DNA of 64,000 bases from Mycolicibacterium rufum (GTDB lineage Bacteria > Actinomycetota > Actinomycetes > Mycobacteriales > Mycobacteriaceae). The stretch covers positions 5,394,001 to 5,458,000 of the forward strand of contig NZ_CP092427.2 in NCBI RefSeq assembly GCF_022374875.2, written 5' to 3'. Below, piece by piece: positions 1 to 64,000 of this stretch (its first letter is position 1; every line of letters begins with the position of its first letter). Under the pieces are notes generated by a model. The model made no database searches. It saw nothing but the letters and a program-made list of their open reading frames with translations, and was not told the DNA's origin. The translations under genes and the position numbers were made by a program.

Positions 1-160
1 ACGTATCGCGATCGTCACCTGGATCGAACGCACCTACCACCGGCGCCGCCGCCAGGTTGCCCTCGGCCGGTTGACCCCGATCGAATTCGAAGCCACCATG
101 ACCTCACCGGCCAATCAGGCCGCGTGAACGAAACTGTCACCTATCCCTGCAGCAGACCCC
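1..160 (+). mobile_element. Right end of an IS3-family insertion sequence (partial)
   Basis: The window opens inside an insertion element. It carries the last codons of an IS3-type transposase, followed by a short non-coding end (about 128-160). Serine-recombinase homology starts right after it, at about 162, so the element sits in and truncates the 5' part of that recombinase. The left end is outside the window and I cannot place the terminal inverted repeat or target duplication exactly; the right boundary at 160 is an estimate. Confidence 0.6.
2..127 (+). CDS. IS3-family transposase, C-terminal fragment
   Basis: Only the last 41 codons are present, in frame from base 2 to a TGA at 125-127. 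The stretch RRRRQVALGRLTPIEFE is the characteristic end of the integrase-core orfB transposase of IS3-family elements, just past the last catalytic region. The catalytic DDE residues lie upstream of the window. It is partial at its 5' end because of the window edge, and whether the full gene is intact cannot be told. Confidence 0.65.
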   Translation, partial: RIAIVTWIERTYHRRRRQVALGRLTPIEFEATMTSPANQAA

Positions 161-161
161 T

Positions 162-1701
162 CCGCATGGCGGAGTCCTCGCTGTCGACTACTTCGATATA
201 GGTCAAAGCCGTTCGCTTCCCTGGAAACGCAGACCGGAGGCTTCACGTCTGCTTGCAGATGTCACTTCTCGTGACCGTGGCTTCGATGCCGTGGTGATCG
301 GGGAACCTGCTCGCGCGTTCTACGGACCGCAATTTGCGCTCACTTTCCCGGTGCTCACGCACTACGGGGTTGGCCTATGGGTGCCTGAAGTCGGCGGAGA
401 AGTTGATCCCGGATCCGAGGCACACGACCTCGTGATGACGCTCTTCGGCGGTATGAGCAAAGGGAGAACGCGCACGAATCCAGATGCGCGTCCGTACCGC
501 GATGTCGGCACTCGCGCAGGACACAACCAGATACCTCGGCGGTCGCCCACCGTACGGGTATCGACTCGTCGATGCCGGCCCGCATCCCAACCCTGCCAAG
601 GCAAGTCTTGGGCAGCGGCTCCATCGTCTCGAACCCGACCCCGCGACATGTTCGGTCGTCGAGCGGATCTACCGCATGTACGCCGATGGTGCTGGCTTGC
701 GCTTCATCGCACAGCAGCTCACCGACGATGGAGTGCCATCACCAAGCCAATATGACCCGGAGCGGAACCGGCACCGTGATCCGCGCGGATGGTCCCATTC
801 GGCGATCCGCGCAATCCTCGACAACCCGGCGTACCGCGGTATTCGTGTGTGGGGCAAGCAGGAGAAATACGAGGTCTTGGTCAACCCCGACGATGTCGCT
901 GCCGGGTACGAGACTCGCATGCGGTGGCGTGACGAGGTCGACTGGATCGCACCTGACCGGCGAACGCACGAAGCGCTGATCACTGACGAGCTGGCGCGGG
1001 CTGTCCGACTTCGGATGCAGGCGCGGCGGGGTCCGGGTCTTGTGTGTAGCAGAGAATCGACGGTGCCATATGCGCTGCGCGGGCTGCTGTTCTGTGCCGC
1101 ATGTGGACGCCGCATGCAGGGTGCCGCCCGACCAGGGAAGCAAACAACTCGCATCCTCTACCGATGTGAGCTGGGCAAGTCGCGTTCCGTACCTGTGGAC
1201 CTGAGTGACCATCCGCGCACCGTCTATCTTCGGGAAGACGAGGTGACCGCACGACTGGACGAATGGATCGCCACCCTGGCCGATCCAGAAGACCTCGCCC
1301 GCGGGCAGGAGATGGACCCCTCGGCGAGAACTGGCCACGCCGCCTAGCGCGAGCTGAGCGAGGTCTATAGCAAGGTTGCCGCCTTGGTCGCGGCCGTGGA
1401 GTCTGGTGTGGCCGTTGAGGACTTGACTGCTGCGTTGCGTCGTCGCACGGCCGAGCGCGACGAGCTGAGGGCACGTCTTGAGCGCACGGAGCGGCCCCAT
1501 GTCATGTCTGCCGCACAGATCAGCCAGCTGGTCGAAGAATTGGGCGGGCTGTCGGCCATCCTCGGTGCGGCAACCGGGGCGGAACGCGCTCAGGTGTACG
1601 CAAGCTTGGGTCTGCGTCTTGATTACGATCCGCACCTGCGGCGAGTCACGGCGACAGCCGACCTGAGTCGTGTCGCCGGATGTGTCCGAGGGGGGACTTG
1701 A
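162..1701 (+). pseudogene. Serine recombinase remnant (5' truncated, frameshifted, internal stop)
   Basis: This is a large serine recombinase of the actinobacterial type. Its resolvase-domain end (VDYFDIGQSRSLPWKRRPEA, then VIGEPARAFYG and LFGGMSKG) is followed by the recombinase domain (LGGRPPYGYRLVD, DNPAYRGIRVWGKQ) and a zinc-ribbon-like CAACGRRM. Three lesions are visible. The first 40 or so codons with the catalytic serine are replaced by an IS3 end at about 160. One extra G in the GGG run at 462-464 shifts the frame (the bases after it read GERARIQMR). A TAG at 1345-1347 interrupts the frame, which then stays open to 1701 and encodes the usual coiled-coil tail. The base composition is visibly less GC-rich than the genes to the right. 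The final 19 bases lie inside the tRNA-Leu gene on the other strand. It is not expected to make an active enzyme. Confidence 0.85.
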
Positions 1702-1768
1702 ACCCCCACGCCCGTTAATAGGGCACTAGCACCTCAAGCTAGCGCGTCTGCCATTCCGCCACTCGGAC
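1683..1768 (-). tRNA. tRNA-Leu (anticodon GAG)
   Basis: Read on the minus strand, the acceptor arms GTCCGAG (from 1768) and CTCGGAC pair perfectly, with discriminator A at 1683. The anticodon arm CTAGC-TTGAGGT-GCTAG carries GAG, a long variable arm follows as expected for class II tRNAs, and the T arm is GGGGG-TTCAAGT-CCCCC. CCA is not encoded. It is 86 nt, normal for tRNA-Leu. Its 3' end overlaps the decayed recombinase, which suggests it served as an integration site. Confidence 0.93.
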
Positions 1769-1843
1769 CAGTTCGAAGGCAGCTTAGGTTAACGGATCGG
1801 CGGGCTCGGACCCAAACCGGGACCGGGTGGTAGGAAAGGGAGC

Positions 1844-3178
1844 GTGAGCGGTCCCCAGACTCCCAGCGACGAGGTCGTCGACATCGTCAGTTCCCTCATC
1901 CGCTTCGACACCTCCAACACCGGCGACCTCGCCACCACCAAAGGCGAGGCCGACTGCGCCCGCTGGGTGGCCGCCCAGCTCGAAGAGGTCGGCTTCACCT
2001 GCGAATACATCGAGGCCGGCGCACCCGGCCGGGCCAATGTGTTCGCCCGCCTCGAGGGCGCCGACCGCACCCGCGGCGCCCTGATGTTGCACGGTCACCT
2101 CGACGTCGTGCCCGCCGAGGCGTCGGACTGGAGCGTGCACCCGTTCTCCGGCGCCGTCGAGGACGGTTACGTGTGGGGCCGCGGCGCGGTCGACATGAAG
2201 GACATGGTCGGGATGATCATCGCGGTCGCCCGGCACTTCAAACGCGCCGGCATCACCCCGCCACGCGACCTCGTGTTCGCGTTCGTCTCCGACGAGGAGG
2301 CCGGCGGTAACTACGGCTGCAAATGGCTGGTCGAGAACCGCCCCGACCTGTTCGACGGCGTCACCGAGGCCGTCGGCGAGGTCGGCGGGTTCTCCCTGAC
2401 CGTGCCCCGCCGCGACGGCGGCGACCGGCGGCTGTACCTGATCGAGACCGCCGAGAAGGCGATGATGTGGATGCGACTGACCGCCCGCGGCCGCGCCGGC
2501 CACGGCTCGATGGTGCACGACGACAACGCCGTCACCGCCGTCTCCGAGGCCGTCGCCAAGCTGGGCCGCCACCAGTTCCCGATCGTGCTGACCGAATCGG
2601 TCGAGCAGTTCCTCGCCGCGGTCAGCGAGGAGACCGGCTACACCTTCGATCCTGCCTCCCCGGACATCGACGGCGCCGTCGCCAAGCTGGGCTCCATCGC
2701 CAAGATCGTCGGTGCCACGCTGCGCGACACCGCGAACCCGACGATGCTCAAGGCCGGCTACAAGGCCAACGTCATCCCGGGCACCGCCGAGGCCGTGGTG
2801 GACTGCCGCGTGCTGCCCGGCCGGCTCGCCGCGTTCGAGCGCGAGGTCGACGAGCTCATCGGTCCCGACGTCAAGCGCGAGTGGATCACCGAATTGCCCT
2901 CGTACGAAACACCGTTCGACGGCGAGCTGCTCGAGGCGATGAACGCCGCGATCCTGGCCACCGACCCCGACGCCCGCACGGTGCCGTACATGCTGTCCGG
3001 CGGCACCGACGCCAAGCACTTCGCGCGGCTGGGCATCCGCTGCTTCGGCTTCGCGCCGCTGCGGCTGCCACCCGAGCTGGATTTCGCCGCGTTGTTCCAC
3101 GGCGTCGACGAACGGGTACCCGTCGACGCGTTGACCTTCGGTGCGCAGGTACTCGAGCACTTCCTCCTGCACAGCTGA
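1844..3178 (+). CDS. M20-family metallopeptidase (Rv2141c-like)
   Basis: A 444-residue zinc-dependent amidohydrolase of the M20 (ArgE/DapE/CPG2) family, probably cytosolic. The metal and catalytic motifs are in order: HGHLD at residues 83-87, GRGAVDMKD at about 112-120 (bridging Asp), the DEE general-base region at 150-152, and GGTDAKHF plus FHGVDE near the C-terminus. The GTG start follows a purine-rich AGGAAAGGGAG. The natural substrate is unknown; DapE is usually a different locus in mycobacteria, so a carboxypeptidase or aminoacylase role is as likely. It is followed 29 bases later by the PEBP gene in the same direction, as in M. tuberculosis Rv2141c-Rv2140c. Confidence 0.88.
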
Positions 3179-3207
3179 CAACCACACCCCCGAAAGGACT
3201 GTGTCTC

Positions 3208-3747
3208 ATGGCTTTCGACTACGACCCCTACTCCTTCCTGCCGAAGCTCCCTAGCTTCACCCTCACCTCGCAGTCGTTCACCGACGGCGACACCTGGGGC
3301 AACGATCAGGTCAGCGGCATCATGGGCGCCGGCGGCAACGACGTCTCCCCGCAGTTGAGCTGGTCAGGCTTCCCCGAGGAGACGCGCAGCTTCGCCGTCA
3401 CGGTGTACGACCCCGACGCCCCGACCGGGTCGGGCTTCTGGCACTGGGCCGTGTTCAACCTGCCGGCCACCGTCACCGACCTGCCCGCCGGTGTCGGCGA
3501 CGGCAGCAGCCAGGGATTCCCGGGCGACGCCGTGACGCTGTCCAACGACGCCGGGCTCAAGCGGTTCATCGGCGCCGCCCCGCCGCCCGGGCACGGACCG
3601 CACCGCTACATCGTCGCCGTGCACGCCGTCGACGTGGAGAAGCTCGATGTGCCCGCCGAGGCCACGCCGGCCTACCTGGGCTTCAACCTGTTCAGCCACG
3701 CGATCGCCCGCGCGCTGATCACCGGCACCTACGAGAACAAGGGCTAG
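3208..3747 (+). CDS. YbhB/YbcL-type phosphatidylethanolamine-binding protein (PEBP)
   Basis: A 179-residue PEBP-fold protein, orthologous by sequence and position to Rv2140c. Hallmarks are DVSPQLSW, the ligand-pocket motif [15 protein letters not shown] and the [13 protein letters not shown] strand. No signal peptide is seen. A GAAAGGA ribosome site sits 9 bases before the ATG. Bacterial members bind anionic ligands and are structurally like Raf-kinase inhibitor protein, but a cellular role is not established. The gene overlaps the 3' end of pyrD, on the opposite strand, by 4 bases. Confidence 0.9.
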
Positions 3748-4805
3748 CCGGGAGCGGAGCCGACCGCCTCGGCGAGGCTGCGAAAACCGTTGGCGTGCAG
3801 CCGGTGGGCGATGCCGTCGTTGACCGACCGTGCCCACAGGCCGCCGCCGTAGACGAAGCCGGTGTAGCCCTGCAGCAGTGACGCGCCCGAGGTGATGCGC
3901 TCCCATGCGTCGTCGGCGGTCTCGATGCCGCCGACGCTGATCAGCACCAGCGAGTTGCCCACGCGCCGGTGCAGCCGGCGCAGCACCTCCAGTGAGCGGC
4001 GCGCCACCGGCGGGCCGGAGATGCCGCCGGCGCCCAACGCGTCGACGCCGGGGGTCCGCAGGCCTGTGCGCGAGATCGTGGTGTTCGTCGCGACGATGCC
4101 GGCCAGGCCCAATTCGACGGCCAGATCGGCGATCTCGTCGATGTCGTCGTCGGCGAGATCCGGCGCGATCTTCACCAGCACCGGGGTGGACGTCGCGGCG
4201 ACCACCGCCGCCAGGATCGGGCGCAGGGACTCGACCGACTGCAGGTCGCGCAGCCCCGGCGTGTTCGGCGAGCTGACATTGACCACCAGGTAGGCGCACA
4301 GCGGCCCGAGAAGGCGTGCGCCCTCGGCGTAGTCGTCAACGGCCCGCTCGGGCGGGGTCACCTTGTTCTTGCCGATGTTCACGCCGATCGGCACATCGGA
4401 ATGCGCGCGGGCCAGCGTCCGGACCATCGCCGCCGCGCCGTGGTTGTTGAAGCCCATCCGGTTCAGCAGCGCCCGGTCGTCGGGCAGCCGGAACAACCGC
4501 GGCGCCGGATTGCCCGCTTGCGGCCTCGGCGTGACGGTGCCCACCTCCGCGTGGCCGAAACCCAGGGCGCCCCAGGTGTGCACACCGAGACCGTCCTTGT
4601 CGAAGCCGGCAGCCAACCCGAGTGGGGCGGCGAAACGGACGCCGAAGACCGTGCTGGCCAGCGCGGGATCGTATTGAGAAAGTCTGCGGGACAACGCATG
4701 TCGCAACGGTGGAGGCGCGGTGGCTGCGCGCAGGCCGGCGAACACGAGCGTGTGGATGCGTTCGGGGGGAACCAGAAACATCGCGCGCCGCAGCGCCGCG
4801 TACAT
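3744..4805 (-). CDS. pyrD: Dihydroorotate dehydrogenase, class 2 (quinone)
   Basis: A 353-residue flavoenzyme that oxidises dihydroorotate to orotate with a quinone acceptor, the fourth step of pyrimidine synthesis, at the inner face of the membrane. The N-terminal helices (residues 1-40) are those of class 2 enzymes. FMN-site motifs GFDKDGLG (68-75), NRMGFNN (115-121) and GVNIGKNK (141-148) are present, and [10 protein letters not shown] (175-184) carries the catalytic serine. The ATG overlaps the previous stop as TGATG, so translation is probably coupled to the DUF5703 gene; a GTG one codon upstream is the alternative. It closes the lppL-DUF5703-pyrD operon. Confidence 0.95.
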
Positions 4806-5068
4806 CACAGCGCCGGCTGGTCGGGGCCTGCCACGGCGTCCCCGCGCTTCTTGCGGCGCAGCAGCACCCGCCGGCTGCCGTCGGTGTAGAGCCGCACCCG
4901 CGTCAACTCCCACCCGCGGTATTCGGCTTCGATCGACAACCGCACCGACGCGCTGACACGGGTGACGTCGGGCGGCAGGCGCAACGGAATCCACTCGTAC
5001 TCGCCCGGATCCTCGGCGACCGCCTTGCTCCACGCGGCGGGCATCCGGCCCCGCGACCCGGCGCTCAC
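4805..5068 (-). CDS. DUF5703-type small conserved protein
   Basis: An 87-residue protein of unknown function, recognised by the compact block [18 protein letters not shown] followed by [19 protein letters not shown] and a basic end ([10 protein letters not shown]). No signal or membrane segment is visible. It is tightly packed: its GTG start overlaps the lppL stop (GTGA, 4 bases) and its TGA overlaps the pyrD ATG by one base. Translational coupling with pyrD is therefore likely, though a functional link to pyrimidine synthesis is only inferred from position. The family name is from memory of the motif and less certain than the gene itself. Confidence 0.8.
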
Positions 5069-6105
5069 GGAACGGCCCCCGGAATCATCTGGACACCCGC
5101 ACCCGATCCGGACACCACGTACAGGGTGCCGGACGTGTCGTCGAAAGCCAGCGTGTTCGGTTGCTGCACGGTTGGATATCGCACCTTCTCGACGGGGATG
5201 CCGGTCGCCAGATCGTAACCAACGACGGTGTTCGTCGCCGTCTGCGCAACCCAGGCGAGTCCCGATTTCTTCCCGCCCGACGCGGTCAACCCGTACGGCG
5301 CATCCGGCACGGGATAGCGCTGCCGCAGCATCAGCGGGTCCACGCCGTAGACGAGCAGTTCGCCGCCGCGGGTGTCGGCCACCAGCACCCGCCCGTTCGG
5401 ATCGGCCGCCATCGTCGTGGCGCCCTCGCCGGCGCGCAGCGCGTGCTCGGCGCTGGTGCCGTCGGCGTTGAGGCTGGTCACCGACGTCTGGCCGCGATCG
5501 AGCACCACGGCGGTGTCGCCCTGGGTCACCAGGCCGTCCACCCGGGCGAAGATCTTCAGCGAAGCCCCCACCGCGGTGTCCGACGACAGCGTGTACACCG
5601 TCCCGTCGGCGCTGCCCAGCACCAACCGGCCGTCACCGCGACGCGCGATCGCGGTGAAGTCGACGCCGTCGTGCTCGGCGACTGCGACCCGGGTGGCGCG
5701 CCGCGCCGCGACATCGACCACGAAGTAGCCGCCCCGCGTGGACACCGCCACCCGGCCCGGGCCGTCGGCGGTCATCGCGGTGGCCCCGCCGGTCAGTGCG
5801 ATCGGGGCGGTCGCCCCGCCCGGCGCGAACACCGTCACCGTGGCCCGGTCCGGCGCGCCCGCACCGAGCGTCACCAGCGATCGCGTCGCGTCGTCGTACA
5901 CCGCGGCCACCGCCCCCGCGGCCAGCGGGAACACCGTGCCGGGCATGCCGGCGGCGGCCGGGGGAGAGTCGGCCGCGCGGGCCGGAGCGATGGTCGGCGG
6001 CGGCGCATCGGCCGGATTCGAGGAACACCCCGTGAGCAGCACGATTGCCGAAACGGCGAGGCCGACGCGAAGGCGCTGGAAAGAATGGTTTGAACGGCGC
6101 TGCAA
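5065..6105 (-). CDS. lppL: Lipoprotein LppL (beta-propeller-like)
   Basis: A 346-residue exported lipoprotein. The start chosen is TTG at 6105, because GGAAG lies 7 bases upstream and the reading frame then gives a short basic N-terminus, a hydrophobic stretch and a lipobox (VLLTGC, Cys about residue 27). The rest is repeats of about 40 residues typical of YncE/NHL-like propellers (for example [15 protein letters not shown] and [12 protein letters not shown]). It matches Rv2138 by position next to pyrD. Ligand and role are unknown. It is the first gene of a three-gene operon and shares a 120-base intergenic region with the divergent gene at 6226. Confidence 0.85.
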
Positions 6106-6212
6106 TGGGTAGCTTCCGGTCGTGCGTCCAGATCTTGATCGAACTGCCAGTGTAGGCACCGCGGCCGGACACGGCCCGTGGCGTCTGCGGGGTGCCGCGG
6201 TCCCCGCGGCGG

Positions 6213-6227
6213 TATGGTACATACCAT
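6213..6227 (+). promoter_or_regulatory. Palindromic -10 region overlapping the start of the 6226 gene
   Basis: TATGGT at 6213-6218 is a TANNNT -10 box 7 bases before the ATG at 6226, the spacing of a leaderless transcript. It sits in a perfect inverted repeat ATGGTA-CA-TACCAT (6214-6227) that runs into the start codon, so a dimeric regulator could bind there, or the site may work in both directions. Confidence 0.5.
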
Positions 6228-6537
6228 GACCCTCGCGACGGACCGCGAAGCGAGCCCGGCGGGCTTCGTGATCGAGGACATCACCACGGGTGTGCACGCC
6301 AGCGGTTTCGGCCTGGTCGGTGACGGTCGCAGCTTCTCCTTCCACATCGAGCGTCACGAGCTGGTGGTCGAGGTGTACCGCCCGCGGTTGCGCGGCCCGG
6401 TGCCCCAGAGCGAGGACGTCGTCGCGATCGCGACGCGCAAGCTCACCGACATCGACCTGTCCGACGAGCGGAGCATGACCGCCGTTGTGCGCGACGCGGT
6501 CGCCGCGGCGCAGCCGGTGCCTCGGAACGCTCGCTGA
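6226..6537 (+). CDS. Conserved hypothetical protein (Rv2137c-like)
   Basis: A 103-residue protein with no recognised domain. It looks like a small soluble alpha/beta protein: strands around VIEDITTGVHASGFGLVG and FSFHIERHELVVEVYRP, then an acidic helical tail. The ATG at 6226 is preferred over an upstream start because a TANNNT box lies 7 bases before it. It sits just ahead of uppP in the same direction, the same place as Rv2137c next to Rv2136c in M. tuberculosis. The function is unknown. Confidence 0.75.
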   Translation: MTLATDREASPAGFVIEDITTGVHASGFGLVGDGRSFSFHIERHELVVEVYRPRLRGPVPQSEDVVAIATRKLTDIDLSDERSMTAVVRDAVAAAQPVPRNAR

Positions 6538-6551
6538 CGCACCGCTCACGG

Positions 6552-6557
6552 TACGGT
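6552..6557 (+). promoter_or_regulatory. -10 box, leaderless promoter of uppP
   Basis: TACGGT followed by 7 bases and the GTG at 6565. There is no Shine-Dalgarno sequence, which supports leaderless initiation at this GTG. Confidence 0.5.
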
Positions 6558-6564
6558 CGTCGTC

Positions 6565-7413
6565 GTGACAGACGTCCCTGCCATGTCATGGCTCCAGGTC
6601 GTGGTCCTGTCGATACTGCAGGGGCTCACCGAATTCCTGCCCGTGTCGTCCTCCGGGCACCTGGCGATCGTCTCCCGGATCTTCTTCGACGACGACGCCG
6701 GAGCGTCCTTCACCGCGGTGAGTCAGCTGGGGACCGAAGCCGCCGTGCTGCTGTATTTCGCCCGCGACATCGGCCGGATCGTCAAGGCCTGGTTCAACGG
6801 TCTGTTCGTCGCCACCCACCGCAGCGCCGACTACTGGCTGGGCTGGTGGGTCATCATCGGCACGATCCCCATCGGGGTGGTCGGGCTGCTGTTCAAGGAC
6901 CAGATCCGCAACGGCGCACGCAATCTCTGGCTGATCGCGACGGCATTGATCGTGTTCTCCGCCGTCATCGCGGCGGCCGAGTACTACGGCAAGCAGGCCC
7001 GCCGCGTCGAGCAGCTCACCTGGCGCGACAGCGTGACGGTGGGTCTGGCGCAGTGCCTGGCCCTGGTGCCGGGGGTATCGCGGTCCGGCGCCACCATCAG
7101 CGCCGGGCTGTTCCTGGGGATGAACCGCGAACTGGCGGCACGGTTCGGGTTCCTGCTCGCCATCCCCGCGGTCTTCGGCTCGGGACTGTTCTCGCTGCCC
7201 GATGCCTTCGCACCGGTCGGCGAGGGGATGAGCGCCACCGGGCCCCAGCTGCTGGTCTCGACATTGATCGCGTTCGTCGTCGGCTTCGCCGCGGTGGCCT
7301 GGTTCCTGCGGTTCCTGGTGCGCCACAGCATGTACTGGTTCGTCGGCTACCGCGTGCTGTTCGGCACCGTGGTGCTGATCCTGCTCGGCACCGGGGTGGT
7401 GGCCGCGACATGA
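6565..7413 (+). CDS. uppP: Undecaprenyl-diphosphatase (UppP/BacA)
   Basis: A 282-residue polytopic membrane phosphatase that turns undecaprenyl (in mycobacteria decaprenyl) diphosphate into the monophosphate lipid carrier used for peptidoglycan and arabinogalactan. Both catalytic motifs are intact: [14 protein letters not shown] (19-32) and [10 protein letters not shown] (about 172-181). About eight hydrophobic segments follow the usual topology. The GTG start is supported by a leaderless -10 box; an ATG seven codons in is an alternative. It overlaps the downstream phosphatase by ATGA. Confidence 0.95.
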
Positions 7414-8108
7414 CCGTTCTGCTGCTGCGCCACGGCCGTTCGACGTCGAACACCGCACACACACTGGCCGGCCGGTCCGAGGGCGTCGACCTCGACGACC
7501 GCGGGCGCGAACAGGCCGAGGCGCTCGTCGAACGCATCGGCGCGCTGCCGATCCGCGCGATCGTGCGCTCGCCGCTGCTGCGGTGCGGCCGCACCGTGGA
7601 ACCGCTGGCCGCCGCGCTGGGTGTGGAGCCGGTGATCGACGACCGCATCGCCGAGGTCGACTACGGCTCGTGGACAGGCCGAAAGATCGGTGAGCTGGTC
7701 AAAGAGCCGCTGTGGGCAGTGGTGCAGCAGCAGCCCAGCGCCGCGGTGTTCCCCGACGGCGAGGGTCTGGCCGCCGTGCAGGCCCGCGCCGTGGCCGCGG
7801 TCCGCGAGCACGACCGCCGGCTGGCCGAGGAGCACGGCGGGGACGCGCTGTGGATCGCGTGCACCCACGGCGACGTGATCAAGGCGGTGCTGGCCGACGC
7901 CCTCGGCACGCACCTGGACAGCTTCCAGCGCATCAACGCCGACCCCGCGTCGGTCAGCGTGGTCCGCTACACCGCGATGCGCCCGTTCGTGATCCACGTC
8001 AATCACACCGGACCGGCACTGAACTCCGCGCTGATCGCCCCGCCGCCGCCGGAGAAGACCGACGATGTGCCCGCTGGTGACGCCGTGGTCGGCGGTTCTG
8101 CCGGGTGA
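7410..8108 (+). CDS. Histidine phosphatase family protein (MSMEG_4193/Rv2135c-like)
   Basis: A 232-residue phosphoglycerate-mutase-fold phosphatase. The phosphohistidine motif [10 protein letters not shown] is at residues 4-13, the second arginine lies in the IVRSPLLRC block, the acid is in [11 protein letters not shown] and the second histidine in ACTHGDVIK. Small-molecule phosphatase activity is expected, but the substrate cannot be read from sequence. The proline-rich tail is probably disordered. It is coupled to uppP through a 4-base ATGA overlap and stands 27 bases before the DUF3090 gene, a conserved actinobacterial order. Confidence 0.9.
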
Positions 8109-8135
8109 GCAGCGCACGGTATTTTGGAACCTGCC

Positions 8136-8723
8136 ATGCCCCGTGAAATCCACGTCTTCCGCACTCCCGACCGCTTCGTGGCCGGGACGGTCGGCCAACC
8201 GGGGAATCGGACGTTCTACCTTCAGGCCGTGCACGACACCCGCGTGGTGTCGGTGGTGCTGGAGAAGCAGCAGGTGGCTGTGCTCGCCGAGCGGATCGCG
8301 GCCCTGCTGCTCGAGATCAACCGGCGCTTCGGGACACCGATCCCGCCCGACACCGGCGAGGTCGAGGACCTGAGCCCGCTGGTGACGCCCGTCGACGCGG
8401 AGTTCCGGGTCGGCACGATGGGGCTCGGCTGGGACTCCGAAGCCCAGACCGTCGTGGTGGAACTGCTCGCCGTGTCCGACACCGAGTTCGACGCGTCGGT
8501 GGTGCTCGACGACGCGGAGGAAGGTCCCGACGCGGTGCGGGTGTTCCTCACCCCCGAGTCCGCGCGCGAATTCGCGACGCGGTCGAACCGGGTGATCTCG
8601 GCGGGCCGCCCGCCGTGCCCCCTGTGTGAGGAGCCACTCGACCCCGAGGGCCACATCTGCGTCCGCACCAACGGTTACCGGCGCGGCGCGCTGGGTGGGT
8701 CCGACGATGACGACGACCTCTGA
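8136..8723 (+). CDS. DUF3090 domain protein (Rv2134c-like)
   Basis: A 195-residue conserved actinobacterial protein of unknown function. It starts with REIHVFRTPDRFVAGTVG and ends with a small zinc-ribbon-like element, CPLCEEPLDPEGHIC, then NGYRRG. A role in binding zinc or nucleic acid is only suggested by those cysteines. The ATG at 8136 is preferred over one 12 bases earlier because GGAA stands 6 bases before it and the family begins here. Its last 17 bases overlap the SCO1664-type gene, and the two always appear together with the histidine phosphatase, which hints at a shared process. Confidence 0.88.
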   Translation: MPREIHVFRTPDRFVAGTVGQPGNRTFYLQAVHDTRVVSVVLEKQQVAVLAERIAALLLEINRRFGTPIPPDTGEVEDLSPLVTPVDAEFRVGTMGLGWDSEAQTVVVELLAVSDTEFDASVVLDDAEEGPDAVRVFLTPESAREFATRSNRVISAGRPPCPLCEEPLDPEGHICVRTNGYRRGALGGSDDDDDL

Positions 8724-9528
8724 GGTCATCGACGGCGGTGATCTGACCGTCCTGGGACGCATCCGCTCCGCGAGCAACGCGACGTTCCTGTGCGAGGCCA
8801 CCGTCGGTGAGCAGGTGGTGCACTGCGTCTACAAGCCCGTCCGCGGCGAGGCGCCGCTGTGGGACTTTCCCGACGGCACGCTGGCCGGCCGCGAGCGGGC
8901 GTCCTATCTCGTCTCGTCTGCACTGGGCTGGAACTTGGTGCCCTACACCATTATTCGCGAAGGGCCCGCAGGTCCGGGGATGGTGCAGCGGTGGGTGGAC
9001 CAACCAGACGACAGCCCGGACGAGGGGGACACCGACGAGACCGCGGCCTCCGGACCGGATCTGATCGACCTTTTGCCCGCCGGCGCGATCCCGCCCGGGT
9101 TCCTGCCCGTCCTGCAGGCATACGACTACGCCGGCGACGAGGTGACCCTGGTGCACGCCGACGACGAGCGGCTGCGCCGGCTGGCGGTGTTCGACGTCCT
9201 GATCAACAACGCCGACCGCAAGGGCGGTCACGTGCTGTCCGGCGTCGACGGGCAGGTCTACGGCGTCGACCACGGGGTCACCCTGCACGTCGAGGACAAG
9301 CTGCGCACCGTGCTGTGGGGCTGGGCGGGCAAGCCGGTCGACGACGACACCCTCACCGACGTCGCGGCGCTCGGCGAGGCGCTGCGCGGCGATCTCGGAG
9401 CTGAGCTGTGCGGCCACATCACCCCCCGCGAGGTGGCGGCACTGCGGGCCAGAATCGTTGCGCTGCTGCGCAATCCGGTGATGCCCACGCCCGACCGGCG
9501 CCGCCCCATCCCGTGGCCGGCGTTCTGA
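8707..9528 (+). CDS. SCO1664-family protein (kinase-like fold; Rv2133c-like)
   Basis: A 273-residue protein of the actinobacterial SCO1664 family, related to PI3/4-kinase-like folds. Visible kinase-like features are [18 protein letters not shown] (candidate nucleotide-binding lysine), [15 protein letters not shown] (catalytic-loop-like Asp-Asn) and [10 protein letters not shown] (metal-binding Asp). Activity has not been demonstrated to my knowledge, so kinase function is inference. The ATG lies within the end of the DUF3090 gene. Confidence 0.85.
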
Positions 9529-9545
9529 CGTGGTCTACTGACCCG

Positions 9546-10313
9546 GTGACCCTCACCGACGCAGAGTTGGCCGCCACCGTGGCCGCGGAGGCCGGTGAGC
9601 TGCTGCTGTCGATGCGGGAGCAGATCGGCTTTTACGACCCCTACGACCTCGGTGACGCCGGCGACATGCGGGCCAACACGCTGATCCTGGACCGCCTGCA
9701 CCGCCACCGTCCCCAGGACGCCGTGCTGTCCGAGGAGGCCGCCGACGACGTCTCGCGGGTGCACGCCGACCGGGTCTGGATCGTCGACCCCGTCGACGGC
9801 ACCTACGAGTACTCGATGCCCGGGCGGGCGGACTGGGCCGTGCACATCGCGCTGTGGCAGCGCGACGGCTCCGGCGGGGGAGCGATCACCGACGCCGCGG
9901 TGGCGCTGCCGGCCCGCGGCGAGGTGTACCGCACCGACACCGTCGCGGCCCCGCCGCCGCGCACCGACGGGCCGATCAGGATCACCGCCAGCGCCAGCAG
10001 GCCGCCCGCCGTGCTGTGGCGGATGCGGGAGGAACTGGACATCCAACTGGTCCGCATCGGCTCGGCCGGCGCCAAGGCGATGGCCGTGGTGCGCGGCGAC
10101 GTGGACGCCTACGTGCACGCCGGCGGTCAGTGGGAGTGGGACTCGGCCGCACCGGCCGGGGTGCTCTGGGCCGCCGGGCTGCACGCGACCCGCCTGGACG
10201 GCAGCCCGCTGATCTACAACCGCCGCGACCCCTACCTGCCGGACCTGCTGATGTGCCGGCCCGAGGTGGCCGGCACGCTGCTGGACGTCATCCATTCGAC
10301 CTATCGGCGCTGA
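9546..10313 (+). CDS. cysQ: 3'(2'),5'-bisphosphate nucleotidase / inositol monophosphatase-like CysQ
   Basis: A 255-residue member of the lithium-sensitive phosphatase family; the M. tuberculosis homolog in this position (Rv2131c) removes the 3'-phosphate of PAP and PAPS in sulfate assimilation. Metal-binding motifs are [13 protein letters not shown] (81-86, usually DPLDGT) and WEWDSAAP near residue 200. GTG is the start used. The location directly before mshC links sulfur metabolism with mycothiol synthesis, although the two have separate promoters. Confidence 0.9.
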
Positions 10314-10381
10314 GGCCGGGGCGTGCCCGGGACCGAACCGGGAATGAAACAGCCCTCGGCGTTGTCGCAGAGGCTGATGTC

Positions 10382-10387
10382 TAGAGT
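10382..10387 (+). promoter_or_regulatory. -10 box, leaderless promoter of mshC
   Basis: TAGAGT lies exactly 7 bases before the mshC ATG, with no Shine-Dalgarno sequence between them. Confidence 0.5.
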
Positions 10388-10394
10388 CGAAGCC

Positions 10395-11633
10395 ATGCAA
10401 TCGTGGTCGGCGCCGAGCGTTCCGGTGCTCGCAGGTCGGGGTCCGCAACTGCGGCTCTACGACAGCGCCGACCGCCAGGTCCGGCCGGTGAGCGCGGGAT
10501 CGACCGCGACCATGTACGTTTGCGGGATCACCCCGTACGACGCCACCCACCTGGGTCACGCCGCGACCTACCTGACGTTCGACCTGGTGGCGCGGCTGTG
10601 GCTGGACGCCGGCCACGACGTGCACTACGTGCAGAACATCACCGACGTCGACGATCCGCTGTTCGAGCGCGCGCAGCGCGACGGCATCGGCTGGCGCGAG
10701 CTCGGCGACCGGGAGACCGACCTGTTCCGCGAGGACATGGCGGCGCTGCGGGTGGTGCCGCCGCGCGACTATGTCGCGGCCACCGAGGCCATCGCGGAGG
10801 TCGTCGAGGTCACCGAGAAGCTGCTCGCCTCGGGCGCGGCCTACGTCGTCGACGATCCGCAGTACCCCGACGTCTACTTCCGCGCCGACGCCACACTGCA
10901 GTTCGGCTACGAATCGGGCTATGACGGCGACACCATGCTCGCGCTGTTCGCCGAGCGCGGCGGCGACCCGGACCGGCCGGGCAAGGCCGATCCGCTCGAC
11001 GCGCTGCTGTGGCGCGCCGAACGGCCCGGTGAGCCGAGCTGGCCGTCGCCGTTCGGTCCGGGCCGGCCCGGCTGGCACGTCGAGTGCGCCGCAATCGCGC
11101 TGAGTCGCATCGGCACCGGTCTGGACATCCAGGGCGGCGGCAGCGACCTGATCTTCCCGCACCACGAGTTCTCCGCCGCCCACGCCGAATGCGTCTCGGG
11201 CGAGCGGCGTTTCGCGCGCCACTACGTGCACTCCGGCATGATCGGCTGGGACGGCCACAAGATGAGCAAGAGCCGCGGCAACCTGGTGCTGGTGTCGCAG
11301 CTGCGCCGCGATGGCGTGGACCCGGCGGCGATCCGGCTCGGACTGTTCTCCGGTCACTACCGTGAGGACCGGTTCTGGAGCCCGGCCGTGCTCGAGGAGG
11401 CGCAGCAGCGGCTGCACCGGTGGCGGACCGCGACCGCGCTGGACGGCGCGCCCGACGCGGCCGACGTCGTCGCCCGCGTCCGCCGGTACCTCGCCGACGA
11501 CCTCGACACCCCCAAAGCGCTTGCCGCCCTGGACGGTTGGGCCACCGACGCGCTAGCCTACGGCGGCCACGACGGCGCGGCCGGGCAGACCGTCGCCACG
11601 GCGGTCGACGCGCTGCTGGGAATTCGGCTCTAG
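10395..11633 (+). CDS. mshC: L-cysteine:1D-myo-inositol 2-amino-2-deoxy-alpha-D-glucopyranoside ligase
   Basis: A 412-residue paralog of cysteinyl-tRNA synthetase that joins cysteine to GlcN-inositol with ATP, the penultimate step of mycothiol synthesis, in the cytosol. The zinc cysteine is in [10 protein letters not shown] (C43), the HIGH equivalent is HLGH (52-55), WHVECAAIA holds another zinc ligand, and KMSKS is at 289-293. It lacks the tRNA-binding C-terminal domain of CysS and begins with the extra N-terminal block ([10 protein letters not shown]) typical of MshC. The length matches the family (about 414). Confidence 0.96.
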
Positions 11634-11648
11634 AGCCCCGGCGTGCAG

Positions 11649-11654
11649 TAGGTT
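11649..11654 (+). promoter_or_regulatory. -10 box, leaderless promoter of the SDR gene
   Basis: TAGGTT is followed by 6 bases and the ATG at 11661. Confidence 0.45.
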
Positions 11655-11660
11655 GCCGCC

Positions 11661-12539
11661 ATGGGATCGGTGGCAGGCAGGACCGTGTTCATCACCGGCG
11701 CCGCACGCGGCGTCGGTGCCGAGGTGGCGCGGCGTCTGCACGCCAAGGGGGCCAATCTCGCGCTCACCGATCTCGACGGGGCCGCGCTCGCCTCACTGGC
11801 CGGCGAACTGGACCAGGGGCGGGTGCACACCGAGACCGCCGACGTGCGCAGTCTCGCGGCGATGCAGGACGCGGCCGCGCACGCGATCGACAGGTTCGGC
11901 GGCATCGACGTCGTGATGGCGAACGCCGGGATCGCGTCCTACGGGTCGGTGCTGCAGGTCGACCCGGACGCCTTCCGGACCCTGATGGACGTCAACGTGA
12001 TGGGGGTGTTCCACACCGTCCGGGCCACGCTGCCCTCGGTGCTGGACCGCCGCGGCTACGTGCTGATCGTGTCGTCGCTGGCCGCGTACGCGGCCGCACC
12101 CGGGCTGGCGCCCTACAACGCGTCCAAGGCCGCCGTCGAACACTTCGCCAACGCGCTGCGCCTGGAGGTGTCGCACCGCGGCGTCGACGTCGGATCGGCG
12201 CACATGTCCTGGATCGACACGCCCCTGGTGCAGGACGTCAAGGCCGACCTGTCGACGTTCCGGGAGATGCTGAGCAAGCTGCCGTTCCCGCTGAACAAGA
12301 CCACCTCGGTGCAGGCGTGCGGGCAGGCGTTCGTCGCCGGCATCGAGGGACGCAAACGCCAGATCAACTGTCCCGGCTGGGTGGGCGCCCTGCGCCTGGT
12401 CAAGCCCCTGCTGTCCACCCCGCTCGGCGAGCAACCCATCCGCGCGTTCATCCCCGACCTGCTCCCGCGAATGGACGACGAGGTCGCCGCACTCGGCCGC
12501 TCGATGGGCGCCCGGACCAACGATCTGGAGACCCGGTGA
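11661..12539 (+). CDS. Short-chain dehydrogenase/reductase (Rv2129c-like)
   Basis: A 292-residue classical SDR with N-terminal cofactor motif TGAARGVGA (about 13-21), NAG at about 90, serine of the catalytic triad in VSSLAAY and YNASK (the YxxxK pair). It has a longer C-terminal helix region than minimal SDRs. Asp in DLDGAALA after beta-2 would favour NAD(H). The substrate is unknown. Its last four bases overlap the start of the DUF1254 lipoprotein gene (GTGA), so the two are probably co-translated. Confidence 0.9.
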   Translation: MGSVAGRTVFITGAARGVGAEVARRLHAKGANLALTDLDGAALASLAGELDQGRVHTETADVRSLAAMQDAAAHAIDRFGGIDVVMANAGIASYGSVLQVDPDAFRTLMDVNVMGVFHTVRATLPSVLDRRGYVLIVSSLAAYAAAPGLAPYNASKAAVEHFANALRLEVSHRGVDVGSAHMSWIDTPLVQDVKADLSTFREMLSKLPFPLNKTTSVQACGQAFVAGIEGRKRQINCPGWVGALRLVKPLLSTPLGEQPIRAFIPDLLPRMDDEVAALGRSMGARTNDLETR

Positions 12540-13993
12540 AGATCCACGCTCTGCTCACGATGGTCGCGATGCTGTTCGTCGCCGGCTGCAACGGAACGAC
12601 CAACGACCAGGCACAGAGTTCGTCAGCGTCATCGTCGGGGTCAGCCTCGTCGTCGACGAGTCCCGCGCCGGTCACCCCCGACGAAGCCCGGGCCATCGCC
12701 AAGGAGGCCTACATCTACGGCTTCCCGATGGTCGACAACTACCGGGTGCAGTACACCTACTTCGTCGACAACCAGAACCCCCAGTACAAGGGCGGCTGGA
12801 ACGAGGTGCACAGCAGCGCTCAGGTGTTCACCCCCGCCGACACCACGATCCAGACGCCCAACTCGGACACGCCGTACTCGACGGTCGGCGCCGACCTGCG
12901 CACCGAACCGCTCGTGGTGACGGTCCCGCCGATCCAGCAGGACCGGTACTACTCGCTGCAGTTCGTCGACGGCTACACCTACAACTTCGCCTATGTCGGG
13001 AGCCGCACCACCGGCAACGGCGGCGGCAAGTATCTGCTGGCGGGCCCGGACTGGAAGGGCGAGAAGCCCGCCGGTGTGGACGAGGTGATCCGCTCGGACA
13101 CCGACCTCGCGATGGTGATCTACCGGACGCAGCTGTTCGGGCCCTCCGACATCGAGGAGGTCAAGAAGATCCAGGCCGGATATCAGGTGGCGCCCCTGTC
13201 GGTGTTCCTCAACCAGCCCCCGCCCGCGCCGGCGCCGCCGATCGATTTCGTGCCGCCGCTGACCCCCGACCAGCAGCGCACGTCGCCGCAGTTCTTCGAG
13301 ATCCTGAACTTCGCGCTGCGGTTCGCGCCGACGCTGCCCGAGGAGAAGGAACTGCGGGAGCGCTTCGCCCGGATCGGCATCGGGCCCGACGGCGACTTCG
13401 ACGCCGAGAAGCTGACCCCGGAGATGCGCAGCGCGATCGAGGGCGGCATGGCCGACGCCTGGGCCGACCTCGACGCGTTGAAGAAGAACGACATCGACAC
13501 CGGCAAGGTGGGCTCGGCCCAGTTCTTCGGCAGCCGCCAGGACCTCAAGGGCAACTACCTCTACCGGATGGCCGGTGCGGTGTTCGGCATCTACGGCAAC
13601 ACCGCCGCCGAGGCGCTGTACCCGAGCTTCACCAACGACTCGACCGGCGCCCCGCTGACCGGCGCCAACAACTACACGTTCCACTTCCCGAAGGGGCAGC
13701 TGCCGCCGGTCAACGCGTTCTGGTCGCTGACGATGTACGAGCTGCCGCAGAGCCTGCTGGTGGCCAACCCGATGAACCGCTACCTGATCAACTCGCCGAT
13801 GCTGCCCAGCCTGGTGCCCGATCCCGACGGTGGCTACACGTTCTACGTGCAGAACAGTTCCCCGGGACTGGATCGGGAGTCGAACTGGCTGCCCGCGCCG
13901 AAGGGACCGTTCTCGCTGGTGCTGCGCCTGTACTGGCCCAAGCCCGACGCGCTGAACGGCACGTGGAAACCCCCGCAGCCGGTCAAGGTCTAA
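12536..13993 (+). CDS. DUF1254/DUF1214 lipoprotein
   Basis: A 485-residue exported protein with an N-terminal signal and lipobox (MLFVAGC, lipidated Cys about residue 19), then a serine-rich linker of about 30 residues and a DUF1254-DUF1214 core. Family marks are AKEAYIYGFPMVDNYR, TPNSDTPYS near the start of the core, and NPMNRYLINS, NWLPAPKGPF and LRLYWPKPD near the end. These proteins occur widely in actinobacteria and are of unknown function, probably acting at the outer face of the membrane. It is translationally coupled to the SDR. Confidence 0.9.
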   Translation: MKIHALLTMVAMLFVAGCNGTTNDQAQSSSASSSGSASSSTSPAPVTPDEARAIAKEAYIYGFPMVDNYRVQYTYFVDNQNPQYKGGWNEVHSSAQVFTPADTTIQTPNSDTPYSTVGADLRTEPLVVTVPPIQQDRYYSLQFVDGYTYNFAYVGSRTTGNGGGKYLLAGPDWKGEKPAGVDEVIRSDTDLAMVIYRTQLFGPSDIEEVKKIQAGYQVAPLSVFLNQPPPAPAPPIDFVPPLTPDQQRTSPQFFEILNFALRFAPTLPEEKELRERFARIGIGPDGDFDAEKLTPEMRSAIEGGMADAWADLDALKKNDIDTGKVGSAQFFGSRQDLKGNYLYRMAGAVFGIYGNTAAEALYPSFTNDSTGAPLTGANNYTFHFPKGQLPPVNAFWSLTMYELPQSLLVANPMNRYLINSPMLPSLVPDPDGGYTFYVQNSSPGLDRESNWLPAPKGPFSLVLRLYWPKPDALNGTWKPPQPVKV

Positions 13994-13996
13994 CCT
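13991..13996 (+). promoter_or_regulatory. -10 box, leaderless promoter of the patatin gene
   Basis: TAACCT is 7 bases before the GTG at 14004. Its TAA is at the same time the stop codon of the DUF1254 gene. Confidence 0.45.
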
Positions 13997-14003
13997 GGCG
14001 GCG

Positions 14004-14996
14004 GTGAAACAGGCCGATCTGGTCCTCTCCGGCGGCGGGGTCAAGGGCATCGCCCTGGTGGGCGCCGTCGCCGCGCTCGTCGACGCGGGCTACGTGCCCC
14101 AGCGCATCTCCGGAACCTCCGCGGGCGCGCTGGTCGGGGCGGTGCTCGCCGCCGCCGCGCAGCACGGTGAATTGACCTCCAGTCAGCTCGAGCAGCTGGC
14201 GCTGCACATCGACTACCGGGTGTTCCTCGACCCCGGGCCGATCGAACGGGTGCCCGTGCTCGGCCCGGCGTTCGGAGTGCTCAGCGGCGCCGGCATCTAC
14301 CGGGGCGAGGCCCTGCGGCGCTGGGTGGCCGACCAGCTCGCCGGTTTCGGGGTGCACACGTTCGCCGACCTGGCCATCGACGACGCGCAGCTGCCGCCCG
14401 AGCAGCGCTATCGACTCGTCGTCACGGTCGCCGACGTCACCCGCGGCGAACTGGTCCGCTTGCCGTGGGACTACCGCCGCGTCTACGGCCTCGACCCCGA
14501 CGAGCAGTCCGTCGCCGACGCCGTGCGCGCGTCCACCGCGATCCCGTTCTTCTACCACCCCGCGACGCTGACCAGCGCCGACGGCGTCACCTCGACCCTC
14601 GTCGACGGGGGGTTGCTGTCGAACTTCCCGATCGACTCGCTGGATCGCACCGACGGCGGCACGCCACGCTGGCCGACCTTCGGCGTGACACTGCTGCCCA
14701 CCCTGCCGGCCGAATCCGACCAGGTGATCCCGGCGCTGCGGCCACTGCGGCTGCTCGGCTCCCCAACGCTGCTCGAGCAGGTGCTGACGACGATCCTGGT
14801 CGGGCGGGACCAGGCCTACCTGAACCAGCCGTGGGTCAGCGCCCGCACGATCCGCATCGACACCCGCGAGGTCGGCGTCCTCGACTTCGACCTGACCGCC
14901 GCCGAGAAGCGCACGCTGTACCGCAAGGGTCTGCGCGCCGGGGAGGACTTCCTCACCACCTGGGACTGGACCGACTACGTCAGGCGGTTCCGCTGA
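14004..14996 (+). CDS. Patatin-like phospholipase
   Basis: A 330-residue serine lipase/acyl hydrolase of the patatin family with a Ser-Asp dyad. The oxyanion loop GGGVKG is at about 11-16, the nucleophile is in GTSAG (about 38-42), and the catalytic Asp is in LVDGGLLSNFP (DGG). No signal peptide or membrane segment is seen, so it is probably cytosolic or injected/peripheral. The start GTG is supported by a leaderless -10 box. It converges on the PAC2 gene with a 4-base gap. Confidence 0.9.
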   Translation: MKQADLVLSGGGVKGIALVGAVAALVDAGYVPQRISGTSAGALVGAVLAAAAQHGELTSSQLEQLALHIDYRVFLDPGPIERVPVLGPAFGVLSGAGIYRGEALRRWVADQLAGFGVHTFADLAIDDAQLPPEQRYRLVVTVADVTRGELVRLPWDYRRVYGLDPDEQSVADAVRASTAIPFFYHPATLTSADGVTSTLVDGGLLSNFPIDSLDRTDGGTPRWPTFGVTLLPTLPAESDQVIPALRPLRLLGSPTLLEQVLTTILVGRDQAYLNQPWVSARTIRIDTREVGVLDFDLTAAEKRTLYRKGLRAGEDFLTTWDWTDYVRRFR

Positions 14997-15000
14997 GGCG

Positions 15001-15879
15001 CTACCGCCCTCGTCTACGCAAGTAGCGCTCGAACTCGGCCGCCAGCGCGTCGCCGTCGATCTTGCCCAGCGCCTCGTTCATGTCCACCTCGGCGTCACCG
15101 CGCTCCTCGAGCGACTGCACGTACTCGGCGATCTCATCGTCCTCGGAGGTCATCTCCGTGACCGCCTGCTCCCATTCCTCGGCCTGGGCGGGCAGATCGG
15201 CCAGCGGCACCTCGATGTCCAGGACGTCCTCGACGCGGCGCAGCAGGGCCACGGTCGCCTTCGGGTTCGGCGGCTGCGACACGTAGTGCGGCACCGCGGC
15301 CCAGAACGTCACCGCGGGAATGCCCGCCTGCACGCACGCGTCCTGGAACACGCCCGCGATCCCCGTCGGGCCCTCGTAGCGGGTTTCCTCGAGGCCGAAC
15401 GTCTTGGCCGAGTCCGGTGAGTAGGCCGCCCCCGACACCGGCACCGGACGGGTGTGCGGCGTGTCGGCCAGCAGCGCGCCCAGGATCACCACGGTCTGCA
15501 CGTTGAGCTTGTCGGCGATGGCCAGCAGTTCGGCGCAGAAGGTCCGCCACCGCATGTTGGGTTCCACCCCGTGCATCAGCACGATGTCGCGGTCGGCGCC
15601 CGGGGGACGGCAGTGCGAGATCCGCATCGACGGCCACACCAGCTCCCGGGTCACCCCGTCCACCTGGCGGATCACCGGACGATTGACCTGGTAGTCGTAG
15701 TAGGCCTCGTCGTCGATCTCGACGATCGTCTCCGCCTCCCAGATCGCGTCCAGGTGCTCGAGGGCATCGCTGGCGGCGTCTCCGGCGTCGTTCCAGCCCT
15801 CGAACGCAGCGACGATGATGGTGTCGCGCAGGTCGGGGAGGTCAGGTCGCTTCGGACCGCCGAAATCCGAGGGGGTCAC
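15001..15879 (-). CDS. PAC2-family protein (proteasome-assembly-chaperone-like; Rv2125-like)
   Basis: A 292-residue PAC2-fold protein. The N-terminal IIVAAFEGWNDAGDAASDAL and central ILGALLADTPHTRPV are the family signatures, and the length equals that of Rv2125. The fold is related to eukaryotic proteasome assembly chaperone 2 and to archaeal PbaB-type proteins; a link to the 20S proteasome 25 kb away is suggestive but unproven. The GTG at 15879 was chosen because TACGCT lies 6 bases before it and the longer frame upstream is not conserved-looking. Confidence 0.88.
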   Translation of the reverse strand: MTPSDFGGPKRPDLPDLRDTIIVAAFEGWNDAGDAASDALEHLDAIWEAETIVEIDDEAYYDYQVNRPVIRQVDGVTRELVWPSMRISHCRPPGADRDIVLMHGVEPNMRWRTFCAELLAIADKLNVQTVVILGALLADTPHTRPVPVSGAAYSPDSAKTFGLEETRYEGPTGIAGVFQDACVQAGIPAVTFWAAVPHYVSQPPNPKATVALLRRVEDVLDIEVPLADLPAQAEEWEQAVTEMTSEDDEIAEYVQSLEERGDAEVDMNEALGKIDGDALAAEFERYLRRRGR

Positions 15880-15885
15880 CAATCC

Positions 15886-15891
15886 AGCGTA
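15886..15891 (-). promoter_or_regulatory. -10 box, leaderless promoter of the PAC2 gene
   Basis: Read on the minus strand, TACGCT is followed by 6 bases and the GTG at 15879. Confidence 0.45.
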
Positions 15892-16082
15892 AGCCCTGGG
15901 TGGGTCAGATGACGGGCATCGACCCGCTCCCCGGGGGACGGCCGGAGAAATAGGCGCGGCGGCCTGCTGGTTAACCTGGAGACCGACGACCCGGCCGCGC
16001 ACGAGAGGCGGGTCGGGGGTTGATCGCAGCGACGAGGTGGGCGTCCAGACGTCGGTCGGGAGACGACGTTAGACTTTTCTCC

Positions 16083-16171
16083 GTCGAGAGGCGTTGCAAC
16101 GGGGTCCGGCGACGAGCCGGAGTTCCCGCCACGCTCGGCAGAGTCAAGGACGCCTTCCGCAATGGAAGGAA
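16083..16171 (+). promoter_or_regulatory. Candidate S-adenosylhomocysteine (SAH) riboswitch and expression platform of metH
   Basis: The leader has the SAH-riboswitch architecture. P1 is GTCGAG (83-88 of this block, 16083-16088) with CTCGGC (16134-16139). Next comes AGGCGTTGCAAC, then a long P2 (CGGGG 16100-16104 with TCCCG 16124-16128, extended by TCCGGC 16105-16110 with GCCGGA 16116-16121), and GCCACGCTCG (family consensus GCCAGGCTCG). A pseudoknot AGGCGTT (16089-16095) with GACGCCT (16149-16155) gives seven pairs that differ in sequence from the classic GAGCGC/GCGCTC pairing yet keep complementarity. CCTTCC (16153-16158) can instead pair with GGAAGG (16164-16169), the Shine-Dalgarno of the GTG start at 16177. 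Ligand binding would hold the pseudoknot, free the ribosome site and turn metH on. A possible -10 (TAGACT, near 16070) precedes it. Confidence 0.72.
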
Positions 16172-16176
16172 CGCAC

Positions 16177-19926
<3,750 letters not shown>

Positions 19927-19936
19927 TCCGGGCGCG

Positions 19937-20590
19937 TCAGTCGTCGTAGACGACGACGTTGTCGGCGACGGCGTTGCGCGGGATGTCGAGGAAGTTGGCC
20001 GCGAAGGCAGGGTCGGCGTAGCCGATGCAGATCCCGCACAGCGGGGTCAGCTCGTCGGGGATGTCGAGTTGTACGCGCACCACGTCGGGATAGAGCGCGG
20101 TGGAGACCTGCACGCAGCTGTCCAGTCCGCGGTCGGTGAGCGCGAGCAGCAGCGTCTGCAGGAACATGCCGACACCGATCGCATCGGGCAGGCCCAGATC
20201 GCGGTGCATGCACACGATCCCCGCCAGCGGTGCGCGGAAGAAGTCCCAGTTGCGCAGCTGGGCGTTCCACCGGCCCTCGCTGTCTCCGCGCGCGACGCCC
20301 ATCGCGCCGTAGACCTGCGCGCCGAGGGCGCGACGCAGGTGGTTGTGGGACTCCGGGATGCCCATCGCAGGCGGCGGCGCAGCGCGCACCGCGGCGGCCA
20401 GCGCGGCGCCCAGACGGTCGCGCCGGGCGCCGGTGGCCAGGAACACCCGCCACGGTTGCACGTTGGAGTTCGACGGCGCCCGCATCGCCAGCGCCAGCGC
20501 CTCGTCGAGCAGCTCCCGCGGCACCGGCTTGTCGGGCAGAAACATCCGGGTGGAGTGCCGGCGCCTCACCACCGCGTCGAGCTCGCCCAT
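19937..20590 (-). CDS. Nitroreductase family protein
   Basis: A 217-residue FMN-dependent oxidoreductase of the nitroreductase fold. The FMN-phosphate motif RRRHSTRMFLPD is at the N-terminus, followed by APSNSNVQPW (isoalloxazine contact), and near the end PDELTPLCGICIGYADP. Substrates could be nitro compounds, quinones or flavins. It lacks features of BluB or IYD families. It overlaps the upstream cupin gene by one base (TGATG), so the two form an operon. The stop is 10 bases from the convergent metH. Confidence 0.87.
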   Translation of the reverse strand: MGELDAVVRRRHSTRMFLPDKPVPRELLDEALALAMRAPSNSNVQPWRVFLATGARRDRLGAALAAAVRAAPPPAMGIPESHNHLRRALGAQVYGAMGVARGDSEGRWNAQLRNWDFFRAPLAGIVCMHRDLGLPDAIGVGMFLQTLLLALTDRGLDSCVQVSTALYPDVVRVQLDIPDELTPLCGICIGYADPAFAANFLDIPRNAVADNVVVYDD

Positions 20591-21006
20591 CACGACAGCG
20601 GGGCGGCGGGCACGCGGCGATCGCGGCGTGCCTCGAGTTCGGCGTCGTCGACGAGGACGAACATGTCGACGCCGGGCCGGCAGAGCATGGTCACCAGGAA
20701 GCGCAGCGGACCGTCGTCGCGGTTGTTGCCGTCGGAGTAGTGGATGACGTCGCCGCCCGGCTCCCAGAACGCCTCGCCGGCGGTGATGACGCGCGGCGCC
20801 TCGCCCTCGAGTTCGAAGAGCATCTCGCCCTCGAGGACGTAGCCGAAGCAGGGGCCGCCGGGGTGGCGGTGCGGGGGCGCGCCTGCGTCGCCGGGTCCCC
20901 ACTCGATGACCGCGGTCATCGCCTCGGCGCCGTCGGGGATGTGCGGCGGCGTGACGGACTGCAGCAGAGTCATCGCCGTCATCAGTCGTTGCATCTGGTC
21001 GGACAT
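20590..21006 (-). CDS. Cupin-domain protein
   Basis: A 138-residue single-domain cupin. Motif 1 is PPHRHPGGPCFGYVLEGEM (His and Glu metal ligands); motif 2 near residue 85-95 (PGGDVIHYSDGN) keeps one histidine. The ATG is preceded by GGAAGG 6 bases upstream. As a sensor or a small oxygenase/isomerase its activity cannot be assigned. Co-translation with the nitroreductase suggests a joint redox or detoxification role, as inference only. Confidence 0.85.
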   Translation of the reverse strand: MSDQMQRLMTAMTLLQSVTPPHIPDGAEAMTAVIEWGPGDAGAPPHRHPGGPCFGYVLEGEMLFELEGEAPRVITAGEAFWEPGGDVIHYSDGNNRDDGPLRFLVTMLCRPGVDMFVLVDDAELEARRDRRVPAAPLS

Positions 21007-21150
21007 GGCGGGCCTTCCGGTCGTCGGGGATCTCCTCCTTCGACCGTGGCACCGCAGCGGTCCCGGGGGACCCTTGACAGTCCGTAGTCTCGCCCCGGCC
21101 CCGGAACGCGCGGTTCGCGCCGAGAGGCCGTCTCATGACACAATCGCGGG

Positions 21151-21828
21151 GTGCGAGCGGTGTTGTGGGACATGGACGGCACGCTCGTGGACTCCGAAAA
21201 GCTGTGGGACATCTCACTGTCCGCGCTCTATGAGTCGCTGGGCGGATCGATGAGCCGCGAGACCAGGACCGCACTCGTCGGCGCATCGGCCGACGAGACG
21301 ATGGCCACGGTGTACGCCGAACTCGGTCTGGAGCTCGACCCGCGCGCGATGGCGGACTCGATTCGCTGGCTGCACGAGCACACCGCCGGGTTGTTCGACG
21401 ACGGACTGCCGTGGTGCGACGGCGCCCGCGACATGCTGGAAGCGCTTGCGGCCGACGGCACCCCGATGGCGCTGGTGACCAATACCCAGCGTGCGCTGAC
21501 CGAGCGGGCGCTGAACAGCATTGGGCGGCACTACTTTTCGGTCACCGTGTGCGCTGACGAGGTGCCCAGCGGAAAACCCGCCCCCGATCCGTACCTGCGT
21601 GCGGCCCACCTGCTGGGCCTGTCGGCCTCGGAGTGCCTGGCCGTCGAGGACTCCGTGACCGGCACCGCCGCGGCGGAGAAGGCCGGCTGCGCGGTGCTGG
21701 TGGTACCCAACGACGTCCCGGTGCCCGGAGGCATCCGGCGACGGCACGCCGATTCGCTGGCCGGGCTGAGCGCCGACGATCTGCGCCGCATCTACCGCGA
21801 GATCGATCGCGAACTGCGCAGCGCGTAA
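21151..21828 (+). CDS. HAD-family hydrolase (beta-phosphoglucomutase/phosphatase-like)
   Basis: A 225-residue HAD subfamily IA protein with a helical cap. Motif I is WDMDGTLVDSE (Asp nucleophile at residue 7), motif II VTNTQRA, motif III lysine in GKPAPDPYLRA and motif IV VEDSVTGTAAA. The start is GTG. Likely a sugar- or nucleotide-phosphate phosphatase. A CRP-like site and the sugar transporter gene follow, so a link to sugar phosphate metabolism is possible. Confidence 0.9.
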   Translation: MRAVLWDMDGTLVDSEKLWDISLSALYESLGGSMSRETRTALVGASADETMATVYAELGLELDPRAMADSIRWLHEHTAGLFDDGLPWCDGARDMLEALAADGTPMALVTNTQRALTERALNSIGRHYFSVTVCADEVPSGKPAPDPYLRAAHLLGLSASECLAVEDSVTGTAAAEKAGCAVLVVPNDVPVPGGIRRRHADSLAGLSADDLRRIYREIDRELRSA

Positions 21829-21878
21829 AGACGCGCACTTGTGGGAATGCCCCCCACCGCTGTGCGCGAGTGATTGAA

Positions 21879-21894
21879 TGTGACGCGTATCACG
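21879..21894 (+). promoter_or_regulatory. CRP-like site upstream of the sugar transporter
   Basis: TGTGA-CGCGTA-TCACG matches the mycobacterial CRP consensus TGTGA-N6-TCACA with one mismatch, 25 bases before the transporter ATG. The position suggests cAMP-dependent control, direction unknown. Confidence 0.5.
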
Positions 21895-21918
21895 CGGGCG
21901 GTGCGGGAAGGGTGTGTG

Positions 21919-23391
21919 ATGGCCGGTCAAGGTGGTCCAGCGGCAGACGGTCCGGAGATCTTCTCCGGTGACGAGAACTTCTCGTCGGGCAAGACGGCGA
22001 TCCGGATCGCGTCGGTCGCGGCGCTCGGCGGCCTGCTGTTCGGTTACGACAGCGCCGTGATCAACGGCGCGGTCGATTCCATCCAGGAGGACTTCGGCAT
22101 CGGCAACGCCGAGCTGGGTTTCGCGGTCGCCTCGGCGCTGCTCGGTGCCGCCGCGGGTGCGATGACGGCGGGCCGGATCGCCGACAAGATCGGCCGGATC
22201 GCGGTGATGAAGATCGCCGCGGTGCTGTTCCTCATCAGTGCCTTCGGTACCGGTTTCGCGCACGAGGTGTGGACCGTGGTGCTGTTCCGCATCGTCGGCG
22301 GCATCGGCGTCGGTGTCGCCTCGGTGATCGCGCCGGCCTACATCGCCGAGACGTCGCCGCCCGGGATCCGCGGCCGGCTCGGTTCGCTGCAGCAGCTGGC
22401 CATCGTCTCGGGCATCTTCGCGTCGTTCGCCATCAACTATCTGCTGCAGTGGCTCGCCGGCGGACCCAACGAGCCGCTGTGGTTCGGCCTGGACGCGTGG
22501 CGCTGGATGTTCCTCGCCATGGCGGTGCCCGCGGTGCTCTACGGCGTGCTCGCCTTCACGATCCCCGAGTCGCCGCGCTATCTGGTGGCCAGCCACAAGA
22601 TCCCGGAAGCCCGCCGCGTGCTGACCATGCTGCTCGGACAGAAGAACCTGGAGATCACGATCACGCGGATCCAGGAGACCCTCGAGCGCGAGGACAAGCC
22701 GTCCTGGCGCGACATGAAGAAACCGACCGGCGGCCTCTACGGCATCGTCTGGGTCGGCCTCGGTCTGTCGATCTTCCAGCAGTTCGTCGGCATCAACGTG
22801 ATCTTCTACTACAGCAACGTGCTGTGGCAGGCCGTCGGATTCAGCGCCGACGAGTCGGCGATCTACACCGTGATCACCTCGGTCATCAACGTGCTGACCA
22901 CGCTGATCGCGATCGCGCTGATCGACAAGATCGGCCGCAAGCCGCTGCTGCTGATCGGCTCGACGGGCATGGCGATCACGCTCATCACGATGGCGGTGAT
23001 CTTCGGCAATGCCACGGTCAATCCGGACGGCACCCCGAGCCTGCCCGGCGCCTCGGGCATCGTCGCGCTGATCGCGGCCAACCTGTTCGTCGTCGCGTTC
23101 GGCATGTCGTGGGGTCCGGTGGTGTGGGTGCTGCTCGGCGAGATGTTCCCCAACCGGATCCGCGCCGCGGCGCTGGGCCTGGCCGCCGCCGGACAGTGGG
23201 CGGCCAACTGGCTCATCACCGTCACGTTCCCCGGCCTGCGTGAGCACCTCGGTCTGGCCTACGGCTTCTACGGGCTGTGCGCGGTGCTGTCCGGGCTGTT
23301 CGTCTGGCGCTGGGTGATGGAGACCAAGGGCGTCTCGCTGGAGGACATGCACGCCGAGGTCCTACACGAGAACAAGACCGCGGCGTCCTGA
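21919..23391 (+). CDS. Sugar porter family MFS transporter
   Basis: A 490-residue, 12-helix sugar/H+ symporter-type permease. Signatures: GGLLFGYDSAVINGA in helix 1, GRIADKIGR in loop 2-3, the R-x-x-x-GIGVGVASVIAPAYIAE block, PESPRYL before the central loop, QQFVGINVIFYYSN in helix 7, DKIGRKPLL and GEMFPNRIR. These are close to XylE/GLUT-like porters, so glucose, galactose or pentose uptake is plausible. The ATG at 21919 is chosen for GGGAAGGG six bases upstream; a TTG 45 bases earlier is weaker. Confidence 0.93.
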   Translation: MAGQGGPAADGPEIFSGDENFSSGKTAIRIASVAALGGLLFGYDSAVINGAVDSIQEDFGIGNAELGFAVASALLGAAAGAMTAGRIADKIGRIAVMKIAAVLFLISAFGTGFAHEVWTVVLFRIVGGIGVGVASVIAPAYIAETSPPGIRGRLGSLQQLAIVSGIFASFAINYLLQWLAGGPNEPLWFGLDAWRWMFLAMAVPAVLYGVLAFTIPESPRYLVASHKIPEARRVLTMLLGQKNLEITITRIQETLEREDKPSWRDMKKPTGGLYGIVWVGLGLSIFQQFVGINVIFYYSNVLWQAVGFSADESAIYTVITSVINVLTTLIAIALIDKIGRKPLLLIGSTGMAITLITMAVIFGNATVNPDGTPSLPGASGIVALIAANLFVVAFGMSWGPVVWVLLGEMFPNRIRAAALGLAAAGQWAANWLITVTFPGLREHLGLAYGFYGLCAVLSGLFVWRWVMETKGVSLEDMHAEVLHENKTAAS

Positions 23392-23457
23392 GCCTGAGCC
23401 CGCGCCCGTCGGGACCGCGGCGGGCCCCGCTGCGGTGACGTGACACAATCGGCCAAC

Positions 23458-23721
23458 GTGAAGACCTTCGACGCCCTGTTCGCCGAATTGAGCGAACGGG
23501 CCCGCACCCGGCCCGCCGGCAGCGGCACCGTCGCGGCACTGGACGCCGGCGTGCACGGCATCGGCAAGAAGATCCTCGAAGAGGCCGGCGAGGTCTGGCT
23601 GGCCGCCGAGCACGAGAGCGACGAGGCGCTGGCCGAGGAGGTCAGTCAGTTGCTGTACTGGACGCAGGTACTCCTGCTGGCGCGCGGTCTCACCCTCGAC
23701 GACGTGTATCGGACGCTGTGA
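23458..23721 (+). CDS. hisE: Phosphoribosyl-ATP diphosphatase
   Basis: An 87-residue all-alpha MazG-like enzyme that hydrolyses phosphoribosyl-ATP to phosphoribosyl-AMP, second step of histidine synthesis. Metal-binding residues are seen in [18 protein letters not shown] and [12 protein letters not shown]. It starts with GTG after a CACAAT box. hisG begins 2 bases after its stop, as in Rv2122c-Rv2121c, giving a two-gene operon for the first two steps. Confidence 0.95.
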
Positions 23722-23722
23722 C

Positions 23723-24580
23723 GTGGCCCAGAACCTGCGTGTCGCCGTCCCCAACAAAGGCACCCTGAGCGAACCGGCCGCCGCGATCCTCTCCGAGGCC
23801 GGCTACCGGCGCCGCACCGACGCCAAGGACCTGACGGTCGTCGATCCCGTCAACCAGGTCGAGTTCTTCTTCCTGCGGCCCAAGGACATTGCGATCTACG
23901 TCGGATCGGGCCAACTCGACTTCGGCATCACCGGCCGGGATCTGGCGTACGAGTCCGACGCGCCCGTGCGGGAGCGCCTCGCCCTGGGCTTCGGATCGTC
24001 GACGTTCCGCTACGCCGCGCCGGCCGGGCGGTCCTGGACGGTGGAAGACCTCGCCGGGAAACGCATCGCCACCTCGTTTCCCAACCTGGTGCGCAAAGAT
24101 CTGGCCAAGCGCGGTATCGAGGCCACCGTGATCCGGCTCGACGGGGCGGTCGAGATCTCGGTGCAACTCGGCGTCGCCGACGCGATCGCCGACGTCGTCG
24201 GGTCCGGGCGGACCCTGGGCCTGCACCACCTCGCCGCGTTCGGTGAGTCGCTGTGCGATTCCGAGGCGGTGCTCATCGAGCGCGCCGACACCGACGAGAA
24301 CGCCGCCTCGCGTGATCAGCTCGCGGCGCGCGTGCAGGGTGTGGTGTTCGGCCAGCAGTATCTGATGCTCGACTACGACTGTCCCCGTACGGTTCTCGAA
24401 CGCGCCACCGAGGTCACCCCTGGCCTGGAGTCGCCGACGATCGCGCCGCTGGCCGACCCGGCCTGGGTCGCGGTGCGCGCGCTGGTGCCGCGCCGCGACG
24501 TCAACGCGATCATGGACGAACTCGCCGCGATCGGCGCGAAAGCGATCCTGGCCTCGGACATCAGGTTCTGCCGCTTCTAG
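23723..24580 (+). CDS. hisG: ATP phosphoribosyltransferase (long form)
   Basis: A 285-residue enzyme that condenses ATP and PRPP in the first, committed step of histidine synthesis. The N-terminus [15 protein letters not shown], the [17 protein letters not shown] block and the PRPP loop ([14 protein letters not shown]) are typical. The final 75 residues form the ACT-like regulatory domain of the long, hexameric, histidine-inhibited form, so no HisZ is needed. GTG start, immediately after hisE. Confidence 0.96.
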
Positions 24581-24648
24581 GACTTCGACACCGCTCACGC
24601 GTGGGGTGGCCGTGTTAGCGTCGCCGTGTCCAACCACGGGGAGGTCCG

Positions 24649-25131
24649 ATGACGCAGGTTCTCGTTCTGGTGTTCGCACTCCTGATCGGGGTGATCGCCG
24701 GCCTGCGCGCGATGACCGCCCCGGCCGCGGTGGCGTGGGGCGCGTTCCTCGGCTGGATCGACGTCGACGGCAAGTGGTCGGAGTGGGTGGCGCACCCGAT
24801 CACGGTGACGGTGCTGACGATCCTGCTCGTCGGTGAGCTGATCACCGATCAGCTGCCCAAGACGCCGAGCCGCAAGGTGCCGGCGCAGTTCCTCGCCCGC
24901 CTCGTGTCGGGCGGCTTCGCGGGCGCCGTCATCGGCAGCGCCTCCTTCCACACGTTCATCGGGACCGGTGCGGGCATGATCGGCGCGGTGCTCGGCACCC
25001 TGGCCGGGGCGGCGCTGCGCAGCAGGGTCGCTGCGGCGCGCGGCGGCAACGACCGGCCCGGCGCGTTCGGCGAGGACGCCCTCGCCGTCGTCGGCGGCTT
25101 CCTGGTCGCCTTCCTCGTCAGCGTGGTGTAG
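24649..25131 (+). CDS. DUF4126 family membrane protein (Rv2120c-like)
   Basis: A 160-residue small membrane protein with about four hydrophobic segments (residues 2-25, 45-65, 85-115 with glycine-rich FAGAVIGSASFHTF, and 140-160). RAMTAPAAVAWGAFLGW is the family signature. The function is unknown. GGGGAGG seven bases upstream supports the ATG, and TAGCGT about 30 bases before it is a likely -10. Only 3 bases separate its stop from the next gene. Confidence 0.87.
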   Translation: MTQVLVLVFALLIGVIAGLRAMTAPAAVAWGAFLGWIDVDGKWSEWVAHPITVTVLTILLVGELITDQLPKTPSRKVPAQFLARLVSGGFAGAVIGSASFHTFIGTGAGMIGAVLGTLAGAALRSRVAAARGGNDRPGAFGEDALAVVGGFLVAFLVSVV

Positions 25132-25134
25132 CGG

Positions 25135-26505
25135 ATGGCTCAGCGATTCGACGCCATCATCGTCGGCGCCGGCCAGGCCGGGCCGCCTCTGGCCGGCCGG
25201 CTCACCGAGGCGGGCCAGACCGTCGCGGTGATCGAACGCAAACTCGTCGGCGGCACCTGCGTCAACTCCGGCTGCATCCCCACCAAGACGCTCGTCGCCA
25301 GCGCGCACGCCGCCCACATCGCCCGTCGCAGCGCGGACTTCGGCATCGGCACCGGCCCCGTGACCGTCGACATGGCTGCCGTGAAGGCCCGCAAGGACCG
25401 CATCAGCACCGACGACCGCGAGGGCGTGGAGTCGTGGCTCGAGGGTATGCCGGGCTGCACGCTGATCCGAGGCCACGCCCGCTTCGAGGATCCGCACACC
25501 CTGCGCGTCGGCGATCAGGTCCTCGAGGCCGACCGCATCTTCCTCAACGTGGGCGGCCGCGCGGTGGCGCCCGACCTGCCCGGCCTCGAAGGCATCGACT
25601 ACCTGACCAATGTCGGGATCCTGGACCTCGACGTGGTGCCCGAACACCTGGTGATCATCGGCGGCAGCTACATCGCGCTGGAATTCGCCCAGATGTACCG
25701 CCGCTTCGGGGCCGAGGTCACGGTCATCGAGAAGGGGCCGCGGCTCACCTCCCGCGAGGACGAGGACGTCTCGGCGGCGATCAGGGAGATCCTCGAAGCC
25801 GAGGGCATCCACGTCGTCGTCGATGCCGACGCGATGTCGTTCGCCAAGCAGTCACAAGGATTCACCGTCACCCCGCGGGAGGGGGCCGAGCCGATCAGCG
25901 GCTCGCACCTGCTCGTCGCGGTGGGGCGCCAACCCAACACCGACGACCTCGGGCTCGAGGCGGCGGGCGTCGAGACCGACAAGCGCGGCTACATCGTGGT
26001 CGACGACCAGCTGCGCACGAGTGCCGCCCACATCTGGGCGATGGGGGACTGTAACGGACGCGGCGCCTTCACCCACACGTCCTACAACGACTTCGAAATC
26101 GTCGCGGCCAATCTGCTCGACGACGACCCTCGCCGGGTCAGCGACCGCGTCACCACGTACGCGCTCTACATCGATCCGCCGCTGGGCCGCGCCGGCATGA
26201 CCGTCGACGAGGTACGACGCTCCGGCCGAAAAGCGTTGGTGGGCAAGCGTCCGATGACGCGCGTCGGCCGCGCGGTGGAGAAGGGCGAGACGCAGGGGTT
26301 CATGAAGGTCGTCGTCGACGCGGAGACCGAGCAGATCCTCGGCGCGGCGATCCTCGGCGTGGGCGGCGACGAGGTGATCCAGGACATCCTCGACGTGATG
26401 ACCGCCCGGCTGCCCTACACGGCGATCTCGCGCACGATGCACATCCACCCGACGGTGAGCGAGCTGGTGCCCACGATGCTTCAGGATCTCTCGCCCCTGG
26501 ACTGA
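25135..26505 (+). CDS. FAD-dependent pyridine-nucleotide disulfide oxidoreductase (mercuric reductase-like)
   Basis: A 456-residue class I disulfide reductase. It has an N-terminal FAD motif (VGAGQAGPPLAGRL), the redox pair GGTCVNSGCIPTKT (about 39-52), an NAD(P) motif IIGGSYIALEFAQ, a second FAD motif WAMGDCNGRGAF, and a dimer-interface HIHPTVSEL with the active-site histidine. No MerA-type N-terminal domain or C-terminal vicinal cysteines are present, so mercury reduction is unlikely. It does not look like mycothione reductase either. The physiological disulfide is unknown. Confidence 0.85.
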   Translation: MAQRFDAIIVGAGQAGPPLAGRLTEAGQTVAVIERKLVGGTCVNSGCIPTKTLVASAHAAHIARRSADFGIGTGPVTVDMAAVKARKDRISTDDREGVESWLEGMPGCTLIRGHARFEDPHTLRVGDQVLEADRIFLNVGGRAVAPDLPGLEGIDYLTNVGILDLDVVPEHLVIIGGSYIALEFAQMYRRFGAEVTVIEKGPRLTSREDEDVSAAIREILEAEGIHVVVDADAMSFAKQSQGFTVTPREGAEPISGSHLLVAVGRQPNTDDLGLEAAGVETDKRGYIVVDDQLRTSAAHIWAMGDCNGRGAFTHTSYNDFEIVAANLLDDDPRRVSDRVTTYALYIDPPLGRAGMTVDEVRRSGRKALVGKRPMTRVGRAVEKGETQGFMKVVVDAETEQILGAAILGVGGDEVIQDILDVMTARLPYTAISRTMHIHPTVSELVPTMLQDLSPLD

Positions 26506-26518
26506 CGGCGCGCGCCCC

Positions 26519-26561
26519 TTGACTGTGGCTTGTGTCACAGTAATATGACCACTGGTCATAT
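26519..26561 (+). promoter_or_regulatory. Promoter with palindromic TetR operator (and CRP-like site)
   Basis: TTGACT (26519-26524) and TAATAT (26541-26546) form a -35/-10 pair 16 bases apart. The -10 is overlapped by the perfect palindrome ATATGACCA-C-TGGTCATAT (26543-26561), an ideal operator for the TetR protein encoded 17 bases downstream. The spacer holds TGTGG-N6-TCACA (26524-26539), one base from a CRP site. Autorepression, with a second layer of cAMP control, is the likely reading. Confidence 0.7.
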
Positions 26562-26578
26562 CAAGCCTGGGAGGCGCG

Positions 26579-27277
26579 ATGCCCACGGTCACCTGGTCCC
26601 GTCTCGGCGGTGAACGCCGCGCCGCGGTGGTGGCCGCCGCAGAGGCCGAGTTCGCCGCGCACGGGTTCTCCAACGGCAGTCTCAACGTGATCGCCCGCCG
26701 TGCCGGGGTTGCCAAGGGCAGCCTGTTCCAGTACTTCGCCGACAAGCGCGATCTCTACGCGCACATCACCGATGTCGGCAGCCAGCGGGTGCGGGCGTAC
26801 ATGGAGGACCAGATCCGGGTGCTCGACCCGAACAGGCCGTTCTTCGCGTTCCTCACCGATCTGCTCGACGTGTGGGTCGCCTACTTCGCCGAGCATCCGC
26901 GCGAGCGGGCGTTGCACGCCGCGTCGAGCTTCGAGGTCGACACCGACGCCCGGGTGAGTGTCCGGGCCGTGGTGCACCGGCACTACCTCGAGGTGCTGCG
27001 CCCCCTGGTGCACGATGCGCGGGAGCGCGGCGACCTGCGGGCCGACGCCGACGTCGACGCGCTGCTGTCCCTGCTGCTGATGCTGCTCCCGCACCTGGCG
27101 CTGGCGCCGTACGTGCGCGGCATGGACCCGGTCCTCGGACTCGACGAACTCTCGCCGGATCAGCCGGCGTTGGTCGTGCGGCGCTACGTCGCCGTGCTGG
27201 CCGCGGCGTTCGGGGCACCCGCGCCCGGCGCACCCCAGACCCTGCCAACCGTCACCACCGGAGGAGAACACGCATGA
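26579..27277 (+). CDS. TetR-family transcriptional regulator
   Basis: A 232-residue regulator with an N-terminal helix-turn-helix: [20 protein letters not shown] then [20 protein letters not shown] (residues about 17-65), and a variable ligand-binding domain. GGGAGG lies before the ATG. Its stop overlaps the R2-like oxidase start by ATGA, as in the M. tuberculosis pair Rv0232-Rv0233. It probably represses its own operon through the palindrome at 26543-26561. The inducing ligand could be a fatty acid related to the oxidase substrate, as inference. Confidence 0.9.
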
Positions 27278-28212
27278 ACAGGACACGTTCGGATTCGCTG
27301 GCCGCAGGCGGCCTCAACTGGGACAGCTTGCCGCTCAAGCTGTTTGCGGGCGGCAACGCGAAGTTCTGGAACCCCGCCGACATCGACTTCAGCCGGGACC
27401 GTGCCGACTGGGAGGCGATGACGGACCTCGAACGCGAATGGGCCACCCGGTTGTGCGCGCAGTTCATCGCCGGCGAGGAGGCGGTCACCCAGGACATCCA
27501 GCCGTTCATGGCGGCGATGCGCGCCGAGGGGCGTCTCGGCGACGAGATGTACCTGACGCAGTTCGCGTTCGAGGAGGCCAAGCACACCCAGGTGTTCCGG
27601 CTGTGGCTCGACGCGGTGGGCGTGACCGAGGATCTGCAGGTCTTCCTCGACGACCTGCCGACCTACCGGACGATCTTCTACGAGGAGCTGCCTGCCTCGC
27701 TCGACGCCCTGGTCAGCGATCCGTCGCCTGCGGCTCAGGTGCGTGCGTCGGTGACGTACAACCACGTCATCGAGGGGATGATGGCGTTGACGGGATACTA
27801 TGCGTGGCACCGGATCTGCGTCGACAACAACATCCTTCCCGGCATGCAGGAACTGGTCCGCAGGATCGGCGACGACGAGCGCCGGCACATGGCCTGGGGG
27901 ACGTTCACCTGCCGGCGCCACGTCGCGGCCGACGACAGCAACTGGGCGGTGTTCGAGAGCCGGATGAACGAGCTGATCCCGATGGCGCTGCAGAACACCG
28001 ACGACGCCTACGACCTCTACGACGTGGTGCCGTTCAACCTCCAGAAGGAGGAGTTCCAGCAGTACGCCGCCGACAAGGGGATGCGCCGGTTCGGCACCAT
28101 CAGCAGTGCGCGCGGGCGTCCGCTCGGCGAGATCGACATCGACTACTCGCCGCTCGTCCTCGAGGACACCTTCGCCGACGAGGACCGCAAGGCGCTGGCC
28201 GCGTCGGCCTGA
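27274..28212 (+). CDS. R2-like ligand-binding oxidase (R2lox, Rv0233-like)
   Basis: A 312-residue Mn/Fe ferritin-like oxidase, often mis-annotated as ribonucleotide reductase beta subunit. All key residues fall at the same numbers as in M. tuberculosis R2lox: metal ligands E68, E101, H104, E167, E202 and H205, and the V71/Y162 pair that forms the ether cross-link ([30 protein letters not shown]). R2lox binds a long-chain fatty acid and activates oxygen at a heterodinuclear Mn/Fe site; the substrate is unknown. It is co-transcribed with TetR. A strong terminator-like hairpin follows. Confidence 0.93.
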
Positions 28213-28215
28213 CGC

Positions 28216-28809
28216 TCACGCCGCCGAGGTGACCGCCCGACCCGCGAGGAGCTGGGCGGTCACCTCGGCGACCCGTGCCCCGAGGTGACGGCACGTCGCC
28301 ACATCGGCGGGGTGCACGGCCTCGGGATCGGCGTCGACGTCGGTGGCCGCACCCGCGCCCAGCCAGAAGCCGAGCCGGTTGCGGTCGAATTCGCTACCAC
28401 CCGAACTGTTCCAGCCCGGGCCCAGCCCCAGATTCACCCAGTGCATGTGGTGCTGGGCGGCGAACACGGCCAGCGAGATCAGCGTGTGCATCTTGTCGCC
28501 GCTCTTGGCGCCGGAGTTGGTGAATCCGGCGCCGACTTTGTCGCGCCACGCTCCGCTGATGCACCTCCTGCCGGTCTGCTCGGCGAAGGCCTGGAAGCCC
28601 GACGAGACATTGCCCATGTAGGTGGCGCTGCCGAAAATGATCGCGTCGGCGGTGTCGAGGGTGTGCCAGTCGGAGTCCGACATGTCGGTCACGACGACCG
28701 GGACGGCCGTCGCGCCGGCCGAAACAGCGCCCGCGACAACGGAATCGGCCAGCACGGCGGTGTGTCCGAAGCCGGACTGATAGGCCACGGCGACGAGCGC
28801 GGCGCGCAT
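28216..28809 (-). CDS. Flavodoxin/NAD(P)H:quinone oxidoreductase-like (WrbA-type) protein
   Basis: A 197-residue flavodoxin-fold protein. The FMN-phosphate loop AYQSGFGHTAVLAD is at residues 8-21, ATYMGNVSSGFQAF is the second flavin contact, and TNSGAKSGDKMHTL the third. It resembles WrbA/NADPH-dependent FMN reductases. ATG at 28809 overlaps the stop of the SRPBCC gene by one base; a GTG one codon earlier is the alternative. It ends the ArsR-SRPBCC-flavoprotein operon. Its last 17 codons are built from a perfect inverted repeat. Confidence 0.87.
   Translation of the reverse strand: MRAALVAVAYQSGFGHTAVLADSVVAGAVSAGATAVPVVVTDMSDSDWHTLDTADAIIFGSATYMGNVSSGFQAFAEQTGRRCISGAWRDKVGAGFTNSGAKSGDKMHTLISLAVFAAQHHMHWVNLGLGPGWNSSGGSEFDRNRLGFWLGAGAATDVDADPEAVHPADVATCRHLGARVAEVTAQLLAGRAVTSAA
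28222..28270 (+). terminator. 17-bp perfect hairpin between convergent genes
   Basis: Arms CGCCGAGGTGACCGCCC (28222-28238) and GGGCGGTCACCTCGGCG (28254-28270) pair without mismatch around a 15-base loop. There is no T-run, as is common for mycobacterial terminators. It lies 10 bases after the R2lox stop and, unusually, inside the 3' coding end of the convergent flavoprotein gene. Confidence 0.65.
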
Positions 28810-29309
28810 CACGGTGTCCCGCCGGCGTTCAGGACCTCGAGTCGGCGCGTCGTCCAGTCGGGCGGTTCCTCACCGGCGAGGTGGGCTTCCAGGCGGTCGA
28901 GGTAGGCGTGGGTGCCGCCGAGGAAGCCGCCGGCGTTGCGCACGCCGAGACCTCGGTGGCTGAACCGCAGCAGCGTGGCGTCGGGGCCGTCGGCGGCGAG
29001 TTCGTAACGCACCGTGCCGTCTTCGACGATCGGCTGTCGCCACTCGTGTTCGAACACATGGGGCGGATCCCAGACCAGGATGCGGCCGGTCATCCGTTTG
29101 CGTTCCGGCGGAAGGGGTGGGCCGTCGGCCACCATGTCGATCACGCCGCCTTCGCGGGGCTCGATCGTGGTCTCGCCGAACCACTCCCGACGTTGCGCGG
29201 GATCGGTGATGGCCGCCCATACGACGTCGACGGGGAAGGGCAGTCGCCGCTCGAACCGCAGGACCGCACGGTCACCGTCGACGACGATGCGGCCGTCGCG
29301 CTCACTCAT
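28809..29309 (-). CDS. SRPBCC/AHSA1 family protein
   Basis: A 166-residue START-like (helix-grip) protein. Typical strands: FERRLPFPVDVVWAAITDP, REWFGETTIEP, GRILVWDPPHVFEHEW and a C-terminal helix THAYLDRLEAHLAGE. Such proteins bind hydrophobic ligands or assist chaperones; the role is unknown. The start ATG lies within the end of the ArsR gene (8-base overlap). ArsR-SRPBCC pairs are frequent in actinobacteria and suggest ligand-dependent regulation. Confidence 0.88.
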   Translation of the reverse strand: MSERDGRIVVDGDRAVLRFERRLPFPVDVVWAAITDPAQRREWFGETTIEPREGGVIDMVADGPPLPPERKRMTGRILVWDPPHVFEHEWRQPIVEDGTVRYELAADGPDATLLRFSHRGLGVRNAGGFLGGTHAYLDRLEAHLAGEEPPDWTTRRLEVLNAGGTP

Positions 29310-29622
29310 GGGCGTCGGAGTGGTTGCGGTGCAGGTGGCGCTCCAACGCATCGAGGTGATCCGCCCAGTAGCGCCGGTACTGCTCGATCCAGGCGTCGAC
29401 GGCCACCAGGCCGTCGGGGCGCAGCGCGTAGATGCGCCGCTGCGCGTCGGGCCGGACCTCGACCAACCCGACCTCCCGCAGCACCCGTAGATGCCGGGAC
29501 ACGGTGGGCTGGGTCAGGTCGGGCAGGGCCGCGACGAGTTCGCCCGCCGTGCGTTCACCGTCGGCCAGGGAATCCAGCAGTATCCGCCGACTCGGTTCGG
29601 CGATCGCTTCGAACACATCCAT
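29302..29622 (-). CDS. ArsR-family transcriptional regulator
   Basis: A 106-residue winged-helix repressor: AIAEPSRRILLDSLADGE, then TAGELVAALPDLTQPTVSRHL (recognition helix) and a wing RRIYALRPDG. There are no metal-binding cysteines (no ELCVCDL motif), so it is not a metal sensor of the ArsR/SmtB type; it belongs to the group paired with SRPBCC proteins. First gene of a three-gene operon. A palindrome 12 bases upstream is the likely autoregulatory operator. Confidence 0.9.
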   Translation of the reverse strand: MDVFEAIAEPSRRILLDSLADGERTAGELVAALPDLTQPTVSRHLRVLREVGLVEVRPDAQRRIYALRPDGLVAVDAWIEQYRRYWADHLDALERHLHRNHSDAHE

Positions 29623-29633
29623 GACCCCGAGTA

Positions 29634-29658
29634 TTGCATCCGATCTATATAGATGCAA
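29634..29658 (-). promoter_or_regulatory. Candidate ArsR operator
   Basis: Outer arms TTGCATC (29634-29640) and GATGCAA (29652-29658) flank the 12-base palindrome ATCTATATAGAT (29643-29654), which is AT-rich and stands out in this GC-rich region. It is 12 bases before the ArsR start, the usual place of an autorepressor site. Confidence 0.6.
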
Positions 29659-29667
29659 TCAAATACT

Positions 29668-30471
29668 TCACGGATGGAAGTTCCACTGACCGCAGTCCCG
29701 GGCCATCACGTCGTTGACGTCGACGCGCGACCCTCCGACCAGCGGGCCGGGATTGGACGCGGTGTCGACCACCCGCTGGTACAGCACCGCCGCGGGATGG
29801 ATCCGATTGCCCGACCACGCTTTGGTCTGCCACGCCCACCGGTAGCCGGGGATGCCGGACTGCCCGATGACGCCGTCGGCGATCGCCCACTGGCAGACGT
29901 CGATGCCGCCGTAGACGCCGGTGCGCTGCACGCCGAGCACCGAGTTGATGCCGCGGAACCACGGCAGTGCCACGGTGTTCCAGGTGTTGCGGTCGATGTC
30001 CTCGTCGATGGTGAAGAAGACGGGTGCGCTGCGGCCGCCCCCGGCCGCGGTGTGCAGCTGCCACGCGGTGCGGGCGTCGGCGACACCGCCCGGGTAGCCG
30101 CGGGTGAAGTCCGACGGCGCCGTGCCGCCGGGTTTGCCGTACTGGTAGTTGCTCACGATCACCAGGCCCGCGGCGGTGAGCGCGCGGGCGTAGGGCAGCG
30201 TGATCGGCTTGGCGCCGAACGACGATCCGGGGCGGGACAACGAGACGTAGTTGACGACGCCGGCGTGCCCGGCCGCCCGGATGTCCTGGGCAGGGATCTG
30301 GCGGGCGGCGAAGTCGATCAGCGTGGGCGCCGCGGCCGCGGCGCGCGGGGCCCCGGAGCTCAGCGCGGCCGCGCCGAGCCCGGCCAGTGCCGTCGCCGCG
30401 CTCGCGTAGCGCAGGGCGGCACGCCGCGACACGGGCCGCGAGCGCCCGGGAACGGCGGGCAGATCATGCAC
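29668..30471 (-). CDS. Tat-exported DUF1906 (glycoside-hydrolase-like) protein
   Basis: A 267-residue exported protein. The N-terminus has a twin-arginine signal (SRRAALRYASAATALAGLG, cleavage after AAAA near residue 48), then a DUF1906 TIM-barrel-like domain with LIDFAARQIPAQDIRAAGH, VFFTIDEDID (candidate acidic catalytic residues), GVYGGIDVCQWA and WQTKAWSG. It resembles Rv2525c, a Tat substrate linked to cell-wall biology. The GTG at 30471 is preceded by a TAACAT box at leaderless spacing. Confidence 0.9.
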   Translation of the reverse strand: MHDLPAVPGRSRPVSRRAALRYASAATALAGLGAAALSSGAPRAAAAAPTLIDFAARQIPAQDIRAAGHAGVVNYVSLSRPGSSFGAKPITLPYARALTAAGLVIVSNYQYGKPGGTAPSDFTRGYPGGVADARTAWQLHTAAGGGRSAPVFFTIDEDIDRNTWNTVALPWFRGINSVLGVQRTGVYGGIDVCQWAIADGVIGQSGIPGYRWAWQTKAWSGNRIHPAAVLYQRVVDTASNPGPLVGGSRVDVNDVMARDCGQWNFHP

Positions 30472-30477
30472 GGCGTG

Positions 30478-30483
30478 ATGTTA
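30478..30483 (-). promoter_or_regulatory. -10 box, leaderless promoter of the DUF1906 gene
   Basis: On the minus strand TAACAT is 6 bases before the GTG at 30471. Confidence 0.45.
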
Positions 30484-30553
30484 AGCATGAGGAAGTTGTT
30501 AATGATGGAGCCCACGCCGGGCTGTTGCGCTCCGGTGACCGCGTCGTGACCGG

Positions 30554-31351
30554 TCAGGAGCGGCGCTGCACCAGCAGCGTCTGCGCGCAGGTCCCGATGA
30601 AGCCGGCGCGATCGAAGATCTCCGCCGTGGTCACCCCGATGCCGTCGGGGCCGATGGATCCGCGGGCGCGCAGGCCGAAGTCCTCGCCGTCGGGGAGCCG
30701 GTGCAGGTGCACGACGGTGTCGGTGTTCATGAACACGAACTGCTGGGGATCCAGCGCCGCCCCGATGCCGTTGGCGGAGTCGACCACCATCGCCAACCGC
30801 TGCAGCGCGGTCGTCGGCTCTGCATCCACCAGCGGCACCAGCGGACTGATCCACGCCTCGGCAGCAGCCCCGGGCGGGGTCGGCTGCCTACGCCAGCTCA
30901 CGGTCTCCAGGTACCCCGGGGCGCCCGCCCAGGCGTGCGCCACCTCGGCGGCGCTGCCCTCGACCATCGGCGGGTAGCGGTCCACGGTCGCATCGCGGGT
31001 ATCGCTGGTCGCCAGCAGCCATGCCGTGACCCGGGCGACCGTCCGCCGGCCGCCGTCGGGGCGGTCGACGGCCATCTCCGCGACGATCAACGAGATCCGG
31101 GCGCCGGGCCGATCCACCCGCGCGCTCACCCGCACCGGGGCCACGGGAATCGCGCCGAGGATGTCGAGCGTCAGGCGCGCGACGCGCAGACCGCTGCCCG
31201 CCGCCAGCTCCTCGATCGCGCGGGTCAGCAACGCCAGCGGCGGTGATCCGTGCTGGATCTGCGGATCCCAGTTGCTGCGGGTGCCGTCGGTGGAGTCGAA
31301 CAGCGAGAAGTCCCCGTCGACGCCGGTCCGGCGGAACAGGCAGTCGATCAC
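30554..31351 (-). CDS. Acyl-CoA thioesterase-like (double hotdog) protein
   Basis: A 265-residue protein of the TesB/double-hotdog type. The N-terminal half has NWDPQIQHGSPPLALLTRAIEE-like features (split by the first hotdog helix) and LTLDILGAIPVAPV; the C-terminal half has QFVFMNTDTVVHLHRLPD and GIGVTTAEIFDRAGFIG, matching the second hotdog. It is predicted to act on acyl-CoA esters, chain length unknown. GTG start overlaps the RecB-type gene stop (GTGA). Confidence 0.82.
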   Translation of the reverse strand: MIDCLFRRTGVDGDFSLFDSTDGTRSNWDPQIQHGSPPLALLTRAIEELAAGSGLRVARLTLDILGAIPVAPVRVSARVDRPGARISLIVAEMAVDRPDGGRRTVARVTAWLLATSDTRDATVDRYPPMVEGSAAEVAHAWAGAPGYLETVSWRRQPTPPGAAAEAWISPLVPLVDAEPTTALQRLAMVVDSANGIGAALDPQQFVFMNTDTVVHLHRLPDGEDFGLRARGSIGPDGIGVTTAEIFDRAGFIGTCAQTLLVQRRS

Positions 31352-32226
31352 GCGGCGGCGTCCGGTGCGCGCAGGACGGCGTCCGGATCGCCCTCGTCGG
31401 GGACCTGCGGCCAGCCCGGGTAGGGCGGGGGAGTACCGCCGAAGACCGGACAGTGCTCGCGGTGGGCGCACCAGTCGCACAGCCGGGACGGGTTGGGTCG
31501 GAAATCGCCTGTGGCACCGGCGGACCGGATGGCCTGCCAGATCGCCATCAGCGTCTTCTCGAAACGCAGCAGCTCGTCGAGGTCGGGGGTGTAGTCCAGT
31601 ACCTGGCTGTCGGCGAGGTAGAGCAGACGCAGCCGCGCCGGCAGCACACCGCGCGAGCGCAGCAGCGCGACGGCGTAGAACTTCATCTGGAACATGGCCT
31701 TGAACTCGGCGAGCGCACGGGCCTCCGGAGGCGCCTTGCCGGTCTTGTAGTCGACGACCCGGAGCTCGCCGGTGGGCGCGACGTCGATGCGGTCGACGAA
31801 GCCGCGCAGCAGGGTGCCGTCGGCCAGCTCCACCTCGACGCGCTGCTCGCAGGACTGCGGATCGAACCGCGTGGGGTCCTCCAGCCGGTAGTACCCCGAC
31901 AGCAGCACCCGGGCCTCCTCGAGGAGGGTGGTGCGCAACTCGGGCGTGATGTCGTCGGCCAGCGAGGGTTTCTCGGCCACGACGCGCTCCCACGCCGGAG
32001 CGGCCAGCGACAGCGCCGTCTCGGGGACCCGCTCGGGTGCGGGCAGCAGGTAGAGCTGTTCGAGGGCGGCGTGCACCACGGAGCCGCGGACCTGGGCCGC
32101 CGACGACGGCTCCGGCAACCGGTCGATGGCCCGGAACCGGTACAGCAGCGGGCACTGCTTGAAGTCGCTGGCCCGCGACGGGGACAGGGCCGGCCGACGC
32201 ACCGGCCGGTCGTCCTGCTCGCTCAT
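31348..32226 (-). CDS. RecB-family exonuclease (PD-(D/E)XK, Fe-S type; Rv2119-like)
   Basis: A 292-residue Cas4/RecB-type nuclease. It begins LSPSRASDFKQCPLLYRF (first cluster cysteine), has GSVVHAALEQL, then the nuclease core FVDRIDVAP and RVVDYKTGKAP (catalytic Asp and DxK), and ends CDWCAHREHCPVF, which with the first cysteine forms a four-cysteine Fe-S site. It probably acts in DNA repair. The ATG at 32226 is preferred over GTG 32235 because TAGGGT is 7 bases upstream, overlapping the GTG codon. Confidence 0.9.
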   Translation of the reverse strand: MSEQDDRPVRRPALSPSRASDFKQCPLLYRFRAIDRLPEPSSAAQVRGSVVHAALEQLYLLPAPERVPETALSLAAPAWERVVAEKPSLADDITPELRTTLLEEARVLLSGYYRLEDPTRFDPQSCEQRVEVELADGTLLRGFVDRIDVAPTGELRVVDYKTGKAPPEARALAEFKAMFQMKFYAVALLRSRGVLPARLRLLYLADSQVLDYTPDLDELLRFEKTLMAIWQAIRSAGATGDFRPNPSRLCDWCAHREHCPVFGGTPPPYPGWPQVPDEGDPDAVLRAPDAAA

Positions 32227-32233
32227 GCGTTTC

Positions 32234-32239
32234 ACCCTA
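32234..32239 (-). promoter_or_regulatory. -10 box, leaderless promoter of the RecB-type gene
   Basis: On the minus strand TAGGGT is exactly 7 bases before the ATG at 32226 and overlaps the alternative GTG, which it argues against. Confidence 0.45.
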
Positions 32240-32304
32240 GGGCCGCGGGCCGACAGATCCGGGCAACCCGGACGTGAACCGCGGCGCGTCTGCTGGCAGG
32301 CTGA

Positions 32305-33141
<837 letters not shown>

Positions 33142-33163
33142 GTCAGAGGGTCACTCGTCAGAC

Positions 33164-33460
33164 TCATTCGTCGTCCGTGCGCCGCAATCCGCGCCGCACC
33201 GACAGCAGTTCGATCTCCGGCCGCGCCGCGACCAGCCGTTCGGCGGCGTCGAGCACGGTCACCGCATGCGCCCGGTCCGCGGACACCACGCCGACGCCCA
33301 CGCCCGCGCGCCGGTGCAGCTCCTGCGACCCGGTCTCGGCCGCCGACACCGAGAAGCGGCGCGCCAGTTCGGAAACCAGCGGACGCACGGCGGACCGCTT
33401 CTGCTTGAGCGATCGCACGTCGCCCAGCAGCAGGTCGAACTCCAGCCAGCCGATCCACAT
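33164..33460 (-). CDS. DUF503 domain protein (Rv2117-like)
   Basis: A 98-residue ferredoxin-like alpha/beta protein of the widespread DUF503 family: WLEFDLLLGDVRSLKQKRS, ARRFSVSAAETGSQELHRRA and VGVGVVSADRAHAV. The function is unknown; in some bacteria it neighbours ribosome-binding factor rbfA. Here it follows lppK, 2 bases downstream of its stop, so it is probably co-transcribed. Confidence 0.88.
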   Translation of the reverse strand: MWIGWLEFDLLLGDVRSLKQKRSAVRPLVSELARRFSVSAAETGSQELHRRAGVGVGVVSADRAHAVTVLDAAERLVAARPEIELLSVRRGLRRTDDE

Positions 33461-33462
33461 GG

Positions 33463-34056
33463 CTACGGCGTCGGGGTCGGTGTCGGGCCGGGGGGTGGTG
33501 GCGGGGGCGCCGGCGCGGACGGCGGCGGCGGCGCGTCGAGCGCGAGCAGCTGATCGGCGGTCTGGCGGGTCAGCTGCCACGAGCCGTCGGCGGGAGCGAA
33601 CTCCATCGGGTAGGTGAAGCGTCCGCCGCGCGGATCGGCCGTCGTGACCGTCACGGTCGCGACGACGTTGCCGGAGCCGTTCTGCGCCCACGCCAGGTCG
33701 CGCGCCTCGAAGGTCAGCGGCAGCGAGCCGTTGTCGCGCAGGGCGGCGGCGAAGCGATCCAGGCCGGCGGCCTCGCCGGCGGTGCCGTTCTCGATCAGCG
33801 CGACCTTCTGTGCGCCCGGCACGGCGGGGTCGGCCAGTCGCGCCATCACGTCGGTCAACGCGGACGGCTGGGGCAGAGGTGGACCACCGGGGGCCGGCGG
33901 GGCCGGCGCCGGGATGCCCACCGACGGCGGGGGCGACGTCTCGACCGTCGGCGAAGAGGTGCTGGGAGGGGTCGCCGGGCCACACCCGCCCAACGCGAAC
34001 GCCGCCACGATCGTGGCGGCGCCGCGGAGGAGAACGGGGTGACGCACCGGCGTCAT
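33463..34056 (-). CDS. lppK: Lipoprotein LppK (MTB12-like domain)
   Basis: A 197-residue lipoprotein: basic N-terminus, hydrophobic stretch and lipobox (FALGGC, Cys about 25), a proline/threonine-rich linker, then a domain of about 100 residues (LADPAVPGAQKVALIENG ... GSWQLTRQTADQLLA) shared with the secreted antigen MTB12/CFP-2, and a proline-rich tail. Position and form match Rv2116. The function is unknown. It sits downstream of a secreted relative at 34079. Confidence 0.88.
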   Translation of the reverse strand: MTPVRHPVLLRGAATIVAAFALGGCGPATPPSTSSPTVETSPPPSVGIPAPAPPAPGGPPLPQPSALTDVMARLADPAVPGAQKVALIENGTAGEAAGLDRFAAALRDNGSLPLTFEARDLAWAQNGSGNVVATVTVTTADPRGGRFTYPMEFAPADGSWQLTRQTADQLLALDAPPPPSAPAPPPPPPGPTPTPTP

Positions 34057-34078
34057 CGTTCGGTAAGGATCGGGCGGA

Positions 34079-34567
34079 TCAGCCCAGCATCCCCGCCAAC
34101 GTGAACAGCGACTGCTGCGAGAGCTGCCAGCCGGTCGGGCTCGGACCCTGCACGAAGCTCAGCGGCATCGTCCGGGTCACGCCGTTGGGCAGCGTCGCCG
34201 TGACGTTGGCCGTCGCGACGTTGCCGTTCTGGTCGACATCGGCGACCGTCGCGGTCAGCGGGAGGTAGCCCTTCTCGACCGCGCTGTTGTACTTCGCGGA
34301 CACGCCGATCCCGCCGATCCGGCCCAGGTCCTGCACGTAGGCCTGCTTGCCGGAGAACGATCCACCGGAGCCGAGCACGTTGACCGTCTGCGTGAGAGGG
34401 CCGGCGAGCTCGGGCGCCGGGGCCAGCGGCGCGTTGACGACGACCGGCTCAGCGGTCGCCACGCCTGCACCCAGTGCAATCGAGGTCACACCCACGGCCG
34501 CGGCACCCGCGACGGCGGCTGCTGCGGTCCCAGCGGTGAAGCTGGTAAAGAGGGATTTGAGGGTCAC
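34079..34567 (-). CDS. Secreted low-molecular-weight antigen MTB12-like protein
   Basis: A 162-residue exported protein. The start is GTG at 34567, with GGAAGGA five bases upstream. A Sec signal (TAGTAAAAVAGAAAVGVTSI, cleaved near ATAEP, residue about 38) precedes a domain like the one in LppK: VLGSGGSFSGKQAYVQDLG, YLPLTATVADVDQNG and GWQLSQQSLFTLAG. There is no lipobox, so it is released, unlike its neighbour. It is divergent from mpa and shares a 147-base control region with it. Confidence 0.85.
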   Translation of the reverse strand: MTLKSLFTSFTAGTAAAAVAGAAAVGVTSIALGAGVATAEPVVVNAPLAPAPELAGPLTQTVNVLGSGGSFSGKQAYVQDLGRIGGIGVSAKYNSAVEKGYLPLTATVADVDQNGNVATANVTATLPNGVTRTMPLSFVQGPSPTGWQLSQQSLFTLAGMLG

Positions 34568-34714
34568 GACTGTCCTTCCGATCGGACGAACTGATGTACA
34601 GAGGCTAACAGTGTTGCTGGTGTGTCGAATTCCTACACCGCACACAATGACTGAATCGCCGGTAGCGTTGAAGTTGTTACCGCACCAACATCCGGTGTGG
34701 GAAAGGAGCTCAGC

Positions 34715-36553
34715 ATGAGTGAGTCCGAACGTTCCGAGGCCTCCGACGCCTTCGGGACATCCCCCCAGAGCCGGCTGTCCGGCGAGGACGCTGCCGAGCT
34801 GGAGCAGCTGCGCCGCGAGGCGGCCGTCCTGCGCGAGCAGCTCGAGAGTGCGGTAGGTCCGCAGAGCGGGCTGCGCAGTGCCCGTGACGTCCATCAGCTC
34901 GAAGCCCGCATCGATTCGCTGGCCGCCCGCAACGCCAAGCTGATGGACACCCTGAAGGAGGCGCGGCAGCAGTTGCTGGCGCTCCGCGAGGAGGTCGACC
35001 GCCTCGGGCAGCCCCCCAGTGGCTACGGCGTGCTGCTGTCGGTCCAGGAGGACGACACGGTCGACGTGTTCACCTCCGGCCGCAAGATGCGCCTGACGTG
35101 CTCGCCCAACATCGACACCAAGGAACTCAAGAAGGGGCAGACGGTCCGCCTCAACGAGGCGCTCACGGTGGTCGAGGCCGGTCACTACGAGTCGGTCGGC
35201 GAGATCAGCACCCTGCGCGAGATCCTCTCCGACGGCCACCGCGCCCTGGTGGTCGGGCACGCCGACGAGGAGCGCATCGTGTGGCTCGCCGAGCCGCTGG
35301 TGGCCGCCGAGCACCTGCCCGACATCCCCGACGACGAGCTCGACGACGACCAGCCGCGCAAGCTGCGGCCGGGCGACTCGCTGCTGGTCGACACCAAGGC
35401 CGGATATGCATTCGAGCGCATCCCCAAGGCCGAGGTCGAGGACCTGGTGCTCGAGGAGGTGCCCGACGTCAGCTACCACGACATCGGTGGTCTGACCCGC
35501 CAGATCGAGCAGATCCGCGACGCCGTCGAGCTGCCGTTCCTGCACAAGGAGCTCTACCGCGAGTACTCGCTGCGCCCGCCGAAGGGTGTGCTGCTCTACG
35601 GCCCGCCCGGCTGCGGCAAGACGCTCATCGCCAAGGCGGTGGCCAACTCGCTGGCCAAGAAGATGGCCGAGGTGCGCGGCGACGACGCCCGCGAGGCGAA
35701 GTCCTACTTCCTCAACATCAAAGGCCCCGAGCTGCTGAACAAGTTCGTCGGCGAGACCGAGCGCCACATCCGGCTGATCTTCCAGCGCGCCCGGGAGAAG
35801 GCCTCGGAGGGCACGCCCGTGATCGTTTTCTTCGACGAGATGGACTCGATCTTCCGCACCCGCGGCACCGGGGTCAGCTCCGACGTGGAGACGACGGTGG
35901 TGCCGCAGCTGCTCAGTGAGATCGACGGTGTCGAGGGGCTGGAGAACGTCATCGTCATCGGCGCCTCCAACCGCGAGGACATGATCGACCCGGCGATCCT
36001 GCGGCCCGGCCGCCTGGACGTCAAGATCAAGATCGAGCGGCCGGACGCCGAGGCGGCGCAGGACATCTTCAGCAAGTACCTCACCGAGGAACTGCCGATC
36101 CACGCCGACGACCTCTCCGAGTTCAACGGCGACCGCCGGCTGACGATCAAGGCGATGATCGAGAAGGTCGTCGAGCGGATGTACGCCGAGATCGACGACA
36201 ACCGGTTCCTGGAGGTCACCTACGCCAACGGTGACAAGGAAGTCATGTACTTCAAGGACTTCAACTCCGGGGCGATGATCCAGAACGTCGTCGACCGGGC
36301 GAAGAAGAACGCGATCAAGTCCGTGCTCGAGACCGGCCAGCCCGGTCTGCGGATCCAGCACCTGCTGGACTCGATCGTCGACGAGTTCGCCGAGAACGAG
36401 GATCTGCCGAACACCACGAATCCCGATGACTGGGCCCGCATCTCGGGCAAGAAGGGCGAGCGGATCGTCTACATCCGCACGCTGGTCACCGGGAAGAGTT
36501 CGAGTGCCAGCAGGGCCATCGACACCGAGTCGAACCTGGGGCAGTACCTCTAG
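34715..36553 (+). CDS. mpa: Mycobacterial proteasome ATPase Mpa (ARC)
   Basis: A 612-residue hexameric AAA ATPase that binds Pup, unfolds pupylated proteins and feeds them to the 20S proteasome. Domains: N-terminal coiled coil (about 15-95), tandem OB folds (100-240), AAA module with Walker A GPPGCGKT (296-303) and Walker [13 protein letters not shown], and the C-terminal GQYL that docks on the PrcA ring. The ATG has GAAAGGAG six bases upstream. It lies 3 kb before dop and is divergent from the MTB12-like gene. Confidence 0.97.
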
Positions 36554-37155
36554 CCGGACACCAGCGAGTAGCTGTTGGTCAGGTCGTCCTGCAGAACCTG
36601 GGCGGCCTGACTGCTGGTGTCGATGCGCAGGGGTTCGGCGAGCGTGCGGGCGCGGTAGGACCATCCGTCGGGCAGGGTCAGCCGGTCCGCCAGATGGGGC
36701 AGGTCGTCGTACCCCAGCGCGGGGTCGACGATCTGGCTCCACGTCTGCATCACCCACTGCCCGCCCTCGGGGTCGAGCAGTTCGAAGACCGGCTGCCCCG
36801 CGTCGAACACGAACACCGCGTTGCGCGCCACCGTGTTCGCCACGTAGGGCGCAGGGTTCATCGACGACAGTGTGACGACGGCCTGCCGGTACATGTCCAG
36901 CCCGCCGAACGTGGCGATCTCGCGGTCGGCGCCCATGTCCTTCTCGATGGCGTCCATCAGCCAGTAGCGCGGACCATTGAGCAGGGCGGCGACCGCGTCG
37001 TGCTGCCGGGCCAGCGTGTCGGCGTCCAGGCGGGACCACAGGTCGTCCGGACAGTCGTTGAGCGGGTAGGTGTTGTACACCGTGGCCTGCGGCCCGTCGG
37101 GGCCGACGGTGACCAGCAGTACTTCGCCGTAGCGCTTGCCCCGTAACGTCGTCAT
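36550..37155 (-). CDS. Conserved hypothetical protein (Rv2114-like)
   Basis: A 201-residue soluble protein with no recognised domain. It begins [19 protein letters not shown] and contains [21 protein letters not shown] and [16 protein letters not shown]; similar proteins are found near lipocalin/DUF-type lipid-binding annotations, but I cannot assign one. It occupies the position of Rv2114 beside mpa. Its stop overlaps the mpa stop by 4 bases on the other strand. It is likely in an operon with the two membrane proteins upstream (gap 4 bases). Confidence 0.8.
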
Positions 37156-37159
37156 CGTC

Positions 37160-38317
37160 TCAGCTCCTCGCTTCCATGGCCAGGTAGGCGTCGCGGCCGG
37201 CCAGGCTGACCGCGACGTCGGAGATCAGCGGCTCGAAGAACCGCTGACGATAGAGGGGGTCGACGCTGGTGCTGACCGTGAAGTACAGCCCCGAGAGCAC
37301 CGCGACGAACAGCGAGGTGTGCACCACGGTCTGCGGCACGGGCACATGGACCCCGAACCACGTTCCCGCACAAGGTGGTTCGCCGACCGCGCAGGCCTGC
37401 TCGCCGGACCACACCACCGTGACGTCGTCGGGCACCGCGATGATGCCCAGCGCCAGGAAGAACGCGAACAGGCCCGTGGTGAACAGCACCACCTGGATCG
37501 CCTGGGCGACCACCATGACCGCCACGACGTTGACCTGCTCGGGCAGCGACAGCGGCGTCCTGGTGCCGGGCCGGGTGTCGGCCAGTGGAGTGCCTGCCAG
37601 CAGCGCTGCGGGGTCGGTCTGCCGGGATCTGTCGTCGCGCAGCGCGCGGACCTCGTCGCGGATCGTCGCGATCATGAACACCAGCGCGACGAGGGCGAGG
37701 AATCCGACGGTCTGCCACAGCCGCTGGCGTGTCATGCGGGCCGAGAGCTGCCACAGCTCGCCGGTGAAGTACACGACCACCGTCAGCATCAGCAGCGGCA
37801 GCGCCCGGCTCATCAGCGTCCCCAGCGCGCCGAGTTGCACCCACGCGAAGCGGAACGCCCACAACGCGATCGACCCCAGCCCCAAATAGGTCAGCCACAC
37901 CGTCAGCAGCGACACCAGCAGGAACGCCGGCGCCTCGGCCAGCGCCGCCGCCGACCAGCCCGACACCACGACCGGCATCACCAGCACGAAGATCGCCATC
38001 ACCACCAGCGCCGTGGTGCGCCTGCCCGCCTCCGAGGCCGTCGTCGACCGCTGATGCAGCACGTCGAGCGCGAACGGCGCGGCGGCCAGCACCACCGCGA
38101 TGATGGCCAGCCGCAGGATGGCGCCGCGGTCCGGGTCGTCGCCGGTCCATTCGGCCAGCAGCAGCGTGAGCGCGGTGAGGGCGCCGACCCCCGCCACCGC
38201 CGGGGCCGAGCGGGCGACCAGCGCCCGCGAGCGCACCCGGCGGGTCAGCACCAGGGGCAGCCCGCGGTGCAGGAACCACTCCTGGATCTCGCGGGATCGC
38301 ACGGCAGGCCCGGTCAC
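37160..38317 (-). CDS. Integral membrane protein (Rv2113-like), copy 2
   Basis: A 385-residue protein with about eight hydrophobic segments. An N-terminal soluble cap (EIQEWFLHRGLPLVLTRRVR) matches EHWFLCRGLPAVLRPGTLVR in the neighbour at 38314, and both carry the loop P-L-S-x-P-E-x-V-N-V and a C-terminal YRQRFFEP/YRAQFVDPSIED motif, so they are tandem duplicates. GTG overlaps the stop of the first copy (GTGA). The function is unknown; the pair sits between mpa and dop, where M. tuberculosis has a single gene. Confidence 0.85.
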   Translation of the reverse strand: MTGPAVRSREIQEWFLHRGLPLVLTRRVRSRALVARSAPAVAGVGALTALTLLLAEWTGDDPDRGAILRLAIIAVVLAAAPFALDVLHQRSTTASEAGRRTTALVVMAIFVLVMPVVVSGWSAAALAEAPAFLLVSLLTVWLTYLGLGSIALWAFRFAWVQLGALGTLMSRALPLLMLTVVVYFTGELWQLSARMTRQRLWQTVGFLALVALVFMIATIRDEVRALRDDRSRQTDPAALLAGTPLADTRPGTRTPLSLPEQVNVVAVMVVAQAIQVVLFTTGLFAFFLALGIIAVPDDVTVVWSGEQACAVGEPPCAGTWFGVHVPVPQTVVHTSLFVAVLSGLYFTVSTSVDPLYRQRFFEPLISDVAVSLAGRDAYLAMEARS

Positions 38318-39492
38318 GGCGTCCCGCTCGCAGCGGCGGGCGTCGTCGCGGTCGCGGTCCGGTAGCGGTCTCGCGCCACCAGCGTCAGCAGCAGATCCTC
38401 GATCGACGGGTCGACGAACTGCGCGCGGTATTCCTTGTCGGTGACGGCGCGCGCCGCCAGGTACATGAACGTCAGCGCGGTCAGGAACATGGTGATCTGG
38501 ATGAGTGCCTGCGGGATGGGCAGCGTCATGCCCAGCAGCTGACCGTCCCCGGAGCCGCCCCGCGTCAGGGCGGCCAGCAGCTCGGGGCTGATCAGGATCA
38601 GACCGAACACGCCGAACAGCAGGCCGGTCACCACGGCCACCGTCATCACCTGGGTGATCTGCGAGAGTGACAGCACCACAATCACATTGACCCGCTCGGG
38701 GCGCGACAGCGGTACCCGGCGGGGCCGGTCGGGCATCGACTCGAACGGGGTGCCGACGAGCATCTGCGCGTGTTCGGGGCGTTTGGCCTCCGGACGCAGG
38801 ATCGGCCGCACCAGCCCGAGGGTGGTGGAGACCAGGAACGACGCCGCGATGGCGAACAGGAACAGCAGCGCCAGCCACAACCGGCCGCGGCTGACGGTCG
38901 ACGCCATGGTCCAGACCGGTCCGTTGAAGAACACCAGCACGGTCAGCAGCATCACCGGCAGCGCGCGCAGCAGCAGGCTGCCGGTCGAGGCCAGGTTGCT
39001 CAGCGTCATGTGCGCCGCCCATCCGAGCACCGAGCCGATTCCCGTTGCGGTGCACAGCAGTATCGCCACGACGAGGACGCCCTCGACCACCACGTCGACG
39101 AAGACGCTCGCACTGGGTCCGCCGAACACGGTCGCCAGCGCTGCCACCACCACCGATGCCGCGGACACCGCTTCGCGCACACGGCGATTCGCCGACCGGG
39201 ACACCAGCCAGCCGACCACCGACGCCGTCGGGATCACCAGCACGACGACCGCGAGCACGAACCACTCGGTGCGGGTGGGGGTTCCGTCGATGTCGATGGT
39301 GTGCTTACCGGTCACCCGGACGATCAGGATCGAGTACGCCATCATCACCGCGAACGCGGCGAGGGCCGGCGCCGACCGGGCCCACACCCGGCGCACCAGC
39401 GTGCCCGGCCGCAGCACCGCGGGCAGGCCGCGGCACAGGAACCAGTGCTCGGCCGCCAGGCGCTGTTCGCGATCCGGGGGCTGCGTGCTCAT
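38314..39492 (-). CDS. Integral membrane protein (Rv2113-like), copy 1
   Basis: A 392-residue polytopic membrane protein, first gene of the three-gene minus-strand operon between mpa and dop. About eight transmembrane segments, an N-terminal WFLCRGLPAVL motif, central RPERVNVIVVLSLSQ and C-terminal VDPSIEDLLLTLVARDRYR. The ATG at 39492 was preferred to an upstream GTG/ATG at 39525 because the paralog aligns from here. The function is unknown. It is divergent from dop, with a 104-base shared upstream region. Confidence 0.83.
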   Translation of the reverse strand: MSTQPPDREQRLAAEHWFLCRGLPAVLRPGTLVRRVWARSAPALAAFAVMMAYSILIVRVTGKHTIDIDGTPTRTEWFVLAVVVLVIPTASVVGWLVSRSANRRVREAVSAASVVVAALATVFGGPSASVFVDVVVEGVLVVAILLCTATGIGSVLGWAAHMTLSNLASTGSLLLRALPVMLLTVLVFFNGPVWTMASTVSRGRLWLALLFLFAIAASFLVSTTLGLVRPILRPEAKRPEHAQMLVGTPFESMPDRPRRVPLSRPERVNVIVVLSLSQITQVMTVAVVTGLLFGVFGLILISPELLAALTRGGSGDGQLLGMTLPIPQALIQITMFLTALTFMYLAARAVTDKEYRAQFVDPSIEDLLLTLVARDRYRTATATTPAAASGTP

Positions 39493-39583
39493 GATCGCCC
39501 ATCTCACCACGCTGCCGCAGGTCATCGCCGGGATTCCGCACCGGCGAGCCCCGGCCTCCTGTCAGGGGTGCCGGGCGCACCTC

Positions 39584-39589
39584 TACGCT
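39584..39589 (+). promoter_or_regulatory. -10 box, leaderless promoter of dop
   Basis: TACGCT is 7 bases before the dop ATG and no Shine-Dalgarno sequence is present. Confidence 0.5.
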
Positions 39590-39596
39590 GGTCGGT

Positions 39597-41105
39597 ATGC
39601 AAAGGATCATCGGAACGGAGGTCGAGTACGGGATCTCCTCGCCATCCGATCCGACGGCGAATCCGATCTTGACCTCGACCCAGGCGGTGCTGGCCTACGC
39701 CGCCGCGGCGGGCCTGCAGCGGGCCAAGCGCACCCGGTGGGACTACGAGGTGGAGTCCCCGCTGCGCGATGCCCGGGGCTTCGATTTGAGCCGCGCGTCC
39801 GGTCCGCCGCCCGTGGTCGACGCCGACGAGGTCGGCGCGGCGAACATGATCCTCACCAACGGCGCCCGGCTCTACGTCGACCACGCCCATCCCGAGTACT
39901 CCGCCCCCGAGTGCACCGATCCGATGGACGCGGTCATCTGGGACAAGGCCGGCGAGCGGGTGATGGAAGCGGCCGCGCGGCACGTCGCGAGCGTGCCCGG
40001 CGCGGCCAAGCTGCAGCTCTACAAGAACAACGTCGACGGCAAGGGCGCGTCCTACGGCTCGCACGAGAACTACCTGATGTCGCGCCAGACGCCGTTCTCG
40101 GCCGTCATCGCCGGGCTCACGCCGTTCCTGGTGTCCCGCCAGGTGGTCACGGGCTCCGGCCGCGTCGGCATCGGCCCCTCGGGGGACGAACCCGGATTCC
40201 AGCTCTCGCAGCGGTCGGACTACATCGAGGTCGAGGTCGGCCTGGAGACCACGCTCAAGCGCGGCATCATCAACACCCGCGACGAGCCGCACGCCGACGC
40301 GGACAAGTACCGCAGGCTGCATGTGATCATCGGCGACGCCAACCTCGCCGAGACGTCCACCTACCTCAAGCTCGGCACCACCTCGCTGGTGCTGGACCTG
40401 ATCGAGGAGGGCCCGCAGATCGGCGCCGACCTCAGTGATCTGGCGCTGGCCCGGCCGGTGCACGCCGTGCACGTGCTGTCCCGTGACCCGTCGCTGCGCG
40501 CCACCGTGGCGCTGGCCGACGGGCGCGAGCTGACCGGCCTGGCGCTGCAGCGGATCTATCTCGACCGCGTCGCGAAGCTCGTCGACAGCCGCGACCCGGA
40601 CCCGCGCGCCACCCATGTCCTCGAGACGTGGGCACACGTGCTGGATCTGCTCGAGCGCGATCCGATGGAGTGCGCGGACCTGCTCGACTGGCCCGCCAAG
40701 CTGCGTCTGCTCGAGGGCTTCCGCAACCGGGAGAACCTCAGCTGGAACGCGCCTCGGCTGCACCTGGTGGATCTGCAGTACTCCGATGTGCGGCTGGACA
40801 AGGGGCTCTACAACCGGCTCGTCGCGCGCGGCTCGATGCAGCGGCTGGTGACCGAGCAGCAGGTGCTCGACGCCGTGGAGAACCCGCCCACGGACACCCG
40901 GGCCTATTTCCGCGGCGAGTGCCTGCGCCGCTTCGGCGCCGACATCGCCGCGGCCAGCTGGGATTCGGTCATCTTCGATCTGGGCGGCGATTCTCTGGTG
41001 CGGATCCCGACGCTCGAACCGCTGCGGGGCAGCAAGGCCCATGTCGGCGCGCTGCTCGATTCGGTGGACAGCGCCGTCGAGCTCGTCGAGCAACTGACGA
41101 ACTGA
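39597..41105 (+). CDS. dop: Deamidase/depupylase of Pup
   Basis: A 502-residue member of the carboxylate-amine ligase (glutamine-synthetase-like) superfamily. It converts the C-terminal Gln of Pup to Glu and also removes Pup from substrates, using bound nucleotide. Metal/ATP residues E8 and E10 (GTEVEYG), the catalytic D95 in [15 protein letters not shown] and the conserved [18 protein letters not shown] are intact. The flexible Dop-loop after residue 35 distinguishes it from PafA. It heads dop-pup-prcB-prcA. Confidence 0.97.
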
Positions 41106-41153
41106 TCGAGCTATCCCCAGCAATCCCACGCCCGACCGGTAGGGTGGAGGGAC

Positions 41154-41177
41154 CGGCGGGCAGCTCTAGGCCCGCCG
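41154..41177 (+). promoter_or_regulatory. Hairpin in the pup leader
   Basis: CGGCGGGC (41154-41161) and GCCCGCCG (41170-41177) pair perfectly around an 8-base loop, 10 bases before the pup ribosome site AGGAGG. It could be an attenuator, an RNA-processing site or a translational control element; a TAGGGT box at 41139-41144 suggests a separate pup promoter. Confidence 0.5.
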
Positions 41178-41198
41178 ATCACTACGCAGGAGGCAGCG

Positions 41199-41393
41199 AT
41201 GGCTCAGGAGCAGACCAAGCGCGGCGGTGGAGGCGGCGACGATGACGACCCCACAGCCAGCACGGCCGCCGGCCAGGAGCGCCGCGAGAAGCTGACCGAG
41301 GAGACCGACGATCTGCTCGACGAGATCGATGACGTCCTCGAGGAGAACGCAGAAGACTTCGTGCGTGCGTACGTGCAGAAGGGTGGACAGTGA
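41199..41393 (+). CDS. pup: Prokaryotic ubiquitin-like protein Pup
   Basis: A 64-residue, mostly disordered protein tag that is attached through its C-terminus to lysines of proteasome substrates. It has a glycine/aspartate-rich N-terminus (engages the Mpa pore), a central helix that binds the Mpa coiled coil ([17 protein letters not shown]), and ends in GGQ, so Dop deamidation is required before PafA ligation. AGGAGG five bases before the ATG is strong. Its stop overlaps the prcB GTG (GTGA). Confidence 0.98.
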
Positions 41394-42307
41394 CCTGGCC
41401 GCATCGCGATCAGTCCTCTGCCCACCCGTTACCGGGAGCCTTTGACGCCTTACCCGCAGGGCTGTCGCACGGCGGCGTGAATCCGTCGTCGTTCTCCGAC
41501 TTCTTGCGCCACCAGGCTCCGCACCTTCTCCCGGGTTCGGCCGGGTCGGTACCGACGGTGTCACCGACCGACGCGGTCCCGCACGGTACGACGATCGTCG
41601 CGCTCAAGTTCCCTGGCGGGGTCGTGATGGCCGGTGACCGGCGGGCCACCCAGGGCAACATGATCGCCAGCCGCGACGTGCAGAAGGTGTACATCACTGA
41701 CGACTACACGGTCACCGGCATCGCAGGCACGGCCGCGATCGCGGTGGAGTTCGCCCGCCTCTACGCCGTGGAACTCGAGCACTACGAGAAGCTCGAGGGG
41801 GTGCCGCTGACGTTCCCGGGCAAGGTGAACCGGCTGGCCACCATGGTGCGCGGCAATCTCGGCGCCGCGCTGCAGGGCTTCATCGCTCTGCCGCTGCTGG
41901 CGGGTTATGACCTCGATGATCCCAACCCCGAACGGGCCGGCCGCATCGTGTCGTTCGACGCCGCCGGTGGTCACAACCTCGAGGAGGAGGGCTACCAGTC
42001 CGTCGGCTCGGGGTCGATCTTCGCGAAGTCGTCGATGAAGAAGCTCTACGCGCAGGTCCGCGACGCCGACTCCGCGCTGCGGGTGGCCGTCGAGGCGCTC
42101 TACGACGCCGCCGACGACGACTCGGCGACCGGCGGGCCGGACCTGGTGCGGGGCATCTTCCCGACCGCGGTGAGCATCACCGCCGACGGCGCCGTCGAGG
42201 TGACCGAGCAGCAGATCGCGGCGGTGTGCCGGGAGATCATCGACAACCGTTCGCGGGCAGACACTTTCGGGCCCGACGCCGAGCCTGTCCGAGGTGACGA
42301 GCTGTGA
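41390..42307 (+). CDS. prcB: Proteasome subunit beta
   Basis: A 305-residue precursor of the catalytic 20S subunit. A propeptide of 66 residues ends in HG and is cut to expose the nucleophile T67 (GTTIVALKF); catalytic Asp and Lys lie in [11 protein letters not shown] and the first strand. The C-terminal tail is long and acidic. It is an Ntn hydrolase, in seven-fold rings in the cytosol. Translationally coupled to pup upstream and to prcA downstream (GTGA both times). Confidence 0.97.
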
Positions 42308-43047
42308 GCTTCCCCTATTTCATCTCGCCCGAGCAGGCGATGCGGGAGCGTTCCGAGCTCGCGCGCAAGGGCATCGCCCGCGGTCGCAGCGTGATCGCGC
42401 TCGCCTACGCCGACGGCGTGCTGTTCGTGGCGGAGAACCCGTCGCGGTCCCTGCAGAAGGTCAGCGAACTGTACGACCGTGTCGGGTTCGCCGCGGTCGG
42501 CCGCTTCAACGAGTTCAACAACCTGCGCAGCGGTGGCATCCGGTTCGCCGACACGCAGGGCTATGCGTACTCGCGCCGCGACGTCACCGGCCGCCAGCTG
42601 GCCAACGTGTACGCCCAGACGCTGGGCACGATCTTCACCGAGCAGGCCAAGCCGTACGAGGTGGAGTTGTGTGTGGCCGAGGTGGCCCACCACGGCGAGA
42701 CGAAGCCGCCGGAGCTGTACCGCATCACCTACGACGGATCGATCGCCGACGAGCCGCACTTCGTGGTGATGGGCGGGACGACCGAGCCCATCATCACCGC
42801 GCTCACCGAGTCCTACACCGAGAACCTGAGCCTGGCCGACGCCGTGGCGATCGCGGTGAAGGCGCTGGGCGCGGGAGGCAACGGCACGGAGCCGCGCACG
42901 CTGGGCCCCTCGACGCTCGAGGTCGCGGTGCTCGACGCCAACCGTCCGCGGCGCGCGTTCCGGCGGATCACCGGCGCGGCGCTCGAGGCGATGCTTCCGG
43001 CCGAGGAGACGCCGGCGCCGGCCGACGAGCCGTCGTCCGAGGGCTGA
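42304..43047 (+). CDS. prcA: Proteasome subunit alpha
   Basis: A 247-residue alpha-ring subunit, with no catalytic threonine. The N-terminal gate segment [20 protein letters not shown] and [16 protein letters not shown] match PrcA; the alpha pockets receive the GQYL tail of Mpa. The C-terminus is extended and proline-rich. It ends the dop-pup-prcBA operon; 214 bases of non-coding DNA follow before the catabolic cluster. Confidence 0.96.
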
Positions 43048-43208
43048 GCCTCCCCTTCTCCGCGAACGTGCGTTCCCGGTAGCTCCGGCTGCCGCGTCAC
43101 GACGGTGGTGGCCCGTTCGCGCCGTCGACCGTCCAGGATCTCCCCAGCGTGTCCATCTTGCGCGCGGTGCACCCAGGGTGGATGATTCTGTTGCATATCG
43201 CGCATCAC

Positions 43209-43225
43209 GTTGCGCAATGCGCAAC
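43209..43225 (+). promoter_or_regulatory. Perfect palindrome upstream of the betaine cluster (candidate IclR operator)
   Basis: GTTGCGCA-A-TGCGCAAC is a perfect 17-base palindrome 36 bases before the first gene of the cluster. A partial copy of the half-site lies just upstream (TTGCATATCGCGCA). IclR-type regulators often bind short palindromes of this size, and the cluster ends with an IclR gene, so I infer this is its operator. Confidence 0.55.
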
Positions 43226-43261
43226 TGCAAACATCCCGGGTGACCTGAGAGCGATGGAACC

Positions 43262-45709
43262 ATGCCCAAAGTCGTGGTGATCGGTGCCGGCATCGTCGGA
43301 ACCTCGCTGGCCGACGAACTGACCGCGCGCGGCTGGACCGACGTCACGGTCGTCGACCGCGGACCGCTGTTCGCCACCGGCGGCTCCACCTCGCACGCGC
43401 CCGGCCTGGTCTTCCAGACCAACCCGTCGAAGACGATGACCGCGTTCGCCCGCTACACCGTCGAGAAGTTCTCGGCCCTGCAGCACCCCGGCGGCTGGGC
43501 CTTCAACCCGGTCGGCGGCCTCGAGGTCGCCACCACCGACGAACGCTGGGCCGACCTGCACCGCAAGGCAGGCTGGGCGCAGGCGTGGGGCATCGAGGGC
43601 CGCCTGCTCACCCCCGCCGAATGCGCGACCCTGCACCCGCTGATCGACCGCGAGCAGATCCTCGGCGGGTTCCACACACCGGCCGACGGGCTGGCCAAGG
43701 CGCTGCGTGCCGCGGAGGCCCAGGCCCGCCGTGCCGAGGCACGCGGCGCCACGCTGCTCCCACACACCGAGGTGCTCGGCATCGTCGACAACGGCGAGCG
43801 GGTCACCGGCGTACGCACCGCCGACGGCGTCCTCGACGCCGACGTCGTGGTGTGCGCCGCCGGCTTCTGGGGCGCGCAGTTCGCCCGGCAGGTCGGCCTC
43901 GTGCTGCCGCTGGTGCCGATGGCCCACCAGTACGCCCGCACCGGCCAGATCGCCGAACTGGTCGGGCACAACACCGAACTCGCCGAGGCCGGTCTGCCGA
44001 TCCTGCGTCACCAGGACGAGGACCTGTACTTCCGCGAGCACGTCGACCGCCTCGGCATCGGGTCGTATGCCCACAAGCCGATGCCCGTCGACATGAGCAC
44101 GCTGCTCGCCGACACCGCCGGTGAGGCGATGCCCTCGATGCTGCCGTTCACCGAGGAGGACTTCGCCCCCGCGTGGGAGGCGGCCGCGAACCTGATTCCG
44201 GCGCTGGACGATTCGAAGGTCGAAGAGGCGTTCAACGGCATCTTCTCGTTCACCCCGGACGGCTTCTCGATCATGGGGGAGCACCGCGATCTGCGTGGCT
44301 TCTGGGTCGCCGAGGCGGTCTGGGTCACCCACTCCGCCGGGGTGGCCAGGGCCACGGCCGAGTGGATCATCGACGGCACGCCCTCGATCGACACCCACGA
44401 GTGCGACCTGTACCGGTTCGAAGAGATCGCGCGCAGCCCGAAGTTCGTCCTGCAGAACAGTTCTCAGGCCTTCGTCGAGGTGTACGACGTCCTGCACCCG
44501 CACCAGTACCGCACCGCGCTGCGCGGGCTGCGCACCAGCCCGTTCCACGCCCGCCACACCGAGCTCGGCGCGTACTTCTTCGAGGGCGGCGGCTGGGAGC
44601 GGCCCGCCTGGTTCGAATCGAACGCCCCGCTGGCGCAACGGTTGTTCGACGTCGGCCTGGCCGTGCCCGCCCGCGACGACTGGTCCTCCCGGTTCTGGTC
44701 GCCGCTGTCGGTCGCCGAGGCGCGGTGGACCCGCGAGCATGTCGCGATGTACGACATGACCCCGCTGACGCGCTACGAGGTGTCCGGTCCGGGCGCCGTG
44801 GCGTTCCTGCAGCAGATGACCACCAACAATGTCGACAAGCGCGTCGGCGCGGTCACCTACACCCTGCTGCTCGACGAGACCGGCGGCATCCGCAGCGACC
44901 TCACCGTCGCCCGGCTGGCGCCCGAGGTCTTCCAGGTCGGCGCCAACTCGCCGATGGACTTCGACTGGCTGTCCCGGCACAAGCCCGCCGACGTGACGGT
45001 GCGCGACATCACCGGCGGCACCTGCTGCCTCGGGGTGTGGGGACCCTCGGCCCGCGACGTCGTCGCGCCGCTGTGCCCGGACGACCTGTCGCACAAGGGC
45101 TTCCCCTACTTCCGTGCCCTGCGCACCTACCTCGACGCGATTCCCGTCACGATGATGCGGGTGTCCTACGTCGGTGAACTCGGCTGGGAGATCTACACCA
45201 GCGCCGAGTACGGCACGGCGCTGTGGGACTTGATCGCCGACGCGGGCGCGGCGCACGGGATCATCCCGGCCGGCCGGATCGCGTTCAACAGCCTGCGCAT
45301 CGAGAAGGGCTACCGCAGCTGGGGAACGGACATGACGGCCGAGCACAGCCCTGCCGCGGCGGGGCTGGACTTCGCGGTCCGCGCCGACAAGGACTTCGTC
45401 GGCAAGGCCGCGCTGCAGCAGGCGCCGCCACCGCCGAAGACGCTGCGCAGCATCGTGTTCGACGATCCCGACGCGGCCGTACTCGGCAAGGAGCCGGTGT
45501 TCCTCGGTGATGATGACGGCGCGTGCGCCGGATACGTGACCAGCGCCGGCTACTCGCCGACCATCGGCGCGACGATCGCCTACGCCTGGCTGCCCACCGA
45601 GGTGGCCGACGGTGACCCGGTCCGCGTCGACTACCGCGGCGCCACGCTCACCGCGCGCGTGCACGCCGAACCGGTGGTCGACCCCGAGATGGCCCGGATC
45701 CGGCGGTGA
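43262..45709 (+). CDS. Dimethylglycine oxidase/dehydrogenase-type FAD protein with GcvT domain
   Basis: An 815-residue two-part enzyme. The N-terminal half is a DAO-type FAD domain ([27 protein letters not shown] with H45 as candidate covalent-FAD histidine) plus the middle domain; the C-terminal half (from about 430) is a GcvT-like folate domain ([45 protein letters not shown]). It would oxidise dimethylglycine to sarcosine and pass the one-carbon unit to tetrahydrofolate. Sarcosine dehydrogenase is the close alternative; the neighbour at 45706 covers sarcosine. The first gene after the palindrome; it overlaps the next gene by GTGA. Confidence 0.85.
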
Positions 45710-46857
45710 CCCAGATGAACTCGCAGTCCTTCGACGTCATCGTCATCGGCCTCGGCGGCATGGGCAGCTCCGCGGCCTACCACCTCGCCGCGCGCGGGCA
45801 GCGCGTGCTCGGTCTGGAGAAGTTCACGCCCGCCCACGACCGCGGATCCAGCCACGGCGGGTCGCGCATCATCCGGCAGTCCTATTTCGAGGACCCCGCC
45901 TACGTGCCGCTGCTGCTGCGCGCCTACGAGTTGTGGGACCAGCTGGCCGCCGACAGTGGCCGCGACGTGTACCGGATGACCGGGGGGCTGTTCCTCGGCC
46001 CGCCCGACAGCCTCACCGTGGCCGGTAGCCTGCGAGCGAGCCGCGAATGGGACCTGCCGCACGAGCTGCTCGACGCCGACCAGATCCGGTCGCGGTTCCC
46101 GACCTTCACGCCGCAGCCCGGCGACGTCGCCCTGTACGAGGCGAAAGCCGGGTTCGCCCGGCCCGAGATGACCGTGCAGGCCCACCTCGACCTGGCCGAG
46201 AAGGCCGGCGCCACACTGCACTTCGGTGACGAGGTGCTCGAGTGGGCCGAGACCGCCGGCGGCGTCACCGTGCGCACTGCCTCCGGGACGTACACCGCGG
46301 GCCAGCTCGTCATCTGCCCGGGCGCGTGGGCGCCGCAGCTGCTCGCCGAGTTCGGCATCCCGATCACCGTGGAACGCCAGGTGCTGTACTGGCTCGACCC
46401 CGTCGGGGGCACCGGTCCGTTCGAGGAGCACCCGATCTTCATCCACGAAGACGACACGGGCATGCAGTCCTACGGGTTCCCCGCGATCGACGGACCGCGC
46501 GGCGGGGTGAAGGTCGCGTTCTTCCGCAAGGGCACCGAATGCACCCCCGACACGATCGACCGGACCGTGCACCCGCACGAGATCCGGGAGATGCGCGAGC
46601 GGGTCGCCGAACTGATCCCCGCCCTCGACGGGCCCTGCGTGCACACGGCCACCTGTATGTACTCCAACACGCCCGACCAGCACTTCGTCATCGCGCGCCA
46701 TCCCGACAGCGCGCACGTGACCGTGGCATGCGGATTCTCGGGGCACGGCTTCAAGTTCGTGCCCGTGGTGGGGGAGATCCTCGCCGACCTGGTGCTGGCC
46801 GGTGCGACGGCGCACCCGATCTCGCTGTTCGACCCCCGGAGGTTGGTGACGTCATGA
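45706..46857 (+). CDS. Monomeric sarcosine oxidase / N-methyl amino acid oxidase (MSOX/SolA family)
   Basis: A 383-residue flavoenzyme with covalent FAD. Signatures: [18 protein letters not shown] (dinucleotide motif), [18 protein letters not shown] (substrate and flavin loop), and [14 protein letters not shown] with C317, the cysteine that binds FAD in MSOX. Expected reaction: sarcosine plus oxygen to glycine, formaldehyde and peroxide. Start is GTG overlapping the previous stop; an ATG three codons in is the alternative. It is coupled to the Rieske gene by ATGA. Confidence 0.87.
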
Positions 46858-47975
46858 CCGCCCTTCTCGCCACGCTCGGCGGCCGCTACTACACGGGCGC
46901 CGACGTCTTCGCCGCCGAGCAGGAACACATCTTCGAGACGATGTGGTTCTGCGCGGTGCGCTCGTCGGACCTGGCGCAGCCGGGGAAGTTCAGGAAGGTC
47001 CAGGTCGGCCGCGAGAGCGTGCTCCTGGTGCGCGGACGCGACGGACTACTGCGGGCCTTCCTCAACGTGTGCAGGCACCGCGGCGCGCAGCTGTGCACCG
47101 AATCCGAGGGCGAGGTGAAACGCACGCTGCGCTGCCCCTACCACTCCTGGACGTACGCGCTGGACGGCAAGCTGGTCGCCGCCCCGAACATCGGGACGCT
47201 GACCGACGGCGCCGGCGCCCCGATCGATCGGTACGCCTACGGCCTGGTGCCGGTCGCACTGACCGAATGGCTCGGCTACGCGTGGGTGTGCCTGTCGGAC
47301 ACCCCGCCGCCGTTCGAGGACGTGATGGCGGAGACGACCCGCACCCTGGGCGACGCCGACGCGATCAACCGCTACGGCATCGGCGGCCTGGACGTGGGCC
47401 ACCGCGTCGTCTACGACGTCGCCGCCAACTGGAAACTCATCGTCGAGAACTTCATGGAGTGCTACCACTGCAGCTCCATCCACCCAGAACTCGTCGGTGT
47501 GCTGCCCGAGTTCGCGCGGGGCGTGGCCGCGCAGGCCAACGTCGGTCTCGGCGCGGAATTCGGCAGCGAGGTCGCGGGATTCACCGTCGACGGCGGCGCG
47601 GGTTTCGACCGGCTGCCCGGCATCACCGACGAGCAGGACCGTCGCTACTACGCGATCACGGTGAAGCCGACGGTGTTCATCAACCTGGTGCCCGATCACG
47701 TGATCTTCCACCGGATGTTCCCGATGTCGTTGGACCGCACGATCGTTGAGTGCGACTGGCTCTACACCGGCGACGTGGTCGCCTCCGAGCGCGACGTGTC
47801 CGCATCGGTCGAACTGTTCCACCGGGTCAACGTGCAGGACTTCGAGGCCTGCGAACGCACCCAACCGGCGATGTCGTCGCGGGCCTACCGCGACGGCGGG
47901 GTCCTCGTTCCCGCGGAACATCACCTCGCGGACTTCCATCACTGGGTAGTGTCCCGGCTGGCGACGTCGGTGTAG
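46854..47975 (+). CDS. Rieske non-heme iron oxygenase alpha subunit (glycine betaine monooxygenase GbcA-like)
   Basis: A 373-residue ring-hydroxylating-type oxygenase. The Rieske cluster ligands are C73, H75, C94 and H97 ([15 protein letters not shown]), and the mononuclear iron site is in [15 protein letters not shown] (two His, with a C-terminal Asp). By similarity of these motifs and by its neighbours, it should demethylate glycine betaine to dimethylglycine. Carnitine or stachydrine monooxygenases are alternatives. No ferredoxin reductase partner gene is in the cluster, so a reductase must come from elsewhere. Confidence 0.83.
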
Positions 47976-47994
47976 ACAGGAGGCCGCGGCAGGC

Positions 47995-49485
47995 ATGGAC
48001 GGTGAACCCGACCTCTGTATCGGTGGCACATGGCGGCACGCCTCCGACGGGGGCACCCGCGAGATCGTCAACCCCGCCGACGGCTCCGTCGCCGCCGTGG
48101 TCGACGAAGCCACCGCTGACGACGCGCGCGCCGCGGTGGCCGCCGCCCGGGCGGCCTTCGACGACGGCGCCTGGCGGGCCACTCCCGCCGCCGAGCGCGC
48201 CGCGCTCCTGAACACGATCGCCGACCTGCTGCAGCGCGACAAGGAGGATCTCGCCCACCTCGAGACCCGGGACACCGGAAAGACGCTCGCGGAGAGCCGC
48301 ATCGACATCGACGACGTCACGTCGGTGTTCCGGTACTACTCCCGGCTGATCGGCATCGAGACCGACACGCTGGTCGACGTGGGGGATCCCGCCGTCATCA
48401 GCAGGGTGGTGCGGGAACCGATCGGGGTGTGCGTGCTCATCGCCCCGTGGAACTACCCGCTGCTGCAGATGTCCTGGAAGGTGGCGCCCGCGCTGGCCGC
48501 CGGCTGCACGATGGTGGCCAAGCCCAGCGAGGTCACCCCGCTGAGCACCATCGCGTTCGCGCATCTGCTCGACGACGCGGGGGTGCCGCCCGGGGTGGTG
48601 AACCTCCTGCAGGGCAGCGGCGCCACCCTGGGCCCGGCGCTGACCGACACGGCAGACGTCGACTTCATCTCGTTCACCGGCGGTCTGGCCACCGGGCGCA
48701 GCATCGCCAGGACGGCCGCCGAACACGTCACCAAGGTGGCGCTCGAACTCGGCGGCAAGAACCCGCACATCGTGTTCGCCGACGTCCGTGACAGCGGGGA
48801 CTGGGACGCCGCCGTCGACCATGTGCTCACAGGGGTGTTCCTGCACTCGGGGCAGGTGTGCTCGGCGGGCACCCGGCTGATCGTCGAGGATTCGATCGCC
48901 GACGACTTCGTCGCCGCGCTCGCCGACCGCGCCGCCACCATCCGCGTCGGCAACGGCATGGACCCGGCCAGCGAGACCGGGCCGCTGGTCTCCGAGCAGC
49001 ACCGGGCGAAGGTGGAGAACTATGTCGCGCTGGGCATCTCGGAAGGCGCCACGCTGGTCTGCGGAGGGGCGCGACCCAGCGATCCTGCGCTGGCGGACGG
49101 CTTCTTCTACCTTCCCACGATCTTCGACCGGTGCGACCGGTCGATGCGCATCGTCGCAGAGGAGACCTTCGGGCCGATCCTGACCGTCGAGCGATTCAGC
49201 AGCGAGGACGAGGCCATCGCCCTCGGCAACGACACGGAATACGGTCTCGCGGCCGGGGTGCGGACCTCGGACACCGCGCGGGGCGAACGTGTGGTGCGCG
49301 CACTGCGGCACGGCACGGTCTGGCTCAACGACTTCGGCTACTACACCGCGTCCGCAGAATGGGGCGGCTTCGGGAAGTCGGGCAACGGGCGCGAACTCGG
49401 TCCCACCGGGCTCGCCGAATATCAGGAACTCAAACACATCTGGCACAACACCGCTCCCACCGCCGCGGGCTGGTTCAAGAATTGA
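47995..49485 (+). CDS. betB: Betaine-aldehyde dehydrogenase-like aldehyde dehydrogenase
   Basis: A 496-residue NAD(P)-dependent aldehyde dehydrogenase: APWNYPLLQMSWKVAPALAA, cofactor lysine in VAKPSEVTPLS, FTGGLATGRSI, general base E251 (ALELGGKN) and nucleophile C289 (GQVCSAGT). The choline-cluster setting makes betaine aldehyde to glycine betaine the most likely reaction, though ALDH specificity is hard to read. AGGAGG lies 11 bases before the ATG, slightly far. Confidence 0.82.
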   Translation: MDGEPDLCIGGTWRHASDGGTREIVNPADGSVAAVVDEATADDARAAVAAARAAFDDGAWRATPAAERAALLNTIADLLQRDKEDLAHLETRDTGKTLAESRIDIDDVTSVFRYYSRLIGIETDTLVDVGDPAVISRVVREPIGVCVLIAPWNYPLLQMSWKVAPALAAGCTMVAKPSEVTPLSTIAFAHLLDDAGVPPGVVNLLQGSGATLGPALTDTADVDFISFTGGLATGRSIARTAAEHVTKVALELGGKNPHIVFADVRDSGDWDAAVDHVLTGVFLHSGQVCSAGTRLIVEDSIADDFVAALADRAATIRVGNGMDPASETGPLVSEQHRAKVENYVALGISEGATLVCGGARPSDPALADGFFYLPTIFDRCDRSMRIVAEETFGPILTVERFSSEDEAIALGNDTEYGLAAGVRTSDTARGERVVRALRHGTVWLNDFGYYTASAEWGGFGKSGNGRELGPTGLAEYQELKHIWHNTAPTAAGWFKN

Positions 49486-49510
49486 GAGCAGCCCGGAAAA
49501 GGACGACATC

Positions 49511-51061
49511 ATGGTGACCAAACAGCCGCATGCCGACAGTGGCATGGAGGATTTCGGATACAAGGAATCGCTGGACCGCAGCATCGGCAAGTTCGCCAGC
49601 TTCGCCGCGGGCGTCAGCTACATCTCGATCCTGACCGGGACGTTCCAGCTGTTCTACTTCGGGTTCGGCACCGGCGGACCCGCCTACCTGTGGTCGTGGC
49701 CGATGGTGTTCATCGGGCAGATGGCCGTCGCGCTGTGCTTCATGGAACTCGCGGCGAAGTATCCGGTGGCGGGCTCGGTCTACAACTGGAGCAAGAAGCT
49801 CGGCAGCAGGCTCGTCGGCTGGACCTCGGGATGGTTGATGCTGACCGCGTCCATCGTCACGATCTCCGCGGTGGTGCTGGCCTACCAGCTGAACCTGCCA
49901 CGGCTGTGGAGCGGATTCCAGATCATCGGCGACGGCACCGGCACCTACGACTTCGCCACCAACGCCGTTGTTCTCGGCACCGTGCTGATCGTGTTCACCA
50001 CGGTCATCAACGCGCTCGGGGTGAAACTGATGGCGCTGATCAACAGCGCAGGCGTATTCATCGAACTGATCGCCGCGGTGCTGATCGTGATCATCCTCGC
50101 GGTCAACGTCAAACGCGGACCCGACGTGTTCTTCTCCACCCAGGGCTACGGCGAGGGCGAGAGCCTCGGCTATCTCGGTGTCTTCCTCATCGCGTCGCTG
50201 GCCTCGCTGTACGTCATGTACGGCTTCGACACGGCCAGCTCACTCGGTGAGGAGACGGTGGAGCCGCGAAAGACCGCTCCCAAGGCCATCTTCCGCGCGA
50301 TCCTGGCCTCGTTCGTGATCGGTGGCGGCATCCTCGTGTTCGCGGTGATGTCGGCACCCGATCTGAACGACCCGCAGATCGGGGAGAGCAGCGGCGGGCT
50401 GCAGTACATCGTCGAGCAGGTGATGTGGGGCCCGCTGGGCAAGGTGTTCCTGGTGTGCATCGTGGTGGCCGTGACCGTGTGCACGCTGGCCGTGCACACC
50501 GCGGCGATCCGGCTGACCTTCGCGATGGCGCGGGACAACGCGCTGCCGTTCGGGGAGAAGCTCGCAACCGTGAACCCGAAGACCCAGACCCCCATCGTGC
50601 CGGCCGTCACGATCGGCGTCATCGCGGCGATCATCCTGGCGATCAACATCGGTCAGCCCAAGATCTTCACCGTGCTGACCTCGATCGCGATCATCATGAT
50701 CTACCTCGCCTACCTGATGGTCACGGCGCCGATGCTCAAGAAGCGGTTCCAGGGGCAGTGGCCGCCCGCCGACCTCAAAGAGGGCGGCTACTTCACCATG
50801 GGCAGGTGGGGGCTGCCGGTGAACATCTTTGCGGTGCTGTGGGGAGCCACCATGGCGCTGAACCTGGCGTGGCCGCGCGTCGCCGTGTACGGCGACCCCT
50901 GGTACAACACGTGGGGCGCGTTCGTCTACATCGGTGTGATCGTCGGGTCGGGCCTGCTCTGGTACGCGGTCAAGGGGCGCCACCACATCGGCACGCTGAA
51001 GTCCCACGCCGTGGAGTCCGTGCGGCAGGCCGACCCCGACGAGCTCGCGGGACAGGCCTAA
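49511..51061 (+). CDS. APC-family permease (candidate choline/betaine/amine transporter)
   Basis: A 516-residue, 12-helix amino acid-polyamine-organocation transporter: GVSYISILTGTFQLFYFGFGTGGPAY in helix 1 (split here by residues), MELAAKYPVAGSVYNWSK, GFDTASSLGEETVEPRKTAPKAI in the conserved loop and RLTFAMARDNALPFG. The cluster points to choline, glycine betaine or a related quaternary amine as cargo, instead of the BCCT carriers used in many bacteria; that is inference. Its TAA overlaps the ATG of the choline dehydrogenase gene by one base. Confidence 0.85.
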   Translation: MVTKQPHADSGMEDFGYKESLDRSIGKFASFAAGVSYISILTGTFQLFYFGFGTGGPAYLWSWPMVFIGQMAVALCFMELAAKYPVAGSVYNWSKKLGSRLVGWTSGWLMLTASIVTISAVVLAYQLNLPRLWSGFQIIGDGTGTYDFATNAVVLGTVLIVFTTVINALGVKLMALINSAGVFIELIAAVLIVIILAVNVKRGPDVFFSTQGYGEGESLGYLGVFLIASLASLYVMYGFDTASSLGEETVEPRKTAPKAIFRAILASFVIGGGILVFAVMSAPDLNDPQIGESSGGLQYIVEQVMWGPLGKVFLVCIVVAVTVCTLAVHTAAIRLTFAMARDNALPFGEKLATVNPKTQTPIVPAVTIGVIAAIILAINIGQPKIFTVLTSIAIIMIYLAYLMVTAPMLKKRFQGQWPPADLKEGGYFTMGRWGLPVNIFAVLWGATMALNLAWPRVAVYGDPWYNTWGAFVYIGVIVGSGLLWYAVKGRHHIGTLKSHAVESVRQADPDELAGQA

Positions 51062-52584
51062 TGGCCGAACAGGGGACGTTCGACTACGTCATCGCCGGCG
51101 GCGGCACCGCGGGATGCGTGCTCGCCGCGCGCCTGTCGGAGGACCCCGACGTCACCGTCTGCCTGATCGAGGCGGGACCGTCGGACGTCGGCGACGACAA
51201 GATCCTGGTGCTCGCCGACTGGATGCACCTGCTCGACTCCGGGTACGACTGGGACTATCCGGTCGAGCCGCAGGAGCGTGGCAACTCGTTCATGCGCCAC
51301 GCGCGCGGCAAGGTGCTCGGCGGCTGCTCGTCGCACAACTCGTGCATCGCGTTCCACCCGCCCGCCGAGGCGCTCGAGGAGTGGGCGACGATGGGAGCCG
51401 ATGGCTGGAGCGCGGCCGAGGTCCTGCCCCTGGTGCAGCGCCTCACCCAGACCGTGCCGTTGCGCGATGTCCCGCCCGACGATCCCTGCGGCACCGCCGT
51501 TCTCGAGGCGGCGGCGTTGGCCGGGCTGCCCACCGTGGCGTTCAACCGCGGCGAGACGGTGCGCAACGGGGCGGGCTGGTTCCAGATCAACGCGGCGCCC
51601 GACGGTACCCGACTGTCCACCAGTCACGCGTTCCTGCACCCGATCCTGGGCACCAGGAAGAACCTCGAGGTGCGGACCGACACCTGGGTGTCGGAGGTCC
51701 TGTTCGACGACGGGCTGCGCGCCACCGGCGTGCGCTACCAGCGGCCGGACCTGACCGGCTATGACACCGTCGCCGCGCGGCGGGAGGTGATCCTCACCGC
51801 CGGGGCCATCGACACCCCGAAACTGTTGATGCTGTCGGGGATCGGGCCCACCGCGCACCTGCGGGAGATCGGCGTCGACGTGCGCGTCGACTCACCCGGG
51901 GTGGGGGCCAACCTCGACGACCACGTCGAGGGCCTGGTGTTCTGGGAGGCAGCCCGACCGATGGTGACCACGTCGACGCAGTGGTGGGAGATCGGGCTGT
52001 TCACCACGATCGACGAGGGTGTGAGCCAGCCGGACCTGATGATGCATTACGGCAGCGTCCCGTTCGACATGAACACGCTGCGCCGCGGCTACCCGACCAC
52101 CGACAACGGATTCTGTCTGACGCCCAACGTGACCCAGGGTCACTCCCGCGGAACGGTCCGGTTGCGCACCCGCGATTTCCGCGACCGCCCCCGCGTCGAC
52201 CCGCGGTACTTCACCGACCCCGACGGGTACGACGACCGGATCATGCTGGCGGGGGTGAAACTCGCCCGCCGCATCGCCGAACAGTCCCCGCTGGCCCCGT
52301 GGGTCGCGCGGGAACTCGCACCGGGACCGGACGCCACCACCGACGACGAGCTGCTCGACTACATCCACCAGTGCCACAACACCGTCTACCACCCGGCCGC
52401 GACCGCGCGGATGGGTGCGGTGTCCGACCCGATGGCCGTGCTGGATCCGCAGCTGCGGGTCAAAGGGGTCACGGGGCTGCGGGTGGTGGACGCCTCGGCG
52501 ATGCCGAAGCTTCCGTCGGTGAACCCGAACATCACCGTGATGACGATGGCGGAGAAGTGTGCCGACCTCATCCGAACAGGCTGA
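51061..52584 (+). CDS. betA: GMC-family choline dehydrogenase-like oxidoreductase
   Basis: A 507-residue FAD enzyme: DYVIAGGGTAGCVLAARL (FAD motif), GKVLGGCSSHNSCIAFH (GMC signature 1), GAIDTPKLLMLSGIGP (signature 2), HNTVYHPAATARMG (catalytic His) and NPNITVMTMAEKCADL. The first step, choline to betaine aldehyde, fits the cluster. The signature GGCSSHNS differs from BetA consensus (GGSSSIN), so specificity is uncertain. Its end overlaps the next gene by 26 bases. Confidence 0.83.
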   Translation: MAEQGTFDYVIAGGGTAGCVLAARLSEDPDVTVCLIEAGPSDVGDDKILVLADWMHLLDSGYDWDYPVEPQERGNSFMRHARGKVLGGCSSHNSCIAFHPPAEALEEWATMGADGWSAAEVLPLVQRLTQTVPLRDVPPDDPCGTAVLEAAALAGLPTVAFNRGETVRNGAGWFQINAAPDGTRLSTSHAFLHPILGTRKNLEVRTDTWVSEVLFDDGLRATGVRYQRPDLTGYDTVAARREVILTAGAIDTPKLLMLSGIGPTAHLREIGVDVRVDSPGVGANLDDHVEGLVFWEAARPMVTTSTQWWEIGLFTTIDEGVSQPDLMMHYGSVPFDMNTLRRGYPTTDNGFCLTPNVTQGHSRGTVRLRTRDFRDRPRVDPRYFTDPDGYDDRIMLAGVKLARRIAEQSPLAPWVARELAPGPDATTDDELLDYIHQCHNTVYHPAATARMGAVSDPMAVLDPQLRVKGVTGLRVVDASAMPKLPSVNPNITVMTMAEKCADLIRTG

Positions 52585-54409
52585 GCGCGCGCGTCTGCCG
52601 GAGTTCCTGGCCGAGCACACACCCTTCCAGGCCTCGGCCGCCGACGAACTCGCGGCACTGGCCGACGGGGCGGCGATCGAACAGTTCCCCACCGGGGTCG
52701 TCGTCGCCGACTATGCCGTGCGGGTGCCCGACGAGGTGTGGATGGTGCGCGACGGCATGGTGGCGCTGCGCGCCAGCGGTGACGGCGCGCTGATCGACGT
52801 CGTCGGCCCCGGCGGCATCTTCGGCTACATGCCGCTGTTGACCGGTGCCGGAATGGATTTCGAGGCGCGCACCGCCGCGCCGAGCACGTTGATCCGGCTG
52901 CCGGGCGCCCTGGTCCGCGCGCAGTTCGCCAAGCCGGCCGGGCTGGCGTTCCTGGCGTCGTCAGGCTGGAACCGCGCCGCCGCCGAGCGGCCGATGATCG
53001 CCCCGGCCACCGACAGCAGACCCGTCGCCGAACTCGTGCACGGCGACGTCCTGCTCGTCGAACCGGGCGAGACGGTCCGCGACGTCGTGACGAAGATGAC
53101 CGGGCACCACGTCTCGTACGCGCTGATCCGGTTGCCCGACGGGAGCCTCGGTATCTTCACCGACCGCGATCTGCGCACCCGGGTGGTGGCCGCGGGGTTG
53201 TCGGTCGACGTCGCGATCTCCTCGGTGATGAGCGCGCCGGCGCGCACCGTGACCGCCGACCTGACCGCCGACAGCGTGCTGATGGAGATGCTCGAATGCG
53301 GGTTGCGGCACATGCCGGTGCTGACCCCGCGCGGCGAGGTGGTGGGTGTGCTCGAGGACGCCGACCTGCTCGCCGCGTCGGCGCGCCAGAGCTTCCTGCT
53401 GCGCCGCTCGATCGCGCTCGCCACCGACGCGGCGCAGCTGCGCGCGGTCGGCCACCAAGTCACCGGCACCGCCGTGGACCTGTTCCGCAGCGGCACCAAG
53501 GCCGTCGCGACCAGCGCGATCCTCTCGGTGGTCATCGACAGCCTGGTGCGACGGGCCCTGGAACTGGTCATCGCGCAGGGCGACGCGGTGCCCGCGGGCG
53601 GATTCGCCTGGCTGACGCTGGGCAGCGTCGCCCGCCGCGAGGCGATGCCGTCCTCGGACGTCGACAGCGCGCTGTCGTGGCGCGACGAGCTGGCGGAGCA
53701 GGCCCCGCGGCTGCGGGGCCTCGCCGGGGCGGTGCACGATCTGCTCGACGACGCCGGGCTGCCGTCGGACCGCAACGGTGCCATCGCCGCCAAGCCCAAA
53801 TTCTCCCGCTCCCAGTCGGATTGGCGCACCGCCGCGCAGGGGTGGCTGGACGACCCGCTGCGCGACCGCGGCCTGATGTTCTCCTCGCTGCTCATCGACG
53901 GTCGTGTGGTGTGGGGTGACCCGGGGCTGCACACCGTGCCCGCGGCCTATCAGCGGATGCGTGAGGAGCACCCCAACGCGCTGCGGCTGCAGCTGCTCGA
54001 CGCGCTGTCAGGGCGGATGAAGACCCGCTCGTTGCGGGATGTGCTGTCGCGGCGTGGGGGCACCTTCGACCTGAAGAACCACGCGGTCACCCCGATCGTG
54101 AACCTGGCCCGGTGGGGCGGGCTGGCGGCCGGTGTCACGTCGGCGCCCACCCCGACCCGGCTGGAGGCGGCCGCGCAGGCCGGAGCGCTCAGCGAACGCG
54201 ACGCCCGCACGCTCAGCGACGTGTTCGCGATGCTGCAGCGGCTGCGGATGGCCCACCAGGTCGACCAGATCACCGCGGGTCGCACACCCGGCGACATCGT
54301 CGCGTCCTCGGAGCTCTCGCCGCTCAACCGCAGTCTGCTCGGCGACGGTCTGCGGGAGATCGCCGCCGTGCGGCGACGGGTCGGCAACCTCGGATACACG
54401 GGCGTATAG
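52559..54409 (+). CDS. cNMP/CBS-pair/DUF294 putative nucleotidyltransferase
   Basis: A 616-residue signalling-type protein. An N-terminal cyclic-nucleotide-binding-like domain (about 15-130; GPGGIFGYMPLLTG), a pair of CBS domains (about 150-280; GHHVSYALIRLPDGSLGIFTDRDLR and MLECGLRHMPVLTPRGEVVG), then DUF294 nucleotidyltransferase-like (LTLGSVARREAMPSSDVDSAL, with G-S and D-x-D as in pol-beta-type enzymes) and a helical C-terminal part. It probably senses adenosine nucleotides or cAMP and modifies a target; neither is known. It starts with GTG inside betA. An unusual partner for a betaine pathway. Confidence 0.83.
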   Translation: MPTSSEQAERARLPEFLAEHTPFQASAADELAALADGAAIEQFPTGVVVADYAVRVPDEVWMVRDGMVALRASGDGALIDVVGPGGIFGYMPLLTGAGMDFEARTAAPSTLIRLPGALVRAQFAKPAGLAFLASSGWNRAAAERPMIAPATDSRPVAELVHGDVLLVEPGETVRDVVTKMTGHHVSYALIRLPDGSLGIFTDRDLRTRVVAAGLSVDVAISSVMSAPARTVTADLTADSVLMEMLECGLRHMPVLTPRGEVVGVLEDADLLAASARQSFLLRRSIALATDAAQLRAVGHQVTGTAVDLFRSGTKAVATSAILSVVIDSLVRRALELVIAQGDAVPAGGFAWLTLGSVARREAMPSSDVDSALSWRDELAEQAPRLRGLAGAVHDLLDDAGLPSDRNGAIAAKPKFSRSQSDWRTAAQGWLDDPLRDRGLMFSSLLIDGRVVWGDPGLHTVPAAYQRMREEHPNALRLQLLDALSGRMKTRSLRDVLSRRGGTFDLKNHAVTPIVNLARWGGLAAGVTSAPTPTRLEAAAQAGALSERDARTLSDVFAMLQRLRMAHQVDQITAGRTPGDIVASSELSPLNRSLLGDGLREIAAVRRRVGNLGYTGV

Positions 54410-54421
54410 GGTCGATCAGCA

Positions 54422-55240
54422 ATGCCTACCCCCGAGCTGACGCCCTCCGAGTCGGCACCCCGTGAGCCGGCCGCCGCCGTGCAGTCCGTCGACCGGGCCC
54501 TGCAGGTGCTGGAGATCATCGCCGGTCTCGGGCAGGCCGGCGTCACCGAGATCGCGGCCGAACTCGGTGTGCACAAGTCCACCGCGTCGCGGCTGGTGGC
54601 GGCGCTGGAGGCCCGCGGCTACGTCGAACAGGTCTCCGAACGCGGCAAATACCGCCTCGGGCTGACGATCTCCCGGCTGTCCCGGGCGGCCGGCGGGCAC
54701 GCCGACCTCGTGAAGACGAGCCAGGACATCTGCGACGCGCTGAGCGTCGACGTGGGCGAGACCACCAACGTCGCCGTGCTCGACGGCGATCGCATCGTCA
54801 ACATCGTCGAGTCGATCGGTCCGGCCGAGATCACGCTCCGGACCTGGGTCGGCCAGAGCTGTCCGGCGTACGCCACGTCGAGCGGCAAGGTGCTGCTCGC
54901 CGGCCTGGAGCCCGCCGACGTGCGGGCCCGGCTGAGCCCGCCGTGGGTGCCGTTCACCGACGCCACCGTCACCACCGTCGCCGAACTCGCCGAACAGCTG
55001 GCCGCGGTGCGGGAACGCGGATGGGCCAGTGTCACCGAGGAACTCGAGGTCGGTTTGAACGCGGTGGCCGCGCCGATCTTCGATGTGCACTCGCAAGTCG
55101 TTGCGGCGCTGAGTGTTTCGGGACCGGCCTACCGGCTGTCGGTGGAACGCTTCGACGAGGTGGCGAAGCGGACGGTGGCCGCGGCGGACGCCGTCAGCCG
55201 CCGCCTGGGCTGGAGTGCGCGGGCCGATCAGGTCCAGTAG
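54422..55240 (+). CDS. IclR-family transcriptional regulator
   Basis: A 272-residue regulator with an N-terminal winged helix (VQSVDRALQVLEIIAGLGQ; TEIAAELGVHKSTASRLVAAL, residues 20-70) and a C-terminal GAF-like effector domain (GETTNVAVLDGDRIVNIVES; WASVTEELEVGLNAVAAPIF). Last gene of the catabolic cluster, 12 bases after the DUF294 gene. Likely to control it through the palindrome at 43209; the effector could be choline, betaine or dimethylglycine. Its 3' end overlaps the convergent radical SAM gene by 13 bases. Confidence 0.88.
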   Translation: MPTPELTPSESAPREPAAAVQSVDRALQVLEIIAGLGQAGVTEIAAELGVHKSTASRLVAALEARGYVEQVSERGKYRLGLTISRLSRAAGGHADLVKTSQDICDALSVDVGETTNVAVLDGDRIVNIVESIGPAEITLRTWVGQSCPAYATSSGKVLLAGLEPADVRARLSPPWVPFTDATVTTVAELAEQLAAVRERGWASVTEELEVGLNAVAAPIFDVHSQVVAALSVSGPAYRLSVERFDEVAKRTVAAADAVSRRLGWSARADQVQ

Positions 55241-56313
55241 AGCTGCCGGGCGGCCGGCAGCGTCGCGGCGAGTTCGGTGTCGAACCAGGACCGCAGCTCG
55301 GCCATCGTGTCCTTGGGGTAGACGTACTTCGCCGCGCCGTACTTGCCGAACTTGCGGGTCCGGGCGGCCTCGTCCATCTCGAGCTTCGTGCGGGGATACC
55401 ACGACGTCAGCACGTCCTTGCTGGCCGCGGTGAAGCGGTGGGTGATGCACTCGACGGTCAGGTCCAGATCGTCGACGGTGCTCGTGGCGTCGGCCACCGC
55501 GCGCAGCAGATCGCCGTAGCCGTTGCGCCAATTCGGGATCGGCATGATCGGTGCGATCGTGAGACCCACCGGGTAGCCCGCGGAGGCCAGTGCCGCCAGC
55601 GCGGCCACCCGCCGGGGCAGGCGCGCGGTGCCGCCTTCGAACCGTCCGGCGATCTCCTCGGCGTTGACCGACACCCGCACGCGGGTCCGCCCGTGGTGCG
55701 GCAGGGTCAGCAGCGGCGCGACGTCGTCGTACTTGGTGGTGAACCGCAGCCCCACCGGGCCCGCCCAGTCGTGGGTGCCGACGTGGGCGATGGCCGCCGA
55801 CAACGATCCGGTGAGGTGCTCGAGCGCCAGCGGGTCGGTGTAGCAGGACGCCTCGAACGTGGTGCCCTCGCCGGCGCGCACCGAGGCCGAGGTGACGGTG
55901 CCGAGTCCGACGCGTTCGTCCATGCCGGCCAGGATCTCCGGCAGGTTCGCGTAGACCCGCGTGATCGGCGGCCCCGCCAGCGAGCCGGCGAGATAGCAGT
56001 ACTGGCAGTGCCCGGGGCATCCCTCGGCGAGGTCCATCCGCCAGTCGGCGCTGGGCGGGATGGGCTGCATCCGCCGCTTCGACGGCGGCGCCACCACGAC
56101 CGCGAGCGTGCGTTTGGCCAGGGCGTAGGTGGACCGGTCGTCGGCGCCGCGCAGTGGGGGAAGCCGGTCGCCGCGCAGGACGTCGATGTCGGGGACGCCG
56201 GCGGCCTCGCACCGGCTGATGATCTGGGCGCCGTGGGGGAGATCGGCCGCCGAGCGCGTCACCAGGACACGCTGCGGAATCCACCGCACGGGCTGGGGGG
56301 AGGGGTTCGTCAT
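55228..56313 (-). CDS. Spore photoproduct lyase family radical SAM protein
   Basis: A 361-residue radical SAM protein. The 4Fe-4S motif is CPGHCQYC (C-x3-C-x2-C) in DLAEGCPGHCQYCYL, followed by a partial TIM barrel (GTVTSASVRAGEGTTFEAS; RVRVSVNAEEIAGRFEGG; GLTIAPIMPIPNWRNGY). SPL family proteins repair the thymine photoproduct in spores; mycobacteria are not spore formers, so DNA repair of a different kind or another substrate is possible. ATG start. It precedes no obvious partner. Confidence 0.86.
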   Translation of the reverse strand: MTNPSPQPVRWIPQRVLVTRSAADLPHGAQIISRCEAAGVPDIDVLRGDRLPPLRGADDRSTYALAKRTLAVVVAPPSKRRMQPIPPSADWRMDLAEGCPGHCQYCYLAGSLAGPPITRVYANLPEILAGMDERVGLGTVTSASVRAGEGTTFEASCYTDPLALEHLTGSLSAAIAHVGTHDWAGPVGLRFTTKYDDVAPLLTLPHHGRTRVRVSVNAEEIAGRFEGGTARLPRRVAALAALASAGYPVGLTIAPIMPIPNWRNGYGDLLRAVADATSTVDDLDLTVECITHRFTAASKDVLTSWYPRTKLEMDEAARTRKFGKYGAAKYVYPKDTMAELRSWFDTELAATLPAARQLYWT

Positions 56314-56344
56314 CGCTTGCGGTGCAACAGAATTGATCTTGTCG

Positions 56345-57235
56345 TCATTCCTGTCGTCGGCTGAGCAGCAGACGTGCGAACTGCTCGGGGCACTCCAGCG
56401 GCGTGAAGTGGCCGGCCGCGGGCGCGGTGTGCAGCGTCACGTCGGTGAAGTAGTGCTCGAGACGGTCGGACCACGCGGCCGGGAACAGCGGATCGTGACC
56501 CGGCCACAGCACGTCGGTGGGGGCGTGGATCCTGATCGCCTGGTCGGGCGGCAACTCGGTCAGCGACTGCGCGACGGTGCCCGCTCCGGCCCGATACCAG
56601 GCGATGGAGGCGGTGAAGGCCCCGGGCAGCGCGTAGTCGGCGACCAGCGCGTCGAGGTCGTCCTCGCTCATGGTGAAGTCCGGACCGGACCAGTGCCCCC
56701 AGAAGTGCCGCAGGTACTCGCGCACCGCGTCGTCGTCGCCGTCGACCAGACGCGCCGCCAGCGGCAGTTGGTGAAACGCCTGATACCAGAACTCGGCCTG
56801 CGCGGGCGCGGTGAGGACGCGCTCACCCGCGCCGGGCAGCGGAGGGGACAGCACCAGCGCGTGCACGAGGTCGGGATGCATCCGCGCCAGGCTCTGTGCC
56901 ACGCGGCTGCCGACGTCGTACCCGCCGATCACCGCAGGGGCCAGGCCGAGTTCGTTGATCAGTCCGACGATGCTGGCCGCCTGCGCCGACGCGCTGTAGA
57001 AGTGGCTGACCGCCACGTCGTGTTTGTCCGATCCGCCGAAACCCCGCAGGTCCGGCACCACCACGTCGAGCTCCCGGCCCGACTCCCGCAACAGCGGCAC
57101 CAGCGTTCGGTAGTCGTGCCGGTTACCCGGCCAGCCGTGCAGCAGCAGCACCGACGGCGCGCCGGGCGTGCCGACGCGGTCGAAGGCCAGCCGGAAACCG
57201 TCGACGGGCGCGCTGCGCGATGCCCGTGACCCCAT
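56345..57235 (-). CDS. Alpha/beta hydrolase, epoxide hydrolase/dehalogenase-like
   Basis: A 296-residue alpha/beta hydrolase. HGWPGNRHDY gives the oxyanion loop, GGYDVGSRVAQSLA places an Asp at the nucleophile elbow (as in epoxide hydrolases and dehalogenases, not serine esterases), and GHFTPLECPEQF holds the catalytic histidine. The substrate is not known. The ATG at 57235 is 4 bases from the stop of the DUF1023 gene, so the two are probably one operon. Confidence 0.87.
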   Translation of the reverse strand: MGSRASRSAPVDGFRLAFDRVGTPGAPSVLLLHGWPGNRHDYRTLVPLLRESGRELDVVVPDLRGFGGSDKHDVAVSHFYSASAQAASIVGLINELGLAPAVIGGYDVGSRVAQSLARMHPDLVHALVLSPPLPGAGERVLTAPAQAEFWYQAFHQLPLAARLVDGDDDAVREYLRHFWGHWSGPDFTMSEDDLDALVADYALPGAFTASIAWYRAGAGTVAQSLTELPPDQAIRIHAPTDVLWPGHDPLFPAAWSDRLEHYFTDVTLHTAPAAGHFTPLECPEQFARLLLSRRQE

Positions 57236-57239
57236 GGGC

Positions 57240-58856
57240 TCATTGTGGCGCGTCGGCGACGGCGCGATGCAGCGTTTCGGAATCCCCTGTGATGACCGCG
57301 AGCACCGTCCGCCACGAGTCCGAGGGCCGGTTCAGCATGCCGCTGTGCGCCTCCCACCCGGCCACTGGTTGACCGTCGTCGTAATCGCCTGCGGCCAAAC
57401 GGATCACGCCGGGCATCTCGTCGGGATCGGCGCCGTGCGGTCCGCCGGGGATGCCCTGCACGGCCTCGATGAAGTCGCCGGGCGCGGTCATCGAGAACCG
57501 CAGTACGTCGGGGTTGCGGTTGTGCCAGTCCGACGGGTCGTCGACGCCGACGCCGGACCCGGCGGCGGCGACCAACAACGTCCGGTCCGAGGTCAGCCCG
57601 AGCGCCTCGGCGGTGCCGACGATCGACCCGCCGTACGAGTGGCCGATCACCGTGACGGGCACACCCGGAGCCACCGTGCGGTCGACGTCCTCGCTGAACG
57701 CCACCAGGCGCGGCGCCATGGCCAGAGCGTCGCGCGGGTCAGCGGCCTCCAGCAGTGCCGCAGCGGGATCGTGCACCTGGGGGAACGGTCCGCCGAGGTA
57801 GGTGATCACCGCGGCGTCGCCCCGGCTGCCGGAGACGAACCGGCGCGCGGTCGCGGTGGTGGCGGCCGAGCCCTCGATCGTGGTGTTGACGCCGGGCACC
57901 AGCACCGCGACGCTGCGGGCGGTCGCGAGGTCGCCGTTGAGTTCGACCAGCGACGCGCGGGCGGGATCGAACGCCAGGATCTGGCGCCGGATGCGGGCAC
58001 CGGAGCGGGCGGGGTCGTCGATCTCCCCGAGCAGATCCCGGTACAGCGCGATCCGGCGCCGCGAGCCGGTGTCGCGCCCGGATTCGGCGAGCAGGGCGGC
58101 CGCGATGTTGATCCTGTTCGCGGCCACCCGCATCGGCCAGGGCACGCCGTCGGTGTTGCCGACCTGGCGCGGGTACTGCTCGACCAGGCGGTCGCGCTGA
58201 TCGGGAGTCATCGCGGCGATCTGGGCGGCGATGCCGTCCTGGCTCGTCGTGGGCCACCCCGCCACGTCGGGCGACAGACCGGGCGCGGCGCCGGCCGGCA
58301 CGGTGGCCGCGGGGGAGCGAGGGGTGTCGCCGGTCAGCGCCGCGGCGAGGTCGGACGCGGCGTCCCCGTCGGCCGCGCCCAGCCGGTCGAGGGCGGCGAT
58401 GATCCGCGAATGAGCCTGCGCAGCAGCGACATCGAGCATCTGGCCGGCCGCGCCCGCGTCCCCGCCCGCCAGCAGCACCAGCACCGGATCCGGCGTCCCG
58501 GCGCGGATGACCGCGCCGTCGTCGGCGACGGCCAGTCCGTCGCGGTCGACCCGCGCGAGCGCGTCGAGCACGTCGGCACGCGCGACGCTCACCTGGTCGG
58601 CGCCGTCGTCAGCGGCCACCGACGCGGCGATCAGCCGGCGTGCCGCGGCGGCGGCGTCCGCGGCGATCCCGCCTGCCCGCCCGCGGGCGGCCTCGGCTGC
58701 GGCGCCGTCCCAGTGGTCATGGGTGCCCGCGCTCAGCGCGAGCACGGCGTCGGCCGCACCGCTGACCCGGCGGGCCAATGCGTCGCACGCCTGCGCCAGC
58801 TCGCGCAACGTCTCGGGCCGCCACGCCCGCGCCTGCGTCACCGTCGGCCGGCTCAC
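57240..58856 (-). CDS. DUF1023 alpha/beta hydrolase protein
   Basis: A 538-residue actinobacterial protein with a helical N-terminal region (about 1-190) resembling ESX-linked proteins, and a C-terminal DUF1023 domain with [11 protein letters not shown] and the nucleophile elbow [12 protein letters not shown] (GHSYG). GTG overlaps the stop of the small upstream gene (GTGA). DUF1023 proteins are often next to EspC-like or WXG100-like genes, suggesting type VII secretion or cell-surface esterase roles. Confidence 0.85.
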
Positions 58857-59146
58857 CGGCCGAGCCGATCTCCGAGCCGATCTCCGGAGTCGCGGTCGGC
58901 ACGCTCGAACTCCTCGGCGGCACGGCGCGCCGCCAGCGCCCATCCGCGCAGCCCGGCGGCGACGTCCTCGAGTTCGGCCTCCACCGTCGCCGCCGTCGCC
59001 GCGGACACCTCCGCCACCTGCGATCCCGGCAGCGCGCCGGGGTCGAGCAGGGGACACCGCAGGGCGCCGACCTCGTCGGCCATGCCCCAGATCCGGTCGG
59101 CGACCGCGCGCAGGCGGTCGGCATCGACCCGCGTGAAATCCCCCAT
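58853..59146 (-). CDS. EspC/WXG100-like small helical protein
   Basis: A 97-residue predicted two-helix protein: [19 protein letters not shown], a loop with [10 protein letters not shown] and helix [21 protein letters not shown]. It has the DUF2580/EspC-like pattern but no clear WxG turn. It may be a type VII secretion substrate or an N-terminal partner of the DUF1023 protein downstream. Divergent from pafA with 105 bases between the starts. Confidence 0.72.
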
Positions 59147-59238
59147 GGCTCATGCTGGCACCCCGGCGGTGCTCCTCCTGCGGGTTATCCACAGCCTCTC
59201 TTTGGGCGTGGACAACCACGCCCGCGCCGAGCAGCGGC

Positions 59239-59244
59239 TAGTCT
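59239..59244 (+). promoter_or_regulatory. -10 box, leaderless promoter of pafA
   Basis: TAGTCT is 7 bases before the GTG at 59252, which supports this start over the ATG six codons downstream. Confidence 0.5.
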
Positions 59245-59251
59245 CGATGAG

Positions 59252-60610
59252 GTGCAGCGACGAATCATGGGCATCGAAACCGAATTCGGTGTCACCTGCA
59301 CGTTCCACGGCCATCGCCGGCTCAGTCCCGACGAGGTCGCCCGCTATCTCTTCCGGCGGGTGGTGTCGTGGGGACGCAGCAGCAACGTCTTCCTCCGCAA
59401 CGGCGCGCGCCTGTACCTCGACGTGGGCAGCCACCCCGAGTACGCGACCGCCGAGTGCGACAACCTGACCCAGCTGGTCACCCATGACCGGGCGGGTGAG
59501 CGGGTGCTCGAGGACCTCCTGGTCGACGCCGAGCAACGGCTGGCCGACGAGGGCATCGGCGGGGACATCTACCTGTTCAAGAACAACACCGACTCCGCGG
59601 GCAACTCCTACGGCTGCCACGAGAACTACCTCATCGTGCGGGCCGGCGAGTTCTCCCGGATCTCCGACGTGCTGCTGCCGTTCCTGGTCACCCGGCAGCT
59701 GATCTGCGGCGCGGGCAAGGTGCTGCAGACGCCGAAGGCCGCCACGTTCTGCCTGTCGCAGCGCGCCGAGCACATCTGGGAGGGCGTCTCGAGCGCCACC
59801 ACCCGGTCGCGCCCGATCATCAACACCCGCGACGAGCCGCACGCCGACGCCGAGAAGTACCGGCGACTGCACGTCATCGTCGGCGACTCCAACATGTGCG
59901 AGTCCACCACCATGCTCAAGGTCGGCTCGGCCTCACTGGTGCTGGAGATGATCGAGGCCGGTGTCGCGTTCCGCGACTTCTCGCTCGACAACCCGATCCG
60001 CGCGATCCGTGAGGTCAGCCACGACCTGACCGGCCGGCGCCCGGTGCGGCTGGCTGGTGGTCGGCAGGCCAGTGCGCTGGACATCCAGCGCGAGTACTAC
60101 GCCCGCGCGGTCGAGTACCTGCAGACCCGCGAACCCAACACGCAGATCGAGCAGGTCGTCGACCTGTGGGGCCGCCAGCTCGACGCGGTGGAGAGCCAGG
60201 ACTTCGCGAAGGTCGACACCGAGATCGACTGGGTGATCAAGCGCAAGCTGTTCCAGCGCTATCAGGACCGCTACAGCATGGATCTGTCCGACCCCAAGAT
60301 CAGCCAGCTCGACCTGGCCTACCACGACATCAAGCGGGGCCGCGGGGTGTTCGACCTGCTGCAGCGCAAGGGTCTGGCGTCGCGGATCACCACCGACGAG
60401 GAGATCGAGGCCGCGGTCAACACGCCGCCGCAGACCACCCGGGCCAAACTGCGCGGCGAGTTCATCAGCGCCGCCCAGGAAGCCGGCCGCGACTTCACTG
60501 TCGATTGGGTGCACCTCAAGCTCAACGACCAGGCGCAGCGCACCGTGCTGTGCAAGGACCCGTTCCGCTCGGTCGATGAGAGGGTAAAACGGCTCATCGC
60601 CAGCATGTGA
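59252..60610 (+). CDS. pafA: Pup-protein ligase
   Basis: A 452-residue carboxylate-amine ligase that phosphorylates the C-terminal glutamate of Pup and joins it to substrate lysines. The magnesium/ATP glutamate E9 (GIETEFG), catalytic D57 ([12 protein letters not shown]) and [17 protein letters not shown] are intact, and length and ends equal those of M. tuberculosis PafA (Rv2097c). It is separated from prcA by 16 kb because of the catabolic cluster. A cupin gene lies between it and pafB. Confidence 0.97.
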
Positions 60611-60614
60611 GGGT

Positions 60615-60620
60615 TACAGT
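60615..60620 (+). promoter_or_regulatory. -10 box, leaderless promoter of the cupin gene
   Basis: TACAGT is 6 bases before the ATG at 60627. Confidence 0.45.
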
Positions 60621-60626
60621 CTGGCC

Positions 60627-61115
60627 ATGACGGCCCAGACGCCCACGCTGATCAAGCGTGATGGCGGCGCCCACTTCCATTTCCTCAACACCCTCTACAC
60701 CGCGAAGATCAGCGGCGAACAGACCAACGGCCTGCTGACCGCGATGGAGTTTCTCGCTCCGCGAAATTTCGGTCCTCCGCTTCATCGCCACGAGTCCGAG
60801 GACGAGCTGTTCTACCTCGCCGACGGCGAGATCTGGTTCCGTTGCGGTGAGGTGGAGGAGGTGCACAGCGCCGGCGCCACGGTGTGGATGCCCCGCGGGC
60901 TCGCCCACACGTTCCAGGTGAGGTCACAGACCGCCAGGGTGTTCCAGGTGTCGACGCCCGCAGGATTCGAACGGTTCGTCGCCGCGCTGGGACGTCCGAG
61001 CGCCGAACCGGCGTTGCCGGCGCCCGACGAGATCGATCCCGCACATGTGGCCGAGGTGTGTCGCCAATTCTCGATCGAAGTCCTCGGGCCGCCACCCGAA
61101 CCCGTTGGCATGTAG
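60627..61115 (+). CDS. Cupin-domain protein
   Basis: A 162-residue single-domain cupin. Motif 1 PPLHRHESEDELFYLADGE has the canonical two His and one Glu; motif 2 WMPRGLAHTFQV gives the third His. It resembles quercetinase-like or bicupin-derived metal proteins. The gene lies between pafA and pafB, where M. tuberculosis has none, with its own promoter; no link to pupylation is evident. Confidence 0.87.
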   Translation: MTAQTPTLIKRDGGAHFHFLNTLYTAKISGEQTNGLLTAMEFLAPRNFGPPLHRHESEDELFYLADGEIWFRCGEVEEVHSAGATVWMPRGLAHTFQVRSQTARVFQVSTPAGFERFVAALGRPSAEPALPAPDEIDPAHVAEVCRQFSIEVLGPPPEPVGM

Positions 61116-61138
61116 CCACGCCGCGATTGCCGGGACGG

Positions 61139-61199
61139 GTCGAAATCCACGTTCTGCCGCCGTTCTCTCGCACTTCGTCTGCAGAAGGTGGATTTCGAC
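61139..61199 (+). repeat. 61-base imperfect palindrome between the cupin gene and pafB
   Basis: The 19-base arms GTCGAAATCCACGTTCTGC (61139-61157) and GCAGAAGGTGGATTTCGAC (61181-61199) pair with a single mismatch around a 23-base loop. It may be a terminator for the cupin gene, an RNA element in front of pafB, or a dispersed palindromic repeat (REP/MITE-like). No second copy was noticed in this window. Confidence 0.6.
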
Positions 61200-61243
61200 G
61201 TGCCGCGCCGCGACGGCCGTCCGAGCCCACCGCCGATTCGTCT

Positions 61244-61249
61244 TAAGCT
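61244..61249 (+). promoter_or_regulatory. -10 box, leaderless promoter of pafBC
   Basis: TAAGCT is 7 bases before the GTG at 61257, downstream of the large palindrome. Confidence 0.5.
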
Positions 61250-61256
61250 CTACGGC

Positions 61257-62261
61257 GTGGGGATCTCGAAAGTCGAACGGTTGATGAATCTCGTCATCGC
61301 GCTGCTGTCGACGCGGACGTTCATCACCGCCGACCGGATCCGCGAGACCGTGTACGGGTACGCCGGTAGCGCCAGCGACGAGGCGTTCTCCCGCATGTTC
61401 GAGCGCGACAAGAACGAACTGCGCGATCTGGGCATCCCGTTGGAAACGGGCCGGGTCTCCTCGACCGACCCGACCGAGGGCTACCGCATCAACCGCGAGG
61501 CCTACGCGCTGCCCGCGGTGGAGCTCACCCCCGACGAGGCCGCCGCCGTGGCGGTCGCGACCCAACTGTGGGAGTCCCCTGAGCTGATCACCGCGACCCA
61601 GAGCGCGCTGCTGAAGCTGCGCGCGGCGGGCGTGGAGATCGATCCGGCGGACGATCTCGACGTCGCGATCACCTCGACGGCCGCGCTGCCCGGGTTGCGC
61701 GGCTCCGAGGACGTGCTCGGAATCCTGTTGTCGGCCATCGACTCCGGGCGCGCCGTGCAGTTCCCGCACCGGCCGTCGCGCAGCGAGCCGTACGTCACCC
61801 GCACCGTCGAGCCGTGGGGTGTCGTCACCGACCGCGGCCGCTGGTACCTGGTCGGCCATGACCGCGACCGCGACGCGGTCCGCACCTTCCGGCTGTCCCG
61901 CATCGGCGCCGAGGTGACCCCCATCGGGGAGCCCGGCGCGGTGGTCCGCCCGCCCGGGGTGAATCTGCGGGAGATCGTCGCGCGGGTGGTGGGCGACTGG
62001 CCCGGCGCCGGACAGGCGCGCATCTGGGTCGCCGACGGCCGCGCCACGGCGCTGCGCCGGCGCGCCACCGTGGTCGGCGCGAAGACGCTCGGCGGCCGCG
62101 CCGGGCAGGAGATCACCCTCGACATCGGCATGTTCGACCGGCTGGCCCGCGAGGTCGCCAGCTACGGCGCCGACGCCGTCGCCCTGGAACCCGCCTCACT
62201 GCGCGAGGACGTCATCGCGCGGTTACGGGCCCAGGCCGGCGTCGAGCAGGTCCGCGCGTGA
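61257..62261 (+). CDS. pafB: PafB, WYL-domain transcription activator of the DNA damage response
   Basis: A 334-residue WYL protein: N-terminal winged helix (KVERLMNLVIALLSTRTFIT), then LPAVELTPDEAAAVAVATQLW, WYL domain (VEPWGVVTDRGRWYLVGHD) and C-terminal extension. With PafC it forms a single-stranded-DNA-sensing activator of RecA-independent repair genes. GTG is chosen because a TANNNT box lies 7 bases upstream and the M. tuberculosis protein begins with the same SKVERL. Coupled to pafC (GTGA). Confidence 0.94.
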   Translation: MGISKVERLMNLVIALLSTRTFITADRIRETVYGYAGSASDEAFSRMFERDKNELRDLGIPLETGRVSSTDPTEGYRINREAYALPAVELTPDEAAAVAVATQLWESPELITATQSALLKLRAAGVEIDPADDLDVAITSTAALPGLRGSEDVLGILLSAIDSGRAVQFPHRPSRSEPYVTRTVEPWGVVTDRGRWYLVGHDRDRDAVRTFRLSRIGAEVTPIGEPGAVVRPPGVNLREIVARVVGDWPGAGQARIWVADGRATALRRRATVVGAKTLGGRAGQEITLDIGMFDRLAREVASYGADAVALEPASLREDVIARLRAQAGVEQVRA

Positions 62262-63244
62262 CCGCCGTGAGCACTCGGCTGGTGCGACTGCTCAACATGG
62301 TCCCGTACTTCCAGGCCAACCCGCGCATCACCTATGACGAGGCCGCCGCGGATCTCGGGGTCAGCGTCAAGCAGCTGCGCGACGACCTGAACCAGCTGTG
62401 GATGTGCGGGCTGCCCGGCTACGGGCCCGGCGATCTGATCGACTTCGAGTTCTCCGGGGACACCATCGAGGTGACGTTCACCGCGGGCATGGACCACCCG
62501 CTGCGCCTGACCTCCCCGGAGGCCACCGGCGTGCTGGTCGCGCTGCGCGCGCTGGTCGACGTGCCCGGCATGGTCGATCCGGAGGCGGCGCGCAGCGCGA
62601 TCGCCAAGATCGAGTCCGCCGCGGGCAGCGCGGGCCACGGCGTCGACGGTGCGGCGGTCGACGAGCCTGCGCCGGTGGAGAGCGAGGCGGCCGCCGCGGT
62701 GCGCAGGGCGGTGCGCGGCGACAAAGCGCTGGCGATCGAGTACTACTCGGCCTCCCACGACATGCTCTCGAGCCGGGTGGTCGACCCGATCCGGGTGGTG
62801 CTGGTCGCCGACCACAGCTACCTGGAGGCGTGGTGCCGCACCGCCGAGGCGGTCCGGCTGTTCCGCTTCGACCGGATCGTCGACGCCCGGGTGCTCGACG
62901 AGCCGTCCGCCCCGCCGCCGCCCGCGGTGCAGGCCGGCCCCGACACCTCGCTGTTCGACCCCGACACCGCCGACCCGTCGCTGCCGACGGCGACGCTGCG
63001 GGTGGACCGCTCGGCGGCGTGGATGTTCGACTACTACCCGCTGCGGGTGCTGCGCGAGTACCCCGACGGCTCGTGCGACGCCGCGATGACGTACGCCTCG
63101 GACGATTGGATGGCCCGGTTCGTGCTGGGCTTCGGCTCGGCGGTGCAGGTGCTCGAACCGCAGCCGCTGGCCGAGCGGGTGCGCCGGGCCGCCGTGGCAG
63201 CGCTGGACGCCTATCGGGTCGGTAACGAGCCACCCGACGGGTAG
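62258..63244 (+). CDS. pafC: PafC, WYL-domain partner of PafB
   Basis: A 328-residue homolog of PafB: an HTH (TYDEAAADLGVSVKQLRDDL), WYL core (LAIEYYSASHDMLSSRVVDP; DHSYLEAWCRTAEAVRLFR) and C-terminal extension. In Mycobacterium the two act as a heterodimer. GTG start overlaps the pafB stop. It ends 30 bases before tatA. Confidence 0.94.
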   Translation: MTAVSTRLVRLLNMVPYFQANPRITYDEAAADLGVSVKQLRDDLNQLWMCGLPGYGPGDLIDFEFSGDTIEVTFTAGMDHPLRLTSPEATGVLVALRALVDVPGMVDPEAARSAIAKIESAAGSAGHGVDGAAVDEPAPVESEAAAAVRRAVRGDKALAIEYYSASHDMLSSRVVDPIRVVLVADHSYLEAWCRTAEAVRLFRFDRIVDARVLDEPSAPPPPAVQAGPDTSLFDPDTADPSLPTATLRVDRSAAWMFDYYPLRVLREYPDGSCDAAMTYASDDWMARFVLGFGSAVQVLEPQPLAERVRRAAVAALDAYRVGNEPPDG

Positions 63245-63274
63245 ACTCGGCGCAGACGTCTGGAGGTAACCAAA

Positions 63275-63535
63275 TTGGGTGGTCTACAACCCTGGCACTG
63301 GATCATCGTCATCGCCGTGTTCGTGCTGCTCTTCGGCGCCAAGAAGCTCCCCGACGCAGCCCGGTCGCTCGGCAAGTCGATGCGAATCTTCAAGTCCGAG
63401 ATCAAGGAGATGCAGGCTGACGGCAAGTCCGAGCAGCCGACCCAGATCTCCTCGGAGCGGGTGACCGACGCCGACCGGCCGGTCGGCGGTGCCGCGACGC
63501 ACACCGAACCGTCGTCGGACAAGCGCCCCGCCTGA
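63275..63535 (+). CDS. tatA: Sec-independent translocase subunit TatA
   Basis: An 86-residue single-span protein: short N-terminus, transmembrane helix [17 protein letters not shown], hinge [14 protein letters not shown] and an amphipathic helix, then a polar tail. It forms the pore of the twin-arginine pathway. I place the start at TTG 63275 because GGAGG lies 8 bases upstream and the protein then matches the family N-terminus. It would export the DUF1906 protein of this window among others. Confidence 0.92.
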
Positions 63536-63548
63536 ATCGTCACCTCGA

Positions 63549-63575
63549 CACGGCGCGGGCCCCGTCCGCGCCGTG
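63549..63575 (+). terminator. Hairpin between tatA and tatC
   Basis: CACGGCGCGG and CCGCGCCGTG pair over 10 bases with a 7-base loop, in the 74-base gap. There is no U tract. It could be a partial terminator or an RNA-stability element that sets TatA above TatC. A second small hairpin, CCTGT-GA-ACAGG, follows at 63584-63595. Confidence 0.5.
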
Positions 63576-63609
63576 ATCCTGTGCCTGTGAACAGGTAGGC
63601 CCCCTCGTC

Positions 63610-64000
63610 GTGCAGATGCCCGGACTCTTCAAGAAGCTGGACCCGCGCCGTCGCCGGTCGCGGGTCAACCCCGACGGCACGATGTCGTTGGTCGAACACC
63701 TCACCGAACTGCGCACCCGGCTGGTGCTCTCGGCGCTGGCCGTCGTCCTGACCACGATCCTCGGGTTCTTCTGGTACAGCCACGGCGCGTTCGGGCTGCC
63801 CAGCCTCGGTGACTGGCTGCGTGGCCCCTACTGCTCGCTGCCCGCGTCGGCGCGCGCGACGATCGCCCCCGACGGCGAATGCCGGCTGCTGGCCACCGCC
63901 CCGTTCGACCAGTTCATGCTGCGGCTCAAGGTCGCGCTCACCGCGGGCCTCGTGCTGGCCTGCCCGGTCTGGCTCTACCAGTTGTGGGCGTTCATCACCC
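63610..64000 (+). CDS. tatC: Sec-independent translocase subunit TatC (3' truncated by window end)
   Basis: The first 130 residues of the signal-recognition subunit of the Tat translocase. N-terminal [40 protein letters not shown] (family signature), periplasmic loop with [18 protein letters not shown] and [22 protein letters not shown] at 63610 or ATG two codons later. It continues past the right end of the window. Confidence 0.93.

Follow-up and report, generated by a model that had tools for sequence, protein, structure and literature searches.

The window, that is, the whole 64,000-nucleotide stretch of DNA analysed here, carries metH, encoding the cobalamin-dependent methionine synthase, whose closest named homologue among the matches listed is metH of Mycolicibacterium chlorophenolicum (96% identical). 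On the opposite strand, at 15001-15945, lies a divergent neighbour gene that matches the proteasome assembly chaperone families TIGR00162 and TIGR00161 below their curated cut-offs, and the open reading frame at 14004-14996 has, by eye, what we take to be a motif of patatin-like phospholipases. The leader of metH contains an element at 16083-16169 whose blocks had been named in a sequence-only reading of this DNA, and all of them are present in the window sequence. The leader and its gene are made up as follows:

16070..16075, + strand: -10 promoter hexamer TAGACT, 7 nt upstream of P1 (sequence)
16083..16088, + strand: P1 5' strand GUCGAG, DNA GTCGAG (sequence, RF01057 match, covariation)
16089..16094, + strand: pseudoknot 5' strand AGGCGU, partner 16150-16155
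16095..16100, + strand: pocket strand UGCAAC, DNA TGCAAC (sequence, RF01057 match)
16100..16128, + strand: P2 hairpin, variable in length and sequence, with both-side changes in 4 of 6 counted pairs
16128-16137, + strand: GCCACGCTCG block (sequence)
16129..16133, + strand: pocket strand CCACG; A 16131 is A29 and C 16132 is position 30 (G in proteobacterial members)
16134..16139, + strand: P1 3' strand CUCGGC, DNA CTCGGC (covariation)
16146..16149, + strand: AAGG; G 16148 is position 46 (C in proteobacterial members), the proposed partner of position 30
16150..16155, + strand: pseudoknot 3' strand ACGCCU; bases 16153-16155 also belong to the anti-Shine-Dalgarno (anti-SD) strand
16153..16158, + strand: anti-SD strand CCUUCC, DNA CCTTCC (hairpin arm searches)
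16164..16169, + strand: Shine-Dalgarno (SD) sequence GGAAGG (sequence, arm and start-codon scans)
16177..19926, + strand: metH, GTG start at 16177-16179 (TIGR02082, 1731 bits; NF007024, 2152 bits)

The pseudoknot AGGCGT/ACGCCT stands with six pairs, but the seventh pair that had been claimed for it is U-G.

A permissive-threshold scan of 15900-16400 returned the SAH riboswitch family RF01057 as the best Rfam match (16080-16162, 28.7 bits, E 0.0019), one of only two matches at E<=10 in this interval, the other being psaA. The leader is also the top RF01057 match genome-wide (E 0.0055), the runner-up scoring 17.6 bits, i.e., 11 bits lower. A covariance-model score, named beforehand as a test of the assignment, is thus present, though under the cut-off: the gathering score of RF01057 is 37 bits, so a default Rfam scan does not report the leader, and over the window such a scan reported one tRNA and nothing else. 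An order-level relative with the same variant (locus L009) reaches 42.6 bits, and the variant therefore straddles the cut-off.

The genus survey covered 61 genomes, our own and 60 relatives, of which 37 are of the same genus with our own included. RF01057 matched 43 of the 61 at E <= 0.5, some of the weak matches being due to chance, and exceeded its cut-off in one. Model R1, built from 31 actinobacterial leaders, mostly of the genus, matched 37 of the 61 at E <= 0.01, including 32 of the 37 same-genus genomes (own counted); metH lies directly downstream of the element in all 32 of these carriers, and a copy over the RF01057 cut-off occurs in one of the 37 genomes found by R1. At its default cut-off, RF01057 under-reports a large group of bacteria. 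Across the class, R1 matched 74 of 394 genomes at E <= 0.001 (25 of the genus and 49 others); in a 296-genome sample of the phylum its five matches all belonged to the own family (own genome included), with none beyond, and we therefore claim no spread outside the class. Among the matches listed, 22 of 41 actinobacterial metH loci (L039-L077, L094, L102) have the motif and 19 are without it, and the carriers that are not Mycobacterium sensu lato include Nocardioides nematodiphilus, Prauserella isguenensis and metagenome-assembled genomes of Propionibacteriaceae and Nocardioidaceae.

Five same-genus genomes lacked a match. In two of these (G005 and G008), whose assemblies are fragmentary, no metH was found; in the other three (G010, G015 and G029) the best MetH is 40-41% identical. 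The divergent metH of these three (loci L225-L227 and L236-L238) adjoins the counterpart of the neighbour gene at 15001-15945, which is 80-85% identical, and no element was found there; the switch is thus missing along with its metH, apparently through an in-place replacement of both, as we infer from this gene order. These metH genes have a -10-like TATCCT six bases upstream of the GTG, and their mRNA may be leaderless.

To what extent conservation of the blocks counts as evidence depends on how the leaders were collected. The 50 leaders of alignment A1 were extracted with a strict pattern, which makes their invariant blocks partly a product of construction, and these were not counted. The pattern-independent sets are 30 loci picked by RF01057 and 55 picked by R1, with the provisos that R1 itself was trained on pattern-picked leaders and that five of the 55 (L195-L198 and L202) are places already in the model. 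All 30 fetched RF01057-picked loci (our own, L001, plus L009-L037) fit the strict block pattern. The G and first C of UGCAAC are presumably G15 and C16 of the structure 3NPQ, the letters at these positions being in agreement; on this presumed numbering, the adenine-holding pocket residues G15, C16 and A29 are present in the window and in all 55 non-genus R1 matches.

Covariation was counted over 72 model-aligned rows (70 actinobacterial and two proteobacterial; 71 distinct), in an alignment in which P1 and P2 guided the fit, whereas the pseudoknot and the pair 30-46 did not. Cells able to pair made up 97.5%, against 24-45% when the partners were slid. Both sides had changed in nine pairs, compared with 4.2 in shuffles, and in 70 cells, compared with 14.4, values that none of 500 shuffles reached in either case. 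The last pseudoknot pair alone is C-G in 50 rows, U-A in 17, U-G in 3 and unpaired in 1, with 17 cells altered on both sides. The predicted P1, P2 and pseudoknot topology of an SAH riboswitch is thus supported by covariation, and the pairings, whose conservation in related species had been proposed as a check, are both kept and covarying. With RF01057 as the best match, with conservation and with covariation, the assignment to the SAH class has gained comparative support, and the leader of metH is very probably an SAH-class switch sensing SAH.

These data also bear on the suspicion that a GC-rich leader has matched the family by chance. Such a suspicion draws on the score below the gathering score, on a folding energy that is nothing unusual against expectation and is uninformative (z = -0.67), and on the matches of RF01057 to control genomes at loose thresholds (10 of 14 at E<=10; at E<=0.5 one of 14, Corynebacterium glutamicum), from which it follows that weak matches by themselves mean little. 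However, the helices covary across many genera and R1 matches lie before the same gene well beyond the genus, and we regard the probability of a chance match as negligible.

The gene neighbourhood of the element is mainly one of SAH recycling. Among 55 non-genus copies with flanks, metH is the next gene in 49. Pfam assigned the long open reading frame after the remaining six to S-adenosylhomocysteine hydrolase (ahcY) in three cases and, once each, to adenosine deaminase, a class I methyltransferase and a MOSC-domain protein. The copies before the last three genes (L189, L192 and L194) are weaker matches of 45-50 bits, and the three genes are possible additional members of an SAH regulon. In proteobacterial genomes RF01057 exceeded its cut-off in 18 of 28, and ahcY lay within the fetched flank of 19 of the 21 matches; the actinobacterial form thus mostly precedes metH, whereas the proteobacterial one mostly precedes ahcY.

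Compared with the proteobacterial type of RF01057 (3NPQ, Ralstonia solanacearum), the actinobacterial form shares the order of P1, P2 and pseudoknot, the UGCRAC and CCA-N-GCUCG pocket strands and the tie to the SAM cycle. It differs in the first pseudoknot pairs, which are mostly A-U and G-C against mostly G-C, then G-C or A-U, in the proteobacterial type, and in having C30-G46 in place of G30-C46. The departure from the family consensus that the sequence-only reading had seen in the window, CCAC for CCAG, is real, yet it concerns two coupled positions and not one, CCAG having become CCAC and AACG having become AAGG: where the proteobacterial type has G30-C46 (Rfam consensus CCAG ... CAACGG), the leader has C30-G46. 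Copies were parsed with UGC, A29, G31 and either C or G at position 46 required and position 30 left free, which left out 18 actinobacterial metH loci without the element, L160 (N in the sequence) and L222 (27 bits, below cut-off). C30-G46 was found in all 120 distinct parsed actinobacterial copies and G30-C46 in 19 of 20 proteobacterial ones, the remaining one (L224) having C30-G46, and a mixed state occurred in none of the 140. A Fisher value for this coupling is blind to descent; fairly counted, there are about two independent events. The covariation suggests that positions 30 and 46 pair in the structure, and the CCAC variant is then probably one half of a compensated change beside the tail of the ligand. 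The exceptional SAH-like element L224 (1501-1577) is the second one of a genome from a Rhodanobacter record, and the protein encoded after it, of 304 aa, had no Pfam match at E<=1e-5; the other copy of that genome, L217, has the classic G30-C46.

The account of the crystal structure in PMC7057144 places the adenine of SAH between C16 and A29, with G15 bonded to the adenine and C46 near the homocysteine tail. A change at position 46 could therefore mean that fold and switch are the same but that recognition of the tail is altered, such that the RNA would mainly bind another adenine compound (adenosine, methylthioadenosine or SAM) or be less selective. The contact of position 46 with the tail in 3NPQ (PMC7057144), set beside a G in all 120 actinobacterial copies, gives this idea some weight, as does the copy before adenosine deaminase. 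Yet the adenine-holding residues are unchanged in the 55 model matches, the downstream genes belong to SAH recycling (49 metH and 3 ahcY of 55), the compensation of the swap speaks for a preserved geometry of the pocket, and L224, with the same swap, shares its genome with the classic-pair copy L217. We consider such a shift of ligand unlikely, and retain SAH as the probable ligand.

How SAH binding would reach translation is suggested by the bases downstream of the pocket. The three bases CCU at 16153-16155 belong both to the pseudoknot 3' strand and to the anti-SD strand. A contiguous hairpin of at least 6 pairs that draws on the pseudoknot strand can form in 75 of 75 copies of a first set (RF01057-picked, metH-listed and class-survey loci) and in 45 of 45 further non-genus copies (second set), compared with 20% and 25%, respectively, when the downstream bases are shuffled; among proteobacterial RF01057 copies it is possible in 10 of 20, against the actinobacterial 120 of 120. 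The arms change in concert (CCUUCC/GGAAGG, CCUCCC/GGGAGG and CCUCCG/CGGAGG), and the Watson-Crick stem formed from a copy's own arms exceeds the mean of 15 foreign arms in 117 of 120 (6.28 vs 4.28), although this match is partly a consequence of constraint on the SD itself. An in-frame start codon follows the 3' arm at a distance of 0-8 nt in 109 of 114 metH copies; for the other five the scan gave no start within 15 nt, namely L021 (49 nt), L035 (55 nt) and L150, L155 and L177, where it halted at an in-frame stop and where, by eye, the start lies 11, 11 and 6 nt downstream of the arm. Covariation of the hairpin columns in the MAFFT alignment A1 was hardly above shuffles, which we read as a misregistration of the non-mycobacterial rows, and the per-sequence search for arms replaced this count. 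The proposal that pseudoknot and anti-SD pairing exclude each other is borne out by the shared bases and by the hairpin in every one of the actinobacterial copies.

We also predicted the openness of the SD with P1 formed and the pseudoknot strands withheld from pairing, a constraint that is a stand-in and not a pseudoknot energy model. Withholding the strands raised predicted openness from 0.003 to 0.55 in the window, in 75 of 75 copies of the first set (mean 0.03 to 0.43) and in 45 of 45 of the second (mean 0.01 to 0.30), though no more than 52 of the 75 and 21 of the 45 gained over 0.3; among five scorable proteobacterial copies openness rose in two, and the mean was unchanged (0.49 to 0.49). 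This rise implies that in the actinobacterial form the SD would be freer with the pseudoknot on. The ON direction that the sequence-only reading had deduced gains comparative support, as a deduction.

The choice of GTG at 16177 over an upstream ATG as the start of metH likewise gains comparative support, given the post-arm starts described above and the lack of conservation of the ATG. In the window this ATG (16162-16164) lies partly in the hairpin loop and partly in the SD; of 74 metH leaders of the first set, 24 have an ATG at its place, 19 of them in frame. The first start-type triplet after GGAAGG, in any frame, is GTG in 45, ATG in 16 and TTG in 7 (68 of the 75 first-set leaders), GGAAGG being absent from the remaining seven. 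Upstream of P1, at a distance of 4-10 nt, TANNNT occurs in 73 of 75 first-set leaders vs 68 of 1500 control windows, and with TAGACT 7 nt before P1 the transcript probably starts at the aptamer or directly beside it.

We propose the following mechanism. When SAH accumulates, it would bind the pocket of UGCAAC, CCACG and AAGG and stabilise the pseudoknot AGGCGU/ACGCCU, which would remove CCU from the anti-SD strand CCUUCC and leave GGAAGG free, allowing MetH to be made; MetH would in turn return homocysteine, derived from SAH, to methionine. Without SAH, the CCUUCC/GGAAGG hairpin would form and translation would be low. The hairpin by itself would repress, and the leader might therefore be conceived as a structured translational attenuator that responds to protein or temperature with no small-molecule ligand, its likeness to the SAH class being due to descent only. 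Nevertheless, pocket bases that are not known to serve P1, P2 or the pseudoknot are kept in all 30 RF01057-picked loci and all 55 non-genus R1 matches, which is more than a simple hairpin would need, and we judge a ligand-free attenuator very improbable. Our preferred reading, in which we have high confidence, is that metH is preceded by an SAH-class riboswitch of actinobacterial type that turns translation ON, with SAH as ligand and the ON direction both deduced from comparison of sequences.

The ahcY copy of L009 (the same place as L195, 1501-1620) has AAGGGCGCCUCCG-UAUC-CGGAGGCGCCUUUUU in place of the anti-SD hairpin, with the pseudoknot strand as the 5' arm. By eye this is a terminator-like 13-pair stem running into UUUUU (-24.6 kcal/mol); a rule-based terminator scan reported no terminator in L009, though it may have counted part of the U run into the stem. 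The metH copy in the genome of L195 (L193) has the anti-SD form. If the terminator is real, the same aptamer would drive transcription before ahcY, likewise as an ON switch.

SAH riboswitches in Mycobacteriaceae were noted by Sun et al. 2013 (PMC3766115), an element of the same class in the same bacterial family that is probably identical to the metH leader; for this element, the available portion of that paper's main text is silent on gene, structure, pocket change and mechanism. The SAM/SAH riboswitch RF01727 shares the adenosyl ligand class but is a different motif, confined to metK leaders in Rhodobacterales according to PMC2864571 and PMC4239095, and it has no match at E<=10 in 15900-16400. 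A pairing of SAH switch and metH is not new in itself, since the SAH riboswitch regulons of Comamonadaceae are described as including metH as a taxon-specific member (PMC4239095). In our searches of open-licence PMC papers we did not find the metH link in mycobacteria, the metH platform, the C30-G46 swap or the actinobacterial spread. A 2025 review on cobamides in Mycobacterium tuberculosis, which does not contain the word SAH, mentions that metE has a cobalamin switch (PMC12713380).

A further reading, which we put forward tentatively and consider rather doubtful, is that of an actinobacterial SAH-riboswitch subclass in which the ligand-contacting pair has become fixed in inverted form (C30-G46) and which may read the homocysteine tail differently, with specificity shifted among SAH, SAM and adenosine compounds, wired to metH by an anti-SD hairpin or, before ahcY, by a terminator-like hairpin. 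If the SAH switch proposed here is true, SAH would exert a specific control over the mycobacterial methionine synthase, in addition to the cobalamin switch already known for metE. The pair in contact with the ligand, changed at both positions in nature, would bear on how SAH riboswitches discriminate between SAH and SAM.
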